Origin: Flavobacteriales bacterium
Lineage (GTDB): Bacteria; Bacteroidota; Bacteroidia; Flavobacteriales_F; PHOS-HE28
Length of the DNA: 53,263 nucleotides
Assembly: GCA_016787995.1 (NCBI GenBank)
Contig: JAEUTB010000205.1
Span: 1 to 53,263, forward strand
Reading direction: 5' to 3'
This document shows, piece after piece, positions 1-53,263 of this stretch; position 1 is the stretch's first letter, and each line of letters starts with the position of its first letter. The notes under the pieces were generated by a model that worked only from the letters and a program-made list of their open reading frames with translations, made no database searches and had not been told where the DNA came from. A program made the translations under genes and the position numbers.

Positions 1-10
1 CCGATATCCG

Positions 11-487
11 ATGTGGCAGCGTAAACAGACCGTATTCCTGGCCCTGGCGGCCCTTTTCGCCCTGGCTACCTGGTTCATGCCGGTAGCGACTTATGACCGT
101 GTTCAGGATCAGTTCATCTTCTGGACCACCGGCCTCTTCACAGCCGATGGCACACCGGTGACGGATGTGGGCCTGAAGGTGCCTTTCAACATCGTGCTCA
201 CCGTGCTGGCCGTGGCCTTGGTGGGGTGCATCTTCTTCTACAACAACCGGCCGCGCCAGATCCGCTTGGTGCGCGGCACCTACCTGATCACGTTGGCTAC
301 CATCGCCTTCCTCTTCATCACGGATAATTCCGTCCAGACCTACCTCGGGTCAGGCGGCGCCACGGCCATCAGCCATTACGGGGTGTCGTTCTTCCTGCCA
401 CTCGGTACGTTGATCTTCAGCTTCCTCGCCGAGCGCGCCATCAAGGCCGATGAGGAACTCGTGCGCAGTGCTGATCGCCTGCGTTGA
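11..487 (+). CDS. DUF4293 family membrane protein
   Basis: An integral membrane protein of 158 residues that matches DUF4293, a family known essentially only from Bacteroidota and without an assigned function. Four hydrophobic segments are visible at about residues 8-24, 58-77, 88-104 and 122-141. A longer polar loop (25-55) follows helix 1, and the cytoplasmic tail is charged. The start MWQRKQT and the length are normal for the family. The ATG lies ten bases from the window edge, so its promoter and upstream partner are not visible. The gene is intact. The family call comes from overall pattern rather than a search. Confidence 0.8.
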   Translation: MWQRKQTVFLALAALFALATWFMPVATYDRVQDQFIFWTTGLFTADGTPVTDVGLKVPFNIVLTVLAVALVGCIFFYNNRPRQIRLVRGTYLITLATIAFLFITDNSVQTYLGSGGATAISHYGVSFFLPLGTLIFSFLAERAIKADEELVRSADRLR

Positions 488-685
488 TCAGATGAGATAC
501 GCCTTGCTGGGTATGCCACATAGGATTGAGCTGCTTAGTCACTTGAACAACAGTTTGAACTGGATGGCTCCCCTGGGAGTTTCTCCAAAGTTCGGCTACT
601 CATTGCTGTAAGTGAAGGGATCTTTGCACTCCAAAGGCTAGAATCACTTCAGGCGGCCAGGGACTACCTTCAAGTCCAAGCAGCC

Positions 686-793
686 ATGAGAAAGAGCACG
701 TTCAACGATCACCATATCGTCAGCATCTTCAAGGAGCAACTGAAGTTTGATGCAATTAGTTCGATAGTAAATCTTCACTTTTATCTCTGCTGA
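686..793 (+). pseudogene. IS3-type transposase OrfA, 5' remnant
   Basis: A 35-codon reading frame starting at the ATG at 686 begins MRKSTFNDHHIVSIFKEQ. This is the characteristic start of IS3-family OrfA proteins (usual form M-(K/R)-K-S-x-F-x-x-x-Q-I-V-x-I-L-K-E). After about 18 codons the similarity stops abruptly, and the frame runs into the 3' end of the next, AT-rich gene. Only the extreme 5' end of the insertion sequence remains; no OrfB or terminal inverted repeat was recognised. It marks the left border of a base-composition anomaly. The rest of 488-755 shows nothing recognisable. Confidence 0.6.
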
Positions 794-1451
794 GTGGTAT
801 CTCTGTGTCCCCATCCAAAATGAACAGTTCTACTGCACCGCATTCAAGATAGAACATAAGGGCTAACTCACTTGATATGGCGGCTTGTTCTATCGCTACT
901 TGGTATCTGATACGGAATAGGAAAGATGCGAAGGAGGCAATCCCAATTCCTGTCGTTAACAGCACATATGGCCACATTCCTAATAGCATGAAAGCTAGCA
1001 TTACCCCAAAAAGAAGAATCGCGAGTAAGCCAAAAATAGGTGGACTGCTTAGGATGTACACTATTAATGCACATGGTATTCCAGCGTATGACCATATGTT
1101 ACCACTGGTGTATGCAGCAAGAATGATAGTGGCGAGGGCAATTGACGGGAACAAGGCGATATCGCGATAAAATCCTTTGACATAGTGGGGCGCGAAAGAT
1201 TTCACGAATGTCAGACTGTACGAGGCTGAGGAACCAGGGCGAAACCGAATTGACGTTCGATTGCTATTATATAGTAGTAGGAAGTTTTCGAACGTAATGC
1301 TTTCTAAATCTAGATATTGTGAAAGAGTCATCTTTTCTATCCTCGGCCTCCATTCGGGTGTTTCATTTAAGAACTCTCGAATATTATTCTCAATATCTCG
1401 AGCCACGAAGAGTTTTCGAACAGCATTTATGGCCGTCTTCTTGTAGTTCAT
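756..1451 (-). CDS. unknown membrane protein, AT-rich
   Basis: A protein of 231 residues that I do not recognise. The N-terminal 90 residues are soluble and rich in charged and aromatic residues. Four hydrophobic stretches follow (about 98-114, 120-135, 139-157 and 161-180), then a soluble tail with an acidic patch (ILDGDTE, about 211-217). I chose the ATG at 1449-1451; an upstream TTG would add two residues. Base composition is clearly more AT-rich than the surrounding genes, and the gene sits next to an IS3 transposase remnant, so recent acquisition is likely. It has no operon partners. An immunity or defence role is possible for such a solitary AT-rich membrane gene, but nothing in the sequence demonstrates it. 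Confidence 0.65.
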   Translation of the reverse strand: MNYKKTAINAVRKLFVARDIENNIREFLNETPEWRPRIEKMTLSQYLDLESITFENFLLLYNSNRTSIRFRPGSSASYSLTFVKSFAPHYVKGFYRDIALFPSIALATIILAAYTSGNIWSYAGIPCALIVYILSSPPIFGLLAILLFGVMLAFMLLGMWPYVLLTTGIGIASFASFLFRIRYQVAIEQAAISSELALMFYLECGAVELFILDGDTEIPLSRDKSEDLLSN

Positions 1452-1908
1452 TGTCAACTAGGAAATAAGAGGTGCATGTAAGATAGTAAGTTTATACGTA
1501 TCCCAAGGCGGGCCTGCGGATATCAGACAGAGCCGGCTGGAATAGGCCCAAGGTAATCCGTGTTTATTCGGTAAGCCAGCATGGTCATGTTAATGTCATC
1601 AGATAGCGCGCTTTCTGGGTCTGCGAAGCGTTGTGTACATAAGTGACTCTATATCGGTGGAGTTTAAATGGAGGAAAAGAGACGCGTTGAATCGCATTGA
1701 TACGGCCAACTGGGTGATGCCATTATATCAGTCTTTGGTGCTTACAATAGATTCAATGAAAATACATAGATATAATCACATATTTGGCTTTCGTTCTATC
1801 GGTTAGAGCCGAAGGATACTACCGATCCAGAACGACCGGTACTATCGATCCGACACGAATGACCTTTTTGAACGTAGAGCTCGAGCCAATGAAGAAGCTC
1901 CAGTTAGG
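1452..1908. other. AT-rich intergenic region, no gene seen
   Basis: About 460 bases between the unknown membrane gene and the crotonase gene. No convincing reading frame, RNA gene or long inverted repeat was found. The DNA is markedly more AT-rich than the flanks and continues the composition of the membrane gene, so the acquired patch probably extends from about 490 to 1900. Confidence 0.5.
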
Positions 1909-2679
1909 CTAGCGCTTCGCCGCCGCCTCCTTGAACGCCGCGATAGCGTTGCGCGTGAAGTCGCTCAACACAAGCCGCCCGCTGATCTTCGCCCGCTCGA
2001 TCAAAAGCTGGTCCCAATCCTCGGTGCCCTTCCACAGCACGCGCTTGATATCGGCCATGGCCTCGGGGCTGTAGGCGGCCAGCTCGCGGGCATGGGCGTC
2101 CACGCGGGCATCCAACGCCTCGGTGGTCTCGAACACTTCAGCATAGATGCCGTGCTGCTCGGCCCACGGGGCGCTGCGTTTGGTGGCCGGGGTCGCGCTC
2201 AACAGACCGAAGTGTCCGGTGCCCAGCTTGCGTTCCACAGCAGGCCCCACCACGAAGGGACCGATGCCCACCGCCAGTTCGCTCAAGCGGATGCTGGCGT
2301 TGGTGGTGGCATAAGCGATGTCCACCGCGCAAGCGATGCCCACACCACCGCCCACACAATGGCTGTGGATGCGTCCGATCACGAACACGGGCACGGTGCG
2401 GATGGCATTGATCACATGGGCGAAGCCGCTGAAGAACTCCAGCCCGCGCGCACCGTCCTCGATGGCCACGAGCTCATCGAAGCTGGCGCCGGCACAGAAG
2501 GCCTTTTCGCCCTCGCTCCGCAGCACGATCACGCGCACCGAAGGGTCCTTGCCGCAGGTGGTGATTGCATCGGCCATGCCGCGCAGGATATGACCGGGCA
2601 GGCTGTTGCTCTTGGGGTGGTGGAAGGTGACCGTGGCAATGCCGTCGTTCACCGCGTGCTTCACATGACCGTCGCTCAT
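1909..2679 (-). CDS. enoyl-CoA hydratase/isomerase family protein
   Basis: A crotonase-fold protein of 256 residues, normal for the family, which hydrates or isomerises acyl-CoA thioesters in the cytoplasm. The two oxyanion-hole segments are present: FCAGASFDEL at about 61-70 and CVGGGVGIACAVD at about 108-120. A glutamate in LSELAVGIGP (E134) sits where a catalytic acid is often found. The loop that normally carries the first catalytic glutamate is not obviously conserved (VGGGVG without a nearby acidic residue), so the reaction cannot be named. The ATG is at 2677-2679. It is a single gene whose 5' region contains a cluster of short hairpins. Possible roles include fatty-acid or branched-chain amino-acid degradation. 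Confidence 0.85.
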   Translation of the reverse strand: MSDGHVKHAVNDGIATVTFHHPKSNSLPGHILRGMADAITTCGKDPSVRVIVLRSEGEKAFCAGASFDELVAIEDGARGLEFFSGFAHVINAIRTVPVFVIGRIHSHCVGGGVGIACAVDIAYATTNASIRLSELAVGIGPFVVGPAVERKLGTGHFGLLSATPATKRSAPWAEQHGIYAEVFETTEALDARVDAHARELAAYSPEAMADIKRVLWKGTEDWDQLLIERAKISGRLVLSDFTRNAIAAFKEAAAKR

Positions 2680-2743
2680 AGTGGGTACAAAGATCGGTTG
2701 TCGCGGCCTTCACTCTCGGCAAACGCATCAGTCGAATTTGGAA

Positions 2744-2907
2744 CTCTGCGACCCCGCTGGGGTCGTTGAGTACCGAGGTCGTCCTGTTGCTACGCTCTGC
2801 GACCCCTATGGGGTCGATCATGCGAACTATTGAGCTTGACCCTGGAAGGGTCACAGAACTTAGAACTAACGTCCAGTGTGGGATCCGACCTGCCGTACGG
2901 CAGGTCG
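2744..2907. repeat. cluster of four short palindromes
   Basis: Four inverted repeats lie within 165 bases between the LytTR gene and the crotonase gene. Two share the same core, ctctgcgacccc-NNN-ggggtcg (2744-2765 and 2795-2816), each a 7-bp stem with a 3-base loop. A third (2837-2853) is tgaccct-gga-agggtca. The fourth (2886-2907) is a perfect 22-bp palindrome centred on gccgtacggc. A looser relative of the first two (tggggtc, 12-base loop, gacccca) occurs at 45162-45187, and a relative of the fourth occurs at 50925-50940. They look like dispersed REP-like intergenic repeats. Any of them could also act as a terminator downstream of the LytTR gene, although none has a run of T. Confidence 0.6.
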
Positions 2908-2938
2908 CAGAAGAAATCGTTGCGTTTGCCCTGAGCGT

Positions 2939-3715
2939 TCACCGAACGCCATCCAACCATTCCTTGAAGGCCTTCGCCTTCTCGCGGCTCACCATCACCT
3001 CTGCCGGGGCGGCCGGCTTCAGTTCCACCTTCAGCTTTCCGTTGAAGTGCTGGTGGACCACAGCGATGCATTTCACACAAGCGATGCATTGCCGGTTGAG
3101 GCGGTGGAAGACGCGCGGGTCCAGCTGTGCTTCGATCTCATCCAACGGCTGGTCGAGCAAGTGGCGTTTTCCGCTACAGGTGTGTAGTTCCGTGGTCCCG
3201 TCGCTGCTCAGGAAATACGCGATCTCTACCGTGGCGATGGGCAGCAATTTGGTACCCAGTTTCACCAGGAAGCGATCGCGGTAGCTCGGGCCACGGCCTT
3301 GCACGGCCTCCAGCAGGCGTTGGATATCGGGCAGGGGTGGTGTAGTGGTGGTGCGCACCAAGCCCATCAACTTGGACACACTGCGGGCCAATTCCTCCTC
3401 TTCGATTGGCTTCAGCAGGTAGTCTATGCCGTTGGTGCGGAAGGCTTCCAGCATGTACGCATCGTATGCGGTGGTGAAGATGATGGGGCAGGGGGGAGGT
3501 ACCTGCTTGTAGATCTCGAAGCTGAGCCCGTCGCTCAATTGGATATCGCTGAAGATCACGTCCGGCGCGGCGTTGGCGTTGAACCAATCGACGGCGGCTT
3601 CGATGGTGTCCACCACATCCACCACCTCCAGGTGCGGATGGTGCGTGCTCAACAGTCCGTGCAAGCGGCGGTAGGCCGGTGCTTCATCCTCGATGATCAG
3701 GGCCTTCAACTTCAT
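2939..3715 (-). CDS. LytTR-family response regulator
   Basis: A two-component response regulator of 258 residues. The N-terminal receiver domain (about 4-120) has the acidic pair E9/D10, the phospho-acceptor D57 in FSDIQLSDG, T81/T82 and K102 in LLKPIEE. The C-terminal LytTR DNA-binding domain (about 155-255) shows the family signature FHRLNRQCIA. The frame stays open upstream, but the start MKLKALIIEDE is clear: its ATG (3713-3715) shares one base with the TGA of the kinase gene (TGATG), so the two are translationally coupled. The proteins form a LytS/LytTR signalling pair. The divergent TonB-dependent receptor and the 21-bp-spaced repeats between them are the natural candidate targets. Confidence 0.93.
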   Translation of the reverse strand: MKLKALIIEDEAPAYRRLHGLLSTHHPHLEVVDVVDTIEAAVDWFNANAAPDVIFSDIQLSDGLSFEIYKQVPPPCPIIFTTAYDAYMLEAFRTNGIDYLLKPIEEEELARSVSKLMGLVRTTTTPPLPDIQRLLEAVQGRGPSYRDRFLVKLGTKLLPIATVEIAYFLSSDGTTELHTCSGKRHLLDQPLDEIEAQLDPRVFHRLNRQCIACVKCIAVVHQHFNGKLKVELKPAAPAEVMVSREKAKAFKEWLDGVR

Positions 3716-4749
3716 CACACGCGGGCTTCGTGTTCGGCGAGTTGGAGCAAGGGCAGCGCCACCAAGAAGTGTTCTCGGGTCTCGATCACGTCCACCGGTC
3801 GTTCGCTGAGGTAGGCGTAGCGCTGCCGAACGTTGCTCAGTCCGGTGCCAGTACCTTCCACGGTGCCTTGCTTGCGGTGCAGGCTGTTGCGCACCACCAA
3901 TGTTCGACCGTTCTCCACATGGATGTCCACTTGCAAGGGCGATGCCGTGCTGGCCACATTGTGTTTCAAGGCGTTCTCCAACAGCAGCTGCAGCGTGAGA
4001 GGTGCAATGAGTAATTGCCTGTGCTCCTTGGCCACGTTCACCGTGATGCGCAAGCTGTCGGCGAAGCGAACCTTCATCAGGTCGATATAGGCTTGCGTGA
4101 AATCGAGTTCGGTGCCGAGGTCCACCACTTCCTTCTCCTTGTGCTGTAGGATGTAGCGGTACACGTGGCTGAGGTTCTTGGTGAAGCGTGCGGCCTGGTC
4201 GGCGTCCTCGTGGATCAAGGCCACCAGCGTGTTGAGGCTGTTGAAGAGGAAGTGCGGGGAGACCTGGTTCTTCAGCATGTCCAGCTCGGTACGCAGTTGG
4301 CGGCTTTTGAGCGCCTCCGCTTCGATGGCCTGGTGCTTCCACATGGTGAAGAAGTAGCCCGCTTCGTACAAGGTTCCCACCACCAAGGTGGCACCAAAGC
4401 ACTTGATCAGGTTCATACGCCACTCACCCGTCTTGTAGGCACTGGGTTCCAGCCCTGCAGCATCGAGGATCGTGCAGGCCATGATATCCACCGTGATGAT
4501 GTACGTGCTGAGCGCAACGACCGTGATCATGATGCGTTGGCCGGTGCGCTCGAAGCCGGGAAAGCGCTGCCTGAAGTAGCCGATGATCATGTAGCAGCCT
4601 TGCCAAATGACCGCTGTGATCCCCAGTGTGATGGTGAAGCCCAGAACGGTCGGCATCTCCGTGTGGAACAAGAAGCTCAGAACAACGGCGAGCAATGGGA
4701 TGCCGATGATCCGGGGCCAGGGTTCCTGAAAGAGGTTGAAGCGTGCCAT
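3715..4749 (-). CDS. LytS/YehU-type sensor histidine kinase
   Basis: A membrane sensor kinase of 344 residues. Four transmembrane helices are visible (about 13-29, 36-57, 73-94 and 113-134). They are followed by a short helix rich in glutamate and lysine and by the His_kinase domain (PF06580 type), with the phospho-accepting histidine H166 in NQVSPHFLFNSLN. The C-terminal ATPase domain has the N-box (LLLENALKHN) and the G-box (EGTGTGLSNVRQRY). There is no separate periplasmic sensor domain, so the helices themselves probably sense the signal. The true start is MARFNLF at 4747-4749; the frame remains open further upstream but only antisense to the receptor gene. The stop overlaps the start of the regulator gene by one base. 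Confidence 0.93.
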   Translation of the reverse strand: MARFNLFQEPWPRIIGIPLLAVVLSFLFHTEMPTVLGFTITLGITAVIWQGCYMIIGYFRQRFPGFERTGQRIMITVVALSTYIITVDIMACTILDAAGLEPSAYKTGEWRMNLIKCFGATLVVGTLYEAGYFFTMWKHQAIEAEALKSRQLRTELDMLKNQVSPHFLFNSLNTLVALIHEDADQAARFTKNLSHVYRYILQHKEKEVVDLGTELDFTQAYIDLMKVRFADSLRITVNVAKEHRQLLIAPLTLQLLLENALKHNVASTASPLQVDIHVENGRTLVVRNSLHRKQGTVEGTGTGLSNVRQRYAYLSERPVDVIETREHFLVALPLLQLAEHEARV

Positions 4750-4804
4750 GGAATTGAACGCTCGAAAGTACCGCGATGCTACTGAAAGCGCGTTTGTGGG
4801 CGAA

Positions 4805-4854
4805 TGAAGCGTAGGGATCCTGGGTTGAAGCGTGATCCTGCCTCTATGAAGCGT
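4805..4854. promoter_or_regulatory. three 21-bp-spaced direct repeats, candidate LytTR operator
   Basis: The octamer tgaagcgt occurs three times without mismatch at 4805-4812, 4826-4833 and 4847-4854, giving a period of exactly 21 bp, two turns of B-DNA. A degenerate fourth copy, tgaaagcgc, begins at 4783. The array lies in the 256-bp divergent region, 56-105 bases upstream of the kinase ATG and about 150 upstream of the receptor ATG. LytTR-domain regulators characteristically bind paired direct repeats of about 9 bp whose starts are 21-22 bp apart, so spacing and location fit an operator for the adjacent regulator. The base sequence does not closely match the published LytTR consensus. No convincing -33/-7 promoter was assigned. 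Confidence 0.6.
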
Positions 4855-5005
4855 TGTTGGGCTTCCCCGTTGAGGAACTGTCGTTTCGACCAGCTGGTAC
4901 TGCAGTCCACCATGGTCTTCTGCGGTCTTGATGGAAGCCAAGGTGGACAAGGAGTTGAGGCCTTCGAGTTTCGCAGCCAGAACGAACACCCAAACCACCC
5001 AGACC

Positions 5006-7402
5006 ATGTCTCCCCTTCGTTTACGCTCCCTGTTCAGCGCGGCACTGTTGCTGCCGTCCCTGCTCTTCGCCCAAACGCAGGTGGTGAAGGGCACTGTGAA
5101 GGATGCCGATTCACAAATGACCCTTCCCGGTGCCACGGTAGTGCTCTTGGGCAGCGATCCCATCATGGGCGCCACCACGGACATGGACGGTCGCTTCCGG
5201 CTCGATCAGGTGCCCTTCGGTAGGCAACAGCTACAGGTAAGCTTCCTCGGCTACAAGCCCACGGTGATCCCCAATGTCCTGGTGACCGCCGGAAAGGAAG
5301 TGGTGCTTGACATCGCGCTGGTCGCTTCGGTGGAAAGCCTGAAGGAAGTGGAGATCACCTCGGAGCGGGGCAAGGACCGCACGGTGAACGAGCTGGCCAA
5401 GGTGAGCGCCCGTACGTTCAGCCTGGAGGAAGTGACGCGCTACAGCGGCGGACGCAACGACGTGGCCCGCCTCGCGACCAACTTCGCTGGTGTGAGCGCC
5501 GCCAACGATGCGCGCAACGATATTGTCGTGCGGGGCAACTCACCCACTGGGCTGCTTTGGCGCATCGACGGGTTGCCCATCGGCACCACCAACCACTTCG
5601 GCACGCTGGGCACCACGGGCGGACCGGTGAGCGCGCTCAATACCAACCTGCTTCGCACCAGTGATTTCCTCAGTGGTGCCTTCCCCGCGGAATACGGCAA
5701 CGCCAACGCCGCTGTGTTCGACGTGAAGTTCCGAAGTGGGAATACCGACGAACATGAGTTCACCGCGCAGCTGGCAGCCTTCAGTGGCGCGGAGTTCATG
5801 GCCGAAGGACCGATCAGCAGGAAGAACCAGTCGTCCTACCTGGTCAGCTACCGGTATGGTATCGCGGGTGCTGCAGCTACGGGTACCAGCGCGATCCCCT
5901 ACTTCCAAGACCTGGCCTTCAAGCTCAACTTCGGTAAGAGCAAATTGGGACGCTTCGAGCTCTTCGGCATGGGCGGTCGCAGCAACATCGACTTCATCGG
6001 TGCGGAACTGGATAGCACAGACCTGTTCGCCGACCCCACCGTGGATAGCTACTTCACCTCAGATGTAGCGCTCATCGGCCTTTCACACTTCCTCCAGCTC
6101 GATGAGAAGAGCTACCTGAGGTCCACGGTCGGTACCACCTACTTGGGTACTTCGTTCCTACAGGACAACATCATCGGTGGTGCGAGCGACCAGAACGCTG
6201 TGCGCTACCGGGCCACCGAAGCCTTGGACAATGAACAGCGCTACACGGTGAGCAGCCAGTACAACCGCAAGTTCTCGCCGCGCTTCAGTCTGCGTGCAGG
6301 GGTGCTGAACGAGGTGTACGACCTGGATGTGGACTGGACGGACCGCGACCGCCGCGCAGGAATTCCCGACGTGAACGGCGATGGCATCCCTGACTTCTTC
6401 GTACAGGTGCGTGATGTACAGGGCACCATCAACCTCTTTCAGGCTTACGCACAAGGTGAATACAAGTTCACCGACGAGCTGAGCTTCACAGCTGGATTGC
6501 ATGGGCAATACCTCGACTTCAACGAGGATGTGATGGTGGCCCCGCGCACCGCGCTTGCCTGGCAGTTCCGTCCGCGTCAACGGGTAACATTGGCTTACGG
6601 GCTGCATGGTCAGCTGGCCTCGTTACCCGTGTTGCTCTTCACCGACCCGATCACCGGCGCGAACAACCGCGACCTGGAGTTCCAGAAGGCTCACCACGTT
6701 GTGCTGGCCTACGATCATCGTTTCGAAGGCGACTGGCGGGTGAAGCTGGAGGGCTATCATCAGTGGTTGTACGACCTTGGCATCGAGGACACCACCAGCA
6801 GCTACAGCGTCGTGAACGAGGGTGCGGACTTCATCTTCAGCGAACGCGGTGGACTGCTGAGCAATGGCACGGGCCGCAACTTCGGTGTGGAACTGACGGT
6901 GGAGAAGTTCTTGAGCAAGGGCTATTACGCATTGCTCACCACCTCGGTCTTCGATTCGCGCTACACGAGCAGTGATGGCGTGGAACGCAACACCGGCTTC
7001 GCGAACGACTATGTCTTTAATGCCTTGTTCGGGAAGGAGTGGGGCATCGGCAAGGACAAGCGCAACGCCCTCACGTTCGATACCAAGTTCACCACCAGCG
7101 GCGGTCGGCCCTTCAGCCCCATTGATCTGGAGGCCACACGCGCCAACCTGGGCCGTGAGGTGTACGTGGATGATCAGGCCTACAGCAAGCGCTACGATGC
7201 CTATTTACGGTTGGATGTGAAGTTCGGTGTGCGCATCAATGGCAAGGGCGGCAAGGTGAGCCACCAGTTTTTCATGGACCTACAGAACGTGACGGATCGT
7301 GAGAACATTTTTGTTGAACGGTACAACCGCGTCACTGACCGCATCAACCCCGTTTACCAGAATGGCTTCTTCCCGGACTTCATGTACCGGGTTCAGTTCT
7401 GA
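5006..7402 (+). CDS. TonB-dependent outer-membrane receptor
   Basis: An outer-membrane receptor of 798 residues. A signal peptide (1-22, MSPLRLRSLFSAALLLPSLLFA) is followed by a carboxypeptidase-regulatory-like beta-sandwich (about 25-110, with the motif PGATVVLLGSDP). Next comes a plug domain (about 130-250, with NDIVVRGNSPTGLLWRIDG and PAEYGNANAAVFDV) and a beta-barrel ending in an aromatic residue (YRVQF). A loop with a DVNGDGIPD calcium-type motif lies in the barrel. The frame extends upstream to 4928, but the signal peptide fixes the start at 5006. It is divergent from the LytTR/LytS pair and probably controlled by it. There is no SusD partner next to it, so it is not a standard SusCD glycan system; the substrate is unknown. 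Confidence 0.93.
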   Translation: MSPLRLRSLFSAALLLPSLLFAQTQVVKGTVKDADSQMTLPGATVVLLGSDPIMGATTDMDGRFRLDQVPFGRQQLQVSFLGYKPTVIPNVLVTAGKEVVLDIALVASVESLKEVEITSERGKDRTVNELAKVSARTFSLEEVTRYSGGRNDVARLATNFAGVSAANDARNDIVVRGNSPTGLLWRIDGLPIGTTNHFGTLGTTGGPVSALNTNLLRTSDFLSGAFPAEYGNANAAVFDVKFRSGNTDEHEFTAQLAAFSGAEFMAEGPISRKNQSSYLVSYRYGIAGAAATGTSAIPYFQDLAFKLNFGKSKLGRFELFGMGGRSNIDFIGAELDSTDLFADPTVDSYFTSDVALIGLSHFLQLDEKSYLRSTVGTTYLGTSFLQDNIIGGASDQNAVRYRATEALDNEQRYTVSSQYNRKFSPRFSLRAGVLNEVYDLDVDWTDRDRRAGIPDVNGDGIPDFFVQVRDVQGTINLFQAYAQGEYKFTDELSFTAGLHGQYLDFNEDVMVAPRTALAWQFRPRQRVTLAYGLHGQLASLPVLLFTDPITGANNRDLEFQKAHHVVLAYDHRFEGDWRVKLEGYHQWLYDLGIEDTTSSYSVVNEGADFIFSERGGLLSNGTGRNFGVELTVEKFLSKGYYALLTTSVFDSRYTSSDGVERNTGFANDYVFNALFGKEWGIGKDKRNALTFDTKFTTSGGRPFSPIDLEATRANLGREVYVDDQAYSKRYDAYLRLDVKFGVRINGKGGKVSHQFFMDLQNVTDRENIFVERYNRVTDRINPVYQNGFFPDFMYRVQF

Positions 7403-7412
7403 TCGACAAGAA

Positions 7413-7470
7413 GTTGGCGGTCAGCAGTAGGCAGTACCTGTAACTCAACTGCCTACTGCGAACTGCCAAC
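7413..7470. repeat. imperfect 23-bp inverted repeat after the receptor gene
   Basis: Left arm 7413-7435 and right arm 7448-7470 are 23 bases each, pair with only three mismatches and are separated by a 12-base loop. The arms carry the core gcagtaggcagt. It starts ten bases after the receptor stop codon, so it can act as a terminator-like hairpin, although no T-run follows. The core resembles simple cagtaggcagt-type intergenic repeats and may be a dispersed element. Confidence 0.55.
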
Positions 7471-7519
7471 TGGTCACTGCGCAAAACGAACAACTCGATC
7501 ACCGATCGTTCAACCCCCA

Positions 7520-8335
7520 ATGCAAAAGATCATCCTCATCACCGGCGCCAGCAGTGGCATGGGCAAGGCCTTCGCCAAGCGCCTCATCAACGAAGGGCAC
7601 ATCGTCTACGGAGCCGCGCGCCGCGTGGACCAGATGCAGGACCTCGAACAAGCCGGTGGGCGCGCCATCGCACTCGACATCACCGATGACGCCTCCATCA
7701 CCGCTGCGGTCGAACAGGTCATTGGCGAGCAAGGTCGGATCGATGTGCTCATCAATAATGCAGGTTATGCCATCTACGGCGCGGTGGAGGAGACCACCTT
7801 GGCCGATGCGCGCAGGCAGTTCGAGGTGAACATCTTCGGACTGGGGCGCATCACACAACTGGTGGTGCCACACATGCGGAAGCAGAAGAAGGGCCGGATC
7901 ATCAACGTCAGCAGCATGGGCGGTAAGATGTACACCCCGCTCGGAGCTTGGTACCACGCCACCAAACATGCGTTGGAAGGCTGGAGCGATTGCCTGCGCT
8001 TGGAGTTGAAGCCTTTCGGTATCGACGTGGTCATCATCCAACCGGGCATCATCAAGACCGAATTCGCGGACGTGATGACCGGTCCGATGTTGCAGCGATC
8101 GGGTGTGGGACCCTACGGAGAGTTGGCGCGCAAGGTGGCCAAGGGCGCAGAGAACGGCATGGCCAATGGTCGGGGTTCGCGTCCGGAGGTGATCGCGGCA
8201 TTGGTATCGAAGACGGTACATGCACGAACGCCGCGTACGCGCTATGCAGGAGGCTTCCTGGCCAAACCAGTGATGTGGTTGCGCATCTACCTCGGCGATC
8301 GTTTCTTCGATAAGATGATCATGAAGGCGGCCTGA
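7520..8335 (+). CDS. short-chain dehydrogenase/reductase
   Basis: A classical SDR of 271 residues that uses NAD(P)H in the cytoplasm. The Rossmann glycine motif GASSGMG is at 9-15, NNAG at 79-82, the catalytic serine pair at 131-132 and the YxxxK pair at Y145/K149 in WYHATKH. The extra C-terminal region and the QPGIIKTEF motif are typical of SDRs close to 17-beta-hydroxysteroid or retinol dehydrogenases, but the substrate cannot be read from sequence. The gene is followed after 16 bases by a small ABM-like gene on the same strand, so the two are probably co-transcribed. Confidence 0.9.
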   Translation: MQKIILITGASSGMGKAFAKRLINEGHIVYGAARRVDQMQDLEQAGGRAIALDITDDASITAAVEQVIGEQGRIDVLINNAGYAIYGAVEETTLADARRQFEVNIFGLGRITQLVVPHMRKQKKGRIINVSSMGGKMYTPLGAWYHATKHALEGWSDCLRLELKPFGIDVVIIQPGIIKTEFADVMTGPMLQRSGVGPYGELARKVAKGAENGMANGRGSRPEVIAALVSKTVHARTPRTRYAGGFLAKPVMWLRIYLGDRFFDKMIMKAA

Positions 8336-8351
8336 TCAGCAAGGAACCACC

Positions 8352-8711
8352 ATGAGCACATTGCCCACCTCGTTCCACCTCTCCATCACCGGACTTCGCG
8401 TGAAGCCCGGAATCATGAACCGCCTGCGCTTTCAGTACCACGCGGTGCGCTCGTTCATGCAGGCCCAGAAAGCGGATGGCGTGCTCCATGTGGCCGCGAA
8501 ACGCGTTCATGGTGTGGAGCATACCGTCACCGCCTGGCGTGATCGTGAGGCCATGCTGGAGTTCATGCGCAGCGGACCGCACTTGGAAGCGATGAAGGCC
8601 TTTCACCGGATCGCTGAGGGAAGCACGTTGAGCGAGCAGGCTGATCGGATCCCGGAATGGCCTGAAGTACATCGCCGTTGGAAGGAGCGTGGTGTACGGT
8701 ATGTTCGGTGA
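8352..8711 (+). CDS. small DUF3291/ABM-like protein
   Basis: A protein of 119 residues with the layout of a dimeric alpha/beta-barrel (antibiotic-biosynthesis-monooxygenase or DUF3291-like) protein. It has an N-terminal strand-helix unit (SFHLSITGLRVKPG), a central strand after an alanine-rich helix, and the pattern TVTAWRDREAMLEFMRSGPH followed by a helix. Family members bind or oxidise small hydrophobic molecules or heme; this one has no diagnostic catalytic residue, so its role is open. It follows the SDR gene by 16 bases, which suggests a shared transcript. The start ATG is preceded by the weak purine stretch aaggaa. Confidence 0.55.
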   Translation: MSTLPTSFHLSITGLRVKPGIMNRLRFQYHAVRSFMQAQKADGVLHVAAKRVHGVEHTVTAWRDREAMLEFMRSGPHLEAMKAFHRIAEGSTLSEQADRIPEWPEVHRRWKERGVRYVR

Positions 8712-8848
8712 GGACGTTTGACCGGTCGTGGACTTGGGATCGGGCTTATGGGTCCCTACCTTGGGATGACTTTTTGCGAATGCAGGTTGTGACCCCTAGG
8801 CACATCCTTCGTCGAAAGAACCAAGACCAAAATCAAACACCAAAGTCC

Positions 8849-9274
8849 ATGCTCGATCAACTCCTCTCCAGCCTCCAAAGCCAGGCCGTTCCCCAACTCA
8901 TCAGCAAGTTCGGGTTGAACGAGCAACAGGCCGGTGGCTCCATCAATGCGGCTGCCGATAGCGTGAAAGAAGCCCTGGGTGGCAGCGATGGCTTCGGTCT
9001 AGATGACGCCCTCAGCCTCTTCAGCAGCGCGAAGAACTCGGCCGGTGCCGATGGCCTGTTGAACAACATCGGAGGTCTGCTCCAGAACAAGCTCACCGGT
9101 CAAGTGGGCCTGGATGCCGGTAAGGCTAGTGGCGTGGCAGCCCTGTTGCTCCCGATGCTCACCGACCTGGTCTCCAAACACGTGGGCGGGGATGCCAAGA
9201 ACCTGCAGTCCCTGCTCGGCGGAGGTGGATTGGCGGGGATGGCGAAAGGCCTGCTCGGCAACCTCTTCAAGTAG
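8849..9274 (+). CDS. DUF937-type small protein
   Basis: A protein of 141 residues, low in aromatics and rich in Leu, Gly, Ala and Ser. It begins MLDQLLSSLQSQAVPQLISK, which together with the following helix and the Gly-rich C-terminus (LLGGGGLAGMAKGLLGNLFK) resembles the DUF937 family. No catalytic motif is present; related proteins are small helical proteins without a clear function. The frame is open upstream to 8678, but that extension overlaps the preceding gene and looks non-coding. The ATG at 8849 gives the family's usual N-terminus. Confidence 0.65.
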   Translation: MLDQLLSSLQSQAVPQLISKFGLNEQQAGGSINAAADSVKEALGGSDGFGLDDALSLFSSAKNSAGADGLLNNIGGLLQNKLTGQVGLDAGKASGVAALLLPMLTDLVSKHVGGDAKNLQSLLGGGGLAGMAKGLLGNLFK

Positions 9275-9390
9275 ATCACACGTTCGCTCCGGACGTTGCG
9301 GCCGTCTTGTTCAGCGTGAACAGGGCGGCCATTCCTTTTGTTATGCTTCCGACCTACCTTGGTCGAACACTTCGCGAAAAACTCTCCACG

Positions 9391-10479
9391 ATGAAGTCCG
9401 TCCCGCTGTTCACCGGTGTATCGCTGCTCCTCCTGCTCACCGCCTGCAATGTGAACAAGGTGGTCGAGAAGCGGAACCTGAGATCGTTCGAAGAGAGTGG
9501 CATGGTGCAGCGCACCTTTATCGATGCTGCTGGTCCACACTTCACGTGGGTGAGCAAAGACCTTGGTTCCGGCGCCAAACCGAAGTTGATGTTGGTGCAT
9601 GGCATCACCAGCAGCAGCACCATGTGGGCAGGGAATCTCGCCGGTCTTTCGGAGCGTTTCGACCTGATCGTACCTGACTTGATCGGACACGGTAAGACCA
9701 CTGCGCAATGGAGCGGTTCCAGCGTGGACGTGCAAGTCGCGCACCTGGCCTTGCTGCTGGATAGTCTGGGTGTGAAGGAGCCCGTGTACGTGGTGGGCAA
9801 TTCTTACGGCGGTGCCATCAGTGCGAACTTCGCCGAACAACACCCGCATCGCACACGGGCCTTGGTCATTTACGATGGGCCTGCGAGCGATTACACCAGT
9901 GCCATCGCCGATAGTGTGGCACGCAGTCGAGGCGCAACGGACATCGCCGATCTGTTCACTCCGGAGAACCCCGATGAGATGTACCGCCTCATGGCCACCA
10001 GCCTCTACGAGCCTCCCAAGGTGCCCGGGTTCGCTCGAAAGCAGTTGTTCAAGAAGTTCTCCGCCCATCAGTCCACCTATCTGGGTCTGTTGCAGGACCT
10101 GTTGAAGAACGAACAGCGCTATGCACAGAAGCACTATTTGTGGACCATGCCGGTCTACGTGCTGTGGGGTGAAGGGGACAAGCTCATCCCATTATCGGTG
10201 GGTCGTGGTATCGCGACGCGCAATGATCTGCCAGCTGACCATTTGATCATCATTCCGAAAGCCGGGCATGCTGCCAGCGTGGAACAGAAGGAGGTCTTCG
10301 AAGGGCACCTGAACAGGATCTTGAAGGATCCGCCTTGTACGGACGAGAAGCGGAGGACCGATGGCCCCTGCACCATGGAGTACGATCCCTACTGCGGCTG
10401 CGATGGCAAGACCTACCCGAATCGCTGCGGGGCTTGGCGTGCTGGTGTGCAGTTGGTATCGCGGGGGGAGTGCCAATAG
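9391..10479 (+). CDS. alpha/beta-hydrolase lipoprotein with C-terminal Kazal domain
   Basis: A protein of 362 residues starting with a lipoprotein signal whose lipobox is LLTAC, so the mature protein should be lipid-anchored outside the cytoplasm. The middle is an alpha/beta-hydrolase: an oxyanion strand in LMLVHGITSSS, nucleophile elbow GNSYGG, an aspartate in LWGEGDKLI and the catalytic histidine in KAGHAA. After about residue 315 comes a separate Cys-rich module with six cysteines ending in GEC and containing CGCDGKTYPNRC. This is the Kazal-type serine-protease-inhibitor signature. The combination of an exported hydrolase and a protease-inhibitor domain is unusual. I chose the ATG at 9391 for the lipoprotein signal; the frame extends to a TTG at 9307. 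It has no obvious operon partner. Confidence 0.85.
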   Translation: MKSVPLFTGVSLLLLLTACNVNKVVEKRNLRSFEESGMVQRTFIDAAGPHFTWVSKDLGSGAKPKLMLVHGITSSSTMWAGNLAGLSERFDLIVPDLIGHGKTTAQWSGSSVDVQVAHLALLLDSLGVKEPVYVVGNSYGGAISANFAEQHPHRTRALVIYDGPASDYTSAIADSVARSRGATDIADLFTPENPDEMYRLMATSLYEPPKVPGFARKQLFKKFSAHQSTYLGLLQDLLKNEQRYAQKHYLWTMPVYVLWGEGDKLIPLSVGRGIATRNDLPADHLIIIPKAGHAASVEQKEVFEGHLNRILKDPPCTDEKRRTDGPCTMEYDPYCGCDGKTYPNRCGAWRAGVQLVSRGECQ

Positions 10480-10702
10480 CGGGGTTTCCCAACGATCGAT
10501 CGTTCATAGGGTCTATCGGCGCTTTCCTGCGGACGTGGGTGGGAACGACCTGTTTGTCGGGCGTTCCAGGGTGATCATCTATTCGATGTAACTGCGTGTG
10601 TGTGTCATCCGTTCTTTGCGGCGAGGAAGTGCGGTTCGGCCGGAACCCCGGACACGCTTCTTCGGTCTACGTTGTTCGGCATCCACCTCCATAAACCTGC
10701 AC

Positions 10703-11185
10703 ATGGAAAGGAAGAACCTGTTACCTCCGGCGTTGCTGGAACAGTTGCGCCGACACCTCTATGAGGTGAACTTCATCTACCGTCGCCTACCCGCCGTGCT
10801 GGAGCGTGCGGTGATCGCCACGCGCACCCAAAGCTGGGGCGCCTTCTTCCGCGACCAAGTGGCCAGCGCAAGGGATCAGCGCGCTGAGCTGGAACGCTTC
10901 GTGGAGGGTTGGGGCCAGCGACTGCGACCGTGCGCCTGCTCCGAAGTGGATGAACTTCTGAACGAGATCCATCATGCGCTGGCCGCGCGCCACGAAGAAG
11001 CACGCATGGAGGATCGCGTGCACGAAGTTTTCCTGCTGTTGCGGAAAGTGGTGCTGTCCCGGTTGGAAGAGGGGGTTGACCTCGCCCGCAAGTTGGGCGA
11101 TGGCGAACTCGCTTCGCGCTTGGAGTCCCTTTTCATGCAGGAAAGCGACCGCCAGCGCACCATGCCCGAGATGAAGACCGTCTGA
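10703..11185 (+). CDS. DUF892-like ferritin-fold protein
   Basis: A fully helical protein of 160 residues that resembles the DUF892 (YciF-like) ferritin fold, known from stress-associated proteins with four-helix bundles. The N-terminal pattern LLEQLRRHLYEVNFIYRRLPAVLERAV is followed by SWGAFFRDQVASARDQRAELE, matching the first two helices of that family. Acidic and histidine residues that could bind metal are present (EIHHAL, RHEEARMED). It is somewhat divergent, so the family assignment is moderate. The frame is open upstream to 10598 with no signal or homology; the ATG at 10703 gives the normal N-terminus. The 220 bases upstream contain nothing recognisable. Confidence 0.6.
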   Translation: MERKNLLPPALLEQLRRHLYEVNFIYRRLPAVLERAVIATRTQSWGAFFRDQVASARDQRAELERFVEGWGQRLRPCACSEVDELLNEIHHALAARHEEARMEDRVHEVFLLLRKVVLSRLEEGVDLARKLGDGELASRLESLFMQESDRQRTMPEMKTV

Positions 11186-11247
11186 ACGGTCCTATTCGAC
11201 GTGACCGTATCGATGGTCGCGCGGTCGTGATCGATGCTTGATCGCGT

Positions 11248-11976
11248 TCAATCCGCCTTGGCGCCCATCACCACGCGGTAACGGCAACGCGTATCGGTGA
11301 TGATGGCATCTGTACCACTGGTACGAGCCTCTCGCATGGGCATCAGTTCGGTCCACTCCAGGTCCTTCCGGGTCGGGTTCGCTGGCAGAGGGAGGTCTGC
11401 CGCCAACCAGGTGTGGTCTTCGATGTAGAAACTCATCGTTCGCAGATACGAACGACTACTCAGCGCCGCATGGGCGGTCACGATGAAGGTGCCATTCGCT
11501 TCGTGGTAGTTGGCCGTATCGATCGTCGCGTACTGGTTGTCCTTTGGACCGGCATAGAGGCTCATGCGGATCTTGTCCTTCGCGCGTGACTCCGGGGTGA
11601 TCAGGTGCGATGGTACGTGGACTTCTACTTCGAGCGAGAGTTCGTGTCCCTCCATCAGTGGAGGCCGAATGATGGTGAGCAGGCTAAGGCCCGCTACGCT
11701 GAAAAGTGCGACCATGGCAAGACCGATGGACAGACCGGCCGCTTTCCAGAAATGCGCCCATTCCACTGCGTGCACCAGCTTGGTACCTAACAGTCCGAGG
11801 AGCACACCGCCGATGAGACCGGCCGGGATCAGAACGAAGCCGATGAGCATACCGCGAGCACCTTCGAAGTCGCTAACCCCATGAGCTTTGGTGACACGAT
11901 CGGCGACGGGAGCCGTGATGACAGCCGTGATGATACCGGTGAGCAGTGCTACGGTGATGGCGATCTTCCAGGACAT
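11248..11976 (-). CDS. unknown membrane protein with extracytoplasmic beta-rich domain
   Basis: A protein of 242 residues that I do not recognise. It has three hydrophobic segments (about 5-21, 40-62 and 76-102), and the C-terminal 130 residues are soluble, beta-rich and probably extracytoplasmic (LSLEVEVHVPSHL; TFIVTAHAAL; MSFYIEDHTWLAADL). The start MSWKIAI places a hydrophobic helix immediately after the Met; a longer start at 12012 would add 12 residues without support. It is divergent from the MFS transporter and 3' to the ferritin-like gene. Confidence 0.7.
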   Translation of the reverse strand: MSWKIAITVALLTGIITAVITAPVADRVTKAHGVSDFEGARGMLIGFVLIPAGLIGGVLLGLLGTKLVHAVEWAHFWKAAGLSIGLAMVALFSVAGLSLLTIIRPPLMEGHELSLEVEVHVPSHLITPESRAKDKIRMSLYAGPKDNQYATIDTANYHEANGTFIVTAHAALSSRSYLRTMSFYIEDHTWLAADLPLPANPTRKDLEWTELMPMREARTSGTDAIITDTRCRYRVVMGAKAD

Positions 11977-12089
11977 GGTGACACAGTGGTACTGATGATC
12001 TATGCCATGCAAAGGTGCGAAGACCGGCCGGCAGAACGCTGGTGATCGCGACAGTGAATTCGATCATGGCACCGGATGTAGATGGCGGC

Positions 12090-13367
12090 ATGGATCCAAG
12101 GAGATCGTGTTCCGTATGGGCGGCGCGCCTTACGTTCGCATCCGTGCTGGCCAACGCCTTCCGTTTCTACATCAGTTCCTTTTCGGGCTTCAGCCGCGAG
12201 GTGTGGCTGCTCACGCTGGTCACCTTCATCAACCGCGCGGGTACCATGGTGGTCCCGTTCATGTCGTTGTACCTCACCAAGGACATGGGCCTTTCCTTGG
12301 AGCAGGTGGGTTGGGTGATGAGCAGCTTCGGCGCTGGCTCGGTGCTGGGCTCGTGGCTGGGTGGAAAGCTCAGCGACAAGCTCGGTTTCTACGATGTGAT
12401 GATCGCGGCCTTGCTGACGTCGGGTCTGGCGTTCATCGCGCTCCAGTTCGTGGAAGGCTTCATCCCGTTCTGCGTGGCCATCTTCCTCCTCCTGGTGCTT
12501 TCCGATGCGTACCGCCCGGCGATGTTCGTCGCCATAAGGAGTTACGCGCGCCCTGAGGATCGTACACGTGCCGTTACCTTGATCCGGTTGGCCATCAACC
12601 TAGGCTTCAGTCTGGGGCCTGCATTCGGCGGGGTCATCATCGCGGGATGGGGGTACACCGGGTTGTTCTGGGTGGATGGTCTTACGTGCATCGGTGCCAT
12701 GGCCCTGATGTGGTATGGCATCCCGAGGAAGCGGGCGCAAGCGGACAACACCAACGATCGGTCCACGTTGAAGGCATCACCCTGGTCCGATCGACCCTAC
12801 CTGTTCTTCCTACTCGCCGTGTCGTTGATCAGCATCCCCTTCCTCCAGTATTTCAGTACGGTACCTCTGTTCTACAGCGAAGTCCACCGCCTGAGTGAAA
12901 CGTACATCGGATTGCTGCTCGCGAGTAACGGCTTGCTGATCTTCCTGCTCGAGATGCCGCTGGTGAAGTACTGCGAACAGAGGCGCTTCGGATTGCATGG
13001 GATCCTCACGTTCAGCGTGGTGCTGTTCGCCCTCAGCTTCGGGGTACTGAACATCTTTCCCAATGTGCCATTCCTGTGGGTGGGCATGTTCCTGATGACG
13101 GTAGGGGAGATGTTGAACTTCCCTTTCATGAACCGCTTCGCGAACCAACGCGCGGACCGTGGTCAAGCGGGGGCATACATGGCCCTTTACACCATCGCTT
13201 GGAGCGTGGCGCATATCGTAGGTCATACACTGGGCTTGAACCTCGTGGAACGCTTCGGCTTCACGAACACATGGTACTTCTTCATCGCTGTATTGCTCGG
13301 ATGCCTTGTCCTCCTGGTCGGCGTGGATCGTATGGTGAAGGGGGAAGAGCAGCGAGCGCGGCCGTAG
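12090..13367 (+). CDS. major facilitator superfamily transporter
   Basis: A twelve-helix MFS permease. The conserved core begins FRFYISSFSGFSREVWLL, followed by INRAGTMVVPFMSLYLTKDMG, the loop-2-3 motif GGKLSDKLGFYDVM and a long central loop near the middle. The substrate is unknown; the family includes multidrug and small-molecule efflux proteins. The start is uncertain. The frame is open from a GTG at 12015, ATGs occur at 12066 and 12090, and by comparison with family members a GTG at 12144 would fit best; I give the ATG at 12090. The thioesterase gene follows 11 bases after the stop and a GNAT gene after that, so the three are probably one operon. Confidence 0.88.
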   Translation: MDPRRSCSVWAARLTFASVLANAFRFYISSFSGFSREVWLLTLVTFINRAGTMVVPFMSLYLTKDMGLSLEQVGWVMSSFGAGSVLGSWLGGKLSDKLGFYDVMIAALLTSGLAFIALQFVEGFIPFCVAIFLLLVLSDAYRPAMFVAIRSYARPEDRTRAVTLIRLAINLGFSLGPAFGGVIIAGWGYTGLFWVDGLTCIGAMALMWYGIPRKRAQADNTNDRSTLKASPWSDRPYLFFLLAVSLISIPFLQYFSTVPLFYSEVHRLSETYIGLLLASNGLLIFLLEMPLVKYCEQRRFGLHGILTFSVVLFALSFGVLNIFPNVPFLWVGMFLMTVGEMLNFPFMNRFANQRADRGQAGAYMALYTIAWSVAHIVGHTLGLNLVERFGFTNTWYFFIAVLLGCLVLLVGVDRMVKGEEQRARP

Positions 13368-13378
13368 CTTGCAGCCCG

Positions 13379-13825
13379 ATGACCACTACGAACACCATCT
13401 TCAAACGACCAGTGGTCTTGCGCTGGTCCGACATCGATGCGAATTTCCACCTCCGGCATTCCGTCTTCTATGATCTGGGTGCGGCACAGCGTACCGACCT
13501 GCTGGCCTCCTTGGGGATCGGCATGCGTGATATGCAGAAGGGTGGCTACGGGCCTGTCTTGTTCCGCGAAGAGTGCCGCTTCCTGCGGGAGATCCGGATC
13601 GAGGATGCCATTGAGGTGGAGACCTCCATCGCTCACCTGAGCCGGGACTTCCGGAAGTTCGGCTTCGAGCAGCGCTTCATGCGTGGAGAAGAGCTGTGTG
13701 CCATCTTGCGCGTGGAAGGGGCCTGGTTCGATGCCCGCGCACGCAAGGTCGCAGCGCCGCCGCCCATGGTGATCGAGGCCATTCAACACGTGGCGCATAC
13801 ACAGGATTTCAACTGGCTGGACTGA
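13379..13825 (+). CDS. acyl-CoA thioesterase, hotdog fold
   Basis: A protein of 148 residues of the 4-hydroxybenzoyl-CoA thioesterase/YbgC type, which hydrolyses acyl-CoA in the cytoplasm. The signature is WSDIDANFHLRHSVFYDLGA, where the Asp in the D-x-N-x-H pattern is the usual catalytic acid. It is followed by the long hotdog helix and the strand pattern DAIEVETSIAHLSR. The ATG at 13379 lies 11 bases after the MFS stop; the overlapping upstream extension is non-coding. The stop at 13825 is four bases before the next gene's start, indicating co-transcription with the GNAT gene. Confidence 0.85.
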   Translation: MTTTNTIFKRPVVLRWSDIDANFHLRHSVFYDLGAAQRTDLLASLGIGMRDMQKGGYGPVLFREECRFLREIRIEDAIEVETSIAHLSRDFRKFGFEQRFMRGEELCAILRVEGAWFDARARKVAAPPPMVIEAIQHVAHTQDFNWLD

Positions 13826-13829
13826 TCGG

Positions 13830-14405
13830 ATGCTGACCCTTGACCTTTCGATATTCCCGAACCTTCACACCGATCGCCTCGTCTTGCGCGAATTGGTGAA
13901 AGAGGACGCGTTGGCCTTGCATCGCATGCGCTCCGATGAGCGTGTGATGCGGCATATACCTCGCGACCTGGAGCAGGCTGTTGAAGAGAGCGAGCGCTTG
14001 ATCGCGACGATCGCGGAAGGCCGTGCAGCGAATAACAGCCTGACGTGGGGTATCACCATGAAGGATGGTGGTGGATTGGTCGGTACCATAGGCTATTACC
14101 GGTTGCAGTTGGAACATCATCGCGGTGAGATCGGCTATCTCCTTCACCCTGATCACTGGGGTAAAGGGTTCGCCAGCGAAGCCATGGCGGCCGCGCTGGA
14201 CCATGGTTTCCAAGCGTTCCGGTTCCACAGCATCGAGGCGGTGACCGATCCAGAGAACCATGCTTCCAACAAGCTATTGGAGCGGTCCGGATTCACCCTG
14301 GAGGCGCACTTCCGCGAGAACTACCTCCGGAACGGGAAGTTCCTTGACAGCCTGGTATGGTCCAAGCTGACACCACGCTCAGCCAAAGAGCCTTATAGCA
14401 TTTAG
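13830..14405 (+). CDS. GNAT acetyltransferase, RimJ/RimL type
   Basis: A protein of 191 residues with the layout of ribosomal-protein-type N-acetyltransferases, which transfer an acetyl group from acetyl-CoA to an amino group. The early motif LHTDRLVLRELVKEDA, the central strands GEIGYLLHPDHWGKGFASEAM (the acetyl-CoA P-loop is WGKGFASEA) and the end ASNKLLERSGFTLEAHF are all typical. The target may be a protein or a small amine; it cannot be told from sequence. It lies four bases after the thioesterase stop in what looks like one operon. Confidence 0.88.
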   Translation: MLTLDLSIFPNLHTDRLVLRELVKEDALALHRMRSDERVMRHIPRDLEQAVEESERLIATIAEGRAANNSLTWGITMKDGGGLVGTIGYYRLQLEHHRGEIGYLLHPDHWGKGFASEAMAAALDHGFQAFRFHSIEAVTDPENHASNKLLERSGFTLEAHFRENYLRNGKFLDSLVWSKLTPRSAKEPYSI

Positions 14406-14415
14406 TCGTGGAACC

Positions 14416-14811
14416 ATGAAGACCTACAAGATACCCGAGAACTACTGGCAAGTCGTTTCGGATGAGGGAGTTTGGGAAGATGATACCTGCCATCCGTTTC
14501 TTGTGTCCATAATGGAGATCGAGGTTAAAGGTCACGCGTGCACGAGTTACCAACTTGAATTTCCCTTTGATGGGTATTTGGGAGATATAAGTGACCGGTT
14601 GGAGAAGCAAGGAATTGAACTAGATGGAGACGGCTGGGAATCCCTTCTGCGAAAACTGGTGAAGTCGAAGGATCCTACTCTCGAAAAGAACCTGCGCGGT
14701 GATTCCGAGACCGAAACATGCGTTATCTGGACAGATAACAAGAGTGATTTCGAATCGTTCATGGAAATACTATTTGAATTCATCGCTGGTCCTGAGAAAT
14801 TGAAACGTTAA
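14416..14811 (+). CDS. possible Imm51-like orphan immunity protein
   Basis: A protein of 131 residues, AT-rich compared with its neighbours and 10 bases after the GNAT stop. The C-terminal half has the pattern GDGWESLLRKLVKSKDPTLE, then DSETETCVIW, then a helix. This resembles the Imm51 family of small immunity proteins (usual pattern WxxL, then an acidic DxEAxxFC segment). The N-terminal half (YWQVVSDEGVWEDD) is also compatible. The match is by eye and not certain. No polymorphic toxin is present nearby, so if correct this is an orphan immunity gene. The lower GC suggests recent arrival. Alternatively it is an uncharacterised conserved protein. Confidence 0.5.
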   Translation: MKTYKIPENYWQVVSDEGVWEDDTCHPFLVSIMEIEVKGHACTSYQLEFPFDGYLGDISDRLEKQGIELDGDGWESLLRKLVKSKDPTLEKNLRGDSETETCVIWTDNKSDFESFMEILFEFIAGPEKLKR

Positions 14812-15092
14812 GAGGAGAAGAGCACCTGCACTAATAGCACCTGAAAGCCAGCAGGTCCTCATTTCTTCGACCGAAAGTGATGGGTCTAACTTGAAAGATC
14901 GGAGCTACGTGGCTGGTATGTGGTTACCTGCTGGCGATCAGCCGCAAAACGACTGGGGTCTCTTGCAGAATGACCTCCGTGACTGTTTTTCGTTCAGGCG
15001 AACCTGAAGAATTGGCGCGTAGCGGTGGATATGTGACTTTCTTTCAGCGAAGTATGTGTGAGAATGTGGCAGAAGGGTCCCCGTGAAGGGAT

Positions 15093-15395
15093 CTATGCAG
15101 GACTTAATCGGCTGATGATCGCTTCGATCTCATCCTTCAGCCGTTCACACGCTCGGATCGTATCGCCGAGCAGCTCGGGGCGCGGCGTCATCGTGTTCTC
15201 GCGCACAGCATCCACGGCGGCCGGCAATCCTTCACACCGGCTATCAAGGCCCAGCCCGTGGTCCAGTTGCTGGTCGATCTCGGCGATCAATCCACTATCC
15301 ACCTGACCATGGCGCAGTTCGGTCTGCAGCATGAGCACGGTTCGCCGCAAGGTGCGGAGCTGGCGGGCCAGTTCGATGTCGGTCATGGAGGTCAT
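15093..15395 (-). CDS. small helical protein, unknown
   Basis: A reading frame of 100 residues with a strongly helical, amphipathic N-terminus (IELARQLRTLRRTVLMLQTELRH in two short heptad-like stretches) and a second helix near the C-terminus (ACERLKDEIEAIISRL). It may form a coiled coil. No family recognised. The base composition equals the neighbourhood. The opposite-strand frame (15258-15491) is less protein-like. There is a second in-frame ATG at 15384-15386. The 280 bases between 14812 and 15092 show nothing recognisable. Confidence 0.5.
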   Translation of the reverse strand: MTSMTDIELARQLRTLRRTVLMLQTELRHGQVDSGLIAEIDQQLDHGLGLDSRCEGLPAAVDAVRENTMTPRPELLGDTIRACERLKDEIEAIISRLSPA

Positions 15396-15504
15396 CGGGG
15401 TCCAGTGGGTGGATCGGCCACGAAGATGGGGAATGAGCGACTTTCCGTGCGGAAGACCTCATTGATCGAGGAGAACATTCTACGGCGCTGATTGTTCCTG
15501 ATGC

Positions 15505-16191
15505 ATGTCCGCCATCCTCATCATCGGTGCATCACGTGGTATCGGTCACGCCTTGGCACAACGGCTTCTCCGCGATGGACGTTCAATCATCACCATGGGC
15601 CGCACCGATCCAGGCCTACAAGGATCCGGGGCACACATCATGCATGACATGGCCGGTCCTGACTTCCCGCTTGCGGAGCTACCCGACGAGCTGGGCGGTC
15701 TGGTCTACTGTCCAGGCAGCATCGACCTCAAACCGTTGCGCAGTACACGGGTCGAAGACCTTCGAGCGGCGTTCGAGATCAACGCGGTAGGTGCCTTTCG
15801 TGCGGTGCAAGCCTGCGCGGATCGGTTGAAGAAGGTCCCAGGCAGTGGAGTCGTCCTGTTCAGTACCGTGGCCGTGCAGCGTGGCATGGCTTTCCATAGC
15901 GGTGTGGCTGCGGCCAAAGGTGCGGTGGAAGGCATGGCTCGTGCGCTGGCGGCAGAACTGGCGCCCACCGTGCGCGTGAACTGTATCGCACCAAGTCTAA
16001 CGCGTACCTCCCTTGCCGAGAAACTGTTGGCCACGCTGGAGCGCGAGAAGGCCAGTGCCGATCGGCATCCGATGAAACGGGTGGGGGAGGCCGATGACAT
16101 CGCCGCCATGGCTGCATTCCTGCTGAGTTCGGAAGCGAGCTGGATAACCGGCCAGGTCTTCGGTGTTGATGGGGGCATGAGTGCGATATGA
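15505..16191 (+). CDS. atypical SDR, first gene of the photolyase operon
   Basis: An SDR-fold protein of 228 residues. The nucleotide-binding motif GASRGIG (8-14) and the C-terminal SDR block (SWITGQVFGVDGGMSAI) are normal. The active site is not: the usual NNAG is YCPGS, the serine position carries FST (S120/T121), and the invariant tyrosine of YxxxK is a valine (V134; VAAAK with K138 kept). It is therefore unlikely to act as a classical dehydrogenase. It heads a tightly packed set of five genes for light-dependent DNA repair; its stop (16189-16191) lies one base before the next start. SDR genes are found beside photolyase genes in other bacteria, so a role linked to flavin or pterin cofactors is possible but unproven. 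Confidence 0.88.
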   Translation: MSAILIIGASRGIGHALAQRLLRDGRSIITMGRTDPGLQGSGAHIMHDMAGPDFPLAELPDELGGLVYCPGSIDLKPLRSTRVEDLRAAFEINAVGAFRAVQACADRLKKVPGSGVVLFSTVAVQRGMAFHSGVAAAKGAVEGMARALAAELAPTVRVNCIAPSLTRTSLAEKLLATLEREKASADRHPMKRVGEADDIAAMAAFLLSSEASWITGQVFGVDGGMSAI

Positions 16192-16192
16192 C

Positions 16193-16780
16193 ATGGCGAA
16201 TACGGAGCGGATCACGCATGTAGGTATCGACTTCGGGGCACGCAATGCGGGTACCACGGTGGTCTGTCATCAACGGAATGGCATCTTCCACTTCCAGCGT
16301 AGTGCGAAGGATGCCGATGGGGATGCTTGGCTGGAGACCACCATCGCGGCATTGCGTCCTGGAACGATCTACATCGATGCACCATTGAGTCTTCCCGGTG
16401 TCTACCAAGGGCGCGGAGACGATTACTTCTTCCGAGCGGCCGACCATCAGGCGCGTGGGATGAGTCCGATGTTCCTGGGTGGACTCACGGCGCGGGCCAT
16501 GCGGCTGGCGGCGCAATGGCGGAAACAAGGCATCACGGTGCATGAAGCCTACCCGGCCGCGCTGATCAGGCACGCGTGGGAGAGCCTCGATGTGGAACCG
16601 CGCAGGGCGATCCCGCGGAGCAAATTGAGGATAATGGCCGGCATGGTCGCGGTGCCAACACCCGAAACGCATGACCGGCACGAGGCGGACGCTTGGCTGT
16701 GCTGGGTGATCGGTCATCGCCACCAGCGCGGGGAGTCCATCATCCACGGTAATGCGGAAGAGGGTGTGATCCTGGCTTGA
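16193..16780 (+). CDS. DUF429-like RNase H-fold protein
   Basis: A protein of 195 residues resembling DUF429, an RNase H-like fold of unknown function. The first strand carries THVGIDFGARNAGTTVV, the second acidic site is YIDAPLSLPG, and the final acidic patch is DRHEADAWLCW. The three Asp positions match the usual DxG/D-A-P/D-A triad. The ATG at 16193 follows the SDR stop by one base, and the stop lies three bases before the DUF2256 gene. The tight packing places it in the photolyase operon. Whether it is a nuclease, and on what substrate, is not shown by the sequence. Confidence 0.75.
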   Translation: MANTERITHVGIDFGARNAGTTVVCHQRNGIFHFQRSAKDADGDAWLETTIAALRPGTIYIDAPLSLPGVYQGRGDDYFFRAADHQARGMSPMFLGGLTARAMRLAAQWRKQGITVHEAYPAALIRHAWESLDVEPRRAIPRSKLRIMAGMVAVPTPETHDRHEADAWLCWVIGHRHQRGESIIHGNAEEGVILA

Positions 16781-16783
16781 TCG

Positions 16784-16951
16784 ATGCCGAAGCATGTACC
16801 ACCGTCCTTGCGGCCCGAGAAACGATGCGTCAGTTGTGGTCGTCCCTTCCAATGGCGCAAGAAGTGGGAAAGGGTGTGGGCCGAGGTGAAATACTGCAGT
16901 GATCGATGCCGCAACAGCAAGAGCCCCGCGCAGCTCACACCGTCCGTCTGA
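16784..16951 (+). CDS. DUF2256 zinc-ribbon protein
   Basis: A gene of only 55 codons, easily missed. It encodes a small zinc-ribbon protein with the full DUF2256 signature: [19 protein letters not shown], then [13 protein letters not shown]. The four cysteines C15, C18, C38 and C42 form a CX2C...CX3C metal site. DUF2256 genes typically lie beside cryptochrome/photolyase genes, and this one overlaps the start of the photolyase gene by 46 bases in another frame. It starts three bases after the DUF429-like stop. Function unknown; a small metal-binding partner of the photolyase is plausible. Confidence 0.85.
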
Positions 16952-18486
16952 TCCTGGGCGATCAGCTCAACGAGCAACACAGCTGGTTCGCCGAACCGGA
17001 CAAGAACATCTTGTTCGTTCTGATGGAAGTGCGTCAGGAGACCGACTACGCCTGGCATCACATCCAAAAGGTGTTGGGGTTCTTCGCGGCCATGCGGCGC
17101 TTTGTCGATGCACTGCGGGCTCGGGGGCATCGGGTGCTCTACCTAACGCTGGATGATCCGCGGAACGCGCAAGCCATACCGGCGAATTTGGAATGGATAC
17201 TTGCCGGAACCGGGGCACAGCGTTTCGGCTATCAACTTCCGGATGAATGGCGGTTGGACCTTCAACTGCGTGAATTCGCGGAGACGTGCGACCGCAGCGT
17301 TGAAGTGGCGGACACCGAGCACTTCCTCACCACCCGAGATGAGTTGGGTACCCTTTTCAAGGGGAAGAAGCAGTACCTGATGGAACGTTTCTACCGCGTG
17401 ATGCGCGAGCGCACGGGACTACTGATGCGCAACGGTCAGCCCGAAGGCGGTCAATGGAACTTCGATCACGACAATCGACAACGACCACCCAAGGATCATG
17501 TGCCACCGCCACCGTTGGTGTTCGACCATGACCTGCGCGAGTTGCATGGAGTGATCACGCGGGCTGGGGTGAAGACGATCGGTCATGTGGATGCGGCACA
17601 TTTCCCATGGCCGTTGGACAGAAAGGAGAGTCTGCTGTTGTTATCCTATTTCTGCGAGCATCTGTTGCACCGCTTCGGGACCTACCAGGATGCGCTTTCG
17701 CCGCAGAGTTGGTCGATGTACCATGCGCGGTTGAGCTTCAGCATGAACAGCAAGATGCTCCATCCGCTGGAGATCTGTGAAGCGGCGGAGGAGGCTTGGC
17801 GCAACGATCCCGATCGGATAACGTTGAGCCAGGTGGAGGGTTTCGTGCGGCAGATCATCGGTTGGCGCGAGTACATGCGCGGTGTCTACTGGGCGCAGAT
17901 GCCAGAGTTCGGTGAGCGCAACTTCTTCGGGCACACCGCAGCGCTGCCCGCTTGGTTCTGGACCGGTCGCACCCGTATGGCGTGCTTGCGTGATGCGATC
18001 CAAGGGAGTCTCACCAACGCTTATGCCCATCACATCCAACGCCTGATGGTGACCGGCAACTTCGCGCTGCTGGCCGGTGTGCATCCCGATGAGGTGGATC
18101 GATGGTACCTGGGCATCTATATCGATGCCATCGAGTGGGTGGAGATCACCAACACAAGGGGCATGAGCCAGTTCGCCGATGGCGGTATCGTGGGTACCAA
18201 GCCCTACGTGAGCAGCGGCAGCTACATCAATAAGATGGGCCACCACTGCGGCACCTGTTATTACGATGTGAAGGACAGGACCGGCCCGCGGGCTTGTCCG
18301 TTCAACGCACTGTACTGGTATTTCCATGCGCGCAATCGCGATCGTTTCCTCAGCGACGAAGCTCGTCCAGGGATGATGGTCCGCATGGGCATGACCTATC
18401 GTACATGGGATAAGATGACCGCGAGTGCGCGCCAAGCCTTGCTCGCGAAAGGTGATCAACTCCTCACGGACATCGAGACCCTATGA
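16906..18486 (+). CDS. FeS-type bacterial cryptochrome/photolyase (DPRP family)
   Basis: A protein of 526 residues of the deoxyribodipyrimidine photolyase-related family that includes the prokaryotic (6-4) photolyases with an iron-sulfur cluster. It starts [18 protein letters not shown], the family's N-terminal domain. Cysteines C360, C448, C451 and C464 have exactly the spacing (88, 3 and 13 residues) of the four cluster ligands of Agrobacterium PhrB, so a 4Fe-4S cluster is expected. The likely cofactors are FAD and a lumazine-type antenna, and the reaction is light-driven repair of (6-4) photoproducts. Its ATG lies inside DUF2256, and its TGA overlaps the ATG of the CRY-DASH gene (ATGA), showing translational coupling. 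Confidence 0.93.
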
Positions 18487-19781
18487 GCCGCGCGATCCTC
18501 TGGTTCAGGAACGACCTACGCCTTGATGATAACCCGGCGTTGCAGGCCGCGATGGCCGCACATGATGAAGTGCTGCCGGTCTTCGTATTGGACCCGCGGC
18601 AACATGGGCCGGGGCCGTTGGACCTTGATCGGTCAGGTCCGTTCCGAAGGAGGTTCCTGCGTGAAGGCCTGGTGGATCTTGATCTCCAGCTCCGCTCGAA
18701 AGGAAGTGCACTGCACGTTCGTGTCGGTGATCCGGCAGAGGTGCTCGCACATTTGCAAGAGGTATGGGGTGCGGACGCCGTTCATGCGCAGCAGCTCTTC
18801 GCGTGGGAAGAACAGCTACAGGAACGTGATGTTGCAGCAGTGGCTCAGTTGCACCTGCATGCCCCGAACACCTTGCTCTTACCCGGTGATCTCCCTTTCG
18901 TGATCGAGAAATTGCCCCATGTCTTCACGGCCTTTCGGCAGCGGGTAGAACCGAACGTACCAGTGCGCGAACCACTTCCGTCACCAGCGCGGATCACTTC
19001 GCCACCGGAATGGAAGGGGCGCAAGCTGGGTGATGATGAGTTGCCAGGTGAGGCTCTTTCCGTTGATCCACGCGCCGTGCTCGACTTCCGAGGAGGTCGT
19101 GAAGCGGGGTTGGCCAGGGTGCGTCATTACTTGTGGGAGACCGGATCGCTTTCGCGGTACAAGGAGACGCGCAATGGCCTGTTGGGCGCTGACTACAGCA
19201 GCAAATTGAGCCCGTGGCTCGCGAGTGGGGCCATCGGTGCGCGCGAGGTGTGGCACGAGGTGAAACGGTATGAGGCGGAGTACGGCGCCAATGAAAGCAC
19301 CTACTGGCTGGGCTTCGAACTGCTGTGGCGCGACTTCTTCCAGTTCACGGCAGCCAAACACGGGCGTTCGGTTTTCCTTGCAGGCGGGCTTTCGAGGAAG
19401 GACCACTCAGGTGATTGGGACCTTGACCGATTCAGAACCTGGTGCACGGGCCGAACGGGTCAACCCTTCATCGACGCGAACATGCGCGAGCTGGCAGCCA
19501 CCGGTTGGATGAGTAACCGGGGCAGGCAGAACGTGGCCAGTTACCTGGTACACGATCTCGGTGTCCACTGGCGCATGGGTGCCTGGTGGTTCGAGCGCAT
19601 GCTGGTGGACTATGACCCGTGCAACAACTGGGGCAACTGGCAGTACGTGGCCGGTGTGGGTAATGATCCGCGCGAAGGACGCCGCTTCGATCCGGTGCGC
19701 CAAGCAGGAATGTATGATCCGGATGGGGCGTACGTGGCCTTATGGTCTGACGATCATGATCAGCGTACTTCCAAGACCTGA
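18483..19781 (+). CDS. cryptochrome DASH / photolyase
   Basis: A flavoprotein of 432 residues with the photolyase N-terminal Rossmann domain (AILWFRNDLRLDDNPAL) and the helical FAD domain. The FAD-pocket signatures are present: SKLSPWLASGAIG, TGWMSNRGRQNVAS and CNNWGNWQYVAGVGNDPREG. The last is characteristic of the DASH branch, which repairs cyclobutane dimers in single-stranded or looped DNA and may also signal. It is the last gene of the light-repair operon and starts inside the stop codon of the FeS photolyase gene. Its 3' end overlaps the end of the convergent gene by 22 bases. Confidence 0.93.
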   Translation: MSRAILWFRNDLRLDDNPALQAAMAAHDEVLPVFVLDPRQHGPGPLDLDRSGPFRRRFLREGLVDLDLQLRSKGSALHVRVGDPAEVLAHLQEVWGADAVHAQQLFAWEEQLQERDVAAVAQLHLHAPNTLLLPGDLPFVIEKLPHVFTAFRQRVEPNVPVREPLPSPARITSPPEWKGRKLGDDELPGEALSVDPRAVLDFRGGREAGLARVRHYLWETGSLSRYKETRNGLLGADYSSKLSPWLASGAIGAREVWHEVKRYEAEYGANESTYWLGFELLWRDFFQFTAAKHGRSVFLAGGLSRKDHSGDWDLDRFRTWCTGRTGQPFIDANMRELAATGWMSNRGRQNVASYLVHDLGVHWRMGAWWFERMLVDYDPCNNWGNWQYVAGVGNDPREGRRFDPVRQAGMYDPDGAYVALWSDDHDQRTSKT

Positions 19782-20965
19782 CCTTCTTCCACCCAGGTCT
19801 GTGGTCTTACACCGAATTGTCCGCCGGAGCCCGCAGCTACGATCTCCAGTCCTCCGATCATCGGTCGGCCGTATTCCATGGTGCGGTAGACGTAAACACC
19901 TTGGAACGCATCCTCTTCGAACGTCCAGGCGAGTGGCTGTTCGGTCATGCCAAAGGGATGGCGCGCGATCGGGATGAACACTGCACTACTAGCTGTGGAG
20001 GCCCAGACCAGTATACCGGAACTCAGACCGTTGGACAGTCGCTCGGGTGTCAAGACCTCGCCTTCTTGCAGCCGGAAGTAGTTCAATACGCCCCAGCGTT
20101 CGCGGGTCATCAGGAACTGGGTGCCCGGTAGCGGTGAGATGCCGCGGAGGAATTGCCCCTGATCGGTCATGCCATTAGCAGGTTGGATATGACCTGTGAT
20201 CACTAGGTCATCCACTTCGTCGGAGTTCAAGTTCACGCGCTCATCCGGTGGAATGCCCGATGGAACGATCACCTGCGGCTCCACCGGTCCATGCCCGAAG
20301 TCGAAGGGCGGTTCCTCGGGTTCGCGCTGCAGCACGATGAGGTCGCCTTCCTCACCATAGCCGTTCAGTACACGCACCACATACTTCGTCGCGACCACCA
20401 CCCGGCCATAAGGAAAGGGAAGCTCGAACGCGAAGGCCGCGACGCTCGTGCCGCGGTGGTTCGCGCTGCGCAACACCAGCGTGTGCCCCTCGTGATGATC
20501 GCCCGTCCCGTACCAACCGTCCTGGTCCTTCGTGATCGCCGGCCCGAACGGACGCTCCAGCAGCCAGAACTCCGTGGGATGGTCCTCATCGGTCCAGCTA
20601 AGCTGCTTGAAGTGGATGCGGGCAGCGAGCAGGGCGGTATCCAGTCGTGTGCTGTCCTCCAGCGTGTACCAGCGCTGCGTGCTGGGCGTGTTCCACATCA
20701 GGATGGCGTTGCCACTGAGCGTACGCACACCCACCAGGTGCTTGCCCAAGTAGCCGGGTTGCTCTGGGTCGGTGATGTGGATCGTTCTGTTGGTGATCAG
20801 CAGGTCCGCGATGCCATCGCCGGTCACGTCCACGTATTCATCGGGCGGTGGGCCGGGGATGATGCGCTCGTCCTGGGCCGTGACATGGAGGCCCGGGAAC
20901 AGGACGGCCAGCACCAGCAGTGCTGAACAGCGCGGCATGGACGGATGAGTACTGAATGTGCGCAT
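19760..20965 (-). CDS. secreted protein with two DxTxDG-type modules
   Basis: An exported protein of 401 residues with an N-terminal signal peptide (hydrophobic core ALLVLAVLFPGLHV, then TAQ). It contains two tandem modules of about 180 residues. Each opens with a calcium-loop-like motif: PPDEYVDVTGDGIADLLITN at about residue 40 and PPDERVNLNSDEVDDLVITG near 245. Each then ends with a beta-rich strand unit. A single copy of the same motif occurs in the small protein encoded two genes upstream. There is no T9SS tail. The ATG is at 20963-20965, overlapping the TGA of the preceding gene by one base. Function unknown; the motif resembles FG-GAP/dockerin-type calcium loops. Confidence 0.75.
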   Translation of the reverse strand: MRTFSTHPSMPRCSALLVLAVLFPGLHVTAQDERIIPGPPPDEYVDVTGDGIADLLITNRTIHITDPEQPGYLGKHLVGVRTLSGNAILMWNTPSTQRWYTLEDSTRLDTALLAARIHFKQLSWTDEDHPTEFWLLERPFGPAITKDQDGWYGTGDHHEGHTLVLRSANHRGTSVAAFAFELPFPYGRVVVATKYVVRVLNGYGEEGDLIVLQREPEEPPFDFGHGPVEPQVIVPSGIPPDERVNLNSDEVDDLVITGHIQPANGMTDQGQFLRGISPLPGTQFLMTRERWGVLNYFRLQEGEVLTPERLSNGLSSGILVWASTASSAVFIPIARHPFGMTEQPLAWTFEEDAFQGVYVYRTMEYGRPMIGGLEIVAAGSGGQFGVRPQTWVEEGQVLEVR

Positions 20966-22626
20966 CAATGCACGACCAGTATCCGTTCGCGCAGCTGTTC
21001 GCCGTGTACGAAGTAGCTGCCTGCAGGCAAGGCGGAACAGTCCATGTTCAATGTGCTTGCCTGAGTATTCGTGCGAAGGACCTCTCGGCCCAATGCATCC
21101 AGCACACGCAGATCTCCGAGCGCATTGCCATTCGCGGCGGTGATCACGATGTACCGATCTGCAGGTACGGGAGCCGCGGACCAGGCGTGATCGCTCGGCG
21201 GAGCGGTGATGCTGGTCGTCAGGTCATCGCCCTTAACCACGAAGCTGCCATCACCGTTCAGTTGCGCCAAGGGCGCGAACGTGATGGAGTCGTTGTATCC
21301 GCCAGCCAGGTACAGTTCACCGGTTTCGCCGCAACGCAGCCGGTTCACCAGACGAGGGCCGACACCACGGTCCACGTATGCGTCGAGCACCGTACCGTCC
21401 GGGTCGAAGTGCGCCACGACCAGGCCATAAGGAAGGTCCGATCCAAGATCAGGCACCTCGAAGGTGTCGATGAAGATGTTCCGCCCGAAGTAGCCGCCGG
21501 CCCACACATGGTCGTTCGCGTCGACATCCACGGAAAGCAGTTCGTGGGTCCCGATGCTATTCCCGGCGCGGATGCCCCACATGGCGGTGCCTTGCGGATC
21601 CACCTTCCACAAGGTGATGTCGTAGGTGGTCAACGTGCCGGCGATCGGCAGGTCGATGCCATCGATCAGGTAGCCGCCTTCACGGGTGGTGGCCACGATC
21701 ACGTTCCCCTCGCCGTCCGTGGTGATGCTCTTGATCTCGTCGTAGTTGAAGCCCGCCCAGGCCTTCACCCACGCTTCTTCGCCATCCGGGGTGTACTTCA
21801 CCACGAAGGCGTCGTCGCTCTGCCCGCTGGGCATGAAGTTGGGCAGGGTGTCCGTGGCGAAGAATGCGGTATCACCCCTGAAATCACCGCCCAGGTAGAC
21901 GTTGCCCGCTGGATCCAGTGCCAGGGCGTTGCACACGGTCTGCCCGAGGCTTTGGTCGCTGGTACACTGCGGTCGTAAGGACCACAGCCCATTGCCGTTG
22001 GCATCGAGCTTCATCAAGAAGCCCTGCTCCCGGTTGTTACAGGCATCCAGTTCGGGCAGACCGGTCACCTGGAGTGCGGTCTTGTACTGGCCGGCCACAT
22101 ACAGGTCGTTGTTGGCGTCGGCCACGATCGCGCGACCCCATTCCACGCCATTGTTGGCGGTCCATCCGTAGCGCTGTGCCCACAGCGACGTGCCGTTCTC
22201 ATCATACTGCGCTACCAGGATGTCCATGGTGCCCAGCTTGTTCAATGTGGCTGATCCGAAATTGATGCTCGGACTTGCAAAATAGCCGGTAATGGTGATC
22301 CGGCCGTCTCCATCTACGGCCACATCAAAGGCCCCATCAAAGTCGGCGCCACCTGCACTGCGCATCCAAAGCGGTGTTCCGTCCGAAGTGAATTTGGCCA
22401 CGAACAGATCGCTCTGTCCAGTGCTGGCCAGTGCGGGCAGTGTACCCAGGGTCAGCGTTCCGTAGAACTCGCCGCAGACCACGGTGTTGCCTGCTGCATC
22501 CACTACCAGTCCGTTCATGGAAGGTTGGATCTCCCCGGTCAGTTGGCGCGCCCATTGCCAGTTGAATTGGGCGTTGAGCGCCAGTTGAAGCAGCAATGCG
22601 TAAAGGGAGAGTAGCGATCGGGTCAT
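20965..22626 (-). CDS. SBBP-type beta-propeller protein with T9SS tail
   Basis: A secreted protein of 553 residues with an N-terminal signal peptide (LLSLYALLLQLALNAQ). Several SBBP-like propeller blades follow, each with motifs such as DLFVAKFTSDGTPLWMRSAG and DILVAQYDENGTSLWAQ. The last 80 residues are a T9SS type A sorting domain (LRVLDALGREVLRTN; SALPAGSYFV), so the protein should cross the outer membrane by T9SS and be attached to or released from the surface. Its stop shares one base with the start of the following gene. Blade-like proteins of this type often bind or present other molecules; no ligand can be named. Confidence 0.88.
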   Translation of the reverse strand: MTRSLLSLYALLLQLALNAQFNWQWARQLTGEIQPSMNGLVVDAAGNTVVCGEFYGTLTLGTLPALASTGQSDLFVAKFTSDGTPLWMRSAGGADFDGAFDVAVDGDGRITITGYFASPSINFGSATLNKLGTMDILVAQYDENGTSLWAQRYGWTANNGVEWGRAIVADANNDLYVAGQYKTALQVTGLPELDACNNREQGFLMKLDANGNGLWSLRPQCTSDQSLGQTVCNALALDPAGNVYLGGDFRGDTAFFATDTLPNFMPSGQSDDAFVVKYTPDGEEAWVKAWAGFNYDEIKSITTDGEGNVIVATTREGGYLIDGIDLPIAGTLTTYDITLWKVDPQGTAMWGIRAGNSIGTHELLSVDVDANDHVWAGGYFGRNIFIDTFEVPDLGSDLPYGLVVAHFDPDGTVLDAYVDRGVGPRLVNRLRCGETGELYLAGGYNDSITFAPLAQLNGDGSFVVKGDDLTTSITAPPSDHAWSAAPVPADRYIVITAANGNALGDLRVLDALGREVLRTNTQASTLNMDCSALPAGSYFVHGEQLRERILVVH

Positions 22627-22656
22627 GGGATAAAGGTCAGGGTTGTATCGGTGCGC

Positions 22657-23223
22657 TCATCGCACCATGAAGGGTTGATCTACCGGCAACAACGCACCGA
22701 CGCGGACCTTCACCATGTTCTTCCCCAAGGGAGGCTCAATGGTAAAGTATCCATGCCAAGTGCGATCGTTCGCCACCGTTCTGAACACGTAATGCTGGTC
22801 GTTCAGGTTGGGTGCAGTAGTGAACGGTTCCGCTTGTCCACCATACCCCCAATTGGCCACCGGTATTGAACCATCGGTGTAGTTCACCAGGGGGATCTGA
22901 AGGTCATCCTGCGGTCGGGTGGGCACGGCTCGTATGCTATCGCCCTTGCTGCATACCTTCAACCGCCACCGGCCTTGCTCATCGCGCACATTCAGGATAC
23001 TGGTGCCCGTCAGGTTCATCACATGGAGATAGCAGTTCCCCGAGCTGCTCGGCTCATCGTCCGTGCCACTGCGGAAGCCCAGTACCACCAGGTCCGGTAT
23101 GCCATCGTTCGTTAGGTCGATGCTATCATTGGGCGCGAAGCCGCAGTAGTTGCGATCGAAGTCGGGCTGTGCGGAGGTGCTGAAGCTCAGCACGAGCAGG
23201 GATGTCAGGAACAGGGCTCTCAT
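22657..23223 (-). CDS. small secreted DxTxDG-motif protein
   Basis: An exported protein of 188 residues with a signal peptide (LFLTSLLVLSFSTSAQ). Close behind it is a single module opening with the motif NDSIDLTNDGIPDLVVLG, the same kind found twice in the 401-residue protein encoded two genes downstream. The remainder is beta-rich (SILNVRDEQGRWRLKV; DRTWHGYFTIEPPLG) without catalytic motifs. There is no T9SS tail. Its ATG overlaps the TGA of the preceding gene (ATGA), and the next gene follows after 30 bases. The role is unknown; the repeated motif ties the set together. Confidence 0.72.
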   Translation of the reverse strand: MRALFLTSLLVLSFSTSAQPDFDRNYCGFAPNDSIDLTNDGIPDLVVLGFRSGTDDEPSSSGNCYLHVMNLTGTSILNVRDEQGRWRLKVCSKGDSIRAVPTRPQDDLQIPLVNYTDGSIPVANWGYGGQAEPFTTAPNLNDQHYVFRTVANDRTWHGYFTIEPPLGKNMVKVRVGALLPVDQPFMVR

Positions 23224-23732
23224 CGCGTCTGTAGAATGATGTCCACCGGAGCGAAGTTCGGTCTTCCTTCCATGGGCGGATAGACATCCTCATCATATCG
23301 GCCACACAACGTGTATACATCGTTGTTGGAGATCGGTACCACCGTACGTCGCAGTTCACCAAGACCGCCATTGCGCTCGTCCTGCACGAGGATCGAGTAC
23401 CCGGAGTAGTCCAGGCGGGAGGAAACCACCAGTACGTAGTTATCGCCGGCGAACGGGAACTCATGGCCCTTGTACCGATCGAAGTGCGGCTGCCAGGTGC
23501 GGTCGTGCAGGATGCTGCGCCCATCGTTCGGCCGGAACCGGTTCCATTCCTGCCCATGGATCACGGCCGGCAGGTTGTTGGTGTCGAGCAGGGTGATGCG
23601 TAACCGTGGCTCCACTGTCACGCTGTTCGACCGGTGCGCGTGGACCACGATGATGGAAGCGAAGTCATAGCCGCAGTGCTGGGCGGAAAGGATCACAGGT
23701 TGGAGTACCAGAAGCACGAAGAGGATGCGCAT
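23220..23732 (-). CDS. small secreted protein, unknown
   Basis: An exported protein of 170 residues. The signal peptide is MRILFVLLVLQPVILSAQ, which fixes the start at 23730-23732 although the frame is open to 23846. The mature part is beta-rich and includes DRTWQPHFDRYKGHEFPFAGDNYVLVV, whose DRTW-(x)-F pattern recalls the C-terminal strand pattern of the next gene product. It has no cysteine cluster and no sorting tail. It is the first gene of a minus-strand run of four secreted proteins whose reading frames overlap or nearly touch. Function unknown. Confidence 0.7.
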   Translation of the reverse strand: MRILFVLLVLQPVILSAQHCGYDFASIIVVHAHRSNSVTVEPRLRITLLDTNNLPAVIHGQEWNRFRPNDGRSILHDRTWQPHFDRYKGHEFPFAGDNYVLVVSSRLDYSGYSILVQDERNGGLGELRRTVVPISNNDVYTLCGRYDEDVYPPMEGRPNFAPVDIILQTR

Positions 23733-23814
23733 GATCCGCAGTACACCTTCGAACGATAATGGTTCGAACCTTTGATCAGGAAGGGTGTACTTTGAAGCAT
23801 CAACGGACTCCTCC

Positions 23815-24366
23815 ATGTCCCTGTTCCGCTGCTTTTCGCTTGCCATACTGTGTGGTGGACCGGTGTTCGTTCACGCGCAGCTCGGCACTCCGCCAAAGGG
23901 ACGCCCTGTGGTTCCGGAACCTGTGAGGCCACTTCCGGATCCAGATCCTCCTTATTGGCCGGGTGGTCTGCCGCCCTATGAGGGGCCTATCCCACCCGAG
24001 GAGCCACCAATGGAGGACGCTCCGCCTGCGCCCGTCATTCAGGACAGTATCCGCTCGGTGGTGGATAGCGCACCGTCGTTCCCCGGTGGCGAGGTCGCGC
24101 TCCGGGCCTATCTCCAGGAGAACATGGTCTATCCGGAATTGGCGTTGGAGATCGGAGCAGAGGGCAACGTACGTGTCGCGTTCGTTGTTCGGCCAGATGG
24201 CCACCTTACCGACGTTCGTGTGCCAGCGGGCGAACCTCATCCCGAACTGTACCAAGAGGCATTACGTCTAGTGAAGCGGATGCCGAACTGGATACCGGCG
24301 AGCGTGAACGGATCGAAGGTGGCTGTACATGCTTCGGTATTGGTCACGTTTTGTATCCGTGATTGA
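23815..24366 (+). CDS. secreted TonB C-terminal-domain protein
   Basis: A protein of 183 residues. It has a signal peptide (MSLFRCFSLAILCGGPVFVHAQ), a proline-rich linker (about 24-80, many PP and PxP) and a TonB C-terminal-type domain (about 90-183, with PSFPGGEVALRAYLQENMVYP and GNVRVAFVVRPDGHLTDVRV). This is the usual Bacteroidota energy-transducer fold. However, the N-terminus looks like a cleavable Sec signal with VHAQ rather than a long inner-membrane anchor, so this copy may be periplasmic or surface-exposed instead of a transducer. It begins 82 bases from the divergent secreted-protein gene and is followed after six bases by another exported protein. Confidence 0.78.
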   Translation: MSLFRCFSLAILCGGPVFVHAQLGTPPKGRPVVPEPVRPLPDPDPPYWPGGLPPYEGPIPPEEPPMEDAPPAPVIQDSIRSVVDSAPSFPGGEVALRAYLQENMVYPELALEIGAEGNVRVAFVVRPDGHLTDVRVPAGEPHPELYQEALRLVKRMPNWIPASVNGSKVAVHASVLVTFCIRD

Positions 24367-24372
24367 ACCGCC

Positions 24373-25194
24373 ATGAACACGGCGTACGCATTCCGCTTCA
24401 CCCAGCACTTGATCACCGTGATGGTCCTTTTGATCTGGGGCCCAACGAAGGCCTCCGATCGTGCGGTCCATGTTACCGGCACCGTGGCGAACATCCAGAG
24501 CTGGGAGATCCGAGGCTACTACACGGCCATGGTGGTTGCCCACACAGAGCCTCGTCGATATGGTGTGGTTTCCACGAGACCACAGCTGATGGTGGATCGG
24601 CAGACCGGACAGTTCGAGGGTGATCTCGTGTGTGAGGTGCTTCGCAACAAGCATGGTCGCTGGGTGGATATCCATCTGATCAACATGGCACCCACGTTCC
24701 AGGGGTATTCCACGATGATCATCCGTGTGCCCTATACGCGCACCATCGACCTCGGCACTTTCAACTGGAAACCCTCGCATTATCGATGGAAGGAGGGCGT
24801 GCTGGTCATCGACTCCGCCGTGCCGCGCGACACCCTGATCGGCGACCTCTTCGGCGACCACGTACGCATCAGTCCCATCAACCCGGAGCCAGGTGACAGC
24901 ATGCGCTTCGAGTTCGTGTGGAACAATAGCGGGCAACCGCACATGGCCAGGTTCGGGGACCTGTATCTGCAGGACGAGAGCAGCGGGGTGTGCGACTTCA
25001 CCTTCGCGGTGCGCACCGACACGGATGTGTTCACCGAGAGCTGGCCGCATCACGTCGTGCTCCACTTGCAAGCCAAAGTCAAGGGTCGCTACCGCTTGCG
25101 ACAGGTCGCGGCACAAGGCGAACACCTCCGCGATGTGGACTTCATGCTGAACAATGACCTTTATTTCACCGTCAATGAACGGAGCGAACCATGA
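24373..25194 (+). CDS. secreted protein, unknown
   Basis: A protein of 273 residues with an N-terminal hydrophobic segment (LITVMVLLIWGPTKAS) that probably acts as a signal peptide. The mature part is beta-rich, with three to four strand-rich blocks (YYTAMVVAHTE; RVPYTRTIDLGTFNWKP; FEFVWNNSGQPHMARFGDLYL) and no recognisable catalytic motif. The gene starts six bases after the TonB-like gene, and its stop TGA overlaps the ATG of the lipoprotein gene (ATGA), so the four-gene plus-strand set is translationally coupled. I found no family for it. Confidence 0.6.
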   Translation: MNTAYAFRFTQHLITVMVLLIWGPTKASDRAVHVTGTVANIQSWEIRGYYTAMVVAHTEPRRYGVVSTRPQLMVDRQTGQFEGDLVCEVLRNKHGRWVDIHLINMAPTFQGYSTMIIRVPYTRTIDLGTFNWKPSHYRWKEGVLVIDSAVPRDTLIGDLFGDHVRISPINPEPGDSMRFEFVWNNSGQPHMARFGDLYLQDESSGVCDFTFAVRTDTDVFTESWPHHVVLHLQAKVKGRYRLRQVAAQGEHLRDVDFMLNNDLYFTVNERSEP

Positions 25195-25874
25195 AGATCA
25201 TGCTACCCGCACTTCTACTCCCGATCCTGGTCGCCTGCGCGAACGCTGAGGTACCCCAAAAGGAATCGTGCGACCAGGTGCCCGAAGCGTTCGTCGCATA
25301 CGTCACGCGCACCCTCTCCGACACCACCGGCCGCTTCTTCAACGACTATCCCACGCCCACGCCGCTCACCTGTGAGTTGCTCGGCATGCTTCAAGAGGAA
25401 CTGAAGGACGATAGTGTGCGCTACCACTTCGAGCACATGCACCAGCGCTACGGGGATCCGCGGGCCTTGGCAGCCTTCACGTTCATTGAACGGCATACCG
25501 ACTTCGCCCTGGCCATGGCGCTCACCACGCATTGGAACCCCGATACGCGCATCGAAGCGGTGAGGGCCGTGCACAACTACCGCCGCATACGGCCGAAGGT
25601 GTGCGCTACCAAGGAGCACTACGCGCAACTGGAGGAACAGGATCGAGCCGCCGTGCGCTGCTTCATCCGCGTGCTGGAGACTACCCCATTGAGCATTCCG
25701 GGTAGCGAGAACTCCACCATCCATGACATCTACATACGCGAGGTGATGGAAAGCCTGGACCTCTTCACCGGATACACGCATGTGCTGGAAGGTGATCAGC
25801 GGATGCGGGTGGACATGTCCGAACAGCGTTTCGAACAGGCCATGGAAGATTGGCGCAACTGGTTGAAGCAATGA
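25191..25874 (+). CDS. lipoprotein, unknown
   Basis: A protein of 227 residues with a lipoprotein signal (MKIMLPALLLPILVACANAE, lipobox LVAC), so it is probably anchored in a membrane on the periplasmic side. The mature part is helical and contains repeated short helices (LGMLQEELKDDSVRYHFEHM; TRIEAVRAVHNYRRI). The second of these recalls HEAT-like repeats. No catalytic site is seen. Its ATG overlaps the preceding gene's stop, and its TGA overlaps the start of the next (ATGA at both ends). Unknown function; context suggests an export-related operon. Confidence 0.65.
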   Translation: MKIMLPALLLPILVACANAEVPQKESCDQVPEAFVAYVTRTLSDTTGRFFNDYPTPTPLTCELLGMLQEELKDDSVRYHFEHMHQRYGDPRALAAFTFIERHTDFALAMALTTHWNPDTRIEAVRAVHNYRRIRPKVCATKEHYAQLEEQDRAAVRCFIRVLETTPLSIPGSENSTIHDIYIREVMESLDLFTGYTHVLEGDQRMRVDMSEQRFEQAMEDWRNWLKQ

Positions 25875-26425
25875 GAGTGCTCATGCTGCTTCTGTTGCTA
25901 GGCCCAGCGTTCGCAAGTGGTCAGCCGTTCGAACATGGTCCGTCCCCAGTAGTCACGGGTTTCATCGGCCTACCCATGCAGGACCCCGATGGTTTCGCTC
26001 GCGCTTTGGAACGTGGGAGCATCCGCGCCATCGACCGCTGGATGAAGCGCGAACTGATGGCCCAAAAGCGAGGAGAGCAGCTGGACAACGGGTCCACCAC
26101 GATCACGGTGCATACGCTCACGTACAACAGCATCGTGGACTGGTTGAAGAAGCAACCCGGTGTGATCGACGCGGCGTGGGATGGATGTATGGCGAAGCCG
26201 ATGATCTGGCCTGGTCATTCGCGGATCGGGATGCGGTTCATCATGAAGGGGATCGAGCATGAACGGTGCTATCGGGTCCAAGAGGGCATTCCAGGTGTGA
26301 TCCGTCTACCGGGTTGGAGGCCTCACGTGCGCAGCGCCCGTGAACACCTGAAGTTCCTGGATGCCACGGAACATCCGGGCTTCGTTGAACAACAAAGGCA
26401 AGCGTGCAGGGAGCACCTTCGTTAG
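25871..26425 (+). CDS. small secreted protein, unknown
   Basis: An exported protein of 184 residues with a signal peptide (MRVLMLLLLLGPAFASGQ). The start at 25871 overlaps the preceding gene's TGA. The mature part has a helical first half (MQDPDGFARALERGSIRAID) and a second half with WDGCMAKPMIWPGHSRIGMRF. Three cysteines remain after signal cleavage; pairing is unclear. No family recognised. It is the last gene of the four-gene plus-strand set and ends with a four-base overlap onto the tail of the convergent SulP gene. Confidence 0.65.
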   Translation: MRVLMLLLLLGPAFASGQPFEHGPSPVVTGFIGLPMQDPDGFARALERGSIRAIDRWMKRELMAQKRGEQLDNGSTTITVHTLTYNSIVDWLKKQPGVIDAAWDGCMAKPMIWPGHSRIGMRFIMKGIEHERCYRVQEGIPGVIRLPGWRPHVRSAREHLKFLDATEHPGFVEQQRQACREHLR

Positions 26426-28098
26426 GCGCCGATCCTGCTCAAGGTGTCCTCCACATTCATGGCAAGTAGTTCATCGCGGAACCAGGGCTGCGCGCGCAGT
26501 TCATCCGCCACGGTGGGCACCACATCGGTGATGAAGATCTGCTTCCGTTGACGTTCCAGCTGCTGTACGATGTGCCCGATGCGATGCATCCCCGTGGCAT
26601 CCACCATCGGTACATGACGTAGCCGGATGATGATGACGTGCTGCCGATCATTGATCTCCGACAGCACATCCTGGAATTTCTGCGCTGCGCCGAAGAACAA
26701 CGGTCCGCTGACGTCGAACACCCGTACGCCAGGAGGCACGGCGATCTCGCCCTCTTCCGCCGCTCCGCCATCGGTCAACACGGGCTTAAGATCGGTGATG
26801 TCGCTCATGCGTTTCATGAAGAGGAAGGCCGCCAGCACCATGCCCACCTCGATGGCGAGAACAAGGTCGAAGACCACGGTGAGCAGAAAGGTGACCACCA
26901 GGACCAACGCATCATACCGATGACCCTTCAACGCGCTAACGAAGCTGCGCCACTCGCTCATGTTGTATGCCACCACCACAAGGATGCCTGCCAAGGCAGC
27001 GAGTGGGATACGGCCGGCCAGTGGAGCGGCCGCCAGCATGATGACAAGAAGTGTGATCGCGTGAACCATGCCCGCGATCGGCGTGCGGCCCCCGTTCTTC
27101 ACGTTGGTGGCCGTACGCGCGATGGCACCGGTGGCCGGTATACCGCCGAACAAGGCGGATAGCATGTTACCGCCGCCCTGTGCGATCAGTTCCATGTCGC
27201 TGCGGTGCCGGCCGCCGATCATGCCATCGGCCACTACCGCGCTCAGCAGCGATTCGATGGCACCGAGCAACGCGATCGCTACTGCGGGTTGGAAGAGTTC
27301 ACGGACCGTGGCAAGGTCCAGACGTGGTAGATGCGGAATAGGCAGCGTTTGAGGGATCGCACCGAAACGTCCGGCGATGGTCTCCACCGGCAGTTGAAAG
27401 CCCCAGGCCACGGCTGTACAGGCGATGATCGCGGCCAGTGGTCCAGGGATATACCGGGTGATGCGTGGAGTGAACAGCACGAGTCCGATGGACAATACGC
27501 TTACCGCCACCGCCCACGGGTTGATGCTCGTCAACTGGCCTGCGTAGGCCATCCATTGCTGAACGGCACCACTGGGCAAGTCTCCCATGCGAAGACCGAG
27601 GAGCTCCTTCACCTGGGTGGTAAGAATGATGACCGCGATACCCGCTGTGAAACCGACGATGAGGGTGTGTGGGAAGTACTTGAGCAACTTGCCCGCACGC
27701 ATCAGCCCCAGCAACACGAGCAGTATACCCGCCATGAAGGTGGCGATGACCAGGCCCTCGATCCCGTGTTGTTGAACGATGCCGTAAACGATGACGATGA
27801 AGGCGCCTGTGGGCCCACCGATCTGGACACGGCTACCTCCGAAAGCCGAGATGGCGAACCCCGCTACGATGGCGGTGATCAGCCCTTTATCGGGTGCTAC
27901 ACCGGATGCGATGGCGAAGGCGATGGCCAACGGCAAGGCAACGATGCCCACGATCATACCCGATATCACATCGGCGCGGAGCTGTGCCCGAGGAATGCCA
28001 GCTTTCCAAAGGGTGAAGAGCTTCGGGGTGAACTCGAGTCGCACGGTGGACAAAGGAACGAAAGCTCCCTCACTGCTCCCGATCAGGCATTCGTACAC
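26422..28098 (-). CDS. SulP-family anion transporter with STAS domain
   Basis: A transporter of up to 558 residues. The membrane part has the SulP pattern (LRADVISGMIVGIVALPLAIAFAI, then GGSRVQIGGPTGAFIVIV) and about 12-14 helices. It is followed by a cytoplasmic STAS domain (about 450-558) with DVSGPLFFGAAQKF and RLRHVPMVDATGMHRIG. Such proteins move sulfate, bicarbonate or other anions across the inner membrane. The start is uncertain: the frame begins at a GTG (28096-28098), and no ATG occurs before the first helix. The gene overlaps its convergent neighbour by four bases. There are no carbonic anhydrase or assimilation genes beside it to indicate substrate. Confidence 0.92.
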   Translation of the reverse strand: MYECLIGSSEGAFVPLSTVRLEFTPKLFTLWKAGIPRAQLRADVISGMIVGIVALPLAIAFAIASGVAPDKGLITAIVAGFAISAFGGSRVQIGGPTGAFIVIVYGIVQQHGIEGLVIATFMAGILLVLLGLMRAGKLLKYFPHTLIVGFTAGIAVIILTTQVKELLGLRMGDLPSGAVQQWMAYAGQLTSINPWAVAVSVLSIGLVLFTPRITRYIPGPLAAIIACTAVAWGFQLPVETIAGRFGAIPQTLPIPHLPRLDLATVRELFQPAVAIALLGAIESLLSAVVADGMIGGRHRSDMELIAQGGGNMLSALFGGIPATGAIARTATNVKNGGRTPIAGMVHAITLLVIMLAAAPLAGRIPLAALAGILVVVAYNMSEWRSFVSALKGHRYDALVLVVTFLLTVVFDLVLAIEVGMVLAAFLFMKRMSDITDLKPVLTDGGAAEEGEIAVPPGVRVFDVSGPLFFGAAQKFQDVLSEINDRQHVIIIRLRHVPMVDATGMHRIGHIVQQLERQRKQIFITDVVPTVADELRAQPWFRDELLAMNVEDTLSRIGA

Positions 28099-28117
28099 AT
28101 GCGGATGCTAGGCGCGT

Positions 28118-28864
28118 TCACCTCACCACGCTCATTTTCAAACGACCTGTATCCCAAACCAGCGTATAGATCCCGCTGGCGTTACCGATCTCGACATGCT
28201 CCTGCTTCACCCCTTCGGCCATGGTCCATCGGCGTACGAGACGTCCAGATGCATCACGAAGTTCGAACGGCATGGCATGATCAGGGCTGTCACGGGTGAT
28301 GGTGAAATGTCCGTTGTTCGGATTCGGGAACGCGAGCACATGGAGTGCGGCCGATGGTAAGTACACCGCCACCATCGGGCTTGTTCGATGCGTGCCGTCG
28401 TGGTCCATTTGGATCAGGCGGTAATAGCTGGTCCCTGAGTATGGTGCGTGATCAAGCAGATCGTAATGCCGTGTGATGTGGCTGTTGCCCGCACCGGGTA
28501 CAGTGCCCACGGGCTCGAAGGCTATCCCATCAATACTGCGTTCCACGGTGAAGAAGGCATTGTCGATCTCCACAGCGGTGGTCCACGTGCACAGGATCTC
28601 GCGCCTATCGGTAGGCACTGCATCGAAATAGATCAGTTCCACCGGTAAGGGTGATGCTTCGTAGGCCAGCGCCCAGATGTGCTCATTACCAGGGGCGGTG
28701 GCATCGGTGAAGAGTACATTCGGTACGAGCACTTCGCGGACGCCCGGGTTCGATTGACCGGGTAGGGCGGGGTTCTGCCAGGTGTGCCTGTGACCGTACC
28801 CGCCCAGAACGCGGACCGGAAAGGGTTCTAGACCAGGCGTCGGATCGGCCTTTACACGGTGTTA
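28118..28864 (-). pseudogene. 5'-truncated T9SS-sorted protein
   Basis: A minus-strand reading frame open from just after a stop at 28862-28864 down to 28118, but without a start codon or signal peptide at its head. Upstream of the first GTG (28730-28732) the frame still reads like protein (VRVLGGYGHRHTWQNPALPG), so the missing part is the beginning of the gene. The remainder is the C-terminal part of a large secreted protein, SPLPVELIYFDAVPTDRR and then a T9SS type A tail (VLAFPNPNNGHFTI). The break lies 20 bases from the end of the upstream paralogue array, which suggests deletion or replacement of the 5' part by the array. It could be expressed only as an unexported fragment. Confidence 0.7.
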
Positions 28865-28883
28865 AGCGGCCTTCATCCCACCA

Positions 28884-31064
28884 TCATGAACGAACGAATC
28901 GCCGGCAGTACACCGAACCTTGACTTGTGCGGACTTGAAGGAGGTAGCATCCGGAAGGTAATGTCGCGATATCGACGATGCCATCGGCCGCTTGTGGTCG
29001 GCTTGTGAAGATGACCCTGCCGTCCGCTGTTATCACCGAAAGGCGCTCGATCGTTCCGGGGAACTGGAACCGGATCTGTTCCGAAGCGGGGATGGGTGAT
29101 ACGATGAGGTCATCGGACATCGGTGTCAGGATCGCCGTGCTGAACTCCGCCACCAGTATGCTCGGCTCGGTGATGATCGGTTCGTTGTAGTCGAAGAAGA
29201 TGTTGGCGATGTTCTCGATCGCTGTGCCTGCGGCCAAAGGCAGGCGGGGCTTCAACCTGAACTTCATCAAGCCATGGCTGCCCGGTTCGTCGCTGGCGCT
29301 ATCCGGTAGTTGGATAGCATCGAAGCGCCATTCGATCACGCGGCCGGGTTTGAATGAAACGCTGAAGGGATGGGACGCCGCTCCTTGCTCGAAGGACAGC
29401 ATGTCCAGCTCGGACGCGATGGTATCGGTGATCACCACGAACTCCGCTGGGAAGGTGCCGGTGTTCTGGAAACGGATGGTGTAGTCGATCCATTCGTCCG
29501 CGTCGATGAAGTAGAGGTCGTCGCTGGCTCTCGAGCTGGTTACCGCGCGTTTGTCATTCGGATCGAAGCTGCCTACTACGACATCGACCGATACATCAGA
29601 GTCATTGGCTGTATTCCCGTCGGGCAGGGTGTTGTTCACCGCGAGGGTGCTGGTCAACGGCGTGCCCAGTGCCGTCCCGACCGGAGTACTCACGGTCACG
29701 TAAAAATTTGCAGCCTGAAAACTGATGAGCGGAGGAAGGCTCCAGGTCAGAATGTTCCCAGAGACCGTAGGAGCAGGATCACTGGAAAGGAAGGCGAGCG
29801 TAGGATCCAAAACAAGGGTCACGGTCACAGGACCGCTCATCTGGGGTGAGTTGTTCCGAATATGGAGGTGATAGTCCGTAGCGAAGCCCGGGCGAAGCAC
29901 ACCAGCAGAAAGACTCGCGCGCAGATCCAGTGGTTGTGTGCTTCCATTGGCCAGATCGATCACGCTGGCGTTCCCGCTCACGCTGAAGGGCACAGGTTGC
30001 ACAGCAGGGCAGATCGGTACCAACGTCGGATCGGTCTGTTCAAGCGTATAGTTGCCATTGAATAGTCCGAACGCGAATCGACCAGCGCCATCCGTGAGCG
30101 CAACTTCGTTCCCTGGTTGGATGGATAGGGTACTGTAGGGTACACCCACTTCGTTAGGATCTTTCACACAATCGCCATTCAGGTCGTAGAAGCTGGTCCC
30201 TTGCACGCTGCCACACGTTGGACCCAGATCAGGAACGGTCACCCAGATGGTGTCATAGCTGCATTGGCCCGGGTCCAGTGCTTCAGCTGTGTAGCCTAAC
30301 CACCAATGGATGCCATAGTAGCCAGGCTCAAGGTTCACGAAGTCCACCGACAAGCTTGCGGGGTCAGGCTGATTCGCTTGAGGTTGAAGCACCTGATCAT
30401 CGCGGATCAAATTCACCCAGGTCAGACCCGCAGGTGCCAGGCCAGAGGACTGCACGTGAATGGCACCGATGGGCACGTTCGAACAGGATGGTTCAACACT
30501 GGTGATCGATAGCGCAGGCCAATTCACGACCTGGGGTCCGTTCGAGCCGGAAATGGTTCCTGTACACCCATGACCATCGTCCACGGGATATTCGAAGAAG
30601 GACCCCCAACCATCTGGGTAGAAGATGAACGTCGGCCCGTTCAGTGTTGAACCCCACAGTGTCGCAGGGATCCCGTTCACCGTCCAAGTGTTGTTCATAC
30701 CCGAGACATAGGGGTCTTCGAGCAAGTTCCCCGGCGCAGCGCACCAGGCAACTCCCGTGCCTATGGCGGTGAGGTCATAGGGTTCGGAAAGCACATCCAC
30801 CGTGACCGAGGCTGTTTCCGAATTGGCATCAGTGACAGTGCATGTATAGCTCCCGGCGATCAGGTTGCTACGTTGAGGATACGAAGGTCCATCCGCCCAA
30901 CTGTAGTTGAAAGGAGGAAGACCTCCGGTCGCCAACACAGTGATATGCCCATTGCCGTAAGTACAGGTCTCATGGACCAAGTTGGTCACCTGGATATCCA
31001 GCACAGCGTGTACCCGGGCATTCGCGTCGTGAACGAGAAGAAGGAGGAGTACGATGCTGCGCAT
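28884..31064 (-). CDS. T9SS-secreted SprB/DUF7619 paralogue 4
   Basis: A secreted protein of 726 residues, last of four tandem paralogues. Visible in order: signal peptide (MRSIVLLLLLVHDANA), SprB repeat (about 25-95, GGLPPFNYSWADG and LIAGSYTCTVTD), a beta-rich region, an SdrD-B-like domain (about 285-370, VQGTSFYDLNGDCVKDPNEVG), DUF7619 (about 490-640, [15 protein letters not shown] and [20 protein letters not shown]) and a T9SS type A tail (from about 650, PSILVAEFSTAILT and LIVSPIPASEQ). Such modules form adhesive surface proteins in Bacteroidota. It starts three bases after the previous paralogue, so the set is one operon. Confidence 0.85.
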   Translation of the reverse strand: MRSIVLLLLLVHDANARVHAVLDIQVTNLVHETCTYGNGHITVLATGGLPPFNYSWADGPSYPQRSNLIAGSYTCTVTDANSETASVTVDVLSEPYDLTAIGTGVAWCAAPGNLLEDPYVSGMNNTWTVNGIPATLWGSTLNGPTFIFYPDGWGSFFEYPVDDGHGCTGTISGSNGPQVVNWPALSITSVEPSCSNVPIGAIHVQSSGLAPAGLTWVNLIRDDQVLQPQANQPDPASLSVDFVNLEPGYYGIHWWLGYTAEALDPGQCSYDTIWVTVPDLGPTCGSVQGTSFYDLNGDCVKDPNEVGVPYSTLSIQPGNEVALTDGAGRFAFGLFNGNYTLEQTDPTLVPICPAVQPVPFSVSGNASVIDLANGSTQPLDLRASLSAGVLRPGFATDYHLHIRNNSPQMSGPVTVTLVLDPTLAFLSSDPAPTVSGNILTWSLPPLISFQAANFYVTVSTPVGTALGTPLTSTLAVNNTLPDGNTANDSDVSVDVVVGSFDPNDKRAVTSSRASDDLYFIDADEWIDYTIRFQNTGTFPAEFVVITDTIASELDMLSFEQGAASHPFSVSFKPGRVIEWRFDAIQLPDSASDEPGSHGLMKFRLKPRLPLAAGTAIENIANIFFDYNEPIITEPSILVAEFSTAILTPMSDDLIVSPIPASEQIRFQFPGTIERLSVITADGRVIFTSRPQAADGIVDIATLPSGCYLLQVRTSQGSVYCRRFVRS

Positions 31065-31067
31065 AGG

Positions 31068-33302
31068 TCAGTGTTTTACGAAGCGTTTACGCGCGGAGGA
31101 CCCATCTTCCAGAGTGGTGATCAGGATATACGGACCGGCTTTCAGCGCTGCGACGTCAAGGACTATCGTGTTCGAGTAGATGCTGGTCGTGAGCACATGT
31201 CTTCCATCGGCCGCGAAGATGGACACATTGGTCATCAGGACTGATGTGCTCACCTGAAGCAGATCCTGTGTAGGTACCGGGGCCATGGAAAGGTCCTGCC
31301 CTGTCAAATCATCCACCTCTGTACTGAACTCCGCCACCAGTACGCTCGGCTCGGTGATCACTGGTTCGTTGAAGTCGAAGTAGATAGCGGCCGTGTTCTC
31401 GATCACATCACCTGGCAGCAGTCCGTTCCGTGGCTTCATGCGGAAGGCCACGAAGCCTTGGCTGCCCAACAAGTCCGTTGTACTGTCCGGTAATAGGATG
31501 TCGTTGAAGGTGAAGACCAGCTCGCGCCCCTCACCGAAGGAAGGGGTGAACGCATGCGAGGCGCCGAGGATCTGGAGGCTCTCGATGTCAAGGTCCTGTT
31601 CGATGATGTCGCGGATAACCACGGTGAACGCCGTGTCGCTGCCGGTGTTCTGGAAGCGCACCACATAGTCGATCCAGAGGTCCTGGTCCAGGTAGTATTG
31701 CTCGGTGCTCTGGCTGTTGTTGGCAGTGCCCACCTTGTCATTGGGGTCGTAGCTGGCCACGATGGTCCCTTGTCCCGTATCGGTATTGTTCACCATGCTG
31801 CTCTCGTTGGAGGTGCTGGTGGCAGTAGCGGACCAGCTATGTACGAGGCCGAGGAGCTGTGGGTCCGGCGGTACTTGCACGGTGAACTGCAGCCAGCGCT
31901 GCTCAAAGGGCGCGATCACCGGGATGTTCCATTGCACCTGCCCGGGCGTCGCTACGGGATCATTCGTCCCACTGATGAAGGTGAAGAGGGGGTCGTGCGT
32001 GAACGTGACGTTCACATTCTCGCCACTTGCTCCTGTGTTATTGATCAGGCGTACCGAAAAGGTGAACGGGATGCCTACGCGTGATATCCCTTGTAGGGCG
32101 TAAACGCTCAGATCGAAGGGCGAGAGCGTGGAGTCGGCGATGTTCAGCACGGCGTCGTTGCCGCTGCTCACCGTGAACGGGATCGGACCAGCGGGAGGGC
32201 ACAACTGCACTGCATCGGGGTTCAACTGCTCCAATGCATAAGCGCCGTAGGGTAGCCCGATGGAATAGTCGCCATTACCGGACGTGATGCCGTACACCGG
32301 TCCTGGTGTGGCCTTCAGGAGTTGGTAGGGAATGCCCACCTCAAGGCCGTCCTGTAAGCAATCCACATCGGTCTCGTAGTGAACGGTGCCGCTCACGGTG
32401 GCACACGCCGTTCCAAGGTCCGGAACTGTAACGGGCACATCGATCACGCAGGGCTGTTGTGCGGAACCCAAGCTTTCGATGGAGGTGAACCGCAAGGTCC
32501 AATCGCCTGGATGCAGACCGACGATCTGAAAGGTCTCGGTTCCGGCATGGAAGGGTAGGTTCGGGATGGGGGCCACTTGTAGGCCAAGGTCATCCACAGC
32601 GCGAACGGACCAGGAGTCCTCGCTCACGAGTGGTTCGGTCACCACGGTCACTTCGCCAGCGATGGTCCCGTTGTTCGCCCCGGTGCAGCTGCCGGTCACT
32701 TCGCCCACTGCTAGGGTAGGCTCGATCAATGCGGGTACGGTGAAGGAAACCTCTCCTGAGCCGCAACTGCTGTTCACGCTGAGCTGTATCGTTTGGCCAG
32801 CGCAGGCGCCGAGCAATTCATAGCGTTGGTAGTAGCTTACGTTATCCGGCTCACCGGAGTCCCAGATGGGACTGAGCACCACGTTGAGGTTGGGCGATGT
32901 ACTGACGGTGTATCCCCCGAACTGCCTGAGCAGGTAGAGTCGTACACCACCGTTGCATTGACCGGTGCAGGGCGCAAGACCCGGGAAACCGAGGTTCTGT
33001 GTTAGTCCGCTCCCTGTGGGAGGCGCACCGCCAAAGAACACTTCACAGGTCGCCGTGCTCGATGCACCCGTGTTGTCGACGACCGTCACGGAGTAGGTGC
33101 CGGGAAAGAGACCATAGATCTCTGAGCCGGTACTTCCGTTGGACCAGTTGAACGCGTAAGGTGGATCACCGTTCAGTGCAGTTGCGATAATGGCGCCGTT
33201 GTTACCGTCGCAGTCGGTGGCATAAACCTCCAAGCGGACCTCCAGTGCACGTGTAACGGTAGTCGAGGCGACCAGTGCTACGATCAGGAACAGGTTGCGC
33301 AT
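31068..33302 (-). CDS. T9SS-secreted SprB/DUF7619 paralogue 3
   Basis: A secreted protein of 744 residues with the same plan as its neighbours: signal peptide (MRNLFLIVALVASTTVTRA), SprB repeat (PPYAFNWSNGSTGSEIYG, PGTYSVTVVDN), SdrD-B-like domain (GTVHYETDVDCLQDGLEVG), DUF7619 (SYDPNDKVGTANNSQST, FQNTGSDTAFTVVI) and T9SS tail ([24 protein letters not shown]). The N-terminal half differs most from the others, and this is the only copy whose DUF7619 reads WIDYVVRFQNTG. It is separated from the upstream copy by ten bases and from the downstream copy by three. Likely surface or released adhesin-type protein. Confidence 0.85.
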   Translation of the reverse strand: MRNLFLIVALVASTTVTRALEVRLEVYATDCDGNNGAIIATALNGDPPYAFNWSNGSTGSEIYGLFPGTYSVTVVDNTGASSTATCEVFFGGAPPTGSGLTQNLGFPGLAPCTGQCNGGVRLYLLRQFGGYTVSTSPNLNVVLSPIWDSGEPDNVSYYQRYELLGACAGQTIQLSVNSSCGSGEVSFTVPALIEPTLAVGEVTGSCTGANNGTIAGEVTVVTEPLVSEDSWSVRAVDDLGLQVAPIPNLPFHAGTETFQIVGLHPGDWTLRFTSIESLGSAQQPCVIDVPVTVPDLGTACATVSGTVHYETDVDCLQDGLEVGIPYQLLKATPGPVYGITSGNGDYSIGLPYGAYALEQLNPDAVQLCPPAGPIPFTVSSGNDAVLNIADSTLSPFDLSVYALQGISRVGIPFTFSVRLINNTGASGENVNVTFTHDPLFTFISGTNDPVATPGQVQWNIPVIAPFEQRWLQFTVQVPPDPQLLGLVHSWSATATSTSNESSMVNNTDTGQGTIVASYDPNDKVGTANNSQSTEQYYLDQDLWIDYVVRFQNTGSDTAFTVVIRDIIEQDLDIESLQILGASHAFTPSFGEGRELVFTFNDILLPDSTTDLLGSQGFVAFRMKPRNGLLPGDVIENTAAIYFDFNEPVITEPSVLVAEFSTEVDDLTGQDLSMAPVPTQDLLQVSTSVLMTNVSIFAADGRHVLTTSIYSNTIVLDVAALKAGPYILITTLEDGSSARKRFVKH

Positions 33303-33312
33303 GGTGGTGGTC

Positions 33313-35532
33313 TTATCGGGTTAAGAGCACCTTGGTCCGGAGAAGGTGTCCGTGTGTGGTATGTACTTCGGCGATATAGGCACCGGAGGCCAGGGCTGAT
33401 ACGTTCAGTATGGCTGCATCACTGTGCAACGCTTGGTGCAACACGATGCGACCGTTCATGTCGCGAAGTAGTCCATCGATCAAGGTGTGACCAGGAGCGC
33501 TAAGGCGCAGTGTTCCTTGTGAGAGGTCCGCGATGGCGATGAGCTGGTGGTCAAGCGTTCCGGATGCCGCCATGCCCGTACTGAACTCCGCCACCAGCAC
33601 GCTCGGCTCGGTGATCACTGGTGGGTTGAAGTCGAAGTAGATGTTGGCGATGTTCGACAACACTTCACCGGGAAGTAAGGGCAGGCGAGGTTTGATACGG
33701 AATGAGACGAACCCATGGCTGCGCGGCTCGTTCACATTGCTATCGGGGAGTTGGATGTCATGGAACGCCCACCTGAGTACATTCCCATCGCGAATGGATA
33801 GTGAATTCGCGTGGGAAGCAGCACCAGGTTCAAAGGTGGCCAGGTCGAGTTGTGCAGGAATGGTGTCGGTGATCACGACGTTGAAGGCTGTATCCGTACC
33901 CGTGTTCTGGAAGCGGATCGTGTAGTCGATCCATTCGTCGGTGTCGATGAGATAGCGCTCACTACTCTGTGTGCTCGTGCGTGCGGTCTTGTCGTTCGGG
34001 TCGTAGCTGCCGGTTACGACGGTGGTAAGTGCTGCGGCATTGTTATCTGGCAATACGTCCACGTTGCCGGTAGTGAGCGTGGCGTTGAAGTGCAGGTCCG
34101 TACCGAGCAGGCCGATATCAGGCGGCACCTGCAATTGTACATGCACCACGCGCTGTTGGAAGGAACTGAACGCTCCGATGTTCCAAGTGAGGGTATTGTT
34201 CGATACTGTGGGCACCGGGCTGGCGGAAATGAACGACAGCGCCGGGTCGAAGGTCAATGACAAGCTGCTCGCACCAGTGCTGGCCATTGTTAGGTTCGAT
34301 AGGAGGGCCGACAGTGCGAGCGGGAATCCCGGGCGCGCCGCTCCGCTGGCCAGGACCACTCTGGCATCCAATGGGACAAGAGCGGTATCCGCCACGTTAA
34401 GGGTCTGCAAAGCACTGCCCACAGCTAATGTGAATGGAGCCGGTGCTGAAAGGCAATGATCATCGAGCACAGCACTTTGCTGCTCCAACGTATACGCACC
34501 CAGCGGAAGGTTCACGCTATACTGCCCTCCGTTCGTGATGGTGTACACCGGACCCGGCAGGATCTCCAGCACCACACCTGTAACTCCGGGTTCGCCACCT
34601 TGCCATGTACAATTCTCATTGTTGTCCATGAACACGGTGCCGCTGATGTTGCCACATCCGTTGCCCAGGTCCGGTATCGTGAAGGGGGTGGAGAGGTTGC
34701 AACCGCTGCTTACCAGGAACGGGCTTTCACTCATGAACTGCGTCAAGAGGTAATCGCCGGGCGGAAGCGTGAACGTATTCGTGTATACCTGATCTCCCGC
34801 GCCTACCGAGTTGAGGTAATGACTATTAAGGTCCGTCAGTTTCACCTGAGTGAATTGCCCGTGCCCTTCCAAGCCGGTCTGGAAGGTGACGGTACCGTTA
34901 CTACCATTGGAGCACGCTCCTTGAATGTCCAGGATGTCAAGCTGAGGCCATTCCACCGGGTAACCGATGTACTCCTGAACGGTACCGGTGCAGCCCATAC
35001 CATCTTCGAAGGTGTATGTGACGGTCATGCCGTATTGCGTGGTCGATCCGCTCCACACATGAAAGGTGTCTATCGGCGAACCAAAGCCGTCATCGTAGAT
35101 GAACTCCTGCATGGGCTGTCCGTTCAACAGATACGGTGTCGGACCCATGAAGGTGCCTAGGAATGGATCCAACCCCGGGCCTTGCAGCACCACACCCGTG
35201 ATCCCGCTGTTGCACAAGCCTTGCGGGCCATTTTCACCAAGGTCGGTCAGTGCGTAAGGCACACCGCTAAGGATGATGTCGTCCGTGGCCTGATCACTAT
35301 TGGCATCGGTCACGATCACCGAATACGTGCCGGGGGCAACACCGGTGAGTACATCCGTTGTAGCTCCAGTATTCCACAAGAACGTATACGGTCCGACACC
35401 ACCGCTAGCCACCGCATGTATGGTGCCATTCGGATAGTTGCACGTGGGGTACGCGCTGGTGTACACATTCACGGTAATGGCGCTCACGAGAGGGCACCAT
35501 GCGACGAGGACTAGCGTCAGGAGTGTTTTCAT
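33313..35532 (-). CDS. T9SS-secreted SprB/DUF7619 paralogue 2
   Basis: A secreted protein of 739 residues: signal peptide ([18 protein letters not shown]), SprB repeat ([29 protein letters not shown]), SdrD-B-like domain ([19 protein letters not shown]), DUF7619 ([37 protein letters not shown]) and T9SS tail ([14 protein letters not shown]). Its DUF7619 and the segment after it are almost identical at the DNA level to paralogue 1, which suggests recent duplication or gene conversion. Its ATG overlaps the TGA of paralogue 1 (ATGA), so expression is coupled. Confidence 0.87.
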
Positions 35533-37805
35533 TGACCCTGTTTGATCAAGGAGCGGCGATGTGTATGTCCATCCGCCGTGTTCACAAAAAGAACGTAAGG
35601 ACCACAGGCGATGCCGGATAGGTCGATGCGGGTGCTCGTGGTGTTCATGGGGCGTTGATGCAACACCCTTCCGTCTGGTGCGGTGATCGATAGGCTTATG
35701 ATCGTCGATCCATCGGTGACGAGGTCGATGGCATCCGTGGCGGGATTGGGGAACACGGAGATGCGGTAACCTGTTGGTTCAATGGTGCGCTCCATAGTGG
35801 TCGAGAACTCAGCTACCAGCACGCTCGGCTCGGTGATCACCGGTGGGTTGAAGTCGAAGTAGATGTTGGCGATGTTGGTGATCTGGTCGCCTGGAAGCAG
35901 AGGCAGGTTCGGCTTTATCCGGAACGAGACGAAACCATGACTGAGCGGTTCGTTGATCGTGCTGTCCGGCAGGAGGATGTTGGCGAAGATGAACTTCAAC
36001 ACGCCTTGCTCCTGGAGTTGACGCGTGTGCGGATGTGAGGCAGCGCCCCATTCGATGGAACCGGGATCCAACGTGGTGGGAAGCGTATCCGTGATCACCA
36101 CGTTGAAGGCTGTATCCGTGCCCGTGTTCTGGAATCGGATCGTGTAGTCGATCCACTCGTCGGCATCGAGTATCCATGCTTCCGTGTTGCCTGTGCTGGT
36201 GGTGGCGCGTTTGTCGTTCGGGTCGAAGCTGCCCGTCACCGATTGTGCGGAAACGGCCGTGTTATTGCTCAGGTCACCATCGGTGTTCGCGCTGACGAGT
36301 TGGGCCGTGGTGGTGAGCGTGCTGCCGATCAGTTGCACATCGGGTGGCACTTGGGTGCGTATGCTGACGTTCCGTTCCTGGAAGACCTGGTTCATCACCA
36401 ACTGCGGAGTGGTCCACGTGAGCACATTTCCGATCACGCTGGTCGGGGTGGGATCAGCGGCGATGAGGCCGAGTGTGGGATCCAAGGTCACCGTCAGTGT
36501 AACCGTTCCAGTGGAAGAAGGGGTGAGGTTCTCCAGTGATAGGCCATAGTGGAGTTCGAACCCAGGGCGCGCCGGTCCATTCGCGATGTCGAGATCAAGG
36601 TCCAGCGGTTGGCCACCGGCGCAGCCCACGTTGAAGGTTTGCGAACCGGCAGCGAGGGTAACGTCACCCGCACAACTCTGCTCGAACACGGGGTGCTGTT
36701 CGGTCACGGTGTAGTCGCCGAAGTTCAGGCCGATGGAATAGTACCCGTTAGCGTCGGTGGTCACGTAGTAAGGCCCCGGAGTGATTTCCACGATGGTGCC
36801 GGGTATGCGGTTCTCGCCGCTACCCATGACGCAGTTCGCATCATCATCGATGAAGACGCGACCGTTCAGTCGGCCGCAATCGGTCCCCAGTGATGGTACG
36901 GTGACCATGAAGGAATCGGCACATGCATAACCTTCGAGTGCACCAGTGTATACGTTGAGCAGGTCGTTGGTGCTGATCAACCAATAGTCGCCCGGAAGCA
37001 AGTTGTTCACGGTGAACGTGGCCCCGGTGCTCCAATTCTCGTGTACCCTCGACCAGATGAGTTCTGAGCACTGGTCCGTGATAGCGGCGGGTCTAAGCAT
37101 CGTCTTGTGATCGTAGGCAGGCTGCGGGGGAACGGTGTAGGTGATGGATCCTGTGGCGGTGGAAGCACAGCTCGGCACCACCTCCACCACTTGGGGGTGC
37201 GGAAGTTCTTGGGTCGCTGGTCCAACCACCACCTGCACTTGGCCAGGACAACCATCGCCGTCCCAGAAGTCCACCAAATAGTATCCCGGTTCCGCTCCAT
37301 CGAATTGCAGGATGTGGTGCATCTCCCCGGGAGTGACTTGGCAGGGGGTGGACTGCAGCTCTCCCAAGAGCATGGGGTGCGAGAACGTATAGGGTTGTGG
37401 TCCATATTGGCCCTCTGGTGGTGGGAACGGCTCCAACGCGGTGACCCCGGTGAAGACCGTTGCCATGCCAGGGTCTTCGGGACAATGGGAAAGCGTGTAG
37501 AAAGAAGCTGCACCGGCACCGTTGTAGTCGGTCTCCAGAATGGTGAAATCCACTGTCACCTCCTCGGCTTGCGAGTCGGTCACGGATACGCTGTAGGTTC
37601 CCGGAAAGAGCCCCATGGCCCAGGAGTCGGTGGTGCCGTTGCTCCAAGCGATGGTGTATGGCGGCACACCCCCATCGATCCAAACAGCCGCTTGCCCCGA
37701 AGGGCGGCCGCAGAACGAATGGCGCATCACATCCACGGTGGCCGTCAGGGCCCACGCCTGCGCTGTAAGAAGGAGGCTAAGGAGTAGGGTAAAAGGTCGC
37801 TTCAT
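35529..37805 (-). CDS. T9SS-secreted SprB/DUF7619 paralogue 1
   Basis: The first of the four tandem paralogues, 758 residues: signal peptide ([19 protein letters not shown]), SprB repeat ([30 protein letters not shown]), SdrD-B-like domain ([20 protein letters not shown]), DUF7619 ([37 protein letters not shown]) and T9SS tail ([29 protein letters not shown]). This copy has the most canonical sorting tail (FPNPATD). The frame opens 27 bases further up, but the signal peptide sets the start at 37803-37805. About 190 bases separate it from the delta-60 repeat gene upstream; that gap shows no gene and may hold the operon promoter. Confidence 0.87.
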
Positions 37806-37994
37806 GGGTGGTGGTTCGGTCCATGCGCACACCCGGGTCGGGAGAGGTTCGCTTGTGGGTTAGACGTACCATCCGGAAATGGATGCTTGAAGGTACGAAG
37901 CGACATCCAGAACCCTCCGTTGATGGCACCAACACATCGGAAGGTCCGGCCACCAAAGCTGAACCGACTTGCCTTCGTCGGCTGCGCAGTGCGC

Positions 37995-39530
37995 CTACGG
38001 CATCACCACGGTCGCCACCGAACGCAAGCCATCGCGATAGTGGGCTCGGACCACATAGGACCCAGGAGCCAACGCATGCACATCGATGACAGCGGGTGCC
38101 GAAGCGTTCCAGAAGTTCGATTGGACCACTTGTCCTGAAGTATCCAACAGCTCCAGGCGTATCGGGTCCTGCATTCCTTCCAGGTCGAAGCGGATAAGCC
38201 CGTCCGCACCGATCGGATTCGGATACACATGGAAGCGACGTGCCGTTGGCTGTTCTTTCACAGCACTCGTCACGCTGTTCTGGTAACGCACGATCACCAG
38301 ATCATTGGCCACTCCACCTCCGGCTAGCACTTGGCCATCGGCTTGCAAGGCCAAGGCCTCCACTTGAGTATAGTTGCCCGGGAAGGCTGTTACCACTTGG
38401 GCGATATTGTCCTCTACCCCGTCGGAGAAGGTAAGGTCAACGTCTCCGACGCTGGTAAAGCGCGTGAGCACGAAGCCGTCATCGGTACCGGCACCGCCGA
38501 GGATGATGCGGCCATCCGGCTGGTGGACCATGGCATTGGTGAAGGCGTATAGACCCACGGCATGGTAGAGTATGCCGTCTCCGTCAAGGCTGTTGTCCAA
38601 TTCTCCGTTCGAATCGAAGCGCACCAGCGTCTGGTTCACCGCACCCATGTTCTGGGTATGGCCGCCGAGCAGGATCTTGCCATCCGATCCCACGACCACA
38701 TTGGCGATGGAGGTTATGGAGGAATTGCCACCGAGGGCCACCGTGCCATTCGTACCGAACGTGCCATCCAACGTTCCATCAGCCAGCAAACGTGCCGCTA
38801 CGATACCAACGTTTCCGGGGCTGTCACCTTGTCCGCGGCCGCCCAGAACGATCCGCCCATCTTCTTGCAACGCGATGCCCTGAGCTTGGTCCGCCTGTGG
38901 CGTGACGTCGATCAACACGAGACCTGAAGTGCCGAAGTCGGTGTCGATGGTGCCATCCGCCAACAGCCCCCATATGAGCATTGATCCATTCCCTGCCTCG
39001 AGACGTCCACCAGCGATCAACAGCCGACCATCGGGTCGTACGACCATGGAGCTGGGGATATCCGAAGTAGCACCTTCCAGGATAACGCGCCCGTTCGTTC
39101 CGAATGATCCGTCAAGCGTGCCGTTGGAATTGAATCGCAGCAAGAGTATGTCACTCTGGGAAGTTGAAACGAAACGCTCGGCGAGTACTAGGAAGTTTCC
39201 GTCATCTAACAGCGCAAGATCTACCGCGTATTCAGTGTTCCCGTCATCGTGGATCACCACACCGGCGTTCCCGAACTCCGGATCCATGCCGCCATCCGGC
39301 AGGAGTCGTGCCAAGAGGATGTCACCCGCATTGTCGATGTAGGCGTATCCTCCAGCAAGGATGCGCTGGTCAGGCAGCACTTCCACAGCGCCGACCTCTA
39401 CGAATTCTGCGGCCACGGTGGTGCGTGCGATCCCGCCCATACCGAAGTCCATATCCAACCGCCCGGGTTGTGCCAGCACAGGGATCGAAAGGATGGCGGA
39501 TAAGTAGGGGAGAGTCCGGATCATGGTCAT
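37995..39530 (-). CDS. delta-60 repeat protein with T9SS tail
   Basis: A secreted protein of 511 residues. A signal peptide (LPYLSAILSIPVLAQ) is followed by seven or eight delta-60 repeats, each with a pattern such as LLADGTLDGTFGTNGTV and the preceding VVGSDGKILLGGH. These blades probably build a beta-propeller. The last 85 residues are a T9SS type A sorting tail (RFHVYPNPIGADGLIRFDL, LAPGSYVVRAHY), so the protein should be secreted through T9SS. It lies upstream of the four-paralogue array on the same strand, separated by 190 bases, and may share regulation. Two in-frame ATGs lie six bases apart (39528-39530 and 39522-39524). Confidence 0.9.
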   Translation of the reverse strand: MTMIRTLPYLSAILSIPVLAQPGRLDMDFGMGGIARTTVAAEFVEVGAVEVLPDQRILAGGYAYIDNAGDILLARLLPDGGMDPEFGNAGVVIHDDGNTEYAVDLALLDDGNFLVLAERFVSTSQSDILLLRFNSNGTLDGSFGTNGRVILEGATSDIPSSMVVRPDGRLLIAGGRLEAGNGSMLIWGLLADGTIDTDFGTSGLVLIDVTPQADQAQGIALQEDGRIVLGGRGQGDSPGNVGIVAARLLADGTLDGTFGTNGTVALGGNSSITSIANVVVGSDGKILLGGHTQNMGAVNQTLVRFDSNGELDNSLDGDGILYHAVGLYAFTNAMVHQPDGRIILGGAGTDDGFVLTRFTSVGDVDLTFSDGVEDNIAQVVTAFPGNYTQVEALALQADGQVLAGGGVANDLVIVRYQNSVTSAVKEQPTARRFHVYPNPIGADGLIRFDLEGMQDPIRLELLDTSGQVVQSNFWNASAPAVIDVHALAPGSYVVRAHYRDGLRSVATVVMP

Positions 39531-39819
39531 GGTTTTTTATCCATCGAGATGCATGGCGGATGTGAACGATCACCACAGAGCGGACGAAGGGGTGGTCCGA
39601 TCTCACCGCTAAACGTGAACGCCAGGTTCATGGCACTTGCACTCCTAGCACCGTACGCGATCGAGACTACCGCCCAATGTGGTGAGCACTTCCTATAGCT
39701 ACCCGACAGTTACGGGGATGACTTGAACGGAGGCAACTTGGAGTGCTCATCAACGGCAACAGCATCGGCACCTTCGCGGCCGAAGGCACGGGTAGCTGAT
39801 CGGCACGGACCTCGGACAC

Positions 39820-39989
39820 TGCCCTGTGAAGTGGTGTTACAGGATGTGCTGGGCCGCCAGGTGGCGCGTTTCCCAGTGCCACCGGGACCCATCGATATCC
39901 TTTGTCCTGTACCGACCGCTGGCGCTTACCTCTTCGCGTTGTGGGATGCGCGCGGGTTGGTGGAAGCCGGGAAGTGGGTGGCGCCGTAG
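39820..39989 (+). pseudogene. orphan T9SS sorting-tail fragment
   Basis: A short plus-strand stretch encodes a typical T9SS type A C-terminus: CEVVLQDVLGRQVARFPVP, then a strand and turn, then TAGAYLFALWDARG, ending at a TAG at 39987-39989. No signal peptide or body precedes it. Just upstream, in a different frame, 39743-39798 reads LINGNSIGTFAAEGTG, which also looks like secreted-protein sequence, so a frameshifted remnant of a larger gene is likely. The rest of the gap 39531-40076 shows nothing else recognisable. Confidence 0.5.
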
Positions 39990-40076
39990 GTGTTGCGTTC
40001 GCATCGCTGGTGAGGTACCGGCGCCTCTCCGCTCCATACACCGGATCACCATCCATTCCGTAGTGTTGTGGTCGCA

Positions 40077-41606
40077 ATGCCACCCACCGTCACCATCATC
40101 GAGCATGGCCGCGATGGCCAAGTGCTGTATTCCGAAGGGCTGTTGCACACCCTCACCGGCTATTGGGAGTTCGGCGGTGGCGAGGTGATCACCAGCATCA
40201 GCATGGGCTCACGCGACGAATGGAGGCAGCATCAGCCTTGGGCCCTCGAACGCCGTACGAGCATCCTGCGGTTCGTCGCCGAAGAGGTCATCCGCCAACG
40301 CGCACCCTCCTGCTCGCCAACGATCGACGAAGAACAAGGCGTCATCCTGCTCAAGAAGACAGGGGAGGGGACGAGCGGTACATCGGGGGCGAAAGATGAA
40401 GGCTCTTCGTCCGCTCAAGCCGCAGCATTCGTTCGTCGGTACAAGAAGTACAAGGTCATGTTGATGTTCGGTGTGCTCGCTGTGGCGCTCATAGCTGGCG
40501 CCATCTGGTGGATGGGGAAGAAGGTGCTCTCCGTGGCGCCTGCGAATGGGGTGCCGTTGAACGAAGCCGTGCGTTATGGCGGCCCGGATCCATCGGACCC
40601 GAGCGGCATCGCCTCCTTGGTCCAATACACCGATCCGCACCTGCCCGAGATCACCGGACGAGGAGGCAACACCACCACCAGCATCAGCGTGCTGCTCATT
40701 CCTTCCTCAGGTGGGGAGCCGAAAGTGGTCCCGTTGGTGAAGGAGGTGGCCGGTCAAGGCTACGCCCTCGCGCGCATCATCGGCAGTGATGGACTTACGC
40801 TCTGGTGCGATGCCGTCGGCCTCTTCGGTGTGTGCCTTCACGACCACAGCCTTGTCACGGCGAAAGACCTCCAAGAAGCCAATCCTTCCCTCGATACACA
40901 TTGGTGGAACGACACGCGCAGCATGGACATCATCGACGGTCGCCTGCATATCACCAACGACGATCGTAGTGCTGGACTCGACGTGGATGCCGCCACCTTG
41001 AAGGCCACTGCAGTCGCCTCCAAGGTCAGTCGCACGCGGTTCAACAAGCCCGCGCAAACCGACTACTTGGCGGCGGGTTTCCTCACACGCACAGGTGCGT
41101 GGTTCGGTCTACACAGCGCCGCGGAATTGGAAGGAGAATTCAAGCCTGGCCAATGGGTGCGTGCTGTGGAGAGCGGAGAAGAAGCCAAGGAACAGCGTCG
41201 GCTCTGCACCGGCACCACCGAGCCCTCATCCGATGGTGAATACCACCGGATCCAGTCCATCTCACCGCTCGGCGAGTCCACCTACCTCAACGCCGCCTTG
41301 CTCCGCTTGAGTGCTACTGAAGCACCGCTGCAACTCGCCGATCCTACCAGTGTGTTGATGCTCTACACCTCCGCACCTGGCTTGCAAGGCACGCTGGTCA
41401 TCGCACGGGTCGACCTGAATGGTAAGGTGATCTGGACCGCCGATACGGGCCTTGATCGGTTCCTGCTTCAGCGGATCCTTCCCGATGCCAATGCCTTCGC
41501 GTTCGTCGGCACACGTCCACCAGTGGAAGGCAAGTTGAGTGAGCCCTTGGTGGTGATCGTGGATAATTCGACCGGCAAGATCACAAGCCACTCGTTGTGG
41601 CGGTAA
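40077..41606 (+). CDS. PA2928-like single-pass membrane protein
   Basis: A protein of 509 residues. The N-terminal 120 residues are soluble. A single transmembrane helix (about 126-145, MLMFGVLAVALIAGAIWWMG) follows, and a beta-rich C-terminal domain lies outside. The long segment SLDTHWWNDTRSMDIIDGRL, then ITNDDRSAGLDVDAATLKA, and the end LPDANAFAFVGTRPP match what I recall of the PA2928 family, which has no known function. I chose the ATG at 40077; a GTG at 40068 is possible. It stands alone on its strand, and no partner suggests its role. Codon use is like the neighbourhood. Confidence 0.6.
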   Translation: MPPTVTIIEHGRDGQVLYSEGLLHTLTGYWEFGGGEVITSISMGSRDEWRQHQPWALERRTSILRFVAEEVIRQRAPSCSPTIDEEQGVILLKKTGEGTSGTSGAKDEGSSSAQAAAFVRRYKKYKVMLMFGVLAVALIAGAIWWMGKKVLSVAPANGVPLNEAVRYGGPDPSDPSGIASLVQYTDPHLPEITGRGGNTTTSISVLLIPSSGGEPKVVPLVKEVAGQGYALARIIGSDGLTLWCDAVGLFGVCLHDHSLVTAKDLQEANPSLDTHWWNDTRSMDIIDGRLHITNDDRSAGLDVDAATLKATAVASKVSRTRFNKPAQTDYLAAGFLTRTGAWFGLHSAAELEGEFKPGQWVRAVESGEEAKEQRRLCTGTTEPSSDGEYHRIQSISPLGESTYLNAALLRLSATEAPLQLADPTSVLMLYTSAPGLQGTLVIARVDLNGKVIWTADTGLDRFLLQRILPDANAFAFVGTRPPVEGKLSEPLVVIVDNSTGKITSHSLWR

Positions 41607-41670
41607 GGCCTTGGATCAGCAGTCGCGATACGGGGTTTTTCGGTCGCCTGCATTCATCACCTTTGCGCGG

Positions 41671-42261
41671 ATGTCCCCCGTCACCACGCCCATCACCCTC
41701 ACTGGCCAGCACGTCGCGCTGGAACCTTTGGCGCACGCCCACCACGATGACCTTTGCGATGCCACCCGCGACGGCGAATTGTGGAAGCTTTGGTACACCA
41801 TCATACCCACACCAGAAGGCATGCGCGCCGAGATCGACCGCCGCAATGCACTGCTAGACGCTGGGAGCATGGTGCCCTGGGCCGTGCGCGACCTCCAAAG
41901 CGGCAAGGTGGTGGGCATGACCACCTACATGAACATCGAAGCGCGCAAGCCCCGCGTGGAGATCGGCTCCACCTGGTACGCTCGCTCCGTGCAACGCACC
42001 GCCTTGAACACCGAGTGCAAGTTGCTGCTCCTCACGCACGCCTTCGAAACTCTCGGCTGCATCGCCGTGGAGTTCCGTACCAGCTCCTTCAACTTCCAGA
42101 GTCGTCGCGCCATCGAGCGGCTGGGCGCCAAGGCCGATGGTATCCTGCGCAACCACATGCGCATGCCCGATGGCACGATGCGCGACACCTGTGTCTATTC
42201 GATCCTGCCTGGTGAATGGCCTGCGGTGAAGAAGAACCTGCTGTTCAAGTTGGGGCGTTAA
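41671..42261 (+). CDS. GNAT acetyltransferase
   Basis: A protein of 196 residues, RimJ/RimL-like. It has the early motif LTGQHVALEPLAHAHHDDL and PWAVRDLQSGKVVGMTTYMN, then a central strand pair and an acetyl-CoA helix (VQRTALNTECKLLLLTHAFE), and it ends SRRAIERLGAKADGILRNH. The acetyl-CoA loop is less glycine-rich than usual, but this form is common in this subfamily. The ATG at 41671 gives a normal N-terminus; the frame upstream to 41611 is not supported. The stop precedes the next gene by 59 bases. Confidence 0.88.
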   Translation: MSPVTTPITLTGQHVALEPLAHAHHDDLCDATRDGELWKLWYTIIPTPEGMRAEIDRRNALLDAGSMVPWAVRDLQSGKVVGMTTYMNIEARKPRVEIGSTWYARSVQRTALNTECKLLLLTHAFETLGCIAVEFRTSSFNFQSRRAIERLGAKADGILRNHMRMPDGTMRDTCVYSILPGEWPAVKKNLLFKLGR

Positions 42262-42320
42262 CGGGGGCGGAAATGACAGGTACACCTACCACACCTTTTC
42301 GGTCGCCGAGCGATGTCCGC

Positions 42321-43481
42321 ATGCGCGGTCCATTGCTGAGCCTTGCGATGCTCGCGGCCGCATTCGCCGTGGCGCAACCTTCGCCGCCACCGATCGGCTT
42401 TGCCGACACGCTGCTCTTCAACGACGGCCTGCGCTACAGCGGTTTCGGATACGAGGGTCCAGCGCCGCTCTTCGTGCAGGCTTGGTTCCCGCTCGGCGGC
42501 ACCATCGCCGAACCCCGTGGCAGGCTCGAGCCGGACCATTTGTGTTTCCGTGAACTGCGCGAGCCTGAGCTGCCTTCCGCCCTACAGCGTGTGTACCAGC
42601 AATTGCTCCTGCGCATGGACAGCGCCTTCATCGAATACGACCTGCGCTACCCCTTCTTGGGTGAGGAGCCTATCGACTACGTTCCCTACACGGAGCAACA
42701 GGTGAAGGACAGCCTTTTCGCCCTGAGCACGCATGCTTACCGTGCCGAATTGCCCTTGGACGCTTCACGCCCGGTGATCCTCTACCACCATGGCTCCCAG
42801 GGCCTCAGCGACGAGAACGTGTGGATGGCAGAGCACTTCGCCGAGAACGGGTTCATCTTCCTCTCCTGCAACTTCCACTGGCCCCTTGAAAACAAATACT
42901 ACGGCTATCCGTTGGTGTGGGCGCCAGATAGCGGCAGCATCCGCACCCTGCTCGACTTTGCCCGTCAGTTGGCCAACGGCAACAAGGTCTTCTACATCGG
43001 CCATAGCTGGGGTGCGCAGGAGGGATGGTGTACGCTGCACGAGCCCGGTCTCGCTGATGCCTTCATCAGCTTGGAGACCACCATGGAGTGGAAGACCGAC
43101 ACGGTCGAGGTTCGCGATAAATGGCCGCATGTGCTCGAGGCCATCACCAAGCACAGCTACCGCATGCCGATCCTGATGGTGGCCGACTCCGATGGAGAAC
43201 CACCGTATCCGTTGTTCAAAGGCATACGTGCCGACATCCGTTACCTCGATCCGAAGGAGCCTTTTGGCCATGAGAGCTACACAAGCGCCTACCTGCTGCG
43301 CCGGGCGGGAGAGGGCCGCTTCAACGTTCCGGACAGCGATGCCTTGGATGCCCAGTTCCATCTGCACGGGAGCATGCTGGATGAACTTTTGGCCTTCCTG
43401 CAAGAGCAGGTCGGCACCCCCGTCACTCCTTTAAAGCACGGGAACGGCGACCCCTTCCATCGATACCCGGTTCGGGACTGA
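42321..43481 (+). CDS. exported alpha/beta-hydrolase
   Basis: A protein of 386 residues with a signal peptide (MRGPLLSLAMLAAAFAVAQ), so it acts outside the cytoplasm. It has an alpha/beta-hydrolase core: the oxyanion strand VILYHHGSQGLSDEN, the nucleophile elbow GHSWGAQE with the catalytic Ser, and an acidic/His pair further on (MVADSDGEPP, FGHESYTSAY). It resembles the dienelactone-hydrolase/PAF-acetylhydrolase branch. The start is at 42321; an ATG at 42273 would put a non-signal peptide in front. Substrate unknown. It follows the GNAT gene on the same strand. Confidence 0.82.
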   Translation: MRGPLLSLAMLAAAFAVAQPSPPPIGFADTLLFNDGLRYSGFGYEGPAPLFVQAWFPLGGTIAEPRGRLEPDHLCFRELREPELPSALQRVYQQLLLRMDSAFIEYDLRYPFLGEEPIDYVPYTEQQVKDSLFALSTHAYRAELPLDASRPVILYHHGSQGLSDENVWMAEHFAENGFIFLSCNFHWPLENKYYGYPLVWAPDSGSIRTLLDFARQLANGNKVFYIGHSWGAQEGWCTLHEPGLADAFISLETTMEWKTDTVEVRDKWPHVLEAITKHSYRMPILMVADSDGEPPYPLFKGIRADIRYLDPKEPFGHESYTSAYLLRRAGEGRFNVPDSDALDAQFHLHGSMLDELLAFLQEQVGTPVTPLKHGNGDPFHRYPVRD

Positions 43482-43518
43482 TCCGACCCCGACTTACGCT
43501 GATGCCAACTGCAGGGTG

Positions 43519-43659
43519 GTGCCCGAACAGCGCCGCGCACGCATGACTACTGGACCGCACACGCTCACGTGGATGGTGGATCACTTAGCCTCCGGGCTAT
43601 TCGGCTGCCGCGTGATCACCGGCACGCAACAGGGCGACATGCAGGTGGTCGTGGAGTAA
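43519..43659 (+). pseudogene. orphan T9SS-tail-like remnant
   Basis: A plus-strand frame of 46 codons ending at 43657-43659 reads LTWMVDHLASGLFGCRVITG and then a charged end (QVVVE). This is the closing pattern of T9SS type A sorting domains (usually L-x-x-G-x-Y-x-x-x-V). Nothing before it resembles a secreted protein, and no start or signal is present, so it is best read as the leftover 3' end of a deleted gene. No second copy of the surrounding DNA was noticed. The interval 43482-43789 holds nothing else. Confidence 0.4.
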
Positions 43660-43789
43660 GGAGTGGTGTACCATCCCCGAAGGATCCGCTCTCTGAGCGT
43701 ACAACAACGGAATGACGGACGGGGTCTAAGCACTGCTTGGTGCGACCGCTCCGATCAATTGCTGCCTTTTTCACCGAATGGTCGCCGCG

Positions 43790-44863
43790 TTACCGTTCCC
43801 ACACCTCCACCAGCCGGTCGATATCCGCCTCGTTGTTGTAGAAGTGGATGCCCACCCGGATGCCCTTGCCGCGGAAGGCCACCTTCACCCGATATTCTTC
43901 CAAGCGCTTCACGTGGGCTTCATCACCCTGCACCAGTAAGATGCCCGCGCGCTGAGCAGGATCACGACCGTGCAACACCGGGATGCCCGCCGCATCGAAA
44001 CGCGCGATGGCATACGTCCATAGTGCGTTGACATGATCAGCGATCCGCTGCGGGCCGATCGCAGCTACACGTTCCAACGCATTCTGCAAGCGCGTGAGCG
44101 CCACCGGGTCGCGGTGACCGGCATTGAGCATCGCGATCGGATCCACACCGTTGCGCTCCTTCAGTTCCGCACGCACTGCTTCGCTCAGGTGCAAGAAACC
44201 ATTGCCGAAACCTGCCAAGGGCCACTTGTAGCCACTGGCGCCGACGATGTCGATCCCTGCGGCCTGCACATCCAACGGCACTACACACCACGACTGCGTG
44301 ATGTCCACCAGCGACCATGCACCGAACGCACGGCAGAGCGCGGCCAAAGCATGCAGGTCGATCCGGAAACCCGTCAACCACTGCACCTCACTGATGGCCA
44401 CCAGCTGCGGCCGCTCGCGTTCCATCGCCTCGCGCACCGTGTCGAGGGAAATGGTCCCATCCGCTTCCGGCGGCACCACTATGCGTTGGAAGCCTGGCAA
44501 GGCGAAGGGGGCGTGCAGGGTGGGGTAGTCGTGACCGATCAACAGCACCTGCGGCCGATGTTTCAACAAAGGCGCCAGCTGCGCCAAGCCCACCGTGAAG
44601 CTCTGTACCAGAGCCGTACCCTGCTCCGTGCCGCTGATGTTCGCCGCCACAGTGCGCGCCACATCCGCGTTGCCACCGAACATCCATTGGAACAAGCGCG
44701 CACTCCCTTCGTGCATCAAGCATTCATGCTCCTCGTTCGCTGCTTGCACGGTGCTCTCCGCCATCAGCCCCATGGACGACGTGTCCAGGTAGCAGTGGTC
44801 GTTCAAAGCGGGGTAAGCGGCGCATATGGTCGCGTGGTCTGGGAGGCTTTGTGGGGATGGCAT
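43790..44863 (-). CDS. class V aminotransferase family protein
   Basis: A PLP-dependent enzyme of 357 residues of the class V aminotransferase/cysteine-desulfurase fold, cytosolic. The PLP-binding lysine lies in VGASGYKWPLAGFGNGFL. A large-domain strand with an aspartate and tryptophan typical of the family precedes it (GAWSLVDITQSWCVVPLD), and NDHCYLDTSSMG is the normal start region. The reaction cannot be named: no cysteine-persulfide loop points to a desulfurase. Members of this type include isopenicillin-N-epimerase-like enzymes. The ATG at 44861-44863 was chosen because MPSPQSLPDHATIC is a plausible N-terminus; the frame upstream to 44929 is unsupported. Confidence 0.87.
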   Translation of the reverse strand: MPSPQSLPDHATICAAYPALNDHCYLDTSSMGLMAESTVQAANEEHECLMHEGSARLFQWMFGGNADVARTVAANISGTEQGTALVQSFTVGLAQLAPLLKHRPQVLLIGHDYPTLHAPFALPGFQRIVVPPEADGTISLDTVREAMERERPQLVAISEVQWLTGFRIDLHALAALCRAFGAWSLVDITQSWCVVPLDVQAAGIDIVGASGYKWPLAGFGNGFLHLSEAVRAELKERNGVDPIAMLNAGHRDPVALTRLQNALERVAAIGPQRIADHVNALWTYAIARFDAAGIPVLHGRDPAQRAGILLVQGDEAHVKRLEEYRVKVAFRGKGIRVGIHFYNNEADIDRLVEVWER

Positions 44864-45248
44864 GGTGCGAAGGTCGTACCAACGATGGGAACGAAGGCGC
44901 CGCATGGTGTTGATGATCCATTGGAGCAAGTCCCTCGCTCAAGAACGTATTCAACGTGGTAGGCATTCGGGCGAAACACCCAGCCACAGCTGCGTCCCTC
45001 TAGGACAAGGAACACCTTCACCGCATGGCTTTCCTCGGCACAGATGATCACATGCTGTAGGGCATACTGCAATGAGGCAGAAAGGCTGGTAAGGGGGAAG
45101 GCCATCGAACGAAGGTCGCACGAAAAGGGTGACCTGTGAATACGGCAACGACCAACGCGGTTGGGGTCGCAAGATGGACGGACCCCACAGGGCGGAACAG
45201 CAGTGCAGGCTCATGGTTGACACCTACGGCACCGCTTTTGGGAGCGTC
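44864..45248. other. intergenic region with weak ORF and hairpin
   Basis: About 385 bases between the aminotransferase and SRPBCC genes. A minus-strand frame 44803-45105 is open but overlaps the aminotransferase start and its C-terminal half is not protein-like; I did not call it. A hairpin with 7-bp arms (tggggtc/gacccca) and a 12-base loop lies at 45162-45187, related to those near 2750. Otherwise nothing recognisable. Confidence 0.4.
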
Positions 45249-45692
45249 CTACGCGTTCTCCTCTGCCAGCCGTTCCACGATCGCGAGCGCTTTGGGGAAC
45301 TTCTCCTTGAACGATTCCACTTCGCTCTCCACCACATCCACATCCACACGCAAGTCGGTGGTTCCACCATTTTCCAGCAATGTGTATTGCTCCTTCGCGC
45401 CGCTCCACACCCGGGTGGCGTCATCGTAGGGCTCCTCCTTCCCGTTCTTGAATACGCCTTGGTGCGTGATGCTGAGGATCGCCGGTTCGTGTACGCGGTC
45501 CAAACGACCGATCATGCCGTCGCCCTCAGGGGAAAGGAACAGGACCCGACTGCCTTCTTTGAAGTCCGTCTCCATCCGACCACCTTCGCCGAAGGGGGCT
45601 GTCCATTTCGGATAGGTTTCGGGGTTCCAAAGCACTTCCCAGACGCGTTCCCGGGAGGCGTTGATGTGTTGAGTGAAGTGTAGCTTGTTCAT
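45249..45692 (-). CDS. SRPBCC (START-like) domain protein
   Basis: A protein of 147 residues of the SRPBCC/AHSA1-like fold, with the opening TQHINASRERVWEVLWNPETYPKWT that is characteristic of the family. The beta-strand GRLDRVHEPAILSITHQGV and a long C-terminal helix (SEVESFKEKFPKALAIVERL) complete the cavity-forming fold. Members bind hydrophobic small molecules or act as chaperone regulators; this sequence alone does not decide. The ATG at 45690-45692 was chosen because it gives the family's normal N-terminus. The gene stands alone. Confidence 0.85.
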   Translation of the reverse strand: MNKLHFTQHINASRERVWEVLWNPETYPKWTAPFGEGGRMETDFKEGSRVLFLSPEGDGMIGRLDRVHEPAILSITHQGVFKNGKEEPYDDATRVWSGAKEQYTLLENGGTTDLRVDVDVVESEVESFKEKFPKALAIVERLAEENA

Positions 45693-46043
45693 GGGAATGC
45701 CGCACACAAACCCCGGGCCACGCAGCCGATCACGATGCGCTACATGCCAGGAAGTCGACCGGTGAGGAATTCTTGCATCGGATGATGCGGAATTTGGGCG
45801 GCGACTTCACCCGATCTGTCTACCACCTACCGATCACCGGTGGCTATGCGCTCGACCGAACGGTTCAGCTACGCACTCACCAATGCAGCGCTCTGGTTCC
45901 ATAGCCGGATCTCGGCGGAGGGGAGCGTTGGTCGTGCCACCCGCCATATATATATGGTAGTATACGGAAGACTGGACTCGAAAGTTCCCGCATTCCGGTT
46001 CTGCGTTGCTGTGAGCGCACCCATGGGGTGCTCGACAAACTGC
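45693..46043. other. intergenic region before tandem repeat
   Basis: About 350 bases between the SRPBCC gene and the 21-bp tandem repeat. A plus-strand frame beginning at 45840 runs into the repeat; its first 60 codons (for example WFHSRISAEGSVGRATRH) show no family and no signal. A short alternating AT run (atatatatatgg) lies at about 45946. No gene was called. Confidence 0.4.
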
Positions 46044-46463
46044 GTAAGGTGCCTTCCCCGCCACAGAGGCTGTATTCCTGACGGTGCAAGCTGCATACTT
46101 GGCGGTGCAAGTTGCATTCCTCGCCAAGCAAGGTGCCTTCCTCGCCACGCAAGCTGCATTCCTTATCGTGCAAGCTGCATTCCTTGCCATGCAAGTTGCA
46201 TTCCTTGCCGTGCAAGTTGCATTCCTTGCCATGCAACTTCTATTCCTTGCCGTGCAACTTGCATTTCTTGCCATGCAACTTGCATTCCTTGCCGCGCAAG
46301 CTGCATTCCTTGCCGTGCAAAGTGTATTCCTGACGCTGCAAGATGCCTTCCTTGCCGTGTAAGGTTTATTCCTGACGTTGCAAGCTGCCTTCCTTGGCGC
46401 GCAAGGTGTATTCCTCGACGTGCCAGTTGCCTACCTCACGGTGCAAGTTGCCTTCCTGGCCGT
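46044..46463. repeat. twenty in-phase 21-bp tandem repeats
   Basis: Twenty consecutive units of exactly 21 bp without any insertion or deletion. The consensus is gcaagytgcmttccttgccgt with variation mainly at positions 5, 6, 9, 10, 16, 18 and 20, and near-constant bases at 1, 3, 4, 7, 8, 11, 13, 14, 15 and 17. Because 21 is a multiple of three, long stretches stay open in all frames and give 7-residue repeats such as CIPCRAS (plus) and HGKECNL (minus). The variable positions fall in every codon phase, so the array does not look protein-coding. Each unit can form a small hairpin (gcaag ... cttgc). It lies about 270 bases upstream of the DJ-1/PfpI gene. Confidence 0.85.
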
Positions 46464-46730
46464 TCAAAGTGCCCAGCTTCTGAACTCACTGATGAACAAT
46501 CTCGAACTGAGAAGAGGCTGCTAACCCCTCAACGAGAACGCTCGGTGAAGACGGTCACCAGAGCGCTACGCATCAGCCGCGCTGGTCATGCGGAACATAC
46601 GCCGCAAATGTGGGGCGGACAGGGCAGGGCTTCCACACCGAACAGGGCTGCCGACTGATCCCAAGCCCGCAACAGCTTGGCATCAAGCGCGATCGATGAA
46701 CTGTGGCCCGCGATCCGTACTGCAGTGACC

Positions 46731-47282
46731 ATGAAAGATCAACTCAACGGCAAGCGTGTAGCCATCCTGGCCACCAACGGTTTTGAAGAAAGCGAACTGA
46801 AGAGCCCCAAAGAGGCCTTGGAGAAGGCCGGTGCCACCGTCCACGTGGTGTCGCCCGAGAAAGGCGCCATCAAAGGGTGGAAGGATGGTGATTGGTCGGA
46901 GAAGGTGGATGTGGACCGCAGCCTCTCCGAAGCGAAAGCCTCGGACTATGATGCACTCGTGCTCCCCGGCGGCGTGATCAACCCGGACACACTGCGGCAG
47001 GATCAGAAGGCGGTGGCCTTCGTGCGCGACTTTTTCACTGCCAAGAAACCGGTGGGGGCCATCTGCCACGGACCGTGGACCCTGGTGGAAGCCGATGTGC
47101 TGCAAGGTCGCAAGGTCACGAGCTACGACAGCATCAAGACCGACCTGCGCAACGCCGGTGCCCAATGGGTGGATGAAGAAGTGGTGGTGGACGATGGCCT
47201 GGTGACCAGCCGCACTCCGAAAGACCTGCCCGCCTTCAACCAGAAGCTGGTGGAAGAGATCGCGGAAGGGGTGCACGCCTGA
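46731..47282 (+). CDS. DJ-1/PfpI family protein
   Basis: A cytosolic protein of 183 residues with the glutamine-amidotransferase-like fold. The active-site residues are visible: the glutamate in ATNGFEESEL (about 19-22) and the nucleophile-elbow cysteine in GAICHGPWTLVEA, followed by the histidine (CHG). This arrangement is that of the PfpI/DJ-1 group, which acts on damaged glyoxal adducts or as proteases and chaperones. The ATG at 46731 was chosen; the frame upstream to 46677 is unsupported. The next gene begins after 18 bases on the same strand, so the two probably form an operon for stress protection. Confidence 0.92.
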   Translation: MKDQLNGKRVAILATNGFEESELKSPKEALEKAGATVHVVSPEKGAIKGWKDGDWSEKVDVDRSLSEAKASDYDALVLPGGVINPDTLRQDQKAVAFVRDFFTAKKPVGAICHGPWTLVEADVLQGRKVTSYDSIKTDLRNAGAQWVDEEVVVDDGLVTSRTPKDLPAFNQKLVEEIAEGVHA

Positions 47283-47300
47283 CACATCGGACACAGCGAC

Positions 47301-47891
47301 ATGAAGAAATTGAAGATCGCCATCATCCTGGGCAGTACCCGCCCAAATCGCAACGGCGAAGCGGTGGCCAAATGGGTACTGGAGAAGGCCGAGCAACGCA
47401 CCGACGCCGAATTCGATCTCATCGACCTGCGCGAGGTGGACCTGCCCTTCCTCAACGAGGGCATACCGCCTTCTCAAGGCCAGTACGAACACGAGCATAC
47501 GCGCCGATGGTCACGTACCATCGCAGCTTACGACGGTTACGTGCTGGTGAGTCCGGAATACAACCACGGTACCTCCGCCGTGTTGAAGAACGCGCTGGAC
47601 ACGGTGTACAAGGAGTGGAACAACAAAGCGGCGGGCATCGTCGCCTACGGCAGCGTGAAAGGTGCGCGGGCCGTGGAACAGCTGCGCCTCACCCTGGCCG
47701 AACTGCAAGTGGCCACCGTGCGCGCCCAAGTGGGTTTTGCGCTGGACCGCGACTTCAAGGACATGAAGACCTTCCAGCCGCAGCCCGGCCATGAGAAGGA
47801 ACTCGACGTGATGCTCGACCAACTCCAGGCCTGGGGCAATGCCCTGCGCGGGGTGCGGGAAAGCATGAAGGAGAAGGACGATGCCGGTTAG
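47301..47891 (+). CDS. NADPH-dependent FMN reductase family protein
   Basis: A flavodoxin-like protein of 196 residues with the FMN-phosphate loop GSTRPNRNGEAVAKWV and the second FMN signature VSPEYNHGTSAVLKNALD, which are the two hallmarks of NADPH-dependent FMN reductases and quinone or azo reductases. It probably reduces quinones or provides reduced flavin in the cytoplasm. The gene is 18 bases downstream of the DJ-1/PfpI gene on the same strand, fitting a small redox- or electrophile-stress operon. Confidence 0.92.
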   Translation: MKKLKIAIILGSTRPNRNGEAVAKWVLEKAEQRTDAEFDLIDLREVDLPFLNEGIPPSQGQYEHEHTRRWSRTIAAYDGYVLVSPEYNHGTSAVLKNALDTVYKEWNNKAAGIVAYGSVKGARAVEQLRLTLAELQVATVRAQVGFALDRDFKDMKTFQPQPGHEKELDVMLDQLQAWGNALRGVRESMKEKDDAG

Positions 47892-48139
47892 CTCCATCTG
47901 CCATCGTCCCTGCGATCAACCCTGACAGTGGACCTTTCGTGCGGGGGTATGATGGGAGCGTCATGTACCGCTCGAGGCGCGGGATTTGACGAACGCGGAG
48001 AACGACTTTGTCGGAAGGTCACCATCGTCAGGCAAAGCATGGTGACACCCTCCTGGTCACCTATAGGCGCTGTTCGCGGGGTACGGGGCGTTGGCTATTT
48101 TCGGCGGGGTCAGATCACCACCCTCCTCGGATCCTGCCG

Positions 48140-49144
48140 ATGCATCCCACCACCACCCAGCAGATCATCGGCACCCTCAGTGCCGGTCTCGCCAGCATCC
48201 TCTTCTTCATCCGGCTGCTGCCATTCCTGGCTGAGTGGATCACGAAGGAGACGCACAGCGACCGATGGGCGGCACCCGCCGTGAACATCCTGGCCTCCAT
48301 CTGGGGGCTCATGATGATCGCGCTGCTCTGCATGACGGCCAGCGGTGGTTTCGACTGGATACGACTTGGACGCGGCAAGCTCTACCTGCTCACCGTGGCA
48401 GCGGCGTTCGCGCTGGCGGTCGCCTCCTACGTGTTCATCGCCTTTTACCTGCGGCCCGGCTTCACGCCGCGCGGCCTCTACAGCCCGTTCCACTACCTCA
48501 TCCTGTTCTCCACCGTGCTACTGGTGGTGGTCAGCTTGAACCAGAAGCTCGTGCCGGGGATCACCGTGAAGTGGTTGCTTCGGCCATGGACGTGGTTCAC
48601 CGCGTTGAGCCTCTTGGGCAGCCTGATCTTCGCAGGCCAATGGATCGCCAACAACGGCGTTCGCGGCTTTTCCGGTGTCGCCATGCGGATCGTCCGGATG
48701 CTACCCGCTTCCGAAGAGGAGCTCGCGCGGATCGCACAGCTCGATCCGAAGAACGACTTTAGCAAGCTGCTTGGGTATGCGAACGTTGATGAGAAACCGG
48801 CCGTGTGCGATGCTGCCACGGCGCGCCTGCGTTCGGATCCGGAGTTCGTGGAGCGCATGGCCCTCATGCTGGATTCCGGCTATGCGGACCCTGCGCTGGC
48901 CTTTGTGCGCGACGCGGAGCTGACCCCCGATGAACAAGCACGCTTCGCCCGGCCCACGCTGAACGCCCTGGGACGTTGGGTCAACAGTGCATCCCCGCCC
49001 AACTACACCACGTCGGAGAACCTGAAGCGTACGCGGCGCTTCGGCGATGAACTGTTCCGTGTGCTCCCCGGGAAGTTCGCGGGCACCGGCGTCGACTTCT
49101 CCGAGCTGGAGGGGTGGTATAAAGAGAAGATGGAAGTAGAATAG
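48140..49144 (+). CDS. membrane protein with helical C-terminal domain, unknown
   Basis: A protein of 334 residues that I do not recognise. Five hydrophobic helices lie in the first 185 residues (about 11-31, 46-65, 78-98, 110-130 and 147-166, roughly). A soluble helical domain of about 150 residues follows (EEELARIAQLDPKNDFSKLL, DPEFVERMALMLDSGYADPA). The N-terminus MHPTTTQQIIGTLSAG was chosen because the upstream extension to 48008 is not protein-like. The next gene on the same strand starts 19 bases after the stop, so they are likely expressed together; together they may be a two-part unknown system. Confidence 0.65.
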   Translation: MHPTTTQQIIGTLSAGLASILFFIRLLPFLAEWITKETHSDRWAAPAVNILASIWGLMMIALLCMTASGGFDWIRLGRGKLYLLTVAAAFALAVASYVFIAFYLRPGFTPRGLYSPFHYLILFSTVLLVVVSLNQKLVPGITVKWLLRPWTWFTALSLLGSLIFAGQWIANNGVRGFSGVAMRIVRMLPASEEELARIAQLDPKNDFSKLLGYANVDEKPAVCDAATARLRSDPEFVERMALMLDSGYADPALAFVRDAELTPDEQARFARPTLNALGRWVNSASPPNYTTSENLKRTRRFGDELFRVLPGKFAGTGVDFSELEGWYKEKMEVE

Positions 49145-49163
49145 CGGACCCTCGAACGCACCG

Positions 49164-50321
49164 ATGACGATCCCCGATCCCTTCCGCCAGCAGCTCGCGG
49201 AATTCCCCGCACCCTTGCGCGCGCTTGTTGAAGCCGAGCTCGAAGCGGGCAACACCATCGTGGCCATCGAGAACGGCTTTCCCGCTGCACCCTGCGGTGC
49301 CTCGGTGAAACTGGCCAAGGCTGTCAGCGATGTACGTCGGCGATCAACCGCGGAGGTGAGCTTCTGCGCGCGCAACAACCCGTCGTACGCGGGCGAGTTC
49401 ACCACTGAGCAGCGCCACTTCTTCGTGTTGGAACCGCCGTTGCCACCGGAACCACCGCCGGACATGGACGCCATCCGCAAAGCGCTAGAACCGAAGCCGG
49501 ATGCCTTGTCCCAGCTCGCGCAGCGCGAAGCCCGTTCAGGTCCGGAGGTCCTGCGCTCGATGATGCAAGAACGCGTTATCGCAGAACCCGCTAAGCCCGC
49601 CCCCGTTCCGCAAGGCGCGCTGACCTCCACAGAAACCGCCACCAGCGTCATTCGCCTGCTGCACTTCCGCGACCCACGCCCGCCGCACGAGGTGCAGTTC
49701 GCTGTGGAGCGCGACCTGATGACCCTGTTCGCCGCTTCCATGCAGAACGATAGGCTTGTCCTCACGGCCAGTGCCAAGGTGGTCGGTGCCCAGTACCACT
49801 TCGAACTGCGCTTCGAAGCGGCGCTGCCGCACACCCACTGTTATTCCCTCCGCGTCGCGACCTCTTGGGCCGATGCGGCGGCCACGCATCACGACTATTA
49901 CAGCCATACCGCGGACAGTTGGTTCAGCCACTGGACACGCGGGTTCATGCCCGCCGATCCGCCCGCCGCGGAGGCCAGTGCGCCCGAACGGTACCAAGCC
50001 ATCTGCGCCGCCGCGTTGAATGCAGAGGCACACCTCGACTCCGTGCCAGCCTTGCAACAGACCATTGTGGCCGCCATTAAGCAGGGCGCACGCTTCACCA
50101 CCTCGCACAAGGAAGGCGGCACCAACATCACCTGGAACGGCGCACACTTCGTACGCTCCGACTACGGCGACTACCCGGATCACATCACTTACGCGAGCGA
50201 GGCGCACTTCCTGGATGCGCTGCGAAAGTTCTACGATTGGGAGACGTCGCGGAACATGTATCCAGAAAAGGTGTCGGAGCTGGTGGCGTGGAGGCTGATG
50301 CTAAGGTTGATGCGGAGGTAG
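49164..50321 (+). CDS. unknown protein whose 3' end recurs twice downstream
   Basis: A soluble protein of 385 residues without a recognised catalytic motif. The first 60 residues (PLRALVEAELEAGNTIVAIE, then NGFPAAPCGASVKLAK) form a conserved-looking unit. A Pro-rich linker (about 90-105) precedes a long middle part with HDYYSHTADSWFSHW. The last 30 residues read FYDWETSRNMYPEKVSELVA and a helix MLRLMRR. The same tail, without a gene body, is found at 51858-51955 and 53077-53205. The gene follows the five-helix membrane gene by 19 bases. The tail repeats make a multi-copy or mosaic family likely. Confidence 0.7.
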   Translation: MTIPDPFRQQLAEFPAPLRALVEAELEAGNTIVAIENGFPAAPCGASVKLAKAVSDVRRRSTAEVSFCARNNPSYAGEFTTEQRHFFVLEPPLPPEPPPDMDAIRKALEPKPDALSQLAQREARSGPEVLRSMMQERVIAEPAKPAPVPQGALTSTETATSVIRLLHFRDPRPPHEVQFAVERDLMTLFAASMQNDRLVLTASAKVVGAQYHFELRFEAALPHTHCYSLRVATSWADAAATHHDYYSHTADSWFSHWTRGFMPADPPAAEASAPERYQAICAAALNAEAHLDSVPALQQTIVAAIKQGARFTTSHKEGGTNITWNGAHFVRSDYGDYPDHITYASEAHFLDALRKFYDWETSRNMYPEKVSELVAWRLMLRLMRR

Positions 50322-50346
50322 TGGAGTAGGAGAACGGAACGGTCGC

Positions 50347-50742
50347 TCAGTTGCCCAGCCACGGTATCTCCTCCACCAGCACCGCGTTGCCTGCCTTGTC
50401 GAAATAGGTACACGTCATGGCAGTGGTATCCACCACCCAACGCTGCACACCTGCGGCGCGGGCCTCGTTGCAGATGGTCGGATAGTCCGACAGCCCTTGC
50501 TGATGGTGCTTGATGCGAGCGATGAAGTGCTCACGTTCCACGCGGTCGGCGATGGCGTGTTCGGCATGGGTGGGCGGAGAGCTGAGGCGCTGGTCGGCGC
50601 CTTCGTAGTCCGTATGGCCATCGGTGAGCCAGGTGGTGTAGCGGCGCACACCGAGTTGGATAAAGGTCTGCACCAGGGCAGGGAAATCGGCGCCGCTCTT
50701 CACGTGGCTCCGTGCTTCGGCAAGTTGCTCAAGGGTGAACAT
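50347..50742 (-). CDS. DUF1398 family protein
   Basis: A protein of 131 residues matching DUF1398 by eye: MFTLEQLAEARSHVKSGADF, then the strand pair GVRRYTTWLTDGHTDYEG and the end IKHHQQGLSDYPTICNEARA with WVVDTTAMTCTYFD. The family is widespread, with no confirmed function. The ATG at 50740-50742 was chosen because it gives the normal start; the frame extends upstream to 50874 without support. It lies convergent to the previous gene's 3' end and downstream of a large inverted-repeat element. Confidence 0.82.
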   Translation of the reverse strand: MFTLEQLAEARSHVKSGADFPALVQTFIQLGVRRYTTWLTDGHTDYEGADQRLSSPPTHAEHAIADRVEREHFIARIKHHQQGLSDYPTICNEARAAGVQRWVVDTTAMTCTYFDKAGNAVLVEEIPWLGN

Positions 50743-50819
50743 GATCGTTGTGTTTTGTGACCGCAAAGCAGCACCAGAGCCAGGTCGTTCTCCTTGTAAA
50801 AAGTCGGCTATTGAGCCTT

Positions 50820-50958
50820 CCACCTTTTGCTTCGCCAAAAGGTGGAGCCAAAAGGCGCCCACGGCCAAAGCCACTGCCCGGCTCGCGCAAAGCCCGCAGC
50901 ACGGGCTCCCGAGCCGGGCGTGTCCCTGCCTACCGGCAGGCAGGCGCGCTGGCCGTGG
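50820..50958. repeat. large nested palindromic element
   Basis: A strongly structured intergenic segment of about 140 bases. A 10-bp hairpin (ccaccttttg/caaaaggtgg, 50820-50829 with 50836-50845) is followed by a nested fold. The outer 9-bp stem ccacggcca/tggccgtgg (50859-50867 with 50950-50958) encloses a 9-bp stem cccggctcg/cgagccggg (50877-50885 with 50910-50918) that itself contains agcccg/cgggct. The outer stem also encloses a short cctgcc/ggcagg hairpin (50925-50940) related to the palindrome at 2886. No T-run or gene is present. It looks like a dispersed REP-like repeat or a structured RNA between the AraC and DUF1398 genes. The rest of 50743-51057 shows nothing else. Confidence 0.65.
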
Positions 50959-51057
50959 ACACCCACCGCACGTTCTACTTGAGGTGTAGCAGGTGTACTG
51001 GTATCGCGTGCGGACCTACTCCATCATCATGCGCTGATCCTGTCCCAACATGGTGCC

Positions 51058-51837
51058 CTAGTCTTCAGTCGGCCCGAAGAAGCGCTGCGGTGCCTCACCG
51101 GTGAATGTGCGGAAGGCCTTGATGAAATGCGCCTGGTCATAGAAGCCGGCCTCCAATGCAGTGTCGAGCAAAGCCGTACCGGGGACATGAGCGCTGAGCA
51201 CCTGTCGCATGCGCACGATGCCCGCGTACTGCTTGGCCGTGGCACCTACCGCCTTGCGGAAGCGCCGCTCCAACGGACTGCGGCTGGTGTGCAACTGCTC
51301 GGCGAGCTGCTCGATGCGGATGCTGCCCTTGCTCCGGTGGATGAGCGCCAACGCGCCGACCACCAACGCATCGGGCTTCGCGGGCCGCAGGCGTTCCAGC
51401 AGAAAGGCCTCCACCACCGCTACTCTGTTGGCATCGTTGGCAGCTTCCTCCAAGCGTTCTTCCAACAACACCAGCTCCGAACGCAGCATGAACTGCTCCA
51501 GCGAGAGGCTCCGGCCGAAAAGCTCGTTGAGGGGCTCGGGGAAGAAGGCCGTGGCACCCGCCTCGCGGAAGTATACCAGCACGGTACCGGTGCCCGCTTC
51601 GCTCTGGAAGGTAGCGGCCGCGCCGTGTAGACCGGTGACGCCGGACCGATGCAACTTACGCGGACCACCCGGCCCCACGCGCTTTACCGCACCGCTGAAC
51701 TGGAAGCCCAGGACCAGTCCCGTGCCCGGCAGCACGTTAAAGGGAACATCGCTGGTGGACCGGACCACGGCATAGCGCTCCACGAAGGGCCGCAAGGGCT
51801 CGCACGGCAACGCGATGGACGGTGCTGGCTGAGCCAT
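51058..51837 (-). CDS. AraC-family transcriptional regulator
   Basis: A regulator of 259 residues. The N-terminal 110 residues (FVERYAVVRSTSDVPFNVLPGTGLVLGF) resemble the DUF6597-type effector domain. The C-terminal 100 residues are a double helix-turn-helix AraC domain (IRIEQLAEQLHTSRSPLERR, ..., LDTALEAGFYDQAHFIKAFR and TGEAPQRFF), matching the canonical pattern with F and G at the second HTH. It presumably controls a nearby or distant gene; the DUF1398 gene downstream on the same strand is a candidate. The ATG (51835-51837) is antisense to the tail fragment that begins at 51836. Confidence 0.92.
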   Translation of the reverse strand: MAQPAPSIALPCEPLRPFVERYAVVRSTSDVPFNVLPGTGLVLGFQFSGAVKRVGPGGPRKLHRSGVTGLHGAAATFQSEAGTGTVLVYFREAGATAFFPEPLNELFGRSLSLEQFMLRSELVLLEERLEEAANDANRVAVVEAFLLERLRPAKPDALVVGALALIHRSKGSIRIEQLAEQLHTSRSPLERRFRKAVGATAKQYAGIVRMRQVLSAHVPGTALLDTALEAGFYDQAHFIKAFRTFTGEAPQRFFGPTED

Positions 51838-51955
51838 GCACGAAGATGGGACAGGCGAGGGATACTACGACCAGGAGACGCCGAAGAGCGTGTATCCCGA
51901 AATGGTCTCGGGCTTCGTGGCGTGGAAACTTATGCTGCGCTTGCTCTGGAAGTAG
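51836..51955 (+). pseudogene. second copy of the unknown-protein tail
   Basis: A 39-codon reading frame whose last 33 codons (51858-51955) correspond to the 3' end of the unknown gene at 49164-50321: YYDQETPKSVYPEMVSGFVA and then KLMLRLLWK. It has no promoter or body and overlaps the 5' end of the AraC gene antisense by two bases. It is best read as a leftover or duplicated 3' end. The DNA is closer to the third copy (53077-53205) than to the first, for example in the shared run tatgctgcgcttgct or ctcatgctgcgcttgct. Confidence 0.65.
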
Positions 51956-51965
51956 TGCGGTTGAC

Positions 51966-52307
51966 TTACTTCCCTTTTTTGGAACGCAGCTCAGCCGCCA
52001 ACAGCTTCATCGCCTTGGTATCCACGGTGTCGTAGTCGCTCTTGTCGTAGATGCTGAGAAGATAGACCTCGGCATCCTCGGTCACCACGTAGGTGATCAC
52101 CCGACCGCCGCCGCTTTTCCCTTTGCCTTTGCTGGCGATGGCCAAGCGGACCTTGTAAAGCCCATGGCCAAGCGCGGTACCCGTGGTCGGCTTCGCTTCC
52201 AGTTCCTTCTCCAGCTTCAACAGGTCCTTGCCCAGCGAACGATGGCGCTTGAGCATCGGGCGCAACTCCTTCACAAAGGCTGGCGTGGGGATGACCCTAT
52301 GCTTCAC
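51966..52307 (-). CDS. RelE/ParE-type toxin
   Basis: A small basic protein of 113 residues with the RelE-superfamily layout: HRVIPTPAFVKELRPMLKRH (first helices), then the strand ALGHGLYKVRLAIASKGKGK, then VITYVVTEDAEVYLLSIYDK. Such toxins cleave mRNA at the ribosome; typical catalytic Arg/Lys and Tyr/His positions are present in the basic helix and last strands but cannot be assigned individually. The start is a GTG (52305-52307), overlapping the 3' end of the antitoxin gene by 11 bases, which fits the usual antitoxin-first order. Confidence 0.78.
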   Translation of the reverse strand: MKHRVIPTPAFVKELRPMLKRHRSLGKDLLKLEKELEAKPTTGTALGHGLYKVRLAIASKGKGKSGGGRVITYVVTEDAEVYLLSIYDKSDYDTVDTKAMKLLAAELRSKKGK

Positions 52308-52515
52308 GCAGCACGTCCTTCAGGGTCCGCTTCTTCAACTTGCCGGAACGCATGCGCGCTACCTGGTCCAGCGCAGTGCTCAGCGTGGAACGCAGCTTCA
52401 GCAACTGCTCGTAGTGCCGCAGCTTGTCAACAAGTTCGTTCCAGTCCTCCACGGGGATCTGCACGGCCTGCACGTTGCCGTCGGCATCGTTCACATAGCG
52501 CATCGGGACTTTCAT
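52297..52515 (-). CDS. antitoxin partner of the RelE-type toxin
   Basis: A protein of 72 residues: a beta-type N-terminus (MRYVNDADGNVQAVQIPVED), a helix (WNELVDKLRHYEQLLKLR) and a basic C-terminal tail (RMRSGKLKKRTLKDVL) that would wrap the toxin. The start at 52513-52515 (MKVPMRYV) gives the expected size; the longer frame to 52701 overlaps the broken esterase gene and is unsupported. The gene lies immediately upstream of the toxin and overlaps it by 11 bases. It lacks an obvious Phd or HTH signature; assignment rests on context and size. Confidence 0.7.
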   Translation of the reverse strand: MKVPMRYVNDADGNVQAVQIPVEDWNELVDKLRHYEQLLKLRSTLSTALDQVARMRSGKLKKRTLKDVLREA

Positions 52516-52564
52516 GAACCAAAGGTATGCGAGGAGCACTGCATCACGGCCCCACCAAGTAGCG

Positions 52565-52960
52565 TCATACGCATGAATTTCTGGGACCGGCGTCACCCAC
52601 AACGAATGGTTCCCCTTCCTCGCAGCGCGTCGGCATCGTCCAGCAGGAGCAACTCGCCCATGCCCGATCGAAGAGCACGACATCGAAACCGTGCGTTGCA
52701 TGCAGTTCGGCGATCAGGCTGTTGCGCAGGTCGGCGACCTCTTTTGATCCGTGGTCCGGTTCACCGATGAGCACGATGTCCTTGCCTTCGAGGTCCGGGC
52801 CCAAGGGGCTCCAGTCGCAGTCGGTGAAAACGGAGTCGGTGTCGATCGACCGCACCTGTGCGGCCAGTTCGCGCGCCTGTTCGGTGGTCCAATGCTGCGC
52901 GCATACCGGGGTGCAGGCCCCAAGCCCGAGCCAGAGGAAGGGAGACAAGCACCGGCGCAT
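52565..52960 (-). pseudogene. broken erythromycin-esterase-like gene
   Basis: A minus-strand frame of 131 codons with a signal peptide (MRRCLSPFLWLGLGACTPVCA) and the start of an erythromycin-esterase/EreA-type domain: LEGKDIVLIGEPDHGSKEVA with the G-E-x-x-H-G signature, then FDVVLFDRAW. After about 100 codons the frame changes: in another frame the sequence goes on ELLLLDDADALRG, which is typical of the family, so a frameshift has occurred, and the remaining two thirds of the gene are missing. The fragment ends about 50 bases before the antitoxin gene. The original protein probably hydrolysed an ester or acted in defence against macrolides, but this copy is inactive. Confidence 0.7.
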
Positions 52961-53076
52961 GGTGCGAAGATGAGACGGAGTGCCTGTCCGCGGAGGGTAA
53001 CAGGGCCGTAGCGTTCGGTGGATCGTGGGCTGAGGCGAAGCTAGGCTTGCGACTTCAGCGAGCGTCCTGTTCCGCA

Positions 53077-53205
53077 TCCGCCGAGGCAGAATTCCTGGAA
53101 GTGCTGCGGAAATTCTACGACTGGGAGACGTCGAAGAACGTGTATCCCGGAAAGGTCTCCGACCTCGTGGCGTGGAAGCTCATGCTGCGCTTGCTGCGGA
53201 CGTAG
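53077..53205 (+). pseudogene. third copy of the unknown-protein tail
   Basis: A plus-strand frame ending at a TAG (53203-53205) reads SAEAEFLEVLRKFYDWETSK and then a helix ending MLRLLRT. It corresponds to the last 42 codons of the unknown gene at 49164-50321 (with EAHFLDALRKFYDWETSR). Further upstream the frame is open to 52858 but without similarity, so only the 3' end has been duplicated or retained. It lies 117 bases beyond the start of the broken esterase gene, on the opposite strand. Confidence 0.7.
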
Positions 53206-53263
53206 CGCGACGGACCCGTCCGTATGTGGCAGACCTCTTGGGGGCGGCTTGCGGGACCTGTCG

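Follow-up and report, generated by a model that had tools for sequence, protein, structure and literature searches.

The intergenic region between a LytS-LytTR gene pair and a divergently transcribed gene for a TonB-dependent receptor (TBDR) appears to carry twin operators of the cognate LytTR regulator, one for each promoter. Through these operators the regulator, we infer, would bind upstream of both promoters and activate them, giving positive autoregulation together with control of the receptor gene; we put the probability of this reading at about 0.83. The locus was found in a Flavobacteriales contig of 53,263 nucleotides, and the whole of this stretch is referred to here as the window. 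There is good confidence in the narrower prediction that the two-component regulator encoded next to the repeats at 4805-4854 docks on them. The features of the locus are listed in Table 1.

Table 1. Genes, boxes and predicted promoter elements of the divergent locus, in window coordinates.
Feature	Coordinates	Strand	Remarks
LytTR response regulator (receiver + LytTR domain)	2942..3715	-	Pfam Response_reg 3.2e-12, LytTR 1.7e-17
LytS-type membrane histidine kinase	3718..4749	-	Pfam His_kinase 1.9e-25; overlaps/abuts regulator gene
lytS-promoter -7 element TACTTTCG, predicted	4763..4770	-	13 nt before LytS ATG; fits TAnnTTTG (PMC9723704)
lytS-array box 1 (promoter-proximal) ACGCTTCATT	4803..4812	-	contains TGAAGCGT on the + strand; ~32-33 bp from -7 element; conserved
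lytS-array box 2 ACGCTTCAAC	4824..4833	-	21 bp from box 1; conserved
lytS-array box 3 ACGCTTCATA	4845..4854	-	21 bp from box 2; conserved
TBDR-array box 3 (promoter-distal) TCGTTTCGAC, degenerate	4881..4890	+	offset 75 from TBDR -7 element
TBDR-array box 2 GCAGTCCACC, best match of the array	4902..4911	+	offset 54
TBDR-array box 1 CGGTCTTGAT, very degenerate	4923..4932	+	offset 33; better in relatives
Receptor-promoter -7 element GAGTTTCG, predicted	4966..4973	+	chosen by rule; 32 nt before ATG
TonB-dependent receptor-like outer-membrane protein (TBDR)	5006..7402	+	Pfam CarboxypepD_reg 4.9e-18, Plug 9.7e-06

Genes of the locus

The regulator, predicted to bind both arrays, scored 63.8 bits for LytTR (cut-off 22.6) and 47 bits for Response_reg (cut-off 30.2). 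The lytS gene abuts the regulator gene, and the His_kinase domain of its product (89.3 bits) is the sole Pfam match in 344 aa, as fits a LytS/LytTR two-component system. The LytS orthologue in the genus member G018 is 80% identical, and QVSPHFLFNSLN (with the predicted phosphoacceptor H166) and LLLENALKHN are invariant between the two proteins. The 5TM-LYT/GAF sensor domain that marks LytS kinases of the BtsSR/YpdAB type was not found in the window kinase. Nor does the pair belong to the LytTR regulatory systems (LRS), whose membrane partner is a non-kinase inhibitor, because the partner here is a histidine kinase; the working at the promoter is similar. The receptor combines a carboxypeptidase-regulatory-like domain with a plug domain. 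Its TIGR04056 score of 51.8 bits against an NCBI cut-off of 368.25 places it outside SusC/RagA; it is a member of another TBDR subfamily.

The lytS-side array

Three perfect 8-bp direct repeats with a 21-bp period had been described in the initial annotation, and they are borne out: TGAAGCGT occurs at 4805-4812, 4826-4833, and 4847-4854, with start-to-start distances of 21 and 21 bp. The pattern TGAAGCGT-N13-TGAAGCGT with up to three mismatches has five matches in the window where 0.51 are expected, and 0 of 100 shuffles reach five. Other exact 8-mer triples at an equal period (10-40) occur in the window only near 46 kb, within a tandem array of 18 copies that is unrelated, and six Markov-simulated windows contained none. 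A genome search for further pairs at this spacing, proposed earlier, found two exact TGAAGCGT pairs, both within the window array, in the 3.3 Mb available (74% complete). Among 28 genomic near-matches that were inspected, nearly all lie within long stop-free frames and without a correctly placed -7 element; this narrow pattern did not reveal a wider regulon in the 3.3-Mb genome.

Two parts of the earlier description have to be given up. The degenerate fourth copy at 4783 was dropped: its distance to 4805 is 22 bp instead of 21 bp, it sits where the predicted lytS promoter has its -33 region, and relatives show nothing equivalent. Read in register, at 4784, the sequence is GAAAGCGC (a 5/8 match). 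The repeats had also been said to fill the divergent region; they cover just part of its 256 bp (4750-5005). One more perfect TGAAGCGT, at 4737, falls within the beginning of the lytS coding sequence; at a distance of 68 bp it does not fit the phase of the array. The two spacers of the array have GATCCTG in common with a three-base shift (4815-4840), a feature that is absent in relatives.

Read on the minus strand, which is the lytS strand, the boxes become ACGCTTCAT and point at lytS. LytTR operators are defined as direct repeats of 9-11 bp separated by 11-13 bp (PMC4847170), and the array has this format, with three conserved 9-bp boxes and 12-bp gaps. The flavobacterial sigma-A -7 element TAnnTTTG spans -12 to -5 (PMC9723704). 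Relative to a predicted lytS start at ~4758, the boxes lie at about -45 to -54, -66 to -75, and -87 to -96, so that the array sits directly upstream of the -35/-33 region. In the lytS promoters of all divergent loci (6/6), TAYTTTYG is found 33-35 bp past the proximal 9-bp box. The orientation and placement of the 4803-4854 array for the lytS promoter by themselves argue for autoregulation.

Conservation in the genus

Close orthologues of the regulator (69-81% identity; the next sequence has 46%) are present in 4 of 45 genus genomes, namely the window genome, G066, G062, and G018, and the divergent gene arrangement is the same in 4/4 loci. A Flavobacteriales MAG locus, L065, matches G066 over the region. 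With close orthologues in just 4 of 45 genus species, the module seems to have been transferred horizontally or lost more than once.

The comparison of orthologous regions suggested in the initial annotation came out in its favour. The 21-bp-spaced boxes are kept in the three other genus species (G018/L061, L065/G066, and G062/L073) while the spacers diverge, and they are also kept in two other families (L103 and L104, the latter with one poor lytS-side box). On the lytS strand the boxes read ACGCTTCAT/ACGCTTCAA/ACGCTTCAT in the window, ACGCCTCAC/ACGCTTCGC/ATGCTTCAC in G018, CCGCTTCAT/ACGCTTCAG/CTGTTCCAT in L065, and TCGTTCCAA/CCGTTTCAT/CTGTTCCAT in G062, always at exactly 21 bp. Pairwise identity on the lytS side of the four genus loci is 68% for boxes, 82% for core positions, and 38% for spacers. 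With the boxes kept in orthologues, the candidate LytTR operator is supported.

When the boxes of the window and of G018 were combined into one triple pattern (YGARGCRT at 21 bp), it matched without mismatch only at these two loci in the 45 genus genomes, and the single other match, with one mismatch, is low-complexity repeat DNA. No array was found in G009/G058 (L068), whose LytTRs are 45% identical. Distant LytS matches in G047 and G054 (L069, L070) were set aside as loci that are not orthologous, and L010 was rejected because its three boxes, visible by eye, lie inside a gene.

Conservation across the Bacteroidia

In 395 Bacteroidia genomes, the best-matching receptor homologues (~45-64% identity) mostly adjoin LytS and LytTR genes. 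Outside the genus, the divergent arrangement was found at L103 and L104. At L105, L108-L116, L118, L119, L127, and L129 the genes are collinear (receptor-lytS-lytTR), and the operon promoter has two boxes. An EM motif search for two boxes 21 bp apart, run on the 14 collinear upstream regions alone and with the window left out, recovered two copies of ACA[AG][CT]TCAT(C) at this distance; in most cases TAnnTTTG follows after exactly 33 bp. Even without a motif model, lag 21 was the top repeat distance in these regions. Across the collinear loci the box pair stands 33-34 bp upstream of TAnnTTTG, and at the lytS promoter the window boxes match this geometry.

A composite pattern (two boxes, then a 35-bp gap after the 8-mers and TANNNTTG) was run against the 395 class genomes. 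Seven of the eight exact matches lie directly upstream of TBDR-LytS-LytTR loci, although the loci are phylogenetically related and such counts are not independent events. Composite matches at genes outside the module make up 6/15 in the class, which suggests that the box may be common to other LytTR regulators rather than exclusive to the module. These outside matches, at G403:C55 (L158), G324 (L155), G416 (L156, L161), G410 (L154), and G095 (L157), include the upstream regions of glyoxalase-like and glycosyltransferase-like ORFs and may reflect wider LytTR regulons in Bacteroidia. The idea of a Bacteroidota-specific site survives in part: there is a Bacteroidia consensus, ACRNYTCAT, with a fixed spacing to TAnnTTTG, but the bases resemble the published YpdB/BrsR sites.

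The receptor-side array

How would the regulator reach the receptor gene? Both receptor expression and autoregulation had been ascribed to the same repeats. The autoregulatory half of that claim is supported by the 4805-4854 array; the receptor link comes instead from a weaker array at 4881-4932, in which GCAGTCCAC is a good box, TCGTTTCGA fair, and CGGTCTTGA poor. The predicted -7 element of the window receptor is atypical; in their receptor promoters, the other three genus members have NANTTTCG at about the corresponding position. Counted from a predicted start near 4978, the array lies at about -46 to -55 and so on upstream.

The receptor promoters of the divergent loci were scored with the motif from the collinear loci, the -7 element having been chosen by rule beforehand. 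The best three mean offsets among 160 were 54, 33, and 75, and offset 54 was also the top-scoring one in the window receptor promoter and in the set mean. Among ~700 cells, the combination of offset 33 and period 21 was best (-8.0 against a mean of -51.5, sd 9.8). For the lytS promoters the best cell was (32, 21), or (33, 21) when 1-bp jitter was allowed, as the spacing varies by one or two bases. Ten TBDRs without an adjacent LytTR showed nothing comparable at offset 33 and period 21. Because the scoring picks this combination in both promoters and the control TBDRs lack it, both divergent promoters appear to carry an array. One intended control, the TBDR of L128, was discarded: it carries the motif, but LytS-LytTR lies 2.7 kb away in the wider sequence. 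At L143 (G334:C6:266000-285000) the receptor is ~2.7 kb from LytS-LytTR and the two-box promoter is still upstream of the receptor.

Assignment of the regulator

The window genome has genes for about a dozen LytTR-like response regulators. The TBDR-linked LytTRs of the divergent and collinear loci group together with 100/100 support, separate from the other 24 genus paralogues; the group also takes in two genus sequences that are not linked to a TBDR. The FhRhHRS contact motif reads FHRLNRQ in the window regulator, keeping the F, the R, the hydrophobic, and the basic positions and replacing H by N and S by Q. Nearly all module and genus LytTRs inspected, paralogues included, have this FxRxNR[QK] variant, so the motif alone does not explain specificity. 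The regulator is assigned to the arrays by linkage and co-occurrence, which point to the neighbouring gene.

Proposed mechanism and alternatives

In the proposed mechanism, LytS would phosphorylate the receiver domain of the regulator at Asp57; the phosphorylation motifs of kinase and receiver are present by sequence. The LytTR domains would then dock side by side on the 9-bp boxes, two helical turns (21 bp) apart. From an array that ends ~45 bp upstream of the predicted lytS start and upstream of -33, they could recruit RNA polymerase, giving positive autoregulation of lytS-lytTR. On the + strand, the weaker three-box array at 4881-4932 has the same geometry and would place the divergent receptor gene under this regulator too. 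Most other Bacteroidia have the genes in collinear order, and there a single array of two boxes ahead of the receptor could serve all three. The outcome would be positive feedback, with the levels of sensor, regulator, and receptor rising jointly.

Activation of both promoters is favoured because the arrays lie upstream of the -33 region, as they do for activating LytTR regulators, and its preference over repression comes from position. AgrA activates from sites near -60 (PMC4227749), and LRS repeats are found ~10 bp upstream of the -35 element (PMC6193735). Repression of one or both divergent promoters from the same operators is improbable. It has a precedent in the LytTR regulator CoxC, a repressor whose operator has three repeats and overlaps the -35 box (PMC11347149), but the proximal box here stays clear of the -33 region, ending ~45 bp before the predicted start, and a fixed 33-35 bp to the -7 element is kept in all loci, as in activating LytTR sites. 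More serious, though still unlikely, is that the array serves lytS only, the receptor-side array of the window being a decayed relic and the receptor escaping the regulator in the host species. Just GCAGTCCAC among the three receptor-side boxes matches well; against this, the boxes are recognisable in other divergent loci, where the leading offsets form the 21-bp series given above.

Several direct-repeat binders exist besides LytTR proteins, and one of them might bind the 21-bp repeats, since linkage is the only evidence for the identity of the regulator. We regard this as very unlikely: the sites track TBDR-LytS-LytTR loci, including L128 with its pair at a distance, and a 9-bp box with a 12-bp gap is a LytTR hallmark (PMC4847170, PMC6193735). 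That the repeats have no regulatory role and arose by chance or mutational tandem duplication, or are iterons, has a negligible chance. The GATCCTG offset between the spacers is what an old duplication might leave, but relatives keep the boxes and not the spacers, triples were absent from the simulations, the spacing to the -7 element is fixed, and the neighbouring genes give no sign of a replication gene. Tandem-repeat, iteron, and low-complexity readings were discarded on the conservation pattern and the promoter spacing. The preferred reading is twin activating LytTR operators.

Other features of the window

Positions 46046-46467 hold a tandem array of a 21-bp unit in ~18 copies (consensus GTGCAAGTTGCATTCCTTGCC) with an 84-bp higher-order period. 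It is open in two opposite frames, without a convincing gene, and its sequence is unrelated to the operator repeats. On the minus strand, 28884-37832 holds four neighbouring ORFs that are paralogues of one another (726-767 aa). Each has an SprB-like repeat, DUF11, and DUF7619, and most have a Por_Secre_tail; they are probably a tandem family of type IX-secreted surface proteins.

Significance and comparison with known systems

LytTR operators and LytTR autoregulation are already known. We lean slightly towards the reading that Bacteroidia have a class-wide module, so far undescribed, in which one TBDR subfamily would be dedicated to a LytS-LytTR pair and controlled through a promoter of constant layout (9-bp boxes at 21 bp, with 33-35 bp to TAnnTTTG). 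In some lineages this layout would have been rearranged into twin arrays of three boxes at divergent promoters, so that a single feedback loop joins the synthesis of receptor and sensor. The open-access literature searched, limited in scope, yielded neither an experimentally defined LytTR site nor a LytTR-controlled TonB-dependent receptor in Bacteroidota, and no description of the TBDR-LytS-LytTR module or its site was found in it. If the reading is true, the class-wide consensus ACRNYTCAT, with its 21-bp period and 33-35 bp from TAnnTTTG, would be usable for mapping LytTR regulons, and a receptor subfamily is named whose ligand may be what LytS reports on. Control of outer-membrane receptors is usually discussed in terms of sigma/anti-sigma and hybrid two-component systems, and the module would add a further regulatory route.

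Published LytTR operators agree with the arrays in site geometry (PMC6193735, PMC4847170, PMC4227749, PMC11347149). Within the class, the nearest precedent is a promoter of Bacteroides LRS-like LytTR operons (Btheta7330_RS19915/19920 and the B. ovatus counterpart), predicted in silico (PMC6193735, Table 3). From the end of its direct repeats, TCCGGTATTCA-11 bp-ACCGGAAATCA, to TATCTTTG there are 11+4+19 = 34 bp, the distance that also separates repeat and -7 element in the window, and autoregulation is predicted there too (PMC6193735). Unlike the window, these operons pair a transmembrane LytTR protein with an NfeD-like partner and have no histidine kinase; the period is 22, and there is one operon with no receptor gene and no divergent second array (PMC6193735). 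HdrRM and BrsRM of Streptococcus mutans likewise have 9-bp repeats 12 bp apart (for BrsR, ACCACTTAT-12-ACCGCTTAT) just upstream of their own operon promoters, and positive autoregulation has been shown for them; they differ in having a membrane inhibitor in place of the LytS kinase, two boxes, and streptococcal bacteriocin and competence targets (PMC6193735).

In E. coli, YpdA/YpdB and BtsS/BtsR each join a LytS kinase to a LytTR regulator that controls a transporter gene (PMC4847170, PMC5552118). The site bound by YpdB, a direct repeat of GGCATTTCAT, comes close to ACxxTTCAT (PMC4847170), and the minus-strand window box resembles both this site and that of BrsR (PMC6193735). Their targets, in contrast, are inner-membrane transporters, their kinase sensor domains differ by Pfam, and the parts of the reports consulted do not describe autoregulation through the same repeat (PMC4847170, PMC5552118). 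AgrA of S. aureus binds direct-repeat sites at agr P2/P3, two promoters in one intergenic region, one of which drives its own operon (PMC4227749); it serves quorum sensing, and its contact motif is FFRCHNS. RcoM and CoxC are one-component CO sensors, and CoxC represses, unlike the activation proposed here; they share with the window three direct repeats about two helical turns apart, and CoxC needs all three (PMC11347149).
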